This document shows positions 1 through 43,493 of a DNA stretch of 43,493 nucleotides, one piece after another. The stretch is from Megasphaera paucivorans (GTDB taxonomy: Bacteria > Bacillota > Negativicutes > Veillonellales > Megasphaeraceae), in assembly GCF_900103535.1 (NCBI RefSeq), contig NZ_FNHQ01000022.1, positions 1 to 43,493 of the forward strand, read 5' to 3'. The translations under genes were made by a program, and so were the position numbers. The first letter of the stretch is position 1. Each line of letters begins with the position of its first letter. Below the pieces are notes generated by a model. That model was not told the origin of the DNA and made no database searches. It saw nothing but the letters and a program-made list of their open reading frames with translations.

Positions 1-612
1 ATCCGGTGTCGGGATATATTCATCTACCGCATCCATCAATTTCAAAATGCTGGCTTCTGCTTCCGGATCTTCTTCCAATGCCTTTAGCGCAGATCCTACG
101 ATAATAGGAATTTCATCGCCTGGGAAATCATAGCTGGAAAGAAGTTCGCGAACTTCCATTTCTACTAATTCAATCAATTCCGGATCATCTACCTGATCGG
201 CTTTGTTCAGATATACTACCATTGCCGGTACTCCTACCTGGCGGGCCAGAAGGATATGTTCACGCGTCTGCGGCATTGGGCCGTCTGCTGCGCTTACTAC
301 CAATATTGCTCCATCCATCTGTGCAGCACCGGTGATCATGTTCTTTACATAATCGGCATGCCCCGGGCAGTCTACATGCGCATAATGACGCTTATCTGTT
401 TCGTATTCTACGTGTGCTGTATTGATCGTAATACCGCGTTCACGTTCTTCTGGTGCTTTATCAATGTCAGCATACGCTTCAAACTTGGCATAGCCCTTTT
501 TCGACAATACTTTCGTAATAGCTGCTGTCAATGTCGTTTTGCCATGGTCTACGTGTCCGATGGTTCCAATATTGACATGCGGTTTGGTTCTTTCGTATTT
601 TTCTTTAGCCAT
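1..612 (-). CDS. tuf: Elongation factor Tu (partial, C-terminus beyond window)
   Basis: EF-Tu is the GTPase that carries aminoacyl-tRNA to the ribosomal A site. The visible 204 codons begin at the ATG at 612 with an AGGAAA-type SD just upstream, and run off the left edge, so only the N-terminal half is present. Visible motifs are the P-loop GHVDHGKT near residue 19, the switch I region with [13 protein letters not shown] (G3) and NKAD (G4). The gene is the last visible member of the str cluster, 35 bases after fusA, so it is probably co-transcribed from the promoter in front of the L7Ae gene. A second tuf copy elsewhere cannot be excluded. Confidence 0.97.
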
Positions 613-647
613 TTTACATTTCCTCCAACGCCAATAATAATGATATA

Positions 648-2720
648 TTAACCTTTAGCACTGATAACTTTTTCTGCTACGTTTTTCGGTACTTCTTCGT
701 AGTGGTCAAAAGTCATCGAATAGTTACCACGGCCCTGCGTTTTAGAACGCAAATCCGTTGCATAACCAAACATTTCTGCCAACGGAACGAATGCATTGAT
801 ATGTTGTGCACCACTGCGTGCTTCCATACCTTCCACCCGTCCACGGCGAGAGTTCAAATCACCGATTACATCACCCATGTAGTCTTCGGGAACAACAACT
901 TCAACCTTAACATATGGTTCCAAAAGAACAGGATTTGCTTTTCTAGCGCCTTCTTTAAAACCTATAGAACCTGCAATCTTAAACGCCATTTCCGAAGAGT
1001 CAACATCATGATATGAGCCATCATACACAATAACTTTGATGTCAACCATTGGGAATCCGGCAAGAACGCCTGTTTCCATAGCTTCTTTAACACCAGATTC
1101 AATAGGTCCGATATATTCCTTAGGAATAGCACCGCCAACAATTTTATTTTCAAATTCAAAACCAGCACCCGGTTCCTGTGGAACTAATTCCAACCAGCAA
1201 TCCCCGTACTGACCGCGGCCGCCGGACTGACGAACAAAACGTCCTTCCTGCTTAACAGTCTTGCGAATCGTTTCACGATACGCAACCTGAGGTTTGCCTA
1301 CGTTGCAGTCTACTTTGAATTCACGTGACATACGGTCGACGATAATATCCAAATGAAGTTCACCCATACCTGAAATGATAGTCTGTCCTGTTTCCGCATC
1401 TGTCTTGACACGGAAAGTCGGATCTTCTTCTGCTAAACGAGACAACGCAACGCCCATTTTTTCCTGATCAGCCTTTGTCTTTGGTTCAACAGCAACAGAA
1501 ATAACCGGTTCTGGAAATTCCATTTTTTCAAGAATGATTGGATGTTTTTCATCACAAAGAGTATCCCCTGTTGTAGTATCTTTCAAACCTACGGCAGCAC
1601 CAATATCGCCGCTATAAGCCATATCCACTTCTTCACGATGATTAGCATGCATACGAAGAATACGGCCAATACGTTCTTTTTTACCCTTAGTAGAATTATA
1701 TACATAAGAGCCCGCTGCCATAGTACCGGAATACACCCGGAAGAAAGCAAGCTTACCTACAAAAGGATCGGCCATAATCTTGAAAGCAAGTGCGGAAAAA
1801 GGTTCACTGTCATCAGATTCGCGGTGATCTTCTTCACCTGTATCAGGATTCGTTCCTTTAATAGCCGGGATATCAAGCGGCGACGGCATGTAGTCAACAA
1901 TAGCATCGAGCAACATCTGTACACCCTTGTTTTTATACGCAGAACCGCAAAGTACGGGGAACATTTTATTTGTTACAACGGACTTACGGATAGCACCTTT
2001 GATTTCATCAACGGTAAGTTCTTCGCCTTCCAAATATTTCATCATCAATTCATCATCTGTTTCTGCAACAGCTTCAATCATAACTTGATGATATTTTTCG
2101 GCTTCTTCTTTCATATCATCCGGAATTTCCACAATTTCGATATCTTTACCGAGATCATCACCATACACTTCTGCTTGCATAGTAATCAAATCAATAATAC
2201 CTTTGAATTCCGTTTCAGCTCCTATGGGAAGCTGAATAGCAACAGCGTTAGCCTGCAGCCGATCCTTCATCATTTCAACACAGTTCAGAAAATCTGCACC
2301 GGTCGTATCCATCTTATTAATGAAGGCAATACGGGGAACCTGGTAATGTTCAGCCTGGCGCCATACAGTTTCAGACTGCGGTTCTACACCGCCTTTTGCA
2401 GAGAAAACCGCAACCGAACCATCAAGTACGCGCAGAGACCGTTCAACTTCTACAGTAAAGTCAACGTGCCCCGGGGTATCAATGATATTAATACGATATC
2501 CTTTCCAATGTGCCGTCGTTGCAGCAGACGTGATAGTAATACCACGTTCCTGTTCCTGGGCCATCCAGTCCATGGTAGCAGCGCCATCATGGACTTCACC
2601 GATTTTATGAACTCGGCCGGTATAAAAAAGGATACGTTCGGTTGTCGTGGTTTTACCGGCATCTATGTGAGCCATAATACCGATGTTTCTCGTTTTTTCC
2701 AAGGAAAATTCTCTTGCCAC
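648..2720 (-). CDS. fusA: Elongation factor G
   Basis: EF-G is the GTPase that drives translocation and, with RRF, ribosome recycling. I place the start at the GTG at 2720, giving 690 residues that begin M(V)[11 protein letters not shown], the family's usual N-terminus. The longer frame opens at a GTG at 2732, but the GAGGAG SD abuts that codon with no spacing, while it lies 11 bases before 2720. Visible motifs are [12 protein letters not shown] (P-loop), [17 protein letters not shown] and NKMD, followed by the usual domains II to V. It lies between rpsG and tuf in standard str-operon order. Nothing is abnormal apart from the non-ATG start. Confidence 0.97.
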
Positions 2721-2753
2721 GATTTCTTCCACTCCTCAAATTTTAATATCTTC

Positions 2754-3655
<902 letters not shown>

Positions 3656-3733
3656 ATGGGCACCTCCTCTCCAAACAATTAGATTTATAATGAATCATCA
3701 AAAGGCATTGCCTATAAGATGAGACTACCAAAG

Positions 3734-3979
3734 TTATTTCAACAAGCCCACAGCTGCTGCTTTTACTTTGATGCGGCATGCCACACCAAGATCAGCCATG
3801 CTGTACGACTTATCTACAGGAATACCCGCTCCTGAAGCAAATATCTCCAGTGGGGTAGTAACTTGTTTATCACTATCATTGGCGATAAACAATTTCGTTA
3901 TTTCGTTTCGTTTCATTGCTTTTAAGGTTTGCTTCGCACCTACGGTCTTACGCACCCCTGCTAATGCATCCAAGCTCAC
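3734..3979 (-). CDS. L7Ae/YbxF-family ribosomal or K-turn RNA-binding protein
   Basis: This 81-residue protein matches the small L7Ae/L30e family members (YbxF, RplGB) found between rpoC and rpsL in many Bacillota; family members bind kink-turn RNA. It starts with a GTG at 3979, placed 5 bases after AGGAGAGAG; no ATG fits. The fold signature is visible as an early basic helix (GAKQTLKAMKRN), a hydrophobic strand with LFIANDSD and a late GVACRIKVKAAAV strand. It is the first gene after the str promoter at 4048-4076, so it heads the L7Ae-rpsL-rpsG-fusA-tuf unit. Its exact role in this organism is unknown. Confidence 0.9.
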   Translation of the reverse strand: MSLDALAGVRKTVGAKQTLKAMKRNEITKLFIANDSDKQVTTPLEIFASGAGIPVDKSYSMADLGVACRIKVKAAAVGLLK

Positions 3980-4047
3980 GGAAACTCTCTCCTAACATAC
4001 TAATATATACTAAATAAGACACAGATATGGTACTGTGACACTTAGTT

Positions 4048-4076
4048 ATTTTATCATCACCCTATTTGTATGTCAA
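4048..4076 (-). promoter_or_regulatory. Sigma-70 promoter of the str operon (L7Ae-rpsL-rpsG-fusA-tuf)
   Basis: On the minus strand there is TTGACA, 17 bases, then TAAAAT. The -35 box is at 4071-4076 and the -10 box at 4048-4053. It points at the L7Ae gene, which starts about 70 bases downstream, and lies between rpoC and that gene. The str genes can therefore be transcribed independently of rpoBC. Confidence 0.85.
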
Positions 4077-4149
4077 TGTATTTTTCTGAAAAACTGCACA
4101 AACAATAGATTTTTTATTACACTATCCCGGGCGTTTCTTTTTATGTAGT

Positions 4150-4192
4150 ATCCCCCTTGAAAGATTGTCTTATTTATTCTTTCAAGGGGGAT
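4150..4192 (-). terminator. Perfect 14-bp hairpin after rpoC (terminator-like, weak U tract)
   Basis: The arms at 4150-4163 and 4179-4192 are exact reverse complements (ATCCCCCTTGAAAG) around a 15-base loop, 10 bases past the rpoC stop. In the direction of rpoC transcription no run of U follows, so it is not a textbook intrinsic terminator. It may be a Rho-assisted terminator, a processing site or a 3'-end stabiliser. Confidence 0.6.
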
Positions 4193-4201
4193 GTTTTAAG
4201 T

Positions 4202-7200
4202 TTATTCAGATATTACAGTATTGGATTCATCAAAAGTTTTTGCATCTAAAGGTTCTCCATTTTCATCTTCATATGCCACAGCAGGAATCGTCTTAAGTAC
4301 CTTGACCTTACGATATCGGCCCATTCCGGTACCAGCCGGAATCAACTTACCTATAATAACGTTTTCTTTTAATCCCAGCAACGGATCTATCTTTCCTTTT
4401 ATCGCCGCATCAGTAAGAACACGGGTCGTTTCTTGGAAAGAGGCTGCTGACAAGAATGAATCCGTAGCAAGTGCCGCTTTCGTAATCCCTAAGAGTATAT
4501 TTTTCCCGGAAGCTACGTTGCCGCCTACTGCCTGAATGCGGTGGTTCGAATCTTCAAATACATTTACATCTACGTAATCTCCTGGAAGCAAGCCTGTATC
4601 ACCAGGGTTTTCCAATTTGATCTTGCGAAGCATTTGGCGTACGATAACTTCTATATGTTTATCATTAATTTCAACACCTTGGGACTTATACACCTTTTGA
4701 ACTTCATAAACAAGATACCGCTGTGTCGCTTCAACGCCGAGAATATGGAGAATGTCGTGAGGATTAATAGATCCTGCTGTAATACGACTTCCCTTTTCAA
4801 TGACATCCCCTTCATGTACAACGATATGGGCTCCATATGGAACAACATAGGATTGCTCTTCACCGTCCTCGGCCAAAACCCGTACAGTATGGATATCGTG
4901 ATGATCTTCCTTTTCCGTAATTTCAATTTTACCAGTAATTTCAGTTACAATAGCATTTCCTTTAGGTTTACGTGCTTCAAATAATTCTTCAACACGTGGC
5001 AGACCTTGTGTAATATCACCGGCCGATGCAACACCGCCTGTATGGAATGTACGCATTGTCAACTGTGTGCCCGGTTCACCGATAGACTGTGCCGCTATAA
5101 TACCCACCGATTCTCCGACGTTTACTTTACCGCCTGTACCTAAATCACGTCCATAACATTTCGCGCAAACACCATACCGGGAACGGCAGGTAAGAACAGA
5201 TCGGATACGGACTGTTTTATAATATTTTACAACTTCATCTGCTTTGTCTTCTGTAATTTCTTGATTGAGCGGAACAATAACTTCACCTGTATCGGAATTG
5301 ACCAATTTTTGTGCCGCTGTACGGCCAACAATACGATCTTTTAATGATTCAATCACGCCATTACCTTCAACAATAGCGCCGACTTCAATTCCTCTAATAT
5401 CATTATTGCGAACTTTTACTTCCTTTACATCACTGGCCAAGATTTTATCAATAGCGTCTTCGGTCAGCGGTGTACCTGCTGGGCAAATTTCAAAACCATT
5501 CGCTTCTACCACAACATTTTCAATCGTTTTGCCAAGCATATTGTCAATCATAGCCTGGCGCAGTGCCGCCCGAATTTTTTCTTCTGGTTCGCCCAAAAAT
5601 ACGCTTTCAATAACATTAGTATGGTTTAAGTCATCATTAATGTCCATTTGGCTGCCCCGCAGTGACAACCGCGGAATATTATGTTCAACTATAACGTCCA
5701 TATCATCAGTTGTCAGTAAATGTTCTTCAGGAAAAAGAACTTTTTCCGTTACCGGATCTAATATGGGATGAACCAAGACACGTCCAATGAGTTTATCTTT
5801 CAATAGTGCTACGGCCGCCTTGCAGGAACCGGCCAAACGAGCCCGTTCGCGCACAAGATCAATTCCAAACACATCACAATCATCTTCACGGACAATCACA
5901 TCTTGAGATACATCGACAAGACGCCGGGTCAAATAGCCAGAGTCAGCTGTACGTAAAGCTGTATCTGCCAAACCCTTACGAGCACCATGGCTGGATGTAA
6001 AGTAATCCAATACAGACAAGCCTTCCCGGAAATTAGCCTTAATCGGCAAATCAATGATACGGCCAGAAGGATCCGCCATCAATCCACGCATACCCGCAAC
6101 CTGACGAATCTGCTGTTTATTACCACGAGCACCGGAATCGGCCATCATAAAGATGGAGTTAAAAGGATCCATATTATCCATCATAGCATCCGTTACATCG
6201 TCTGTTGCTTTTTCCCATAAGGAAATCGTTTTGCGGTATCGTTCATCCTCAGTAATCAGCCCACGTTGGAACATCTTAGTAACATTAATAACCTGTTCTT
6301 CCGTGACATCAAGAATGGCCTTCTTTTCACTTGGTACTTGAATGTCGGAAATAGCAATAGACATTCCGGCCTGTCGAGCATAATGATATCCTAATGACTT
6401 AATGCGGTCCAATAATTCTGCGGTCTTAGTATTTCCTACCAGATGGAAACAAGCATCAACAAGTTTTCCAATTTGCTTTTTGTTCATCAAAACGCCAAGG
6501 CATTCAACATCAACATATGTTTTATCCTTTTTGAAAGCTGCTGCTGCTTCCTTATCTACTTTGTGGGAAGGAAGCGGACGTATCGAAAGAAGATCTACGC
6601 CAAAACGTTCTTTCAGCGCAGTAAACCCATAATCGAGGATACGGCCTTCTTTATCTTGGATTTTTATCAAATGCACCGGGTCGATCAAACCATTGGTATA
6701 AGCAAATACCGCATCCTGGGGATCGGTAAATACCATGATTTTATCCGTATGATACATCCGTAATTCTTCGTACAAAGCTTGATTATATAACAACTTTCCA
6801 GCTGTTGTTTCAATCAATCCCCGTCCTGGAATACGGACTTTAATCAACGCTTCTATATCAAGAACATGCGCATCATAAGCCAGCATAACCTCATCATAAT
6901 TGGAGAAAATTTTCCCTTCTCCGTTAGCCCCCGGCTTAACCAATGTCAAATAATATGCACCAAGAACCATATCTTGGGTTGGTACAGCAACAGGTTTGCC
7001 ATCTTTCGGCGCCAAAATATTATGCGAGGAAAGCATAAGCGTACGAGCTTCAGATTGTGCTTCCACAGATAAAGGCAAATGGCAAGCCATTTGGTCCCCA
7101 TCAAAGTCGGCATTGTAAGCTGTACACACCAGAGGATGCAGCTTAATTGCCCGACCTTCCCAAAGAATCGGTTCAAAGGCTTGAATACCTAGTCGATGCA

Positions 7201-8452
7201 GCGTAGGTGCACGATTTAATAAAACAGGATGTTCTTTGATAACATCTTCTAAAACGTCCCATACTTCATTGCTTACACGTTCTACCTTCTTTTTTGCATT
7301 TTTTATATTAGTAGCAATGCCTTTTTCAACAAGTTTTTTCATGACAAAGGGTTTAAATAATTCCAATGCCATTTCCTTTGGCAAGCCACACTGATGCATT
7401 TTCAATTCCGGTCCGACAACAATAACGGAACGACCGGAATAATCAACACGTTTACCGAGCAAATTCTGACGGAAACGGCCTTGTTTTCCCTTAAGCATAT
7501 CAGAAAGAGATTTCAAGGGACGATTACCAGGGCCTGTAACAGGACGTCCCCGGCGGCCATTATCAATCAAGGAATCAACAGCTTCCTGCAACATACGCTT
7601 TTCATTGCGGACGATGATATCAGGAGCTCCCAGTTCAAGTAATCGGCTCAAGCGATTATTACGGTTAATGACACGACGATATAAATCATTCAAATCAGAG
7701 GTTGCAAAACGACCACCATCAAGTTGTACCATAGGACGAAGTTCCGGAGGAATAACCGGCACGACATCCATAATCATCCATTCCGGTTTATTGCCGGAAT
7801 GACGAAAGGCTTCAACCACTTCCAACCGGCGGATAGCCCGTACGCGGCGCTGTCCGGAAGCATCCTTTAATTCAGCACGCAATTCGCCGTCCAGCTTGTC
7901 CAGATTCAAATCCTGCAGCAACTCTTTAACCGCTTCAGCCCCCATGCCAACACGGAATTTTTCACCATACATATCTAAATATTGACGATATTCTGTTTCC
8001 GTCAGAAGTTGTTTTTTTATAAGAGGTGTATCTCCTGGATCCAAAACAACATATGATGCAAAATATAAAACTTTTTCCAGCGAACGCGGAGAAATATCCA
8101 AAATCAATCCCATCCTGCTGGGAATACCTTTAAAATACCAAATATGAGAAACAGGAGTAGCCAACTGAATATGGCCCATACGTTCTCTACGAACTTTAGC
8201 CCGTGTGACTTCTACGCCACAGCGATCACAAACAACGCCTTTATAACGAATGCGCTTATACTTACCGCAATGACATTCCCAGTCCTTTGTAGGTCCAAAA
8301 ATACGTTCACAGAACAATCCGTCACGTTCCGGTTTCAATGTACGGTAATTGATTGTTTCCGGTTTTTTAACTTCTCCATGAGACCATTCAAGGATTTTTT
8401 CCGGCGAGGCCAAGCCTATTCGCATAGAATCAAATTCGTTCACATCTAGCAC
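4202..8452 (-). CDS. rpoC: RNA polymerase subunit beta-prime
   Basis: This is the catalytic beta-prime subunit, 1416 residues, starting at a GTG at 8452 eight bases after AGGGAG. The first zinc site is C60, C62, C75 and C78. The active-site NADFDGDQM, with the three Mg-binding aspartates, is at 447-455. The bridge-helix region follows SGARGN near 773, and the trigger loop [14 protein letters not shown] begins near 1118. The second zinc site uses C859, C1089, C1096 and C1099. The 230-residue gap between C859 and C1089 is much longer than in E. coli (C814 to C888) and holds an extra segment described in the findings. The gene follows rpoB by 30 bases and is co-transcribed with it. Confidence 0.98.
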
Positions 8453-8482
8453 AAATACCGCTCCCTTCTATTCATGTACTGA

Positions 8483-11400
8483 TTATTCATCACTATCATC
8501 TGTATCATCGGTATTTGTATATCCACCCAACTCACCGATTACATCATCTTCGCCACCGTTGTTTACATAATCATCCGGCACGGTATTTTTTTCAATCATA
8601 GTTGTTTCATCATCCACTGCGGTTTCGCCTTCCATAACTTGACGAATTTCATCCGTTTGATCCTGTTCCGTTTCCACTTCATCTTCATCGTCCAATTCAC
8701 GAACTACAACCTCTTCGCCGTCTTCATTCAAAATCTGGACATCAAGACCAATCGCCTGCAATTCTTTGAGCAATACCTTAAACGATTCCGGAACACCCGG
8801 TTCTGGAATATTTTCGCCCTTGACGATTTTTTCATAAGCTTTGACACGACCAACGACATCATCAGACTTAACCGTAAGCATTTCCTGCAATGTATACGCA
8901 GCGCCATATGCTTCCAAGGCCCAAACTTCCATTTCCCCGAAACGCTGGCCACCAAACTGCGCCTTGCCGCCCAGAGGCTGTTGTGTAACCAATGAGTACG
9001 GTCCTGTAGAACGAGCATGGATTTTGTCATCAACCAAATGATGCAGCTTCAGCATATATACATACCCTACCGTAACTCGGCGATCCATAGGTTCTCCTGT
9101 TCGTCCATCATAGAGAACTGTTTTGCCGTCTTCCGGCAGTCCTGTCATTTTTAATGCTTCAAAGACATCTTCTGCATGTGCACCGTCAAATACAGGTGTT
9201 GCAATATGAATACCGGCAGCATCCGGCTTAGGCATACCATAGGAATCTACATCATAACCAGCTTCGCGCAATTTACCTTCCAGCGTTGAATCCATGCCTT
9301 TAATTTGCAGGCCCATTTCATGCATAGCCCAACCCAAGTGAGTTTCTAAAATCTGCCCGATATTCATACGTGAAGGAACCCCCAGGGGATTAAGAACAAT
9401 TTGCACCGGCGTGCCATCTGGCAAGAACGGCATATCTTCCTGACGCATTACACGGGAAACAACCCCCTTGTTGCCATGACGCCCAGACATTTTATCCCCT
9501 TCATGGATTTTACGTTTTTGAGCAATATATACACGGACTAAACGATTTACACCCGGCGGGAGTTCATCATTATTTTCTCGAGAAAAGACACGTACATCAA
9601 CAATTTTCCCCGATTCCCCATGAGGTACACGTAATGATGTATCACGAACTTCCCGTTCTTTATCCCCAAAAATAGCACGCAGCAGTCGTTCTTCCGGAGT
9701 AAGCTCAGTTTCACCTTTCGGCGTAACCTTGCCAACCAAAACATCGCCTGGATATACGTCAGCACCAATCATAATAATGCCGCTTTCATCTAAATTCTTT
9801 GTGCTGTCTTCACTGACATTCGGAATTTCGCGAGTTATTTCTTCAGAGCCCAGCTTTGTATCACGGGCATCACATTCATATTCTTCAATATGAATAGAAG
9901 TATATAAATCTTTCTTAGGCAAATCTTCACTAAGAAGCACCGCATCTTCGTAGTTGTATCCTTCCCACGGCATATATGCAACAAGAATATTATAACCGAG
10001 AGCCAGTTCACCACCGTCTGTAGCCATACCATCAGCCAATACTTGTCCTTCAACTACTTTTTCCCCTTTGTAAACCAGCGGTCGTTGATTGATGCAAGTA
10101 CTTTGGTTAGAGCGCATAAACTTAATCAAACGATATGAATCTTCCGAACCAGCGGTCGTTGTAACAACGATTTCATCCCCGGTTACACGGCTGACGATGC
10201 CGGCATGTTTTGCTAAAATGCAAACACCCGAGTCACATGCAGCCTTATATTCCATACCTGTGCCGACAAGAGGTGCCTGTGTGCGGAGCAGCGGAACGGC
10301 TTGACGCTGCATGTTTGCTCCCATGAGAGCCCGGTTCGCATCATCATTTTCCAAAAACGGAATCATAGACGTCCCTACAGATACCACTTCTTTTGGCGAA
10401 ACGTCCATAAAATCAACACGATTACGCTGAAATTCACGAGTATCTTCGCCGTGGCGGCAGGCAACGCGTTCATTTACAAAATGGCCGTCTTCCGATAAAG
10501 GTTCATTTGCCTGTGCAATAATATATTGTTCTTCTTCGTCCGCGGTAATATAATGTACATCGTTAGTAACGATATGTGTTTCCTTATCTACCCGGCGATA
10601 TGGCGCTTCAATAAAGCCAAACTCGTTGACCTTGCCAAAGCAAGCCAATGAAGAAATCAACCCTATATTCGGTCCTTCCGGTGTTTCTACCGGACACATG
10701 CGCCCATAATGAGAATGATGTACATCTCGAACTTCAAAACCAGCTCGTTCGCGAGACAACCCGCCAGGTCCCAATGCACTAAGACGACGTTTATGTGTTA
10801 ATTCAGCCAACGGATTCGTCTGATCCATAAACTGTGATAACTGGCTGGAACCAAAGAATTCCTTAATAGAGGCTACAACAGGGCGAATATTGATCAACGC
10901 TTGCGGCGTAATAGCTTCCATATCCTGAATAGTCATACGTTCCTTAACAACACGTTCCATACGTGTCAGACCAATGCGGAACTGATTCTGCAGCAATTCA
11001 CCTACGCAACGCAGACGACGGTTTCCTAAATGGTCAATATCATCAACATTGCCAAATCCATCCATAAGGTTGAGAAGATAATCGATATTGGCAATGATGT
11101 CTTCTCTTGTAATCGTCCGATGTTCATAGGGGAGATTACTATTATTGCAAATCATCTTATATGCAGAACCGTCTTGTTTTTCAACAAATAGTTCGACGAG
11201 ACCCTCTCCGCTGAATACACCGCTGTCTTCAATTCTCTTGATTTCAGCAGATCCAATTTCCGTATGCGCATCGACGACGACTTCACCGGTTTCAGCGTTA
11301 ACGACAGGTTCATGTAAAATCTGTCCAAATAATCGGCGCTGCCATCCTAATTTCTTTCCGGCTTTATATCGGCCGACACGAGCCATATCATACCGGCGGG

Positions 11401-12178
11401 GATCAAAAAACAATCCTTCAAAAAGATTACGTGCACTTTCCACGGTCGGCGGTTCACCCGGCCGAAGTTTTTTATAAATCTCTACCAACGCTTCATCCTG
11501 TGATTCTGTCGTATCTTTTTCAAATGTATTCTGCAGCCGCTTATCGTCATAGAACAAATCCAAAATATCAGCATTTGAGGACCATCCCAATGCACGAATC
11601 AAAACAGTAGCCGGAATTTTACGATTGCGGTCAATACGAGCATACACGACATCATTGGCATCCGTTTCCAGTTCAATCCAAGCTCCTCGGTTAGGAATAA
11701 CTGTCGAATTATACAACCGAATGCCCATTGGATCAATTTCACGGCCATAATATACACCCGGAGAACGTACGAGCTGACTAACAATAACACGTTCCGCCCC
11801 ATTAATAATGAATGTACCTGTATCCGTAATCAGTGGAAAATCCCCCATGAATACTTCCTGATCTTTGATTTCACCTGTTTCATGGTTGACCAAACGAATC
11901 TGGACGCGAAGAGGAGCGGCATACGTCGTATCCCGTTCTTTACATTCACGAATATCATACTTGGGCTCACCCAATTTGAAATCTTCAAAGGATAAAGACA
12001 GATTTCCCGATGCATCTTCGATCGGCGAAATATCTTTGAATATGTCCTTTAATCCTTTTTCCAGAAACCATTCATAAGATTTAATTTGTAAATCCAATAA
12101 ATGCGGCATCTTCAAGACTTCGTTGATCTTTGCATATGTGTATCGAGTCCTTTTCCCTACTTGTACAGGTTTGAACAT
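8483..12178 (-). CDS. rpoB: RNA polymerase subunit beta
   Basis: The beta subunit forms one side of the RNA polymerase active-site cleft. The 1231-residue product starts at an ATG preceded by AAGGGGTGA. The rifampicin pocket is at about 444-475 ([11 protein letters not shown] to [12 protein letters not shown]). The residues equivalent to E. coli Q513, D516, H526 and S531 are Q449, D452, H462 and S467, so it looks rifampicin-sensitive. [10 protein letters not shown] and the C-terminal clamp region are present. The last roughly 70 residues form a strongly acidic tail rich in Asp and Glu. It has its own strong promoter and a leader hairpin, and no rplJ/rplL genes lie directly upstream. Confidence 0.98.
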
Positions 12179-12253
12179 GCTTTTACTTCACCCCTTATAA
12201 AAAATGAAAGCTATTACTGGAAGGCAAAAAAGCAGTCCCATTAGGCGACAAAA

Positions 12254-12287
12254 AAGCAAGGCTCAACCTTCTCACCGAACCTTGCTT
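12254..12287 (-). terminator. Intrinsic terminator in the rpoB leader (candidate attenuator)
   Basis: On the minus strand a 13-bp stem with some G-U pairs (outer arms AAGCAAGG and CCTTGCTT) and an 8-base loop is followed directly by TTTTTTG. It lies about 60 bases downstream of the predicted rpoB start site and about 75 bases before the rpoB ATG. Transcripts from the promoter at 12355-12383 must cross it. It could also stop read-through from the tyrS-epimerase unit. Confidence 0.8.
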
Positions 12288-12354
12288 AACTTTTTTGTTT
12301 AACGGAAGCTGCTCCTCCATGTATTTATATAATCATTAGCATTTGCAATGAGTT

Positions 12355-12383
12355 ATTATAGCATACAAGTTTTTCAAAGTCAA
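12355..12383 (-). promoter_or_regulatory. Strong extended -10 promoter of rpoBC
   Basis: On the minus strand there is TTGACT, 17 bases, then TATAAT, with TGC directly before the -10 box (extended -10). The -10 is at 12355-12360 and the -35 at 12378-12383. It lies between the epimerase stop and rpoB, giving rpoB a leader of about 170 bases. Confidence 0.9.
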
Positions 12384-12425
12384 CCATTATTTATATTTTT
12401 TGTTAAATATTTTTTTACCCAGTTG

Positions 12426-13520
12426 TCATTTTTCAAGACAACATACTCCTTCAACCCCTGTAATGCCTAATCCTGGTGCTTCAGGCAATATAAGTTTACT
12501 ATGATTATAGGAAACGCCGCCTCGGACCGGATCTGCTGCCAATAAATCTGCTGCATCCAAATCAGCCAATTGCATACAGCGTTTGCCCGCCATCAACGAC
12601 GCAGCCGCCGTAATTCCCACCTTACTCTCTAACATACATCCAGCCATGCAGGATACTCCTGCAGCCTTCGCCATAGCCGCCATATCCAGTGCATTATGAA
12701 GCCCCCCTGCTTTCATTAATTTGATATTGATCATATCGCAAGCCCGCATAGACAACAACCGCCATACATCCCGTACTGTATATGCCGCTTCATCTGCCAT
12801 AATATCTGTCATAACATGATCTGTAACAAACTTCAATCCATCAAAATCATCCGCCCGGACCGGTTGTTCTACCAGCTCAATATCCATGCCGGCATCTTCC
12901 CATTCGCGGATAATCCGAACTGCCTCTTTGGGCTTCCATGCTTGATTAGCATCAAGACGCAGAGTAATATTCGGACCCACTGCTTCTCGCACTGCCCGAA
13001 CACGTTTTTTATCAAGCAAAATATCTTCGCCTACTTTAATCTTCAACGCGGTATATCCGCGATGTACTGCTTCTATGGCATCCTGCATCATCTCTTCTGG
13101 TTTATTCAGACTAATTGTCAAATCTGAAGTTAATGAGCTCGTCCTGCCGCCGAATAACCGATATAAAGGGATTCCGTATTGTTTACCAAACAAGTCATAT
13201 ACAGCTATATCTACAGCCGCTTTTGCCGAAGTATTTCCCTGCATGGAAGTATCTAACACATGCCAAATATCTTCCAGATCATCTATATCCCGACCGATAA
13301 GCGCAGGTGTCAATATATCCTGTATAGCACCTGCCACAGATCCATGTCCATCCCCAGTAATTTTATATGTTGGCGGCGCATTGCCAAATCCGCTTTCACC
13401 ACTATCCGAAAGTATTTGCACAATAATATCTTCGGCAACCTCCACACGGCGCAACGCAGTAATAAACGGTTTTTTCAACGGAATATGCACCAGTCCTATC
13501 CGTATTTCTTTAATTTTCAT
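12426..13520 (-). CDS. L-Ala-D/L-Glu-type dipeptide epimerase (enolase superfamily)
   Basis: This 364-residue enzyme of the muconate-lactonizing subgroup has every catalytic element of the dipeptide epimerases. K160 and K162 form the KxK acid/base pair, and D190, E218 and D243 are the metal ligands. K267 (NIKLMKAGG) is the second base. D320-L-D322 is the DxD motif that binds the substrate's alpha-ammonium group in L-Ala-D/L-Glu epimerases. The likely role is epimerising L-Ala-D-Glu from peptidoglycan turnover so that it can be hydrolysed and reused. Other dipeptide specificities are possible. It lies 17 bases after tyrS with a GAGG SD and ends the tyrS unit. Confidence 0.85.
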   Translation of the reverse strand: MKIKEIRIGLVHIPLKKPFITALRRVEVAEDIIVQILSDSGESGFGNAPPTYKITGDGHGSVAGAIQDILTPALIGRDIDDLEDIWHVLDTSMQGNTSAKAAVDIAVYDLFGKQYGIPLYRLFGGRTSSLTSDLTISLNKPEEMMQDAIEAVHRGYTALKIKVGEDILLDKKRVRAVREAVGPNITLRLDANQAWKPKEAVRIIREWEDAGMDIELVEQPVRADDFDGLKFVTDHVMTDIMADEAAYTVRDVWRLLSMRACDMINIKLMKAGGLHNALDMAAMAKAAGVSCMAGCMLESKVGITAAASLMAGKRCMQLADLDAADLLAADPVRGGVSYNHSKLILPEAPGLGITGVEGVCCLEK

Positions 13521-13537
13521 GCTGCTGCCTCGATCAA

Positions 13538-14794
13538 TTAGTTCTGCACCCGAGCCAAAGTATACTTTTTCTTCCCCTTACGCACAATAACAAAACGGCC
13601 GTTAGAATTCTTATGAGGAGTTACTACTTCATCAAGAGATGTTATTTTAATTCCGTTTATAGTAACTGCCCCATTTGTAATATCTTCACGAGCCTGCCGC
13701 TTAGAAGTATAAATGGTTGAATCAATCAGCCAGTTAACTACATCTTTTTCTTCCGGTCCTACCGTTACCGTCGGCATTTTTCCAAAAGCTTGTTCCAGTT
13801 CATGTTCCGTAAGATTGGCTATACTGCCTTGATATAATGCTATCGTGATATTTTGTGCTTCCCGAAGTGCTTTTTTACCATGGACAAATGTAGTTACCTC
13901 TTCAGCTAAACGGCGCTGGGCAATTCTTTTTTCAGGCTCTGTCTGGACGGTCTGTTCCAAATCATTAATTTCTTCTTGATTCAAAAAAGTAAAATACTTT
14001 AAATATTTAATAACATCTGCATCATCCTGATTCAGCCAAAATTGATAAAATTCAAAAGGAGAGGTTTTTTCCGGATCAAGCCAAATGGCTCCTCCTGCCG
14101 TTTTTCCAAACTTCGTTCCATCTGATTTCAGCATGAGCGGTATTGTCAGGCAATAGGCCTGCGCTTCAGACCCGTGTATTTTTCGAATCATATCAATACC
14201 GGCGGTAATATTTCCCCACTGATCTGCTCCCCCAATCTGAAGTTGTATATCATTATGTGCAAAAAGATGCTCAAAATCAATAGATTGCAGAATCTGATAC
14301 GTAAACTCCGTAAAAGAAATCCCTGCTTCCAGACGGCTTGCTACCACTTCCTTAGCCAACATGACGTTAACACTGAAAAGCTTGCCATAATCACGCAAAA
14401 AACCAAGTAAATCTAATTTTGACAACCAATCATAATTGTTAACAATCGTAATATTGGAATCTTCACCAAAAAGATGAATAAACTGTGCTTTTAATTTATC
14501 AGCATTATCATGGATAGCTTCAATCGTTTGTAACTGGCGTTCAGTTTTACGTCCGCTGGGATCTCCGATAACGCCGGTACCACCGCCGATGACGATATAA
14601 GGATGATGGCCTGCCAATTGAAATCGTTTCAGCATCATGAAAGGAATTAAGTGTCCTATGTGCATACTATCTCCCGTGGGATCGACTCCACAATACAAAG
14701 AGACACTTTTTTCCTCCGTCAATTTTCTCAATCCTTCTTCATCACTGACTTGGTTTACCGCTCCACGCCAAGTTAATTCATCAATAATATTCAT
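13538..14794 (-). CDS. tyrS: Tyrosyl-tRNA synthetase
   Basis: This class I synthetase attaches tyrosine to tRNA-Tyr. The ATG at 14794 follows AAGGGGAGA and gives a 418-residue protein beginning MNIIDELTWRG, close to the usual length. A GTG at 14818 would add eight residues but has no SD. The Rossmann domain carries the HIGH motif in SMHIGHLIP, and the KMSKS-equivalent loop reads KFGKT. The specificity region IGGADQWGNI is intact, and a C-terminal S4-like RNA-binding domain (RQAREDITNGAVTING) is present. Many Bacillota tyrS genes have a T-box leader, but the leader here is too short. It is transcribed from the promoter at 14842-14870 together with the epimerase gene. Confidence 0.97.
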   Translation of the reverse strand: MNIIDELTWRGAVNQVSDEEGLRKLTEEKSVSLYCGVDPTGDSMHIGHLIPFMMLKRFQLAGHHPYIVIGGGTGVIGDPSGRKTERQLQTIEAIHDNADKLKAQFIHLFGEDSNITIVNNYDWLSKLDLLGFLRDYGKLFSVNVMLAKEVVASRLEAGISFTEFTYQILQSIDFEHLFAHNDIQLQIGGADQWGNITAGIDMIRKIHGSEAQAYCLTIPLMLKSDGTKFGKTAGGAIWLDPEKTSPFEFYQFWLNQDDADVIKYLKYFTFLNQEEINDLEQTVQTEPEKRIAQRRLAEEVTTFVHGKKALREAQNITIALYQGSIANLTEHELEQAFGKMPTVTVGPEEKDVVNWLIDSTIYTSKRQAREDITNGAVTINGIKITSLDEVVTPHKNSNGRFVIVRKGKKKYTLARVQN

Positions 14795-14841
14795 AATCTC
14801 GGATTCTCCCCTTTTCACAACAGATATTCACAATTGATTTT

Positions 14842-14870
14842 ATTATATAAAATGCCTTGTTCCGCGTCAA
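14842..14870 (-). promoter_or_regulatory. Sigma-70 promoter of tyrS
   Basis: On the minus strand TTGACG (14865-14870), 17 bases, then TATAAT (14842-14847). It leaves a leader of about 40 bases before the chosen tyrS start, with no room for a T-box. Confidence 0.85.
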
Positions 14871-14933
14871 ATAGAATACGTAAAATAAATTAATAACAAA
14901 ACAGTTTTTCTGCATATTATAAAAAGAATCTAT

Positions 14934-16247
14934 TTAAAAAGCATTGCGTATAATTGCCGTCATCATTCGTTCTTCCCATCGATAATTTCCGCTGTATATT
15001 CCCTTTGCCCGTATATCTTCTTCATCAATAGCTTCCCCATTCATAATATACAAAAAGCCATTTCCTGTTCCCGGAAACATCATAATAGCAGATAAAAGAC
15101 CATATGCCTCCCCAGTATGTCCTGCCAAATCAATACATCTATCTGAGACGGGACGCGATGTGCTGTTACTCAGCATATGGTACACACCCAATCCATACGT
15201 TTCCAATGTTCCTCCACAAGTATCGCCATTAAAACACTGCCGATCATAGTACCATTGACAACTAAACATTTCCTCCAGCATTGTTTCTGTCACAATCCGG
15301 TTCCCTTGATATACACCGCCATGTAAATACATATCTAATAAATTCGTCAATTCCTGGGCCGAAATACGCAGCCCGCCTTGCGGTGAGAATACGGTCCCGT
15401 TCGTTCCCGGCACATATCCGGCTATATTGTAAAAATCATCATTTTGCCTTTGATCCGGATTGCATATACGCACGATATGCTCCGGCTGAACAATCCCCCT
15501 ATAATCATCAATCTGAGGATACCACGGACCATTCTCATCCCATTTTCCTTCTTTTTGTTTTTGATATATAGTACCCAGCTTCTTCATATCTTCCGTATCA
15601 AAATCACCAATATTGTAACTACCGAAAATATCCAATTCTTTTAAAATATGTGTACGTTGATAAATATCAAAGCGCACTCCTGTAACTACCTCGATAATCG
15701 TCCCCAAAAGACCATAATTAAGATTACAGTAATGAAAATAAGTTCCAGGTCTGCCGATAGCAGAAAAATGTTCGCCTCCGCGATAATATAATCCTTCTGG
15801 CATAAAAAACTCGATAATATCCTCTTCCGGAGGAATAGAATAGATGCCTCCATCACATAGCGATGACATATGTGATAAAAGCATGCGGATCGTAATCGGT
15901 TGTTCCGGATATCGGGGATGCCTCAGATTAAAACCAAGATACTCGCATATGTCCTCATCCAAAGAAAGCTTGCCTGCCTCTGCCAATTGTAATATCGTCA
16001 AGGCCGTAAATTGTTTGGAAACAGAAGCAACGCGAAAACGTGAATCTTTCGTAATCGGTAGATCAAATTGCGGCTTTACGCTGTCAATGTAGCGCCGTCC
16101 TAAAAATTTTTCATATACTTGCTCTCCATTTTTATAAATAACGACAGCTAATCCAGGAACACCTACGCCAGTATTGCCGATAAGTGCTTCTAATTCCCGA
16201 TCTAACTCACGTATTTGTTCCATTGTCAATATTCTTCTTTTATTCAT
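14934..16247 (-). CDS. Serine hydrolase of the beta-lactamase (class C / PBP-like) family
   Basis: This 437-residue protein has the beta-lactamase-fold triad of motifs: S75-V-S-K78 (SxxK nucleophile), Y173-C-N175 (YxN) and, near the C-terminus, HTG in AGHTGEAYG (K/HTG). I chose the ATG at 16247 because it overlaps the upstream stop as ATGA and has AAAGGA 9 bases before it. The longer frame from 16274 lies inside the upstream gene. There is no signal peptide or membrane segment, so a cytoplasmic esterase, amidase or peptidase seems more likely than an antibiotic-degrading beta-lactamase. The substrate is unknown. It is translationally coupled to the SGNH hydrolase. Confidence 0.8.
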   Translation of the reverse strand: MNKRRILTMEQIRELDRELEALIGNTGVGVPGLAVVIYKNGEQVYEKFLGRRYIDSVKPQFDLPITKDSRFRVASVSKQFTALTILQLAEAGKLSLDEDICEYLGFNLRHPRYPEQPITIRMLLSHMSSLCDGGIYSIPPEEDIIEFFMPEGLYYRGGEHFSAIGRPGTYFHYCNLNYGLLGTIIEVVTGVRFDIYQRTHILKELDIFGSYNIGDFDTEDMKKLGTIYQKQKEGKWDENGPWYPQIDDYRGIVQPEHIVRICNPDQRQNDDFYNIAGYVPGTNGTVFSPQGGLRISAQELTNLLDMYLHGGVYQGNRIVTETMLEEMFSCQWYYDRQCFNGDTCGGTLETYGLGVYHMLSNSTSRPVSDRCIDLAGHTGEAYGLLSAIMMFPGTGNGFLYIMNGEAIDEEDIRAKGIYSGNYRWEERMMTAIIRNAF

Positions 16248-16819
16248 TTGTCCGTATCCTTTAAAATATTCCATGCCGTCTGTGCCAAAATCTTATATCC
16301 GGCTATATTCGGGTGAATCCCGTCCACATATACCTGTATGTCCTGCTCATCTGCTGCTTGCAAAGCTTCATAAAAATCAACATATGGAATACCGGCTTTT
16401 TCACTCTGGGTAATAATCCACTGCCGATACATAGTCAGCATTTCATTGTGTCGTCCTACATCATCCCTCTTCTGCCAGCCAAAAACTGAGCTTTCCATTT
16501 TGGTGCGCGGAGGAGTTCCTAAAATGACTCTCATATTGGCCATATGGGCACTTATAATCATTGCTAAAATATTTTCTTCTATCTCATGAAGCGAAACATT
16601 TAATAAAATATCATTAGATCCGCCCATAATAAAAATCAAATCCGGCATCATTACTATGTTTCGAGAAAAACGCCGCCGCATTTCTGCAGTTGTTTCACCA
16701 CAGCTGCCACTATTAATAATATGCCAGCCGGACCATTCCCGCAATAGGGAAATCCATGAACACGGAGACGGAACTCCATATCCATAAGTAAGACTATCTC
16801 CCACACATACCAGTTTCAT
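16244..16819 (-). CDS. SGNH/GDSL-family hydrolase
   Basis: This 191-residue single-domain esterase-like protein has all four SGNH blocks. Block I is GDSLTYGYG with nucleophile S9, block II is the glycine in NSGSCGETT, block III is GGSND with N69, and block V is DGIHPN with D166 and H169. It resembles TesA-type acylhydrolases in size but has no signal peptide, so it probably acts in the cytoplasm on an acyl or acetyl ester. The SD GGGAGG lies 7 bases before the ATG. It is the first gene of a two-gene unit with the beta-lactamase-fold hydrolase. The substrate is not predictable. Confidence 0.85.
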   Translation of the reverse strand: MKLVCVGDSLTYGYGVPSPCSWISLLREWSGWHIINSGSCGETTAEMRRRFSRNIVMMPDLIFIMGGSNDILLNVSLHEIEENILAMIISAHMANMRVILGTPPRTKMESSVFGWQKRDDVGRHNEMLTMYRQWIITQSEKAGIPYVDFYEALQAADEQDIQVYVDGIHPNIAGYKILAQTAWNILKDTDK

Positions 16820-16844
16820 ATTTATCCTCCCATATGTTTCTTAT

Positions 16845-16873
16845 ATCATACTCATTGCTTATATATTTGTAAA
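16845..16873 (-). promoter_or_regulatory. Promoter of the SGNH hydrolase/serine hydrolase pair
   Basis: On the minus strand TTTACA (16868-16873), 17 bases, then TATGAT (16845-16850); each box has one mismatch to consensus. It lies just upstream of the SGNH gene and downstream of the terminator at 16915-16949. Confidence 0.7.
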
Positions 16874-16914
16874 ACAAATACAATTCATAAATATACTATA
16901 TATAAATATAAAAA

Positions 16915-16949
16915 GCAGACACCACTGACATAGCCAGTCAAGTGTCTGC
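16915..16949 (-). terminator. Intrinsic terminator after the KDPG aldolase gene
   Basis: GCAGACAC and GTGTCTGC form the outer stem, with additional TGAC/GTCA pairing inside. The minus strand continues TTTTTATATTT. It lies 15 bases past the aldolase stop and ends the SDR-kinase-aldolase operon. Confidence 0.9.
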
Positions 16950-16963
16950 ATAAAACATGCTTT

Positions 16964-17935
16964 TTATTTTTCCTTACGGCGCAGATGAATTGTGAATCCA
17001 CCAATTTCTTTCTCAAGAAAGGCCACTTTGATATTTCCTTTATTATCTTTAAAGCACAAATTCTTATTAAATAACACGCCTTGCCGCTTATAATAGGCGA
17101 TAGCCCGCTCCATGTCGCGCGTATCGATACAGATATGTCCCTTAGAGCCCGGCATAGGATGATCACAAATTTCTGCTACCGGACCCGCAAAGAAGTTATC
17201 TCCGCCTACGACTTTGTCCTGCAACATCAATTCACAAAGATCATCGGTAATGTCTTCTGCTTCCTTGCGATTCTGTGCATGAAGTCCCACATGTCCCAGT
17301 TCAAATCCGAGAAGATGCTTGAATACTTTTTGGCAAGTTGCCGCAATGCCATCCCAATCTTTGTTCTTTACCATATCAGACGGCGTCATAAAACTGCCAC
17401 CAACGGCTGCTACATTGGGAAGATCAAGATAATCATTCATATTATCAAAATTAACGCCACCCGTAGGCATAAATTTAATATGTGCAAAGGGACCCGACAA
17501 AGCCTTTAATGTGGTGATACCACCATATGCTGCGGCTGGAAAAAATTTACAAATTTCAAGTCCAAAAGCCGACGCTGCTTCAATATCTGCCGGCGAAACC
17601 GTACCTGGAAGAATATCAATATGATTCATAACGCACCATTCCGTTACTGCCGGATTAAAGGCCGGCGTCACGATAAATTGTGCACCTGCTTCTACCGCAT
17701 CTTTAGCCTGCTGCACCGTATGTACCGTACCTGCTCCGACAATAATTCCCTGCACTTGCTGCGCCATAGCCCGAATGCTATCAAGACAGGCCGCCGTGCG
17801 AAAGGTAACCTCAGCAATCGGTATGCCGCCTTTTACAAGAGCATTGCCAAAATCCACGGCATCGGCCGCATCATCCAGCACAATAAGCGGTACCAGACCA
17901 ATATCAAAAATCGTTTTCATGTTTTCGCTAATCAT
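16964..17935 (-). CDS. eda: KDPG/KHG aldolase with C-terminal VOC-like domain
   Basis: Residues 1 to about 210 form a complete class I KDPG aldolase, which splits 2-keto-3-deoxy-6-phosphogluconate into pyruvate and glyceraldehyde-3-phosphate. E42 and R46 (AEVTFRT) and the Schiff-base lysine K130 (ICKFFPA) match E. coli E45, R49 and K133. GAGTV and PTGGV phosphate-loop segments are present. The remaining roughly 110 residues (from GFELGHVGLHA) look like a glyoxalase/VOC module with DTRDMERAIAYYKRQG and a final GGFTIHL strand. Standard Eda proteins are about 210 residues, so this is a fusion. SD GGGAGG precedes the ATG, 13 bases after the kinase stop. It is the last gene of the operon. Confidence 0.9.
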   Translation of the reverse strand: MISENMKTIFDIGLVPLIVLDDAADAVDFGNALVKGGIPIAEVTFRTAACLDSIRAMAQQVQGIIVGAGTVHTVQQAKDAVEAGAQFIVTPAFNPAVTEWCVMNHIDILPGTVSPADIEAASAFGLEICKFFPAAAYGGITTLKALSGPFAHIKFMPTGGVNFDNMNDYLDLPNVAAVGGSFMTPSDMVKNKDWDGIAATCQKVFKHLLGFELGHVGLHAQNRKEAEDITDDLCELMLQDKVVGGDNFFAGPVAEICDHPMPGSKGHICIDTRDMERAIAYYKRQGVLFNKNLCFKDNKGNIKVAFLEKEIGGFTIHLRRKEK

Positions 17936-17948
17936 AAAAACCTCCCAA

Positions 17949-18893
17949 TTACAATTGTTGTTCCATAAATTCTTTCAATGCCTGTGGATACGGCAACCCT
18001 TCATTATCGCCGCGGCTCATAACCTGAATTGCTCCCACTGCATTTCCGCGGCGCACAGCTTCCTGTAATGATAAATTTTCCATCAGTGCCGTAATAATAC
18101 CTGCTGCAAATCCATCACCAGCCCCCACTGTATCAACAACTTTTTCAACTTTAAAACCAGGAACCATAAATTCATTTTCTCCATCAAACACGAGCGCACC
18201 ATCTGACCCGCATTTTGTAACAACAATCTTAGCTCCATTTTTGTGGTAAAATGAATTTATTTTATGAGGATCATCACTGCCCATCAGGATTTTTCCTTCA
18301 GCAACTCCCGGCAAAACCATATCTGCCTTAGCTGCCAATTCATTAATAGTACGAATCATTATTTCTTTCGACGGCCACAGTGCCGGACGCAAATTAGGAT
18401 CAAAGCTGATAAACAGCCCTGCCTTACGAGCCTTATCAAACATTAGATTGACCGCTGCACGTGTATTATCAGAAAGTGCGGGTAAAATACCCGTTAAATG
18501 AACATGGGAATAATTTTCAAAATTAATTTTTTCTACATCTTGTACAGAAAGCGTAGATGCCGCCGACCCGGAACGAAAATAAAAAATATCCGGATCCCCT
18601 TTACTAACACGCCCTTTTAACATAAAACCAGTTTTTTTTGTGTCGCTCCATGCTACAAATTCATTCCCAATTTTATTGTCATTCAGGGCGTGGATAATCC
18701 GTTTGCCAAAAGGGTCATTACCCAGCTTGGTCATATAAGTAACACGATGTCCTAATCTGGAAACCCCAACAGCAACATTAAACTCTGCACCTGCCACAGC
18801 CAAATCATACCCGCTCACATTGTCCAAAGAACCTTCACTCTGGGCAATTAGCAGTCCCATCGGTTCTCCGGCAAGAATCAATCCTGATTTCAT
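17949..18893 (-). CDS. kdgK: 2-keto-3-deoxygluconate kinase (PfkB family)
   Basis: This 314-residue ribokinase-family sugar kinase probably makes KDPG from 2-keto-3-deoxygluconate and ATP, feeding the aldolase encoded next. The N-terminal GEPMG, the substrate lid region GAEFNVAVG and the C-terminal anion hole with catalytic Asp (DTVGAGDGFAAG) are visible. I use the ATG at 18893, with AAAGGATG about 8-10 bases upstream; the longer frame from 18923 starts inside the inverted repeat. Specificity is inferred from context. Gene order (SDR, kdgK, eda) fits the catabolism of uronates, gluconate or unsaturated glycosaminoglycan products. Confidence 0.85.
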   Translation of the reverse strand: MKSGLILAGEPMGLLIAQSEGSLDNVSGYDLAVAGAEFNVAVGVSRLGHRVTYMTKLGNDPFGKRIIHALNDNKIGNEFVAWSDTKKTGFMLKGRVSKGDPDIFYFRSGSAASTLSVQDVEKINFENYSHVHLTGILPALSDNTRAAVNLMFDKARKAGLFISFDPNLRPALWPSKEIMIRTINELAAKADMVLPGVAEGKILMGSDDPHKINSFYHKNGAKIVVTKCGSDGALVFDGENEFMVPGFKVEKVVDTVGAGDGFAAGIITALMENLSLQEAVRRGNAVGAIQVMSRGDNEGLPYPQALKEFMEQQL

Positions 18894-18914
18894 AAGTGTA
18901 TCATCCTTTCTACT

Positions 18915-18964
18915 GATGTACAAGTTAGGTTCCCTGACCGGCAGTCCTTCCTAACTTGTACATC
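18915..18964 (-). promoter_or_regulatory. 15-bp perfect inverted repeat in front of kdgK (candidate operator or leader hairpin)
   Basis: GATGTACAAGTTAGG at 18915-18929 is exactly repeated in reverse complement at 18950-18964, with a 20-base spacer. Each arm contains a TGTACA palindromic core, so it could be two operator half-sites for a GntR- or LacI-type regulator. It starts right at the -10 box of the kdgK promoter. As RNA it would form a stable hairpin before the SD, but no U run follows. Confidence 0.65.
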
Positions 18965-18993
18965 ATTATACTCTTTTTACGGTTGTTTGCCTA
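18965..18993 (-). promoter_or_regulatory. Candidate internal promoter for kdgK-eda
   Basis: On the minus strand TAGGCA (18988-18993, four of six matches), 17 bases, then a perfect TATAAT (18965-18970). The -35 lies within the last codons of the SDR gene and the inverted repeat begins directly after the -10. Confidence 0.55.
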
Positions 18994-19777
18994 TATATGC
19001 CAAAATACCTCCATCAACATATAGTATTTGTCCATTTACAAAATTCGACGCTTCAGATGCCAAGAAAATAGCAGGTCCTTCTAAATCGGCCGTAACTCCC
19101 CAACGTCCTGCCGGAGTTTTTGATACTATAAAACTGTCAAAAGGATGCCTCGACCCATCCGCTTGTTTTTCTCGCAGAGGAGCTGTCTGAGGGGTAGCAA
19201 TATAACCAGGCCCTAATCCATTACACTGAATATTCTGACCACCAAATTCAGAACAAATATTACGTGTCAACATTTTCAATCCCCCCTTAGCTGCTGCATA
19301 TGCTGAAACAGTCTCACGCCCCAATTCGCTCATCATCGAGCAAATATTGATGATCTTGCCATGGCCTTTTGCAATCATATCAGGAATAACGGCCTTAGCT
19401 ACAATATAGGGCGCCACTAAATCTATATCAACAACGTTCCGAAATTCTTCTACCGTCATATCACACATAGGAATACGTTTAATAATACCAGCATTATTGA
19501 CTAATATATCGATAGAACCCAATGTATTTTTAATTTCGGCGATAAGTTTTACAACGCAATTTTCATCAGTAACATCTGCAATATAGCCGTGAGCTTCAAT
19601 GCCTGCTTTTTTATACTCCTTCATTGCTCGATTCAAGTGTATTTGGCTGCGGCAATTAAATGCAATTTTTGCACCAGCTCTGGCATACGCACTGGCAATA
19701 GCAAAACCAATACCATAAGAACCTCCGGTTATCAACGCTACTTTTCCCCTCAAGGAAAACTGGTCTAAACAGTTCAT
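18977..19777 (-). CDS. SDR-family gluconate 5-dehydrogenase / KduD-like oxidoreductase
   Basis: This is a 266-residue classical short-chain dehydrogenase with TGGSYGIG at 17-24, NNAG, a catalytic Ser in ICSMMSE and YAAAK. The sequence, especially the end LYVDGGILAYIGKQP, closely matches what I remember of streptococcal gluconate 5-dehydrogenase, which interconverts gluconate and 5-ketogluconate. KduD/DhuD enzymes of uronate breakdown are close relatives, and the kdgK-eda neighbours fit either role. The start at 19777 has AAGGAG 7 bases upstream; the frame from 19798 has no SD. It is the first gene of the operon, with a candidate -10 at 19846-19851. Confidence 0.8.
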   Translation of the reverse strand: MNCLDQFSLRGKVALITGGSYGIGFAIASAYARAGAKIAFNCRSQIHLNRAMKEYKKAGIEAHGYIADVTDENCVVKLIAEIKNTLGSIDILVNNAGIIKRIPMCDMTVEEFRNVVDIDLVAPYIVAKAVIPDMIAKGHGKIINICSMMSELGRETVSAYAAAKGGLKMLTRNICSEFGGQNIQCNGLGPGYIATPQTAPLREKQADGSRHPFDSFIVSKTPAGRWGVTADLEGPAIFLASEASNFVNGQILYVDGGILAYIGKQP

Positions 19778-19988
19778 AAAAAAACTCCTTCCCGCCATTG
19801 AAAAAAACGAAATTAAGTCTTTTCCTCTTTAATTTATCTTCTCCGATTATACTATCAATAAAAATATTTTTAAATATATTTTATCTAAATTGCTCCATTA
19901 CTAACCCTCTAAAAAAAACTCACATTCACATACAGTACAATTCTAGTTGTTATTTTATATAAAATATAATCAAAATAATAGCAAAAAA
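19778..19988. other. AT-rich intergenic region upstream of the SDR gene
   Basis: No gene is visible. On the minus strand a TATAAT at 19846-19851, with a poor TTTAAA-like -35 17 bases away, is the best promoter candidate for the SDR operon. A TTGTAC element near 19935-19940 resembles half of the kdgK operator core. Confidence 0.4.
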
Positions 19989-20032
19989 CTCCCCACCATA
20001 AATTAGACCGAAAATCAGTCTGTTGTGGGGAG
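19989..20032 (-). terminator. Intrinsic terminator of the ECF transporter operon
   Basis: CTCCCCAC and GTGGGGAG arms, with inner AGAC/GTCT pairing, are followed on the minus strand by TTTTTTG. It lies about 50 bases past the stop of the last ECF gene. Confidence 0.9.
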
Positions 20033-20082
20033 CCCCAAATTACGTGGTGTAATAATTCTTTTATTTCCTGATTACTGTTTCC

Positions 20083-21552
20083 TTACTGCAGTTTTTGAAG
20101 CTCTTGCACAGCTAGTTCCGTTGAAAGCCAAGCTTTTCCGATATTATATCCCATCTCTTCCAATTTTAACTGACACGCAAAAACATGAGGAATTGCCGAA
20201 ACATAAATATGCGTATCATACATATAACGTAATACGGTTTCCACACCACTATCACACAAAATACGGCCATGATCAATAAGTACCATTCGATTAGCGTAAG
20301 GAAGTGCCGCTTCCAAAGTATGTTCTACAATCACAACCGTATGACCATACCGTGTATTGAGATTATGAATCAGTTGATAGAAAGCATTCGTTCCTTCTGG
20401 ATCCAATGCTGAAGTCGGCTCGTCAAATACCAAAATATCTGGATTAGTAGCTAAAACACCTGCAATTACCAGACGTTGCCGCTGACCGCCGGAAAGTTTG
20501 CTCAATTCTCGCGTACGGTATTCTGTAAGACCCACTTTATCCAACGCTGAGGTAATTGCCTCTTTGATTATTTTCGGATTCACTCCTTGATTTTCCAAGC
20601 TAAACGCGATTTCTTCTTCTACGGTCATAGCTACAAGCTGGCTATCATAATCATCAAGCATCATCCCTACATGACATGCTAAATCAGAAATTGTCGTCTG
20701 CGTTGTTGCCTTTCCGTCTACATATACCATGCCCTTCATAACCCCGCCAAAATAATGCGGAATCGCTCCCGTCAATGTCATGCATAAAGAACTTTTGCCA
20801 CTGCCGCTTTCTCCGGCAATAACCAAAAAATCACCTTTATGAATATTAAGATTAATATCATTCAAAACGGGTGTCTTCTGCTTATTATATATGTAAGATA
20901 TATGTTCAAGCGAAATGAGTCCTTCCCGTACTGGTTTTAAATCAAATATGCTATGATCAGAAATTACCATCTGTTCTTCCAAGGAATCCAACACTCCGCG
21001 GGATACAAAAAGCCGCAAAGCTGGATAATACATAACCGGCGTAACAATTCCATTAAGCAAACCAATAATACCTACCAGCGGAAGCATCCCGGCAGTATAT
21101 ACAACCATGGGCAAGTCCATGACAAACTTCAAAATGGTAACAAATACGCCTCCACTGAGACACGTTGAAACAATTCCCGTTATTACAGGAAGCAACGAAT
21201 GTCCCCTAAAACGAAGAAACGAAAAATAATGAACTATAAAAGCACAGGATAGCGCTCCAATAGGTTCACTGATAAGATTCCCATATGGGAATCCCGATTT
21301 AGAGGTAAGAACATTCACAAGTGCAGCTACCAGACCAATTCCCAACGCCTGTCTGTAAGTAGGCTTTGTCAAACAAATTGCTACGCAATACGTAGCAATT
21401 GTCCAGTTAGGAGTAATTCCTGCCACACTCGGAGAGACAAGATGGAGAATGGTGCCGATTGCCAGCATCAATGTACTAATTGTAATCCAACGAAATTGCC
21501 CACCTTGCCTATGATGAAATTCCAATTTAGAAATATCATGTATTTGTATCAT
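20083..21552 (-). CDS. ECF transporter: S component fused to ATPase (copy 2, intact Walker B)
   Basis: This 489-residue two-domain protein combines parts that are normally separate. Residues about 22-185 hold six hydrophobic segments resembling TrpP-type S components (AIGTILHLVSPS, then a FPYGNLISEP loop). From about 211 there is a full ECF-type ABC ATPase: Walker A GESGSGKSS at 247-255, Q-loop region DDYDSQL, signature LSGGQ at 353-357, Walker B ILVFDEPTSAL at 373-383 and switch H411. It should bind the substrate, probably tryptophan, and hydrolyse ATP. The ATG has AAGGAG 7 bases upstream, 11 bases after ecfT. It is clearly paralogous to the protein encoded at 23059-24555. Confidence 0.85.
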   Translation of the reverse strand: MIQIHDISKLEFHHRQGGQFRWITISTLMLAIGTILHLVSPSVAGITPNWTIATYCVAICLTKPTYRQALGIGLVAALVNVLTSKSGFPYGNLISEPIGALSCAFIVHYFSFLRFRGHSLLPVITGIVSTCLSGGVFVTILKFVMDLPMVVYTAGMLPLVGIIGLLNGIVTPVMYYPALRLFVSRGVLDSLEEQMVISDHSIFDLKPVREGLISLEHISYIYNKQKTPVLNDINLNIHKGDFLVIAGESGSGKSSLCMTLTGAIPHYFGGVMKGMVYVDGKATTQTTISDLACHVGMMLDDYDSQLVAMTVEEEIAFSLENQGVNPKIIKEAITSALDKVGLTEYRTRELSKLSGGQRQRLVIAGVLATNPDILVFDEPTSALDPEGTNAFYQLIHNLNTRYGHTVVIVEHTLEAALPYANRMVLIDHGRILCDSGVETVLRYMYDTHIYVSAIPHVFACQLKLEEMGYNIGKAWLSTELAVQELQKLQ

Positions 21553-21563
21553 CCGTCGGCTCC

Positions 21564-22256
21564 TTATACGATACCATGAATACGCAAATATATAACAACG
21601 GCACTGATAAGTATCATACCCCCTATTAGGGCATAATCCATCACGTTAGGTTGTACATTGCTCATAAAACTGTGACGCTGCTGACTGCCAAAACCACGCA
21701 ATTCTAAACTAAGAGCCATTGTTTCTGACCTACTTAATGATTTCAACATAAGCGGCTGGATAACACTCATATAATTAATCATGCGTTTAAACACATTTCC
21801 CTTCACAGAAAGTCCCCTGCAAGCTTGTGCTTCTTGCACAGCTTTACTTTCAGCAATAAAATCAGGAACAAAGCGAAGTGCTGCTGTAAACATGAACGCA
21901 TATTCATAAGGAACCTTAATTTGTGTAACCATCGCCGCTGTCAAATCTTGTAAACGCGTTGTAGTCAAAAGAATAATAAAAACAACGGTCATCGCCATCA
22001 TGCGCAATCCCGTAACATAAGCCGATTCCACGGAACCACCGCCTAAAAGCTGGACAATCCCAAGAAAAACAGCAAAAACAGCAAGGCTGCCTACGGCTTT
22101 GCTGTTACGCTGTAAATTACCGCAAACCGTAAGTATCAACAATTCCGCAACAACCAAAATAATCAGTGGTATCGTAGTATGCATGACAAGTGCCCAAAAA
22201 GAAAATGCAAATGTCGCGATTAATTTTGTTACAGGTACCATGTTTTTAATCATCAT
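21564..22256 (-). CDS. ecfT: ECF transporter transmembrane coupling protein EcfT
   Basis: EcfT is the membrane subunit that couples the ATPases to the substrate-binding S component. The 230-residue sequence has hydrophobic helices at the N-terminus, a long cytoplasmic region and a final C-terminal helix. Both coupling motifs are visible: AQACRGL and LELRGFG, the Ala/Leu-x-Arg-Gly elements that dock into the ATPase grooves. Its start overlaps the stop of the EcfA gene as ATGA. It is the only EcfT in the operon, so it probably serves both S-ATPase fusions. Confidence 0.9.
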   Translation of the reverse strand: MMIKNMVPVTKLIATFAFSFWALVMHTTIPLIILVVAELLILTVCGNLQRNSKAVGSLAVFAVFLGIVQLLGGGSVESAYVTGLRMMAMTVVFIILLTTTRLQDLTAAMVTQIKVPYEYAFMFTAALRFVPDFIAESKAVQEAQACRGLSVKGNVFKRMINYMSVIQPLMLKSLSRSETMALSLELRGFGSQQRHSFMSNVQPNVMDYALIGGMILISAVVIYLRIHGIV

Positions 22257-23065
22257 GCATTCCCCCTCAATCTTTTTACCATTTCATCTTGAAATTCAGC
22301 CATGGATTTGCAATATTTCATTCCCGCAACAGCCATTGATAGGGTAACAGACTGCGGCCTAGTCAATCCTAAATCCACTAATTCATCGCATTCGGTAAAT
22401 AATTTCTGGGGAGTCCCATCAAAATATTTTGTTTGATGCCCCATAACAATAACACGTTTACAATATTGCGCCAAAATATCCATATCATGTGTAATAAGTA
22501 ATATTGTCAATCCGGCGTCATTAAGTTTTGTAAGCAACCGCATAAGTTTTGTTTTTTCAGCACTATCCTGACCGCTGGTTGGTTCATCAAGAATCAGATA
22601 TTGCGTATGCATAGCTAATGCTGAAGCGATTGCTACTCTTTGTTTTTCGCCGCGGTTCAAATTCGGCGGATATGCATCCGCCAGTTTCTGCAGTCCGGTT
22701 GCCTCCATAGCCTCTGCAACGGCCTCTTCTGTCTCCCTTTTTGTCATCCCTAATTGCTGTGGTCCGTAGGCAATTTCCTGTGCTACGGTAGGACGAAACA
22801 TTTGCCGTTCCGGGCGTTGAAACACATAGCCAATAAACCGGCTGCGTACAGAAGCATCTTGTTTAATAATACTTTTCCCATCTTTTAGAATATCTCCCTG
22901 CACAGGTTTTTCTAATCCCATCAGCAGCCGTGTAACTGTTGTTTTTCCACAACCGTTGCGCCCGCCCAATCCAATAAATTCACCTTCACCAATAATTAAG
23001 TTTACCTCTTTCAATATAGGAACACCATTTCCATAGTCGAAATTAACATTTTTCATTTCTAACAT
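22253..23065 (-). CDS. ECF transporter ATPase (stand-alone EcfA)
   Basis: This 270-residue cytoplasmic ABC ATPase pairs with the ATPase half of a fusion protein. Walker A is GRNGCGKTT at 35-43, Q-loop Q83, Walker B YLILDEPTSG with D160 and E161, and H-loop LLITHDMD. The signature at 136-140 reads LNRGE instead of LSGGQ. The C-terminal extension beyond the core fits the EcfA dimerisation domain. The ATG at 23065 has GGAGG 9 bases upstream and overlaps the preceding gene by 7 bases. EcfT follows with an ATGA overlap, so the genes are translationally coupled. Confidence 0.9.
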   Translation of the reverse strand: MLEMKNVNFDYGNGVPILKEVNLIIGEGEFIGLGGRNGCGKTTVTRLLMGLEKPVQGDILKDGKSIIKQDASVRSRFIGYVFQRPERQMFRPTVAQEIAYGPQQLGMTKRETEEAVAEAMEATGLQKLADAYPPNLNRGEKQRVAIASALAMHTQYLILDEPTSGQDSAEKTKLMRLLTKLNDAGLTILLITHDMDILAQYCKRVIVMGHQTKYFDGTPQKLFTECDELVDLGLTRPQSVTLSMAVAGMKYCKSMAEFQDEMVKRLRGNA

Positions 23066-24555
23066 GCTACTCTACCTCCATTTGGGCAACACTGCTTTAA
23101 ACTATTTATAGCGATATCCAAATCAAGCCATGCTATATCTCCCATATTACAGCCCGCTTTCTCAAGAGTCATCTGACAAGCAAATACTTGTGGAACCGCC
23201 GTTGCATATATATTGTTTTCATACATAAAACGCAGCGTTGTCGCTACATCCCCATCACAGGCAATACGTCCCTTCTGTATAAGAATCAACCGGTTAGCAT
23301 ACGGCAAAACAGCCTCCAATGTATGTTCTACCACAATTATAGTATGTTTGTATTTAACATTCAAATCATGCAATAATTGATAAAAATCACGTGTTCCTTC
23401 CGGATCAAGTGCAGATGTCGGCTGATCAAATACCAAAATATCCGGATTCGCAGCCAAAACCCCCGCAATAACCAAACGCTGTCTTTGTCCTCCCGATAGT
23501 TTACTGATTTCACGTTTTCGATACTCTGTAAGTTTGACCTTTGTTAACGCATGTTCAATGGCTTCTTCTATCTTATTCGGATCAATCCCCTGGTTCTGCA
23601 GACTAAATGCGATTTCTTCCTCTACCGTCATTGCTACCAACTGACTATCATAATCATCCAGCATCATACCTACATGACAAGCAAGTTCCGCAATACTGAT
23701 TTGCGTTGTCGCTTTATTATCTACAAAGGCCATTCCTTTCATAACACCTCCGAAATAATGAGGAATAGCGCCGGACATCGCCATACATAAAGCACTTTTT
23801 CCGCTTCCGCTTTCACCTGTAATAACAAGGAAATCGCCTTGATGAATAGAAAGACTAATATTATCTAATGCCGGTTTACTTTTCTTATTATAGGTATAAG
23901 ATAAATGTTCCATAGAAATAAGCCCTTCACGCGATGGATTTAACTTAAATCGGCTATGATCGGATACTTCCATTTCTTCTGATTTGACATCAATGATTCC
24001 TCTCATGGCAAACAATTTTTCTGCCGGATAATATAGTACCGGTGTTGTCACTCCGTTAATAAGACCGATAATACATACTGCCGGGAGCATCACATTAAAA
24101 AAAACTGAATCTGGAATATTTAACGCTAATTTAAAAGTTGTTAAAAATATGGTTCCAGAAATGATGGTACAGATCAACCCCGTAAAAGCGGGAAGAACCG
24201 TATGCCCTTTCCACTTAATGATATCCAGGTGTTTTACTGCAAAGCAACAAAGTAATGCCGCAACCGGCTCACTAATAAAATCTCCGTAGGGAAATGCCGC
24301 CTTAGACGTAAGAACTCCCACAAAGGCATATACCATGCCAATACCGAAGGATTGCTTATATGTAGGCTTAGTCAGATGAATTGCGATACAATACATCGCA
24401 ATAGCCCAATTAGGAGTAAAGCCCGCCACACTCGGAGATACCAGACGAAGAATAGTTGCAATCGCCAAAAGCAATGTACTCACCGTAATCCATCTATATT
24501 GACCGCCTTGTCTGTGATGAAATTCTAATATTGAAATATCTGCAATACGTTCCAT
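23059..24555 (-). CDS. ECF transporter: S component fused to ATPase (copy 1, Walker B E to Q)
   Basis: This 498-residue paralogue of the protein at 20083-21552 aligns without gaps over almost its full length. A TrpP-like six-helix S component occupies about 22-185 and an ECF ATPase follows from about 211. Walker A is GESGSGKSA at 247-255, signature LSGGQ at 353-357 and the switch histidine is present. The Walker B motif reads ILVFDQPTSAL: the catalytic glutamate is Q378 (codon CAG). It is the first gene after the T-box leader, with a GGGGG SD 8 bases before the ATG. Substrate is inferred as tryptophan from the T-box and the TrpP-like fold. Confidence 0.85.
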   Translation of the reverse strand: MERIADISILEFHHRQGGQYRWITVSTLLLAIATILRLVSPSVAGFTPNWAIAMYCIAIHLTKPTYKQSFGIGMVYAFVGVLTSKAAFPYGDFISEPVAALLCCFAVKHLDIIKWKGHTVLPAFTGLICTIISGTIFLTTFKLALNIPDSVFFNVMLPAVCIIGLINGVTTPVLYYPAEKLFAMRGIIDVKSEEMEVSDHSRFKLNPSREGLISMEHLSYTYNKKSKPALDNISLSIHQGDFLVITGESGSGKSALCMAMSGAIPHYFGGVMKGMAFVDNKATTQISIAELACHVGMMLDDYDSQLVAMTVEEEIAFSLQNQGIDPNKIEEAIEHALTKVKLTEYRKREISKLSGGQRQRLVIAGVLAANPDILVFDQPTSALDPEGTRDFYQLLHDLNVKYKHTIIVVEHTLEAVLPYANRLILIQKGRIACDGDVATTLRFMYENNIYATAVPQVFACQMTLEKAGCNMGDIAWLDLDIAINSLKQCCPNGGRVAC

Positions 24556-24872
24556 TATCTCAGCCCCCTAATTATTTATACAAAAAAGCCCTTCATCCTT
24601 TGCTTATTAAGCAAGGGACGAAAGGCTTATAATTCTTCCGCGGTGCCACCCCAATTGACTATGATTAGTCCGGCTTTACATGTACGGCCTAGGCGATACA
24701 CGTTTCTTTGATAGCGGTGGAAATACACCGTCGTGCCCTACTTGTTCTCGTTCAGGCCGCATCTCCCGAATCCATTCCATTCATTGACCTGTACCGAACT
24801 CTCACTATCATCGGCTCGCTGCAACTGTCGTTCTGTATGTACTCGTTTCGTTCATCGATTTATTTTAAGTTA
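24556..24872 (-). ncRNA. T-box leader (tRNA-sensing riboswitch), specifier probably UGG (Trp)
   Basis: The minus strand carries the conserved T-box GGGGTGGCACCGCG (about 24638-24653). Upstream is a stem I apical region (AGCGAGCCGA ... TTCGGTACA) and an AAGTAGG element with a stem III hairpin (CGGTG/CACCG). The specifier region reads GAATGGAATGGATTCGGGAG, so GAA followed by UGG occurs twice (UGG at 24777-24779 or 24772-24774); other registers would give GGA or AUG. The terminator at 24586-24628 is the regulated stop. Uncharged tRNA-Trp would allow expression of the ECF genes. Confidence 0.88.
24586..24628 (-). terminator. Regulated terminator of the T-box leader
   Basis: Arms AAGCCTTTCGTCCCTTGCTT and AAGCAAAGGATGAAGGGCTT form a long stem that is followed on the minus strand by TTTTTTG. 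It lies directly after the T-box sequence, as expected for the alternative to the antiterminator. Confidence 0.92.
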
Positions 24873-24878
24873 CTTGTA

Positions 24879-24906
24879 ATTATACCTGATTTTTAAAGTA
24901 TGTCAA
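24879..24906 (-). promoter_or_regulatory. Consensus promoter of the T-box/ECF operon
   Basis: On the minus strand TTGACA (24901-24906), 16 bases, then TATAAT (24879-24884). Both boxes match consensus perfectly. It lies between brnQ and the T-box leader. Confidence 0.9.
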
Positions 24907-24948
24907 TAGTTTCAACTGGAAAACCTACGGAGCTCTCTCACTTTAATT

Positions 24949-26280
24949 TTAAATATCTATGACTTTTTCTACGTCACCGCTGATTTTATGCGGTAGTATA
25001 AGCGAAAAGAAAACACAAACAATAACCGGAATAATCCATCCCTGTCCGCTTGTACCCAAAGGCAGCATGGATATAAAAGAGTGTGCCCACGCAACGTGAG
25101 CAAATTGATTCAATATATCAATTACCGCAATACTTGCCGCTACGGCTACGGTTATTCTCATACCTATACGAGACAACAATAGAAATTTATTGACAATAAT
25201 CAATACGACAACAGAAATAGCAATAGGATACAAGAACAGCAGCATCGGCAAAGACACTTTAATAATTTGGTTCAGTCCCAAATTTGCCACTGCCAAGCTT
25301 ACCAAAGAGCATATAGTAACATACTGCTTATATGATATAATGGGAAATTCCTGAGAAAAAAATTCTGCAACAGATGTAATAAGTCCAACCGAGGTTGTAA
25401 AACAAGTAATAACTACCATAACTGCCAAAAACCATACACCTATGCTGCCAAACAGTTCATACGAAGCCTGCGTCAATACATATGCACCGATATTGATCGC
25501 CGGATCATGGTACACTGCTGCTGGAATAGGAAAATGATTTCCTAATAAACCCAGTCCCATATATAAAACGGACATAAGTACTGCCACTGATATACCGGCA
25601 GCCCACACGCTGGTATAATATTCTTTCATTGAATTAAAGCCCAATTGCTTCAACGTGTTCAATGCAATAATACAAAAAGCAAAAGATGCCAAAGTATCTA
25701 CTGTATTATATCCTTCGATAAAACCACTGCCAAAAGCTGCTCCGGCATATTTACCGATGGGCATCGCCAATTCCGGCATTGTAAAAACAGTCAACCCCAA
25801 AGTAAAAAGCAAAATAATCATAATTGCAAAAATAGGGGTTAACACCTTACCAACGCGCGATAATAATTTAGAGGGTGTAATAGCCAGCCACCACGCCAAT
25901 CCAAAATACAGAATAGTATAAGCAGCCAGCTGCCAAGTTCCATTACCAACAATAGGGAGAATGCCAACAGAAAATGATGTCGCTGCTGTACGAGGTATCG
26001 CCATTAGCGGCCCAATAGATAAATAAATAAGAGAAAGTATAAGTAAAGAAAATAATGGTGAAATTTTACGATTCATTTCCGCACGGAAACCACCGGGATT
26101 AAAAGTTCCCACAATAAGTGCAATAACAGGCATGCCAACTCCGGTTACAATAAAACCAATAATGGCCGGCATAAACTGATTTCCCGCTTGAAAACCGAGG
26201 GACGGGGGAAATATAAGATTTCCGGCACCAAAGAAAATGCCGAATAATAATAATCCAATCTGCATACCTTTTTTTAACAT
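24949..26280 (-). CDS. brnQ: Branched-chain amino acid:cation symporter, BrnQ family
   Basis: This 443-residue integral membrane protein of the LIVCS family imports leucine, isoleucine and valine with Na+ or H+. The N-terminal signature LLFGIFFGAGNLIFPPSLG is typical, and about twelve hydrophobic segments follow. AAAGGAG lies 9 bases before the ATG. Its promoter is at 26328-26356, back to back with the metQ promoter. No clear terminator follows, so some read-through into the T-box leader is possible. Confidence 0.93.
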   Translation of the reverse strand: MLKKGMQIGLLLFGIFFGAGNLIFPPSLGFQAGNQFMPAIIGFIVTGVGMPVIALIVGTFNPGGFRAEMNRKISPLFSLLILSLIYLSIGPLMAIPRTAATSFSVGILPIVGNGTWQLAAYTILYFGLAWWLAITPSKLLSRVGKVLTPIFAIMIILLFTLGLTVFTMPELAMPIGKYAGAAFGSGFIEGYNTVDTLASFAFCIIALNTLKQLGFNSMKEYYTSVWAAGISVAVLMSVLYMGLGLLGNHFPIPAAVYHDPAINIGAYVLTQASYELFGSIGVWFLAVMVVITCFTTSVGLITSVAEFFSQEFPIISYKQYVTICSLVSLAVANLGLNQIIKVSLPMLLFLYPIAISVVVLIIVNKFLLLSRIGMRITVAVAASIAVIDILNQFAHVAWAHSFISMLPLGTSGQGWIIPVIVCVFFSLILPHKISGDVEKVIDI

Positions 26281-26327
26281 ATAGCGAAGCTCCTTTCAAG
26301 AGCATCCGCAGTCTTCCATACTTACGT

Positions 26328-26356
26328 ATTGTACCTGTAAACAGTAAGCATGTCAA
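26328..26356 (-). promoter_or_regulatory. Promoter of brnQ
   Basis: On the minus strand TTGACA (26351-26356), 17 bases, then TACAAT (26328-26333). Its -35 box lies 13 bases from the -35 box of the divergent metQ promoter. Confidence 0.85.
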
Positions 26357-26369
26357 AATTTTCTTTTTC

Positions 26370-26397
26370 TTGACAATTTATTTTTTCATGATATACT
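26370..26397 (+). promoter_or_regulatory. Promoter of the SAM riboswitch/metQ transcript
   Basis: TTGACA (26370-26375), 16 bases, then TATACT (26392-26397), about 25 bases before the riboswitch begins. Confidence 0.85.
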
Positions 26398-26423
26398 CAC
26401 TTATAAGACAACTACAGATGCTT

Positions 26424-26513
26424 TTATCCAGAGAGGCGGAGGGACTGGCCCTATGAAGCCCGGCAACCGATAATACGGTGCCAATTCCTGCGGAAGAAAT
26501 TCCGAGAGATAAA
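26424..26513 (+). ncRNA. SAM-I riboswitch (S-box)
   Basis: The conserved core is visible: TTATCCAGAGAGGCGGAGGGA, ATGAAGCCCGGCAACC, GGTGCCAATTCC and the closing GAGAGATAA that pairs with the 5' TTATC. It lies upstream of metQ, so SAM should repress methionine uptake. Confidence 0.95.
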
Positions 26514-26528
26514 GATACGTTTTACATG

Positions 26529-26560
26529 CCTCTTTCTCTTTTGGGAAAGAGGTTATTTTT
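26529..26560 (+). terminator. Riboswitch-controlled terminator before metQ
   Basis: CCTCTTTC and GAAAGAGG arms with an 8-base loop are followed by TTATTTTT. It lies 16 bases after the SAM-I aptamer, as expected for the expression platform. Confidence 0.9.
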
Positions 26561-26607
26561 ATGGAAAAAGCTCGGTGTCAAATCTATCCCCCTAGGAGGA
26601 ATCATTC

Positions 26608-27441
26608 ATGAAACAATTTAAAAAACTCACTTTTCTAGCTGCCACAACTCTTTTGTCACTAGCTCTCCTTGCCAGTGGCTGCGGCAGCAGCACTCCCGAG
26701 AACAACAAAGACGGTTCCAAAAGTGTCACCATCACCGTTGGTGCTACACCGGTACCTCACAGTGAAATTCTCAATGAAATCAAACCATTACTTGCAAAAG
26801 AAGGAGTAAATCTAAAAATCGTTGAATTCACGGACTATGTAAAACCCAACTTGGCTCTTGCCGACAAAGAACTAGATGCTAACTTTTTTCAACATAAACC
26901 ATACTTGGACAAATTCGATGCCGAACATGGTCTAAAACTTCAAGAAGCCTGCAAAGTTCATTTGGAACCGATGGGTGTATATTCAAAGAAAATCACGGAT
27001 TTAAAGAACCTTCCCAACAATGCCAAAGTAGCTATTCCAAATGATCCAACCAATGGCGGCCGGGCATTGCTCATACTTCAATCAGCCGGCCTTATTACGT
27101 TAAAAGACAAAGATAACATTACTTCAACAGTACAAGATATTGCAAATAACCCAAAACAGCTTCAGTTTGTTGAGCTAGACGCTGCACAAATTCCCCGTTC
27201 CTTAAGTGATGTAGATATTGCCGTCATTAATACAAACTTCGCCATGGAAGCAAATCTTAATCCTTTAAAAGATGCATTATATCTGGAATCGAAAGATTCT
27301 CCATATGCCAACATTCTCGTGGTCCGTGAAGGCGACATCAATCGTCCCGAAATTCAAAAACTGATAAAGGCACTGCAATCACCGGAAGTCAAAAAATTCA
27401 TTGAAGAAAAATATAAAGGAGCTATTCTTCCGAGTTTCTAA
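26608..27441 (+). CDS. metQ: Methionine ABC transporter substrate-binding lipoprotein
   Basis: This 277-residue NlpA/MetQ-family lipoprotein captures methionine for import. A basic start and hydrophobic stretch lead to the lipobox LASGC, with lipidated Cys at residue 25. The mature part has the family's VGATPVPHSEIL, FFQHKPYLD, PNDPTNGGRALL and INTNFA segments. The ATG follows CTAGGAGGA by 7 bases. The SAM-I riboswitch upstream supports methionine as the ligand. No metN or metI lies next to it, so the ATPase and permease must be encoded elsewhere. Confidence 0.93.
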   Translation: MKQFKKLTFLAATTLLSLALLASGCGSSTPENNKDGSKSVTITVGATPVPHSEILNEIKPLLAKEGVNLKIVEFTDYVKPNLALADKELDANFFQHKPYLDKFDAEHGLKLQEACKVHLEPMGVYSKKITDLKNLPNNAKVAIPNDPTNGGRALLILQSAGLITLKDKDNITSTVQDIANNPKQLQFVELDAAQIPRSLSDVDIAVINTNFAMEANLNPLKDALYLESKDSPYANILVVREGDINRPEIQKLIKALQSPEVKKFIEEKYKGAILPSF

Positions 27442-27598
27442 TATATAGTGATTGCAATATTATTCCATGCCAGCAATTTTATAAAATGATAGTTCTTTTG
27501 TTGGTCTAAATAAAAGCCGTTCATTAGTATGTGATATGCTCCCCTTGTAGTAGACAGTTTAAATAATAAAACTGTTTATTACAAGGAGGAGTTTTTTT

Positions 27599-27799
27599 AT
27601 GTCACATAGAGCCAAAATATAAGGAGCCGGAAGGATAGCAACCATTGAAAAGTACTTTTGAGAGGAAGATTCACTTACCCATTTAGCGTCTTTGTTCAAT
27701 GGTACTTTTGCAGTTGTTAAACAATGGCTTCAAACATATCAATCATTAGGTTCGCAAGGTTTGCTTAACGTATCTAAGAATATTACTTATGGAATATAG
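27599..27799 (+). pseudogene. Broken IS3-family OrfA fragment
   Basis: An ATG with an AAGGAGGAG SD opens a frame that reads like the HTH start of IS3/IS150-type OrfA (MSHRAKI ... IEKYF ... LTHLASLFNG ... VKQWLQTYQSLG). It contains in-frame stops at codons 8 (TAA) and 21 (TGA) and ends at a TAG at codon 67. The rest of orfA and all of orfB are missing. It is non-functional. Confidence 0.75.
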
Positions 27800-27822
27800 G
27801 AAATTTCTGCGTTCAATAGCAT

Positions 27823-27866
27823 AAAAAATAACACCAATCATAAGCATTTGATTGGTGTTATTTTTT
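27823..27866. terminator. Bidirectional terminator between metQ and the ornithine decarboxylase gene
   Basis: An 18-bp perfect inverted repeat (AAAAAATAACACCAATCA and its complement) with an 8-base loop gives a GC-poor stem flanked by A and T runs on both strands. It can stop metQ transcripts on the plus strand and decarboxylase transcripts on the minus strand. It lies inside the IS remnant. Confidence 0.85.
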
Positions 27867-27915
27867 CCGCTGTCTACTTGACAAGGAGGTGTTCATTGTA
27901 TACAACAATCGGCTT

Positions 27916-30099
27916 TTATTTATTCAAAAAATATTTTTCTGCTTTTTCTGTCAATACATATCCGTAAGCTTTTGTTTTAGTACCTTCTTTTTCAAGGTAT
28001 ACGCCTTGAATTTCCGAAGCAAATCCCGGAAGAATATTAATACTTTCTTCCAGTGTTTGAAAATACTGCACAGCAGTTTTTGACCAACGTTCTCCGGGTA
28101 CAACACAGAGAACTCCTGGTGGATACGGGAGAGCTCCTTCTAGTGCAATACGTCCCTCTATCTCAGATAATGGTACCAGTTCGCTTTGTCCGCGAATAAA
28201 AGCATATTGTGCCGCTTGTGGATTCATGACATATTCCGGAAAACATTCTCGGCGGAACAACTTCTTTTGCAAGTCTTTAACATTTCGTTCCCGATAAAAA
28301 TCATGCATTTCCTGACAAAGCTGCCGTATATGATATCCTGCATAGCGTGCCGGATGCGAATTATATACACCGAGGAGTACTTCCTCCATAGGAACATCCT
28401 TTTCAATAAATCGTTCAAAACGTACAAGTTGTGATGTGAGGAAACGTAGTTTATTTTTATTTTCTGCCGGCGTCAACAAAAATAAAATAGAATTAAGATC
28501 GCATTTCTCTGGAATAACGCCATTCCCACGCAAATAAGTTGCTAAAATATTAGCATGAATGCCAAATTCCTCATACTGTCCTGTTTCCGGATTGATTCCC
28601 GGAGTAGTAAGTAAAAGCTTACAAGGATCCACTAGATATTGACCGGGTCCATATCCCTCAAAAGCATGCCATTTAGCTCCTGGCTCAAAAGAAAAATAAG
28701 CCAAATCATCAACCATTGCCTCTGTATCCCCATCCTGCCAGCGCTTTCCATGCACACTAGGGGCTATGAAAGGTTTAATGTATTCACAACGCCGCAAAAT
28801 ATCTTTACGGACTTTTATACCCATCTTGACACAATCTCTCCACATTTTACGTCCCGCATCGCCCGAATGGATTTTTGCATTGACAGCAATCGTTGCAAAC
28901 ATCGGATAAAATGGACTAGTTGAAGCATTCGCCATAAAAGAATTATTAAAACGCTTATGATTGCAATATCGTTCTTGATCACTAATATGACTATCCTTTT
29001 TGTGAATCTGAGAAGCCTGTGAAAAGCCGGCTTGCTGCTTGTGAACGGACTGCGTCACCATAATACCTGGGTCCTCCGGTGTCAAATGCAGCAATAAAGG
29101 GCTGCAGTCCCGCAGCATGGGAATAAATTGTTCATATCCTACCCATGCAGAATCAAAGAGAATATAATCGCAAAGAGGCCCGATTTTATCCACCACATAC
29201 CGTGCATTATACAGTGTTCCGTCATATGTTCCCAACTGAATAACAGCTAAACGGAAAGGACGTTTTTGCTTTGCCTTTTCTGGATTCCTTTCAGCTGCCA
29301 GTTTTCTGAGATACATCTCGTTAAAGCAATGGTCGTCAATACCTCCAATAAATCCGTAAGGATTACGCGCCGTTTCTAAATATACCGGTGTCGCTCCCGC
29401 CTGTACCAACGCTCCCAAAGCTACTGATTTGTGATTATTTCGGTCATAAAGCACAAGATCTCCCGGAGTCAAAAGTGCATTAGTCACAACTTTGTTCGAG
29501 GAAGATGTTCCGTTCAGAACAAAATATGTCTTATCAGCATGAAATACTTCTGCCGCAAAATCTTGTGCTTCCAATGCCGGACCTTCGTGAATCAGCAAAT
29601 CTCCTAATGTAACATCAGCATTGCAAATATCCGATTGGAAAATATGGGGACCATAAAAATCATATAAATATCGCCCTGCCGGATGTTTTTTAAAAAATTC
29701 TCCGTCTTGGTGTCCTGGACAATCAAACGGATTATTTTTTTCACTGACATAATCCACAAGATCTGCAAAAAAAGGAGGCAGTACATGTTGTTCATAATTG
29801 CTTGCCAAGCGTTCCGCCGTCTCAATGCATCGGCTCTTATTAACCATCTCTTCTGTAATTACACAATCTACCTTATCTACATACTGAGAAGGCATTTTTT
29901 CTCCTCCCGGCATAATCACCATAATAGGTACTCCAAAACCGGCAGCGTCAATCTTATCAATATAATCAAAGTCTTGATCCGATACTACGGCAACGGCAAC
30001 ATCGGTGAAATCAGTCTGTTCAATGGGGACTATTTCCCGATCACTGTCTACAAAATAATATTGTACATCAAAACTATACGCTATTTTCAAATGTTTCAT
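27916..30099 (-). CDS. speF: Ornithine decarboxylase (PLP, fold type I, SpeC/SpeF type)
   Basis: This 727-residue enzyme decarboxylates ornithine to putrescine. The length and domain order match the large bacterial decarboxylases: an N-terminal flavodoxin-like wing (about 1-105), the PLP domain and a C-terminal domain. The PLP lysine is K354 in SVHKQQAGFSQASQIHKKD, which matches E. coli SpeC/SpeF rather than the lysine or arginine decarboxylases. The FDCPGHQDGEFF and DVTLGDLLIHEG segments are also typical. The SD AGGAG is 8 bases before the ATG. It lies just downstream of the arginine genes but beyond their terminator. Whether SpeC or SpeF is the better name cannot be decided. Confidence 0.9.
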   Translation of the reverse strand: MKHLKIAYSFDVQYYFVDSDREIVPIEQTDFTDVAVAVVSDQDFDYIDKIDAAGFGVPIMVIMPGGEKMPSQYVDKVDCVITEEMVNKSRCIETAERLASNYEQHVLPPFFADLVDYVSEKNNPFDCPGHQDGEFFKKHPAGRYLYDFYGPHIFQSDICNADVTLGDLLIHEGPALEAQDFAAEVFHADKTYFVLNGTSSSNKVVTNALLTPGDLVLYDRNNHKSVALGALVQAGATPVYLETARNPYGFIGGIDDHCFNEMYLRKLAAERNPEKAKQKRPFRLAVIQLGTYDGTLYNARYVVDKIGPLCDYILFDSAWVGYEQFIPMLRDCSPLLLHLTPEDPGIMVTQSVHKQQAGFSQASQIHKKDSHISDQERYCNHKRFNNSFMANASTSPFYPMFATIAVNAKIHSGDAGRKMWRDCVKMGIKVRKDILRRCEYIKPFIAPSVHGKRWQDGDTEAMVDDLAYFSFEPGAKWHAFEGYGPGQYLVDPCKLLLTTPGINPETGQYEEFGIHANILATYLRGNGVIPEKCDLNSILFLLTPAENKNKLRFLTSQLVRFERFIEKDVPMEEVLLGVYNSHPARYAGYHIRQLCQEMHDFYRERNVKDLQKKLFRRECFPEYVMNPQAAQYAFIRGQSELVPLSEIEGRIALEGALPYPPGVLCVVPGERWSKTAVQYFQTLEESINILPGFASEIQGVYLEKEGTKTKAYGYVLTEKAEKYFLNK

Positions 30100-30154
30100 T
30101 GGCTATACTCCTATCTATCCGCGACCTTTTCCTTTGAATTTTTAACTCAAACTA

Positions 30155-30183
30155 ATTGTAAGCAAAAATATCTCTAATAGCAA
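30155..30183 (-). promoter_or_regulatory. Candidate promoter of the ornithine decarboxylase gene
   Basis: On the minus strand TTGCTA (30178-30183), 17 bases, then TACAAT (30155-30160). A TTGACA at 30221-30226 has no acceptable -10 partner. The rest of the 30100-30334 gap shows no gene. Confidence 0.5.
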
Positions 30184-30334
30184 GAAAAATATAAACATAC
30201 ATGTCATAATACACGCAATGTGTCAAATAGTCCCTATGATTAGCTATCGCTGCACATATCTTGACATGTACCATACTTTATCCGCATCAGCATCGCATAC
30301 AATTACCGTCTTTATATCTTTACTAACTGAAAAA

Positions 30335-30376
30335 CGGCACAATTGCTGAAGTAACCATACTTCAAAAATTGTGCCG
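30335..30376 (-). terminator. Intrinsic terminator after argD
   Basis: CGGCACAATT and AATTGTGCCG arms, with inner GAAGT/ACTTC pairing, are followed on the minus strand by TTTTTC. It lies about 40 bases past the argD stop and separates the arg genes from the decarboxylase gene. Confidence 0.9.
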
Positions 30377-30415
30377 ATCTGCTTAACTGCTATGTATTTA
30401 TAATACAATAAAAAG

Positions 30416-31579
30416 TTAGGCTTCAATAACCTCTTTAATAATGGCAATCCCTTTTTTCAATACGTCCATAGGTATGTTAAGCGGCGGTAAAAGACGCAGA
30501 AGTCCATTTGCCGTAAGAACGAGAACGCCCTTATCAATACACTCGTTAACAACATCCATGAGGTCTTTTTTCAACTTTACCCCAATCATTAGTCCCATAC
30601 CTGAAACATATTCTACATTTTTGCAGGATTCCAGTTCCTTTTTAATATATAACCCTTTTTCTTTGACTTCAGTTAAAAAAGCATCATCAAGACGATCAAT
30701 AATAGTAATAGCACCGGCTGCACAAATGGGATTCCCGCCAAAAGTAGATCCATGCGTATGATCTGTCAAGGCGTACTGCGTCGTATCAGCAAACAATGTC
30801 GCACCCATAGGAAGTCCTCCGCCAATCGCTTTTGCCGTTGATACGATATCAGGATGAATGCCATAATTCATATAGGCATATAACGCTCCGGTCCGGCCAT
30901 TGCCGCTTTGCACTTCATCAATAATGACGAGAATATCATGTGCTTTGGCATACTCGCTGACCTGGTGAACAAACATCGGATCCAATGGCTTTACTCCCCC
31001 TTCGCCTTGCACTACCTCCATCATAATAGCACAAACCGAATTTTCCTCAGCGAGTTTCACAACAGAATCAAAATCATTAGCATCAGCATACACAAAACCA
31101 TCCAGAAATGGCCCAAAATCTTCATGCAGAGAGTCTTGTCCACAAGCAGTTAATGTTGCCATCGTTCTTCCATGGAAACTATTCTTCAATGTAATAATGG
31201 TATAGCGTCCATTACCATATTTATCATGAGAATACTTTCGAGCTGCCTTGATAGCACATTCGTTGGCTTCAGCTCCGGAATTTGAAAAAAACACTTTTTT
31301 CATTCCCGTCTTTTTACAAAGCTTTTCAGCTAAAATTATTTGCGGTTCTGTATAGAATACATTAGAAATATGGCTTAATGTATTAAGTTGGGAAATAACT
31401 GCATTTTTCCAAACATCATCACAAACACCAAAAATATTAACAGCAATACCGGCACTTAAATCAATATATTCTTTGCCATTTACATCATACAATACAGCCC
31501 CTTTGCCATGGTCGATTACTGCATCAAGCCGATTGTAAACATTAACGATATATTCCTTATCTAACGCCTTGTAATCCAT
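30416..31579 (-). CDS. argD: N-acetylornithine aminotransferase
   Basis: This PLP class III aminotransferase converts N-acetylglutamate semialdehyde to N-acetylornithine. The ATG at 31579, with AGGAGG 9 bases upstream, gives 387 residues beginning MDYKALDKEY; the longer frame from 31627 overlaps argB and is rejected. Visible motifs are SNSGAEANECAIK (PLP phosphate contact), DEVQSGNGRTG with the pyridine-binding Asp, and the Schiff-base lysine in STAKAIGGGLPMGA. It starts 13 bases after argB. Dual activity on succinyldiaminopimelate is common in this family and possible here. Confidence 0.95.
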   Translation of the reverse strand: MDYKALDKEYIVNVYNRLDAVIDHGKGAVLYDVNGKEYIDLSAGIAVNIFGVCDDVWKNAVISQLNTLSHISNVFYTEPQIILAEKLCKKTGMKKVFFSNSGAEANECAIKAARKYSHDKYGNGRYTIITLKNSFHGRTMATLTACGQDSLHEDFGPFLDGFVYADANDFDSVVKLAEENSVCAIMMEVVQGEGGVKPLDPMFVHQVSEYAKAHDILVIIDEVQSGNGRTGALYAYMNYGIHPDIVSTAKAIGGGLPMGATLFADTTQYALTDHTHGSTFGGNPICAAGAITIIDRLDDAFLTEVKEKGLYIKKELESCKNVEYVSGMGLMIGVKLKKDLMDVVNECIDKGVLVLTANGLLRLLPPLNIPMDVLKKGIAIIKEVIEA

Positions 31580-31592
31580 CCCAACGCACCTC

Positions 31593-32516
31593 CTATAATT
31601 TTTCCTGTTCATACTGGGGGCTGACAAACATAGTCCCTAACCCTTCTTCTGTAAGCATCTCAATTAAAATCGCATGAGGTACTGTTCCATTAATAATAAA
31701 TACTTTTTTAACACCAGCCCGAATTGCCTCTGTACAGCAGTGTACTTTCGGTATCATTCCACCGGCTATAATTCCCTGCCGCTCCAATTCATCGGCTTGT
31801 TCCAGTGATATTTTCCTGATCAATGTAGTATGATCATCCTTATCACGCAGAACACCATCTATATTTGTCATGGACAACATACACTCGGCATTCAATTTTC
31901 CTGCAATTTCAGCCGCTGCCGTATCGGCATTGATATTGTAAGCTTGTCCTTCTGCATCTGTTCCAATCGTAGAAATAACAGGTATATATCCTTTAGAAAG
32001 AACATCCTCGATTAAAGATACATCAACGTCCGTAATATCGCCTACAAGTCCCAATTCCTTGTCCAGTTGCTTCACTTTTATCATCTGACTGTCCAATCCA
32101 CATAGTCCAATAGCCTTGCCGCCTATCATGCCAATTAAATTAACCAGATCCTTGTTAACTTGACCGGCCAACACCATTTGAACAATCTTCATGGTATCTT
32201 CATCAGTCACTCGCAAACCGTTTATAAATTTCGACTCTTTCCCTACCCAGGATAAGACCTCTGCAATATGCGGACCTCCACCATGGACAAGAACTACCTT
32301 AACTCCAATGAGTGACAAAAGAACAATATCCCCCATAACAGCTTTCTTCAAGTTCTCATTCAACATCGCGTTACCGCCATATTTGACAACAATAGTCTTG
32401 CCGCTGTACTGCTTGATGTACGGCAGCGCATTCATCAGAATCTGCGCTTTCTGCGCATTAGTCACAGCTTTTCCTGCCTGTGCGATGACTTCCTGTACTT
32501 GTTCCTTTTTGTTCAT
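31593..32516 (-). CDS. argB: N-acetylglutamate kinase
   Basis: ArgB phosphorylates N-acetylglutamate, the second step of arginine synthesis and often its feedback-controlled point. The ATG at 32516 follows GGGAGGAG and gives 307 residues beginning MNKKEQVQEV; the upstream frame from 32567 adds residues read from the hairpin region. The amino acid kinase fold is clear: VVKYGGNAM, VHGGGPHI, NINADTAAAEIA and GGMIPKV. A 169-base gap with a strong inverted repeat separates it from the argJ-like gene, unlike the tight spacing elsewhere in the cluster. argD follows closely. Confidence 0.95.
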   Translation of the reverse strand: MNKKEQVQEVIAQAGKAVTNAQKAQILMNALPYIKQYSGKTIVVKYGGNAMLNENLKKAVMGDIVLLSLIGVKVVLVHGGGPHIAEVLSWVGKESKFINGLRVTDEDTMKIVQMVLAGQVNKDLVNLIGMIGGKAIGLCGLDSQMIKVKQLDKELGLVGDITDVDVSLIEDVLSKGYIPVISTIGTDAEGQAYNINADTAAAEIAGKLNAECMLSMTNIDGVLRDKDDHTTLIRKISLEQADELERQGIIAGGMIPKVHCCTEAIRAGVKKVFIINGTVPHAILIEMLTEEGLGTMFVSPQYEQEKL

Positions 32517-32552
32517 TACCTTGTATCTCCTCCCTAGTTTGTGGTTGAATGC

Positions 32553-32605
32553 GATGTGGTACAACAAATCAACCTATATGAAAAACTGATTTATTGTACC
32601 ACATC
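32553..32605 (-). promoter_or_regulatory. Long inverted repeat in the argJ-like/argB gap
   Basis: GATGTGGTACAA (32553-32564) and TTGTACCACATC (32594-32605) are exact complements. Inner AAATCA/TGATTT pairing extends the stem to about 18 bp with one mismatch. No U run follows in the direction of argB, so it is more likely an operator or an RNA processing or stability element than a terminator. No convincing promoter is visible in this gap. Confidence 0.6.
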
Positions 32606-32685
32606 TGTTTGAATTTGGATAGAAAATATGACCTTACATATATATGAAATTGTAATGATACCTTAAATGAAATTGCATTCATAAA

Positions 32686-33414
32686 TCAACTACACTCTTT
32701 AAGTGCAGCATGAATGCCGTTTTTTGCCATAAAACAGCGCATAGCCTGAACAAGGAGCTCGCTATTGCTGCCTCCTGCTGCCGCCATTCCATTCGCCATA
32801 ACAATAATGGTATATCCTTGCAGATCAAAGCAGTCCTTGCTGCTGCGAATAGCTTGCTGAATTTGCTGCGGTGTAACTGCCATATCAGTCGTCATCAGGC
32901 ACATACCCGGATTGCCCTGTACCTCTTCAGTCATGATGCCGCCTAACGTATAGCTACTGCCTGACGCAGATAAAGATACTGCACCGCTTACAATATCACC
33001 GCCATTTTGCATTACACGTTCTACCAGATGATCATGTTCAGGTGAAAGGGATGCCGTTAACGTACTAATGCTGTTAATCAAGAGAGAGGGGCGGAAGTAT
33101 TGGTTGCTTATACCTGTTGCAGCAAGCGACACCGCTTGGGCCGGAATATTCGTGTGTTCTGCAGCAGCTTTACACACTTCTGCAGTAATTTCATTTCCCC
33201 TGCCGCTTGGTGGCAGAGCTAAGCCGTTATGATATAACAAAACCCGCCCTGTGTGCTGCCAATTTCCAAAAGAACTTTCCATTACGATGGAACAATCGTT
33301 TTGGCTAAGAATCATTGCCAGATCTAACTGTATGCGGCAATTGCAAACACCACTGTATGTTCCAGCTGCAAAAAATCCTACCGGGGCACATATACTGCCA
33401 TTTTCTTGTTCCAT
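32686..33414 (-). CDS. ArgJ-like protein, shortened and lacking catalytic residues
   Basis: This 242-residue protein aligns with the first half of ornithine acetyltransferase (ArgJ, about 400 residues): APVGFFAAGTYSG, AATGISNQ, YTLGGIM ... LMTTD and VMANG fall in order. Three things differ. The segment that should contain the self-cleavage/nucleophile threonine (ArgJ NMATML) reads NPGMCLM. The DGETSTND stretch before VMANG is missing. The protein ends where the beta-chain domain should begin. It has a good AGGAG SD and no frameshift, and sits in the usual argJ position between argC and argB. It cannot be a working ArgJ; a structural or regulatory role, or early decay, are the alternatives. 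Confidence 0.75.
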   Translation of the reverse strand: MEQENGSICAPVGFFAAGTYSGVCNCRIQLDLAMILSQNDCSIVMESSFGNWQHTGRVLLYHNGLALPPSGRGNEITAEVCKAAAEHTNIPAQAVSLAATGISNQYFRPSLLINSISTLTASLSPEHDHLVERVMQNGGDIVSGAVSLSASGSSYTLGGIMTEEVQGNPGMCLMTTDMAVTPQQIQQAIRSSKDCFDLQGYTIIVMANGMAAAGGSNSELLVQAMRCFMAKNGIHAALKECS

Positions 33415-33444
33415 ACTCTCATCTCCTGTACGTCATCAACTTTA

Positions 33445-34392
33445 TTATTTACTTAATTTTAATCCCGTTGCCGGATCAATGCCCATCATGATATTCATAT
33501 TTTGAATGGCTGCTCCTGAAGCACCTTTGCCCAAATTATCAAAAATAGAATGAATAACCAGACGATCGTCATTACCTGTCACGATAATTTCCATATCGTC
33601 GTACCCAGACTTGCCGTTACCTGCAAGAAAGCCGCCTTTATCTTCACCAAATGGCAAAACATGAACAAATGGGCAATTTTCATAATGCGCTGCATATACT
33701 TCCCATACATCTTTAAAAGACGGTGTTCCTTTAAGATATTTTGTAAATATAGGAATCGTCACTTCCATCCCACTGTAGTAATCATCAACAATAGGAGAAA
33801 ATATGGGAGCCTGCGAAAGTCCGCATATATCAACGATTTCTTTTAAGTGTTTATGCTTTTGTCCGAGACCATATTGACGCGGAGCTAAAAGCTCCTCCGT
33901 TTTTTCGCCTTTTTCATATTGTTTAATCATTTTTTTCCCGCCGCCGCTGTATCCAGTTAGAGAAAATGCAGTTACAGGATAATCCGCCGGCATAAGATCA
34001 ATATCTCGAAGCGGCTGAATCACAGAAATAACACCGCTGGCATGACATCCCGGATTGCCAACACGACTGCTTTCTGCAATCTGTATATACTGTTCTTTCG
34101 AAAGTTCAGGAAATCCATAAGTCCACCCAGTCGCTGTACGATGGGCTGTTGAAGTATCAATAATACGAACCTTACTGCCTTCTGCAAGAGATACAGCTTC
34201 TATGGCAGCTGCATCCGGAAGACAAAGGAAAGCGATATCGGCAGCAGCCAGACATTCCTTAATCTCGGCTGTATCCTTGCGCAGTTCTTCATGAATTGAA
34301 ATTAATTCAATATCGCTGCGCTTGCTCAACCGTTCATGTATCCGCAAGCCAGTTGTACCTTCATGGCCGTCAATAAACACCTTTGTCTTCAC
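33445..34392 (-). CDS. argC: N-acetyl-gamma-glutamyl-phosphate reductase (short, type 2 form)
   Basis: ArgC reduces N-acetylglutamyl phosphate to the semialdehyde with NADPH. The GTG at 34392, 8 bases after AAAGGAG, gives 315 residues beginning M(V)KTKVFIDGHEGTTGL; a TTG two codons earlier is too close to the SD. The nucleophile is C116 in VGNPGCHASG, and SGYSGGGKKMI is present. The FIDG-GTTGLRI start and the roughly 310-residue length fit the type 2 ArgC group rather than the 340-residue form. It is the first gene of the arg cluster and is read from the consensus promoter at 34450-34478. Confidence 0.93.
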   Translation of the reverse strand: MKTKVFIDGHEGTTGLRIHERLSKRSDIELISIHEELRKDTAEIKECLAAADIAFLCLPDAAAIEAVSLAEGSKVRIIDTSTAHRTATGWTYGFPELSKEQYIQIAESSRVGNPGCHASGVISVIQPLRDIDLMPADYPVTAFSLTGYSGGGKKMIKQYEKGEKTEELLAPRQYGLGQKHKHLKEIVDICGLSQAPIFSPIVDDYYSGMEVTIPIFTKYLKGTPSFKDVWEVYAAHYENCPFVHVLPFGEDKGGFLAGNGKSGYDDMEIIVTGNDDRLVIHSIFDNLGKGASGAAIQNMNIMMGIDPATGLKLSK

Positions 34393-34420
34393 ATTCAACA
34401 CTCCTTTGTGTCTGAAAAAT

Positions 34421-34443
34421 AAATTCAAATATTATTTGAATTT
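34421..34443 (-). promoter_or_regulatory. Palindrome at the argC transcription start (candidate operator)
   Basis: AAATTCAAAT and ATTTGAATTT flank a three-base centre, a 23-bp palindrome covering about +1 to +23 of the argC transcript. Position and symmetry suggest a repressor site, possibly ArgR/AhrC, though it does not match the usual TGAAT...ATTCA ARG-box orientation well. Confidence 0.6.
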
Positions 34444-34449
34444 TTATAC

Positions 34450-34478
34450 ATTATATATGCATTTTAATCCTTTGTCAA
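34450..34478 (-). promoter_or_regulatory. Consensus promoter of the arg operon
   Basis: On the minus strand TTGACA (34473-34478), 17 bases, then TATAAT (34450-34455): a perfect sigma-70 match. It indicates that argC starts a separate transcript from the upstream pyr genes. The rest of the gap (34479-34693) is AT-rich, with no gene and no convincing pyrD terminator. Confidence 0.92.
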
Positions 34479-34693
34479 GATTTATGTTGAATTTATGCAA
34501 AAATTTTACATATTTTTTAATATAAGAAAGAATATATGTCATAATAAAAACCCTCTCAAATCAACAACAATTCATATATCCCGGACAAATTAAACAATCG
34601 AAGTTCTCCTTGTTTATAAATGCACTTATTTTCTTTTATTAGGATATAGAATGTGAAGAATGGAAAGGGTCTTTCAACATATATTGTTCCTTA

Positions 34694-35593
34694 TTATTTA
34701 CATTGTCCTACAATTTCACCAATATTAACCAGTCCTTTACCTTGACCATACTGTTCTAATTCTTTGGTAATATCGACGATAGCCGTCGGGCTGCAAAGTG
34801 TGGCCGTGCCAACAGATACCGCACTAGCTCCAGCAAGCATAAATTCTGCAGCATCACGACCACTCATAATGCCGCCCATGCCAATAACCGGAATATGCAC
34901 GGCCTGCGCTGCCTGATAAACCATACGTACCGCCACCGGTTTAACCGCAGGGCCAGATAAGCCGCCAAAACGATTCCCCATGAATGGCTGCCATGTATCA
35001 ACATCAATAGCCATGCCAAGAAGTGTATTAATCAGTGATATACCATCAGCCCCCGCGGCTTCAACCGCTACGGCTACCGATACAATATCGGTAACATTCG
35101 GCGTCAATTTGACAATTACCGGCTTGTGCGTATTTTTCTTCACTATTCTTGTAACTTGTGCCGCACTTACTGGGTCTACTCCAAAAGCTAAACAGCCATT
35201 TTTAACATTAGGGCAGGAAATATTAACTTCCAAAAAATCAATTCCCTCGATATCGAGAAGAGCCGCCATTTTTCCGTATTCCTCAATATCACTTCCAGAT
35301 ATATTGGCCATAATAGGAACATCGTATGTGGATAATTGTGGCAATATATCATTAATAAAAGATTCCACTCCTGGATTTTCCAGTCCAATGCAGTTCAACA
35401 TGCCAGAAGGAGTTTCGCAAATACGTCTTCCATCATTACCGCGCCGCGGTTTTAAGGACAATCCTTTTACGGAAATAGCTCCAACTGTATTTAAATCCAA
35501 ATAGTTAGCATATTCAAGACCAAATCCGAAGGTTCCCGATGCCGCGATAACCGGACTTTTCATTGTTACCCCGCACAAAACTGTTTCAAGCAC
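34694..35593 (-). CDS. pyrD: Dihydroorotate dehydrogenase, class 1B catalytic subunit
   Basis: PyrDB oxidises dihydroorotate to orotate and passes electrons to the PyrK subunit. I choose the GTG at 35593 (299 residues, beginning M(V)LETVLCGVTMKSP), with GGAGG 9 bases upstream; it overlaps the pyrK stop by 8 bases. The longer frame to 35674 would lie inside pyrK. FMN-site and catalytic features are present: ASGTFGFG, NISCPNVKNG with the class 1B active-site Cys, and the C-terminal GMGGI and GASAVSVGTA phosphate-binding loops. It is the last gene of the pyr operon. Confidence 0.95.
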   Translation of the reverse strand: MLETVLCGVTMKSPVIAASGTFGFGLEYANYLDLNTVGAISVKGLSLKPRRGNDGRRICETPSGMLNCIGLENPGVESFINDILPQLSTYDVPIMANISGSDIEEYGKMAALLDIEGIDFLEVNISCPNVKNGCLAFGVDPVSAAQVTRIVKKNTHKPVIVKLTPNVTDIVSVAVAVEAAGADGISLINTLLGMAIDVDTWQPFMGNRFGGLSGPAVKPVAVRMVYQAAQAVHIPVIGMGGIMSGRDAAEFMLAGASAVSVGTATLCSPTAIVDITKELEQYGQGKGLVNIGEIVGQCK

Positions 35594-36353
35594 GAAAGAA
35601 CACCTCCTCTGCATCAAAAACCGGACCATCATGACAGACTTTATAGCGTTTGCCGCCCCGACCATCAATAACACAGCCTAAACAACCGCCTGTACCACAT
35701 CCCATATAAGCTTCAAGCGATACTTCACAAGAAATACGGCAAGCTTTGGCAATTTCCGCGACCTTCTTCACCATCGGAGTCGGACCGCAGGTATAGACTA
35801 TAGCTGCTCCAGTAGATTGAATAAGCTCTGCCAAAACATCTGCAGCAACCCCTTTTTTCCCAGCTGATCCATCATCCGTAGTTGTCACTATTTTCTGCAC
35901 ATCAAACATATCTGTCCAAAACAATTCGGAAGCTGTTTTACCGCCAATAATCACTGTCACATTTTCTTTTTTAAGTTTTGATGCCAAGAAAAGCAGCGGA
36001 GCCACTCCGACACCTCCGCCAATCAGAATAACCGGCTTATCGGAAGGGGTAAAACCTCTTCCCAAAGGCCCCAGACAGTCGATAACTTGCCCTGCCGATA
36101 GTTGACTCATACATGTTGTTCCTTCACCAGCCAAACGGTATATAATAGTAATCGTACCCTTTTCGATATCAGTCTCCGCTAACGAAATAGGCCGCCGCAA
36201 TATATGTGATGAATCCTGCATCAGTCCAAAATGTACAAACGTACCGGGCACTGCCGCTTTGGCAATGTCCGGTGCATTTACTACCATTTTATATACAGAC
36301 TGTGCAACGGGTTCATTATAAATAATAGTCCCAATTTGCTTTATGCCTGTCAT
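35586..36353 (-). CDS. pyrK: Dihydroorotate dehydrogenase electron transfer subunit
   Basis: PyrK carries FAD and a [2Fe-2S] cluster and links PyrDB to NAD+. The 255-residue protein has the ferredoxin-reductase fold: RRPIS (FAD), GGGVGVAPLLFL (NAD), CGPTPM and the cluster cysteines in MGCGTGGCLGC with a later VCHDGPVF. Its ATG lies 3 bases after the carB stop and shares the GGAGGCATG end of carB as SD. The pyrD start overlaps its last codons. Confidence 0.95.
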   Translation of the reverse strand: MTGIKQIGTIIYNEPVAQSVYKMVVNAPDIAKAAVPGTFVHFGLMQDSSHILRRPISLAETDIEKGTITIIYRLAGEGTTCMSQLSAGQVIDCLGPLGRGFTPSDKPVILIGGGVGVAPLLFLASKLKKENVTVIIGGKTASELFWTDMFDVQKIVTTTDDGSAGKKGVAADVLAELIQSTGAAIVYTCGPTPMVKKVAEIAKACRISCEVSLEAYMGCGTGGCLGCVIDGRGGKRYKVCHDGPVFDAEEVFFRA

Positions 36354-36356
36354 TTT

Positions 36357-39300
36357 TCATGCCTCCATATCGTAGTCCTGCAGTGCCGCCACATGATGAT
36401 ACCCTTCTTTGCCTCTATTGGCAAATACCCGCAGCACTTCCCTTGCTGTATCCAATGAAGTCAGACAAGGAACTGCTAGTTCCACCGCCATGCGCCGCAG
36501 ATTAAAACCATCTCTTTCAGGACGTTTGCCCGCCGTCAAGGTATTGACAACTAAATCCACCTTGCCGCCCCGAATAACCGTAGCACAGTTTTTTCCCTGT
36601 TCATGAAGTTTATTAACAATTTCAACATTAATTCCTTTTTCTTGGAAAAATTTACCCGTCCCTTCTGTTGCCATAATATGATATCCTAAGTCCATAAATC
36701 CTTTTGCCAATGCTGCAGACTCTTCCTTATCTCTATCGGCTACAGTCATTAAAATCGTACCGCCGGCAGGAATTCTCATATTGGCACCGTTTACAGCCTT
36801 GTAAAGGGCTTCAGAATATGTTTTTCCAATTCCCATGACTTCTCCGGTAGACTTCATTTCCGGTCCCAAAGCAATTTCTGCAAGACCGATTTTACTAAAA
36901 GAAAATACCGGTGCTTTGGCGGCTACATGCTTTTTATTTGGCATTAATCCGGTCGTAAATCCCATGTCTTTTAAACATTCACCCAGGGTTACACGTGTCG
37001 CCAATTCTACCATGGGCACATGTGTTACCTTGCTTAAGAAGGGAACGGTACGACTGGAACGAGGGTTCACTTCAATAATATATAATTCATTATTAGATAC
37101 AACAAACTGAATATTGACACTCCCCTTTACCTGAAGCGCCAACGAAATACGAATTGTATAATCAACGATCTGATCCATAATATGCTGACTTAGATGTTGT
37201 GGCGGATAAACCGCAATACTATCACCCGAATGCACCCCGGCTCGTTCAATTTGTTCCATAATTCCCGGAATGAATACATCTGTACCATCTGCAATTGCAT
37301 CAACTTCTACTTCGCGTCCAACCATATACCGGTCAATCAAAATAGGATGGTCTGGAGAAGCAATAACAGCTTCCTTCAAATATCTTTCTAACTCTTTTTC
37401 ATTATATACAATTTCCATCGCTCGGCCGCCTAATACATAGGAAGGACGAACAATAAGCGGAAAAGCCAGTTTCTTGGACACCGCCATAGCTTCCTCATCG
37501 CTGGTGGCAATACATCCTGCCGGACGTGGAATGTCAAGACTGGCTAATAATTCATCAAATCGTTCTCTATCCTCAGCCATATCCATGCCATTCACGGAAG
37601 TCCCTAAAACTTTTACACCTCGTTTTGCCAACGGAGCTGCTAAATTAATTGCTGTTTGTCCACCAAACTGACAGATAACCCCAACCGGTTTTTCTTTTTC
37701 AATAACTGCCATTACATCTTCCACCGTGAGTGGTTCAAAGTAAAGACTGTCAGATGTATCAAAATCCGTGCTCACAGTTTCTGGGTTATTATTTATAATA
37801 ATACTGTTCATCCCCGCCTTGCGTAAAGCCCATGCAGAATGAACGGAACAATAATCGAATTCAATTCCCTGTCCAATGCGTATAGGTCCCGAACCAATGA
37901 CAACGACACTTTTCTTACCAAGCGTTTTAACCTCATCTTCATCTGCATAGCAGGAATAATAATAAGGAGTGGCTGCTTCAAATTCAGCCGCACAGGTATC
38001 TACCATTTTAAACGTAGGATGAATGTCCATAGCATCACGGAATGCTCGTATTTCATCCTCCGTTACATTGACAAATTGCGCCACAACAACATCTGGCATG
38101 CTATATCGTTTTGCTAATTTGATGTTTTCTTCCGTAAGCCCTTTTAGCTGCAGCTGATGTTCTAAATCAATAATATTTTTCAGTTTATGAATAAACCACA
38201 TATCATACCCGGTGATATAGTGAATCTTTTCAGCACTGATACCTAACCGCAGCGCTTGTGCAACAACAAAAATTCGTTCATCGTCTGCTTTTTTCAAGGC
38301 TTCGGCTATATCGACAAGGGACCGAGATTCCAATTTTTTCAAGCTTAAATAATTGACACCAATTTCTAAAGAACGCACAGCCTTCAACAGCGCACCTTCA
38401 AATGTACGATCTAATGCCATGACTTCACCAGTTGCCTTCATCTGTGTCCCTAAGATACGATCGGCAAGTGCAAATTTTTCAAAAGGCCAGCGAGGAAATT
38501 TGACGACTACGTAATCCAATGTTGGTTCAAAGCAGGCTGTTGTTTTTCCTGTAACTGCATTGGTTATCTGATCTAAGGTCAGTCCGGTAGCAACTTTAGC
38601 CGCTACCTTGGCAATAGGATACCCTGTCGCTTTTGAAGCTAATGCAGATGAGCGGCTTACCCGTGGGTTCACTTCGATAACATAATAATTGTTCGAATTA
38701 GGATCCAATGCATACTGTACATTACAGCCCCCTTCAATTTTAAGATGGCGAATAATTGCCAGTGAGGCCGTCCGAAGCATCTGATATTGTAAATCATTCA
38801 AGGTTTGACTAGGTGCTACAACAATAGAATCTCCCGTGTGGATACCCACCGGATCAACATTTTCCATATTACATACAATAATACAATTATCCGCTTTGTC
38901 ACGCATAACTTCATATTCAATTTCCTTCCAGCCGGCCACAGAGCGTTCTACCAAAATTTGATTAATGGGACTTAGTTTGATTCCACGTGTGGCAATCATG
39001 AACAGTTCATCTTCATCATGAGCAATTCCTCCGCCGGTACCGCCCAACGTATATGCCGGTCGAACAATAATTGGATATCCAATACGATCCGCAAAATTAA
39101 TTGCTGCATCAACATCTTCAAAAATATCGCTTTCCGGAACTGGCTGACTAATTTCATTCATAGCCTTTTTAAAAAGCTCTCTATCCTCTGCTTCTTGGAT
39201 AGCACTCAGCCTAGTCCCCAAAAGTTGTACATTATATTTATCGAGAACGCCGGCTTTAGCTAATTCCACGGCCATATTAAGGCCTACCTGTCCGCCCAAT

Positions 39301-39560
39301 GTAGCCAGTAATCCTTCCGGACGTTCCTTGGAAATAACTTCAGTTACAAAATCAAGTGTAATCGGTTCAATATATACACGATCAGCTATATCTTCATCTG
39401 TCATAATTGTAGCCGGATTACTATTGATAAGAACAACTTCCAGCCCTTCTTCTTTCAAAGCTCGGCAAGCCTGAGTACCAGCATAATCAAATTCTGCAGC
39501 CTGACCGATAATAATAGGACCGGACCCGATAACAAGTACTTTTTTCAATCCTTCAACCAT
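36357..39560 (-). CDS. carB: Carbamoyl phosphate synthase, large subunit
   Basis: CarB makes carbamoyl phosphate from bicarbonate, ammonia delivered by CarA, and two ATP. The 1067-residue protein has the usual tandem arrangement: two ATP-grasp halves (each starting with a VIGSGPI-type segment, at about 10 and 555) and a C-terminal allosteric MGS-like domain. The first base after the carA stop is skipped and the ATG begins directly, with GGAGGGG at the end of carA as SD. Its position inside a PyrR-attenuated operon suggests a pyrimidine-controlled enzyme, although arginine genes lie nearby. Confidence 0.97.
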
Positions 39561-39561
39561 A

Positions 39562-40620
39562 TTATTTCCCCTCCATCATTTTGATAAATTGTTCAAACAG
39601 ATACAAATTATCAGTAGGTCCTGGCGATGCTTCCGGATGATACTGAACACACATAATATTCATTTCCGGACATTTAAATCCTTCCAATGTATTATCATGA
39701 AGATTGCGGTGCGTTACAACAACATTGTTTGGCAATGAATCTTCATCAATGACATATCCATGATTTTGCGAAGTAATATATACCCGGCCCGTGCAAACAT
39801 CCTTTACCGGATGGTTTGCTCCGCGATGTCCAAATGTCAACTTACGACTTGTTCCTCCCAGTGCCAATCCCAGCATTTGCAGTCCCAGACAAATACCGAA
39901 GATGGGTTTTTGCCCAATCATTTTCTTTACTTCGTTTACAATATGAGGAACATCCTTAGGATCTCCCGGACCATTAGATAAGAAAATGCCATCAGGATTA
40001 ATTGCCAATACATCTTCGGCTTTAGTTGCCGCAGGAAAAACAGTCAATCGGCAATCATTTTTTACAAGGTCTTTTAAAATATTAGTTTTCGCTCCATAAT
40101 CCATGACGGCCACATGGAAACGTCCGCTGCCTTGGTGTCTAATAGTTCTTGTCGTAACTTGCTGAACAAGTTGTGTTTCCAAGGGTGTATCAAATAATTC
40201 TTTTACAGCGTTTTCTTCCATATCAGCCGGAACAATAACGCCCTTCATGACACCTTGTTGACGAATCGAACGAGTAATCGCCCGCGTGTCAACCCCATAT
40301 AAGCATGGAATGTGATGCGTCATAATAAAAGTAGAAAGAGTCCCCTCATTCTGCCAATTACTCGGCATATCACAAAGCTCGCTGACGATAAACCCATTAG
40401 CATATGGTTTATTTGCCTGTTCAATTTCATGAAATAATCCATAATTACCAATAAGCGGATATGTCATGGTAATAATCTGTCCAGCATAAGAAGGATCTGT
40501 GAAAGTTTCTTGATATCCTGTCATGCCTGTATTAAATACAACTTCTCCCACTGCAGCTTCATGTGCCAGCATATGGCCATAAAATTTCCGGCCATTTTCC
40601 AATATTAGGACACCTTTCAT
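39562..40620 (-). CDS. carA: Carbamoyl phosphate synthase, small (glutaminase) subunit
   Basis: CarA hydrolyses glutamine and channels the ammonia to CarB. The 352-residue protein has the N-terminal CarA domain ([16 protein letters not shown]) and a class I glutamine amidotransferase domain with the nucleophilic Cys in GICLGLQML and the His/Glu pair in [10 protein letters not shown]. Its ATG overlaps the pyrC stop as ATGA, and carB starts 1 base after its stop. Confidence 0.97.
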
Positions 40621-41909
40621 TTTAATACCACTCCATCCTTCATAACAAATTTCCCATTAACAATGGTTGCGACAGCTTTTCCTTTAAATATCATTTCATC
40701 AAACGGTGAGGCATGGCTTTTTGAATAAAATTCCTCTGCATTCACCGCCCATTCTTTATTTAAATCAAGTATTGTAAAATCTGCAGATTTACCAATTGCA
40801 ATGACTCCGGCATCAAGATGTAAAATATGTGCTGGTGCAGTAGACATAGCCTGTATAATCGTCTTCAATTCCACTTTCTCTTGATGGTATAAAAAAGTTA
40901 ATACTGCACCTATACTGGTTTCTAATCCCACAAAACCACTAAGTGCCGAATTAAATTCCTGATCTTTCTCTTCCCATGTATGGGGTGCATGGTCCGTTGC
41001 AATAACATCAATAGTACCGTCTTTAAGGCCTGCTACAACAGCTTTCCTGTGATCATTCGAACGTAATGGCGGATTGACTTTAAAGCGCGGATCAAATGTC
41101 CTAAGCGCTTCGTCCGTCAATATCATATGCTGCGGTGTCGCTTCCGCCGTAACACGAATTCCGGCAATTTTTGCCCTGCGCACCATGTCAACTGCTTTTT
41201 TTGTACTGATATGAGCAATATGTACTGCCGCTCCTGTGGCTTCTGACAAAAGAATATCTCGTGCGACAGCAATGTCCTCCGCAACAACGGGACGTCCTTT
41301 TATTCCCAGCTCATTAGATACAATACCTTCATTCATATTTCCTTCTTTGACAAGAGTTGCTTCTTCACAATGATCAATCAACACCTTATCAAACATATTG
41401 CCATATTCCAGCGCTTTCCGCATAAAATCTGAATTTTCAACATATCGCCCATCATCAGAAAAAGCAACGGCACCTGCCTTTGCCATCCCCCCCATACCAG
41501 ATAGTTCCTTTCCATTTAAATCTTTGGAAATGGACCCGATCACTTCAACTTTAACAACCCCTTCTTTTTCTGCTTTATATTTCACACCCTCTACAATAAT
41601 CGCTTTATCAATAACGGGAGAAGTATTAGGCATTGTTGCAATGCACGTAATGCCGCCGGCTGCTGCCGCCCTTGTTCCTGATTTCATATCTTCTTTGTCC
41701 GATTGCCCGGGCTGGCGTAAATGGACATGCATATCTATAAATCCCGGTGCGACAATCAATCCTTCTGCATCATATATTTGAGCTTCCGGCGCTTGAATAT
41801 CTCTACCAATTTCTTTTATTTTATCATTTTCAATCAGGATATCGCAAACTTCATCTTGTTGTAATGCCGGATTTATTACCCGACCTCCCTTAATGAGTAA
41901 TGTCAACAT
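40617..41909 (-). CDS. pyrC: Dihydroorotase (class I)
   Basis: This zinc amidohydrolase cyclises carbamoyl aspartate to dihydroorotate. Metal-site motifs are HVHLRQPG, HCEE, HIAHIS and ATDHAPH. I place the start at the second of two adjacent ATGs (41909, 430 residues), 5 bases after AGGAGG; the first at 41912 is only 2 bases from it. The gene overlaps the end of pyrB by 20 bases and is coupled to carA by ATGA. Confidence 0.95.
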   Translation of the reverse strand: MLTLLIKGGRVINPALQQDEVCDILIENDKIKEIGRDIQAPEAQIYDAEGLIVAPGFIDMHVHLRQPGQSDKEDMKSGTRAAAAGGITCIATMPNTSPVIDKAIIVEGVKYKAEKEGVVKVEVIGSISKDLNGKELSGMGGMAKAGAVAFSDDGRYVENSDFMRKALEYGNMFDKVLIDHCEEATLVKEGNMNEGIVSNELGIKGRPVVAEDIAVARDILLSEATGAAVHIAHISTKKAVDMVRRAKIAGIRVTAEATPQHMILTDEALRTFDPRFKVNPPLRSNDHRKAVVAGLKDGTIDVIATDHAPHTWEEKDQEFNSALSGFVGLETSIGAVLTFLYHQEKVELKTIIQAMSTAPAHILHLDAGVIAIGKSADFTILDLNKEWAVNAEEFYSKSHASPFDEMIFKGKAVATIVNGKFVMKDGVVLK

Positions 41910-42834
41910 CATCGCCTCCTATAATTGTTAAGTAAAGAACCGCCATGCGTACAGAAACTCCGTTCTTAACCTGTTCTTGTATAGCTGATTGACTCCAATA
42001 GCACACATCCGGTTCTATCTCCAGACCGCGATTCATCGGACCAGGATGCATAATAAGTACATTTTTCTTAGCTTGCTGCAGCCGTTTATGATTAATACCA
42101 TAAAAAGATGCATATTCTCCAACACTTGGAAAAAATCCTACCCCCTGGCGTTCTCTCTGGATACGCAGCACATTAACTACATCAGCCCCTTCTAAGGCTT
42201 CATCCAAGTCATAATGAACAGTGACTCCCATGTGTGCTAATTCTGGAGAAAGAAGGGTTCTCGGCCCGACAAGATGTACATCTGCTCCCATAGTTCTAAG
42301 GCCATATATATCAGAACGTGCTACCCGGCTATGATTAATATCCCCAACAATAACCACCTTTAATCCATTAATGTGTCCTTTAGCTTCATGTATAGTAAAT
42401 AAATCCAGCAATCCCTGCGTTGGATGTTCATGCGCTCCATCGCCGGCATTAATAATGGGAGGAGTAACAAATTGTGACGCAAACGCATGGCATCCTTCTT
42501 GTTTATGCCGCATAACCACAGCGTCAACACCCATAGCCTCAATCGTCAACAACGTATCACGGAAACTTTCACCTTTTTCAATAGAACTTCCTTTCGGAAT
42601 AAAAATAACAGTATCTGCTCCTAAATATTTAGCCGCCATTTCAAATGATCCGCGAGTTCTTGTGCTTGGTTCCCAAAAAAGATTCACTATAGATCGTCCA
42701 TGAAGAAATGGAAGTTTTTTGTCATCTCGGTTAACAACCTCTTTCATTTTTTTTGCTACCCGCAAAATCAAATCAATTTTTTCTTTCGGCATTCCTTGTA
42801 ATCCCAAAAGGCTTTGTCCTTTTAAACTGACCAT
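41890..42834 (-). CDS. pyrB: Aspartate carbamoyltransferase catalytic chain
   Basis: PyrB condenses carbamoyl phosphate and aspartate, the committed step of pyrimidine synthesis. The 314-residue protein has STRTRGSF (carbamoyl phosphate loop), HPTQGLLDL and HPGPMNRG. No pyrI regulatory gene is present, as is usual in Bacillota. AAGGAGG lies 7 bases before the ATG. It is the first gene after the PyrR attenuator. Confidence 0.97.
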   Translation of the reverse strand: MVSLKGQSLLGLQGMPKEKIDLILRVAKKMKEVVNRDDKKLPFLHGRSIVNLFWEPSTRTRGSFEMAAKYLGADTVIFIPKGSSIEKGESFRDTLLTIEAMGVDAVVMRHKQEGCHAFASQFVTPPIINAGDGAHEHPTQGLLDLFTIHEAKGHINGLKVVIVGDINHSRVARSDIYGLRTMGADVHLVGPRTLLSPELAHMGVTVHYDLDEALEGADVVNVLRIQRERQGVGFFPSVGEYASFYGINHKRLQQAKKNVLIMHPGPMNRGLEIEPDVCYWSQSAIQEQVKNGVSVRMAVLYLTIIGGDDVDITH

Positions 42835-42884
42835 CAGTTATCCTCCTTCAAAAAATTGAACTCAGAACTGGCACCAACAAAAAA

Positions 42885-42908
42885 GACCCCTGCCGAAAGG
42901 CAAAGGTC
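42885..42908 (-). terminator. PyrR-controlled terminator before pyrB
   Basis: GACC/GGTC and inner TTTGCC/GGCAGG form the stem, with a TTTC loop and TTTTTTG following on the minus strand. It lies downstream of the PyrR-binding loop and about 50 bases before pyrB. Confidence 0.92.
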
Positions 42909-42940
42909 ATAAAGAACATACAAAAAACATGTCCCTTCTT

Positions 42941-42954
42941 AGCCTCTCTGGACT
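42941..42954 (-). promoter_or_regulatory. PyrR-binding loop of the pyr leader
   Basis: The minus strand reads AGTCCAGAGAGGCT, a full match to the PyrR RNA-binding consensus ARUCCNGNGAGGYU. PyrR with UMP or UTP would bind it and favour the terminator. No pyrR gene is in the window. Confidence 0.93.
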
Positions 42955-42988
42955 ATATTAAAGGTACCATCTTCTATCCAAAAACAAA

Positions 42989-43006
42989 ACGGTTTCACTG
43001 AACCGT
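42989..43006 (-). other. Early stem-loop with U-rich tail in the pyr leader
   Basis: ACGGTT and AACCGT form a 6-bp stem with a 6-base loop, followed on the minus strand by TTTGTTTTTG. It lies about 15 bases after the predicted start site and upstream of the PyrR loop. It could be a weak extra terminator or a 5' stabilising hairpin. Confidence 0.5.
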
Positions 43007-43025
43007 CTTCATATTTTCTTTATCT

Positions 43026-43054
43026 ATTGTATCCATATGCGGACATAAAGTCAA
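43026..43054 (-). promoter_or_regulatory. Promoter of the pyr operon
   Basis: On the minus strand TTGACT (43049-43054), 17 bases, then TACAAT (43026-43031). It gives a leader of about 185 bases holding the PyrR attenuator. Confidence 0.88.
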
Positions 43055-43120
43055 GGGAAATATTAAGGTGGTATCATAAATTCTGTAGGTTTACCATAGA
43101 TATGTTACAAAAACAGAAAA

Positions 43121-43210
43121 GAGAGAGCACCATTTTGTGTTATGCTTAAGTTGTCTATACCAAACCACAACAGAAAGGGTGCTCTCTCATGAACAGCATA
43201 ACACAAGATG
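43121..43210 (+). repeat. Two interleaved inverted repeats at the start of a transposase gene
   Basis: Repeat A, GAGAGAGCACC (43121-43131), pairs with 43178-43188, just before the ATG. Repeat B (43131-43146) pairs with codons 3 to 8 (43195-43210) over 16 bases with one G-U. The order A-B-A'-B' means the two hairpins exclude each other or form a pseudoknot. This probably belongs to the left end of an insertion sequence and could control transposase translation. Confidence 0.6.
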
Positions 43211-43493
43211 TAAAGTATCGTCTATCTATTCTTTCTTACGCCAGAAAATATGGTGTGACTATTGCTGCTATAAAATATCGTACGAATCGCCAGTTTATCT
43301 ATCGCTTGCAATGGCGCTATGATGGGACCCCGGCATCGTTACAGCCCCGATCCAGACGCCCTCACCATCATCCCAATCAACACACGTCTCAAGAGATAAC
43401 GTTTATTCAGAATATGCGACGACGAAATCCGCATGCCGGGCTGGTCGTGTTTTGGATCAAGCTAAGAAAACGGGGATATACACGATCCATCAC
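43189..43493 (+). CDS. Transposase, N-terminal part (runs off the right edge)
   Basis: The frame is open from the ATG at 43189 to the window end, with AGAAAGGG as SD. The first roughly 55 residues look like an HTH domain (YRLSILSYARKYGVTIAAIKYR, then RQFIYRLQWRYDG). An RSRRPHHHPNQHT linker and MRRRNPHAG ... WIKLRKRGYTRS follow, which I recognise as the start of IS481/IS3-like integrase-core transposases common in Bacillota. The DDE domain lies beyond the window, so intactness is unknown. Confidence 0.75.
   Translation, partial: MNSITQDVKYRLSILSYARKYGVTIAAIKYRTNRQFIYRLQWRYDGTPASLQPRSRRPHHHPNQHTSQEITFIQNMRRRNPHAGLVVFWIKLRKRGYTRSI

Follow-up and report, generated by a model that had tools for sequence, protein, structure and literature searches.

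The window analysed here, a stretch of 43,493 nucleotides of Megasphaera paucivorans (contig NZ_FNHQ01000022.1), contains an operon of four genes, all on the minus strand, which is preceded by a T-box leader and encodes two fusion proteins, an EcfA-type ATPase and an EcfT. The gene order agrees with that given by an earlier, sequence-only reading of the same DNA (fusion, EcfA, EcfT, fusion). The features are as follows, with coordinates of the window:

24611..24864 (minus strand), T-box leader RNA (RF00230), full length, from cmscan
24772..24774 (minus strand), specifier codon UGG (Trp), from the Rfam alignment and homologous leaders
20083-24555 (minus strand), whole operon with all four genes, in the order fusion 1, EcfA2, EcfT, fusion 2
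23059..24555 (minus strand), fusion 1: TrpP-type S component, linker and A1-type ECF ATPase, 498 aa
24004..24555 (minus strand), S domain of fusion 1, six-helix, residues 1-184, from PF17099 and the fold match to ECF S components
23920..24003 (minus strand), linker of fusion 1, residues 185-212, from the alignment; low pLDDT at 192-196
23059..23919 (minus strand), A1 ATPase domain of fusion 1: LSGGQ intact, D at the Q-loop position, E378Q
22253..23065 (minus strand), EcfA2-type ATPase, 270 aa, 7-nt overlap with fusion 1
21564..22256 (minus strand), EcfT, CbiQ family (PF02361), 230 aa, 4-nt overlap with EcfA2
20083..21552 (minus strand), fusion 2: TrpP-type S component, linker and A1-type ATPase, 489 aa
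21001-21552, 20917-21000 and 20083-20916 (minus strand), S domain, linker and A1-type ATPase of fusion 2, respectively
19982..20032 (minus strand), probable intrinsic terminator of the operon, read from the sequence: CTCCCCAC/GTGGGGAG hairpin, then a T run on the minus strand

The two fusions are 65% identical. Their N-termini match the Pfam family TrpP (PF17099) with 46.9 and 37.2 bits (cut-off 27.2), and the profile is matched by all 41 S domains scanned, with low scores throughout the module (37-50 bits vs 140-212 for most matches outside the class). In Bacillus, TrpP (YhaG) serves ECF transport as the tryptophan-specific S component. No solved homologous structure was found for the S domain by sequence; for the AlphaFold2 model (pLDDT 80.8), S or M components of ECF transporters take the first 21 places among the fold matches, with Z from 16.5 (PanT) to 10.5, followed by MreD (Z 9.7), a known relative of the S fold, and by the first unrelated enzyme, Lnt (8.5). 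Docking of S components on EcfT involves a small-residue AxxxA motif in helix 1, a feature of ECF transporters; in the Veillonellales fusions this place reads TxxxA, not AxxxA, with small residues of which T27 and A31 are nearly invariant. Profile and fold bear out the six-helix, TrpP-like S component that the sequence-only reading placed at the N-terminus, and matches to TIGR04520 at the C-termini (2.6e-63 and 1.6e-66) establish that in both fusions it is joined to a complete ECF ATPase in one chain. The linker is somewhat longer than the earlier estimate of roughly 25 residues: in the predicted model the last S helix ends at about residue 184 and the first ATPase strand runs from 213, which leaves about 28 residues.

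The ATPases of the module have TIGR04520/04521 matches and EcfA/CbiO folds. EcfT proteins contact their ATPases through two conserved Arg motifs, and these are retained in the module (R147 in 81/81 sequences; at R187, 77 Arg and 4 Lys among 81). The EcfA2 of the window has canonical Walker A/B, Q-loop and H-loop motifs and a signature that reads LNRGE instead of LSGGQ. The pattern is general among the A2 sequences, all 81 of which keep the K/Q/D/E/H set together with a non-canonical signature. LSGGQ is conserved in A1 (85/85; 65/65 for fused A1), while the Q-loop Gln is present in none of the 65 fused and in 9 of the 20 unfused A1; in these nine, whose Gln is kept, the asymmetry comes from the A2 signature alone. 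Some of the fused A1 also lack the catalytic Glu or the H-loop His. Fusion 1 has a natural E-to-Q change in Walker B (Q378); fusion 2 keeps the catalytic Glu and has lost the Q-loop Gln. The genome of the window also has a separate, general EcfA1A2T module, whose two ATPases carry canonical motifs throughout; its EcfT and that of the operon are the only two in the genome, in line with a dedicated operon. All four genes are under purifying selection (dN/dS 0.049 for fusion 1, 0.062 for fusion 2, 0.069 for A2 and 0.043 for EcfT), so that the natural E-to-Q change of fusion 1 stands in a gene under constraint; the value for this gene rules out a decaying pseudogene. Neither the asymmetric ATPase pair nor the substitution in fusion 1 had been mentioned in the sequence-only reading.

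Within the order, TrpP was matched in 60 of 61 genomes, the best match of each lying in an open frame of 490-566 aa; counted in this way, the fusion is an order-wide trait and its restriction to the genus of the window is ruled out. The complete double arrangement (fusion 1, A2, EcfT, fusion 2) recurs in an independent assembly, Megasphaera sp. UW_MP_MEG2_1. Together these observations rule out chance and an assembly artefact, and the fusions are real, as first supposed. In nearly all relatives a single fusion accompanies A2, the second copy being peculiar to the genus of the window. Among 398 genomes sampled from the phylum no fusion was seen outside the class; TrpP frames there are of about 170-290 aa, leaving aside a few weak partial hits. 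The same class also contains S-A1-A2-T operons in which S and A1 are still separate genes; these operons have the same UGG T-box, and the two neighbouring genes frequently share 4 nt. The fusion arose from gene pairs of this kind, in an operon that was already dedicated; parsimony gives two changes, but the AU test does not reject a single origin (p 0.287). The proposal that tethering makes a dedicated transporter holds for the dedication itself, but the fusion did not create it, because unfused dedicated operons with the same T-box exist.

We consider it likely, from the sequence evidence, that the product of the operon is an ECF importer dedicated to tryptophan, with a tethered S component and one hydrolytic site, under control of the T-box. 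The architecture, the fold, the conservation of T-box and specifier, the motif asymmetry and the purifying selection are computed results, whereas the ligand, the pairing of A1 with A2, hydrolysis at a single site and the retention of S are inferred. It would be an ECF (type III ABC) importer that the T-box turns on as uncharged tRNA-Trp builds up. A fusion chain, which supplies both S and A1, would form the working complex with a single A2 and a single EcfT, so that fusion:A2:T stand in a 1:1:1 ratio with one S per two ATPases. This departs from the 1:1 ratio of S to ATPase previously expected from the tether; since 1:1:1:1 is the canonical ECF composition, the tether would change exchange and dissociation, not stoichiometry. 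S would bind tryptophan outside, topple on EcfT and release its ligand inside, with ATP resetting the cycle. As a short linker ties S to A1, ATP-driven expulsion would move S at most a short way, and it would re-dock on the same motor without exchange. In the genus of the window, each fusion chain would act as an intact S-ATPase unit, and the two would be rivals for a single A2-EcfT platform.

A serious competitor, to which we give somewhat less than an even chance, holds that the fusion is mechanically neutral: it would join overlapping genes and only ensure co-expression, while S acts as in group I ECF transporters on a linker long enough for this. The 4-nt overlaps of the unfused S and A1 genes offer an easy start for such a joining, a linker of 28 residues is long when extended, and the S components of group I may in any case move only a short distance (PMC10368641). 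Against neutrality are the retention of the fusion in nearly every genome of the order and the invariance of His200, in an SDH(S) motif of the linker, across the alignment of fusions. In addition, there is a second form of the fusion with only about 10 residues between the two domains, seemingly without the usual first ATPase strand, which argues that tight coupling is tolerated.

The link to tryptophan starts from the leader, which scores 100.9 bits against RF00230 (cmscan; E 2.9e-21, gathering score 93). The GAA-UGG specifier proposed earlier was upheld, the UGG being placed by the Rfam alignment and by homologous leaders; another GAA-UGG lies 5 nt upstream, and only the 3' one aligns with relatives. 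Among the Negativicutes, the distinct leaders of fused and unfused modules all show GAA-UGG in the same position (65/65); a pattern search found no T-box signals at most Veillonella loci. In the genome of the window, UGG T-boxes are also present on the trp operon and trpS. Moreover, 13 genomes of the order lack a trpB above the family cut-off and every one of them keeps the module, and the sole genome of the 61 without a TrpP match has trpB. Tryptophan is probably the substrate of the module; since the TrpP scores are low, the ligand may have drifted to another indole or Trp precursor.

A T-box reports the charging of tRNA-Trp, not the molecule transported, and would look the same if this tethered importer carried indole, anthranilate, kynurenine or some other precursor that relieves tryptophan starvation. 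We regard this as unlikely, even though the S domain is a low-scoring relative of TrpP and the two fusions differ at near-invariant S positions (G33A, H37R, A76Y), which suggests two ligands or two affinities. The family is named for a tryptophan transporter, and the genomes without trpB that keep the module could not finish tryptophan from indole or anthranilate by this enzyme. In the preferred reading, tryptophan is the most probable ligand.

The motif losses are best considered at the level of composite sites. If A1 pairs with A2, as it does in known ECF transporters, the loss of the signature in A2 and the losses in its A1 partner fall on the same site and the other site is intact; only with this pairing do they coincide. 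Hydrolysis would then take place where the Walker, Q and H motifs of A2 meet the LSGGQ of A1, and the site made of the A1 motifs and the degenerate A2 signature would mainly bind nucleotide. The A1 that carries S appears, from its motifs, to have lost its own ATP hydrolysis. Such single-site work is not general in ECF transporters, because changing either catalytic Glu abolished activity in L. delbrueckii (PMC10368641).

In ECF ATPases, an E-to-Q mutation arrests the transporter with ATP bound and stops transport (PMC10368641), and of 128 near-invariant positions 11 are altered in fusion 1, against 3 in fusion 2. Fusion 1 could on these grounds be a non-transporting paralogue whose ATPase holds A2-EcfT in the ATP-bound state and so regulates or buffers fusion 2, which we judge improbable. 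The site affected is already degenerate in all relatives, and selection on the S domain of fusion 1 is strongly purifying (dN/dS 0.016). The catalytic Glu has been lost twice, in fusion 1 (Q) and in Dialister micraerophilus (DSP), where the affected fusion is the only one in a genome without trpB and the UGG T-box is intact. That fusion 1 and fusion 2 dimerise into a transporter with two S components, EcfA2 working elsewhere, is very hard to credit: there are two fusion genes in one operon and the catalytic set of fusion 2 is nearly complete, but almost all relatives have a single fusion with A2, and the losses of A1 and A2 share one composite site only if these two pair. The tethered importer built on an A1-A2 pair can be taken further, to a transporter with a single ATP-hydrolysing site and a permanently retained S, in which the S-bearing ATPase has become mainly structural and nucleotide-binding. 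In the genus of the window, exchange would then have shifted up to the level of whole S-ATPase chains, two of which (one of them E-to-Q) would alternate on the shared A2-EcfT for two related ligands. This extension is offered tentatively, as one that we would sooner doubt than accept.

Members of the Veillonellales (Veillonella, Dialister, Megasphaera) are common in the human mouth and gut. The module predicts which of them depend on external tryptophan, and provides a tryptophan-uptake annotation for proteins that would otherwise be labelled generically, as no more than ABC ATPases. Current ECF models build on ATP-driven expulsion of S and on two catalytic Glu residues, both needed in the one system so tested (PMC10368641). 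The module represents a natural test of whether importers must release S, and makes it directly testable whether S needs to leave and whether two hydrolytic sites are needed.

The module shares with TrpP (YhaG) the Pfam family above cut-off, the six-helix S fold and the link to tRNA-Trp; however, the TrpP proteins of the phylum sample outside the class are free-standing S components (about 170-290 aa), whereas here TrpP is fused to an ATPase, comes with an A2 and an EcfT of its own and has a much lower score. The six-helix S fold, the EcfT Arg motifs and the pair of EcfA-type ATPases are ECF features. Two canonical ATP sites, which are typical of characterised ECF transporters and not part of the family definition, are absent, given the degenerate A2 signatures and the fused A1 without Q-loop Gln. 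As in group I transporters (BioMNY, CbiMNQO), S, EcfT and ATPases are encoded together for one substrate or one S, with two S variants sharing the module in the genus of the window; group I S components are separate chains, whereas S and A1 of the module are one. Group II transporters (L. delbrueckii ECF-FolT2, ECF-CbrT) have the same subunit types and are described by a model of toppling and ATP-driven expulsion (PMC10368641). Their S components take turns on a common module, and activity is lost when either catalytic Glu is changed to Gln, while here S is tethered and one site shows natural losses of Gln, Glu or His. One composite site without signature beside a canonical one is also found in RbsA and NupO of B. 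subtilis (PMC11466899) and in type IV heterodimers. In the open-access literature searched, neither a degenerate ATP site in an ECF transporter nor a paper on a TrpP-ATPase fusion was found. The sequence-only reading knew of no characterised example of an S-ATPase fusion, and on this point a precedent has been published, described from sequence only: in EetB-ECF-A fusions, seen in several genomes, an S-like domain and an ECF ATPase form one chain, EetB being a FAD-binding S-like protein of flavin export (PMC9973259). The S family and the function are different there, and the available part of that report describes no T-box or asymmetric ATPase (PMC9973259). The module is an S-ATPase fusion with a published precedent, from which it differs by its TrpP-type S component.

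The operon lies on the minus strand, with a branched-chain amino acid permease gene upstream of its T-box leader. Behind the leader, fusion 1, EcfA2, EcfT and fusion 2 follow in close packing (overlaps of 7 nt between fusion 1 and EcfA2 and 4 nt between EcfA2 and EcfT), as the sequence-only reading had correctly placed and ordered them. Megasphaera sp. UW_MP_MEG2_1 has the same gene order and an S domain 99% identical to that of the window.

Features of the operon outside its genes
24611-24864, minus strand, T-box leader (100.9 bits)
19982-20032, minus strand, putative terminator (a hairpin and T run, read from the sequence)

Elsewhere in the window, a SAM riboswitch (26421-26515, plus strand, 86 bits) precedes an NlpA/MetQ-type lipoprotein gene (26608-27441), which points to a methionine-uptake locus adjoining the tryptophan locus. 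A PyrR binding site (42876-42968, minus strand, 57.1 bits) heads a run of minus-strand genes including that of dihydroorotate dehydrogenase (34694-35674).

The N-terminal halves, taken from the outset for TrpP-like S components, both exceed the cut-off of Pfam TrpP (46.9 and 37.2 bits against 27.2; residues 22-176), and the profile also matches 41/41 related S domains scanned. Most TrpP proteins outside Negativicutes score far higher (140-212 bits), which indicates that the fusions belong to a divergent TrpP branch. Against solved structures, the predicted S domain (AlphaFold2, pLDDT 80.8) gave ECF S or M components only in the top 21 entries, with PanT (Z 16.5) first and RibU, ThiT, FolT and BioY entries after it; next came MreD (9.7), whose kinship with the S fold is known (PMC11109136), and, at 8.5, the first enzyme unrelated to them.

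The specifier proposed for the T-box, UGG, is upheld by the Rfam alignment of the window's leader and by the leaders of its relatives. GAA-UGG, with variable flanks, occurs in 65/65 distinct T-box leaders preceding the module across Negativicutes, fused or unfused (four listed leaders without it represent another T-box on the opposite strand and are outside the 65). The window's genome contains 28 T-box matches, and UGG leaders also precede its trp operon and trpS; two regions carry tandem T-boxes, two each (G000:C65:28858-29497 and G000:C17:406-987). In the trp operon trpE, G, D, C, B and A were assigned by family, and trpF probably sits between trpC and trpB. Among the genomes of the order, trpB exceeds its family cut-off in 48/61; the fusion is kept in all of the other 13, and trpB is present in the one genome that gave no TrpP match, a pattern supportive of the tryptophan link, yet near ceiling. 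T-box regulation is not universal, since most Veillonella loci (L150-L163, L178, L180) keep the fused transporter and no T-box was found before it by pattern.

The wider arrangement in Negativicutes consists of separate S-A1-A2-T genes (A1, the ATPase type carried on the fusions; A2, EcfA2), frequently with 4-nt overlaps. Unfused operons likewise preceded by a UGG T-box (e.g., Pelosinus, Lucifera butyrica, Anaerospora hongkongensis) show that dedication preceded fusion; thus, of the proposal that tethering makes a dedicated transporter, the dedicated module stands and the tether as its source does not. The fused form extends across the order (Megasphaera, Anaeroglobus, Colibacter, Veillonella, Dialister, Allisonella, Negativicoccus) and to G067, a genome from a different family. 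Three further Negativicutes families have a second form, about 425 aa long (L079-L085, e.g., L082:3276-4553), with S and ATPase only about 10 residues apart and the usual first ATPase strand seemingly absent. Parsimony on the trees requires two changes for fusion, though the AU test does not reject a single origin (p 0.287).

Other loci differ in layout. At L093:3382-5821 (genome G129) two ATPases apparently fused together (575 aa) precede EcfT and an unfused gene for a TrpP-like S component, which would appear to be another rearrangement of the module. In Negativicutes bacterium SKW2 (L182) a 475-aa open frame directly after S and A1 matches EcfT, a separate A2 is absent, and the frame is probably an A2-EcfT fusion. 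An unfused S protein of an uncultured Selenomonadales (L165) terminates in VSDHSSKL, resembling the SDHS motif of the fusion linker, whose source it may show.

Two fusions are found in the window's genus only. The gene order is A2-T-fusion in same-family relatives and fusion-A2-T in the remainder of the order, and in the tree fusion 2 falls among the fusions of Megasphaera, with fusion 1 close to where those of the family begin to diverge. The simplest history, with moderate support (84-88), is a duplication in the family ancestor giving F1-A2-T-F2 (F1 and F2, fusions 1 and 2), with later loss of the first copy in other members. Both copies are under purifying selection (dN/dS between two species of 0.049 for fusion 1 and 0.062 for fusion 2, with 0.069 for A2 and 0.043 for EcfT); departures from 128 near-invariant positions number 11 in fusion 1 and 3 in fusion 2.

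The C-terminal halves of the fusions are ECF ATPases by family and by fold, and EcfT carries both Arg motifs (R147 in 81/81 relatives; R187 in 77, Lys in the other 4). ATP sites of ABC proteins are composite, one subunit providing the Walker, Q and H motifs and its partner the signature. All A2 sequences (81/81) keep their Walker residues (Lys in Walker A, Asp and Glu in Walker B) as well as the Gln of the Q-loop and the His of the H-loop, and their signature is degenerate, never with Gly at the third position. A1 has an intact LSGGQ (85/85); its Q-loop Gln is missing in 65/65 fused proteins and present in 9/20 unfused ones, its catalytic Glu is replaced by Gln in fusion 1 and its orthologue and by Ser in Dialister micraerophilus, and its H-loop His is lost in five proteins. 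All these losses map to one composite site, the other being fully canonical. As the rows of the Fisher tests on motif loss are related, the argument rests on independent lineages. The D. micraerophilus case is telling: its single fusion has lost the Glu, trpB has no match and the UGG T-box is intact, other tryptophan transporters being possible there. The only further EcfT of the window's genome belongs to a general EcfA1-EcfA2-EcfT module (G000:C29); the EcfA pair of that module, taken as a control, is canonical at all motifs.

By analogy with solved ECF transporters, the complex would comprise a single copy each of fusion, A2 and EcfT; the A1-A2 pairing is assumed from known systems, and the matched motif losses back it. 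We infer that ATP would be hydrolysed at the A2 site and nucleotide bound at the A1 site, which would allow fusion 1 to carry Gln yet stay conserved. The tether would keep S near its own motor. In the fusion model helix 6 ends near residue 184, a flexible segment follows, and the ATPase starts at residue 213.

Searches of open-access papers turned up neither a description of a TrpP-ATPase fusion nor one of an ECF transporter with a degenerate site. A 2023 study (PMC9973259) notes from sequence that EetB, an S-like protein, is naturally fused to ECF-A or ECF-T domains; on that account, S-ATPase fusion as such already has precedent, the window's fusions likewise joining an S-like protein to an ECF domain. 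Among other ABC transporters, degenerate ATP sites have been described (PMC11466899), a feature that the A1-A2 pair, judged by its motifs, would have in common with them. In group I ECF transporters S has been proposed to stay close, whereas in group II the binding of ATP drives S out into the membrane, and activity ends when either catalytic Glu is changed to Gln (PMC10368641); unlike the group II S component, that of the window is tethered to its motor.
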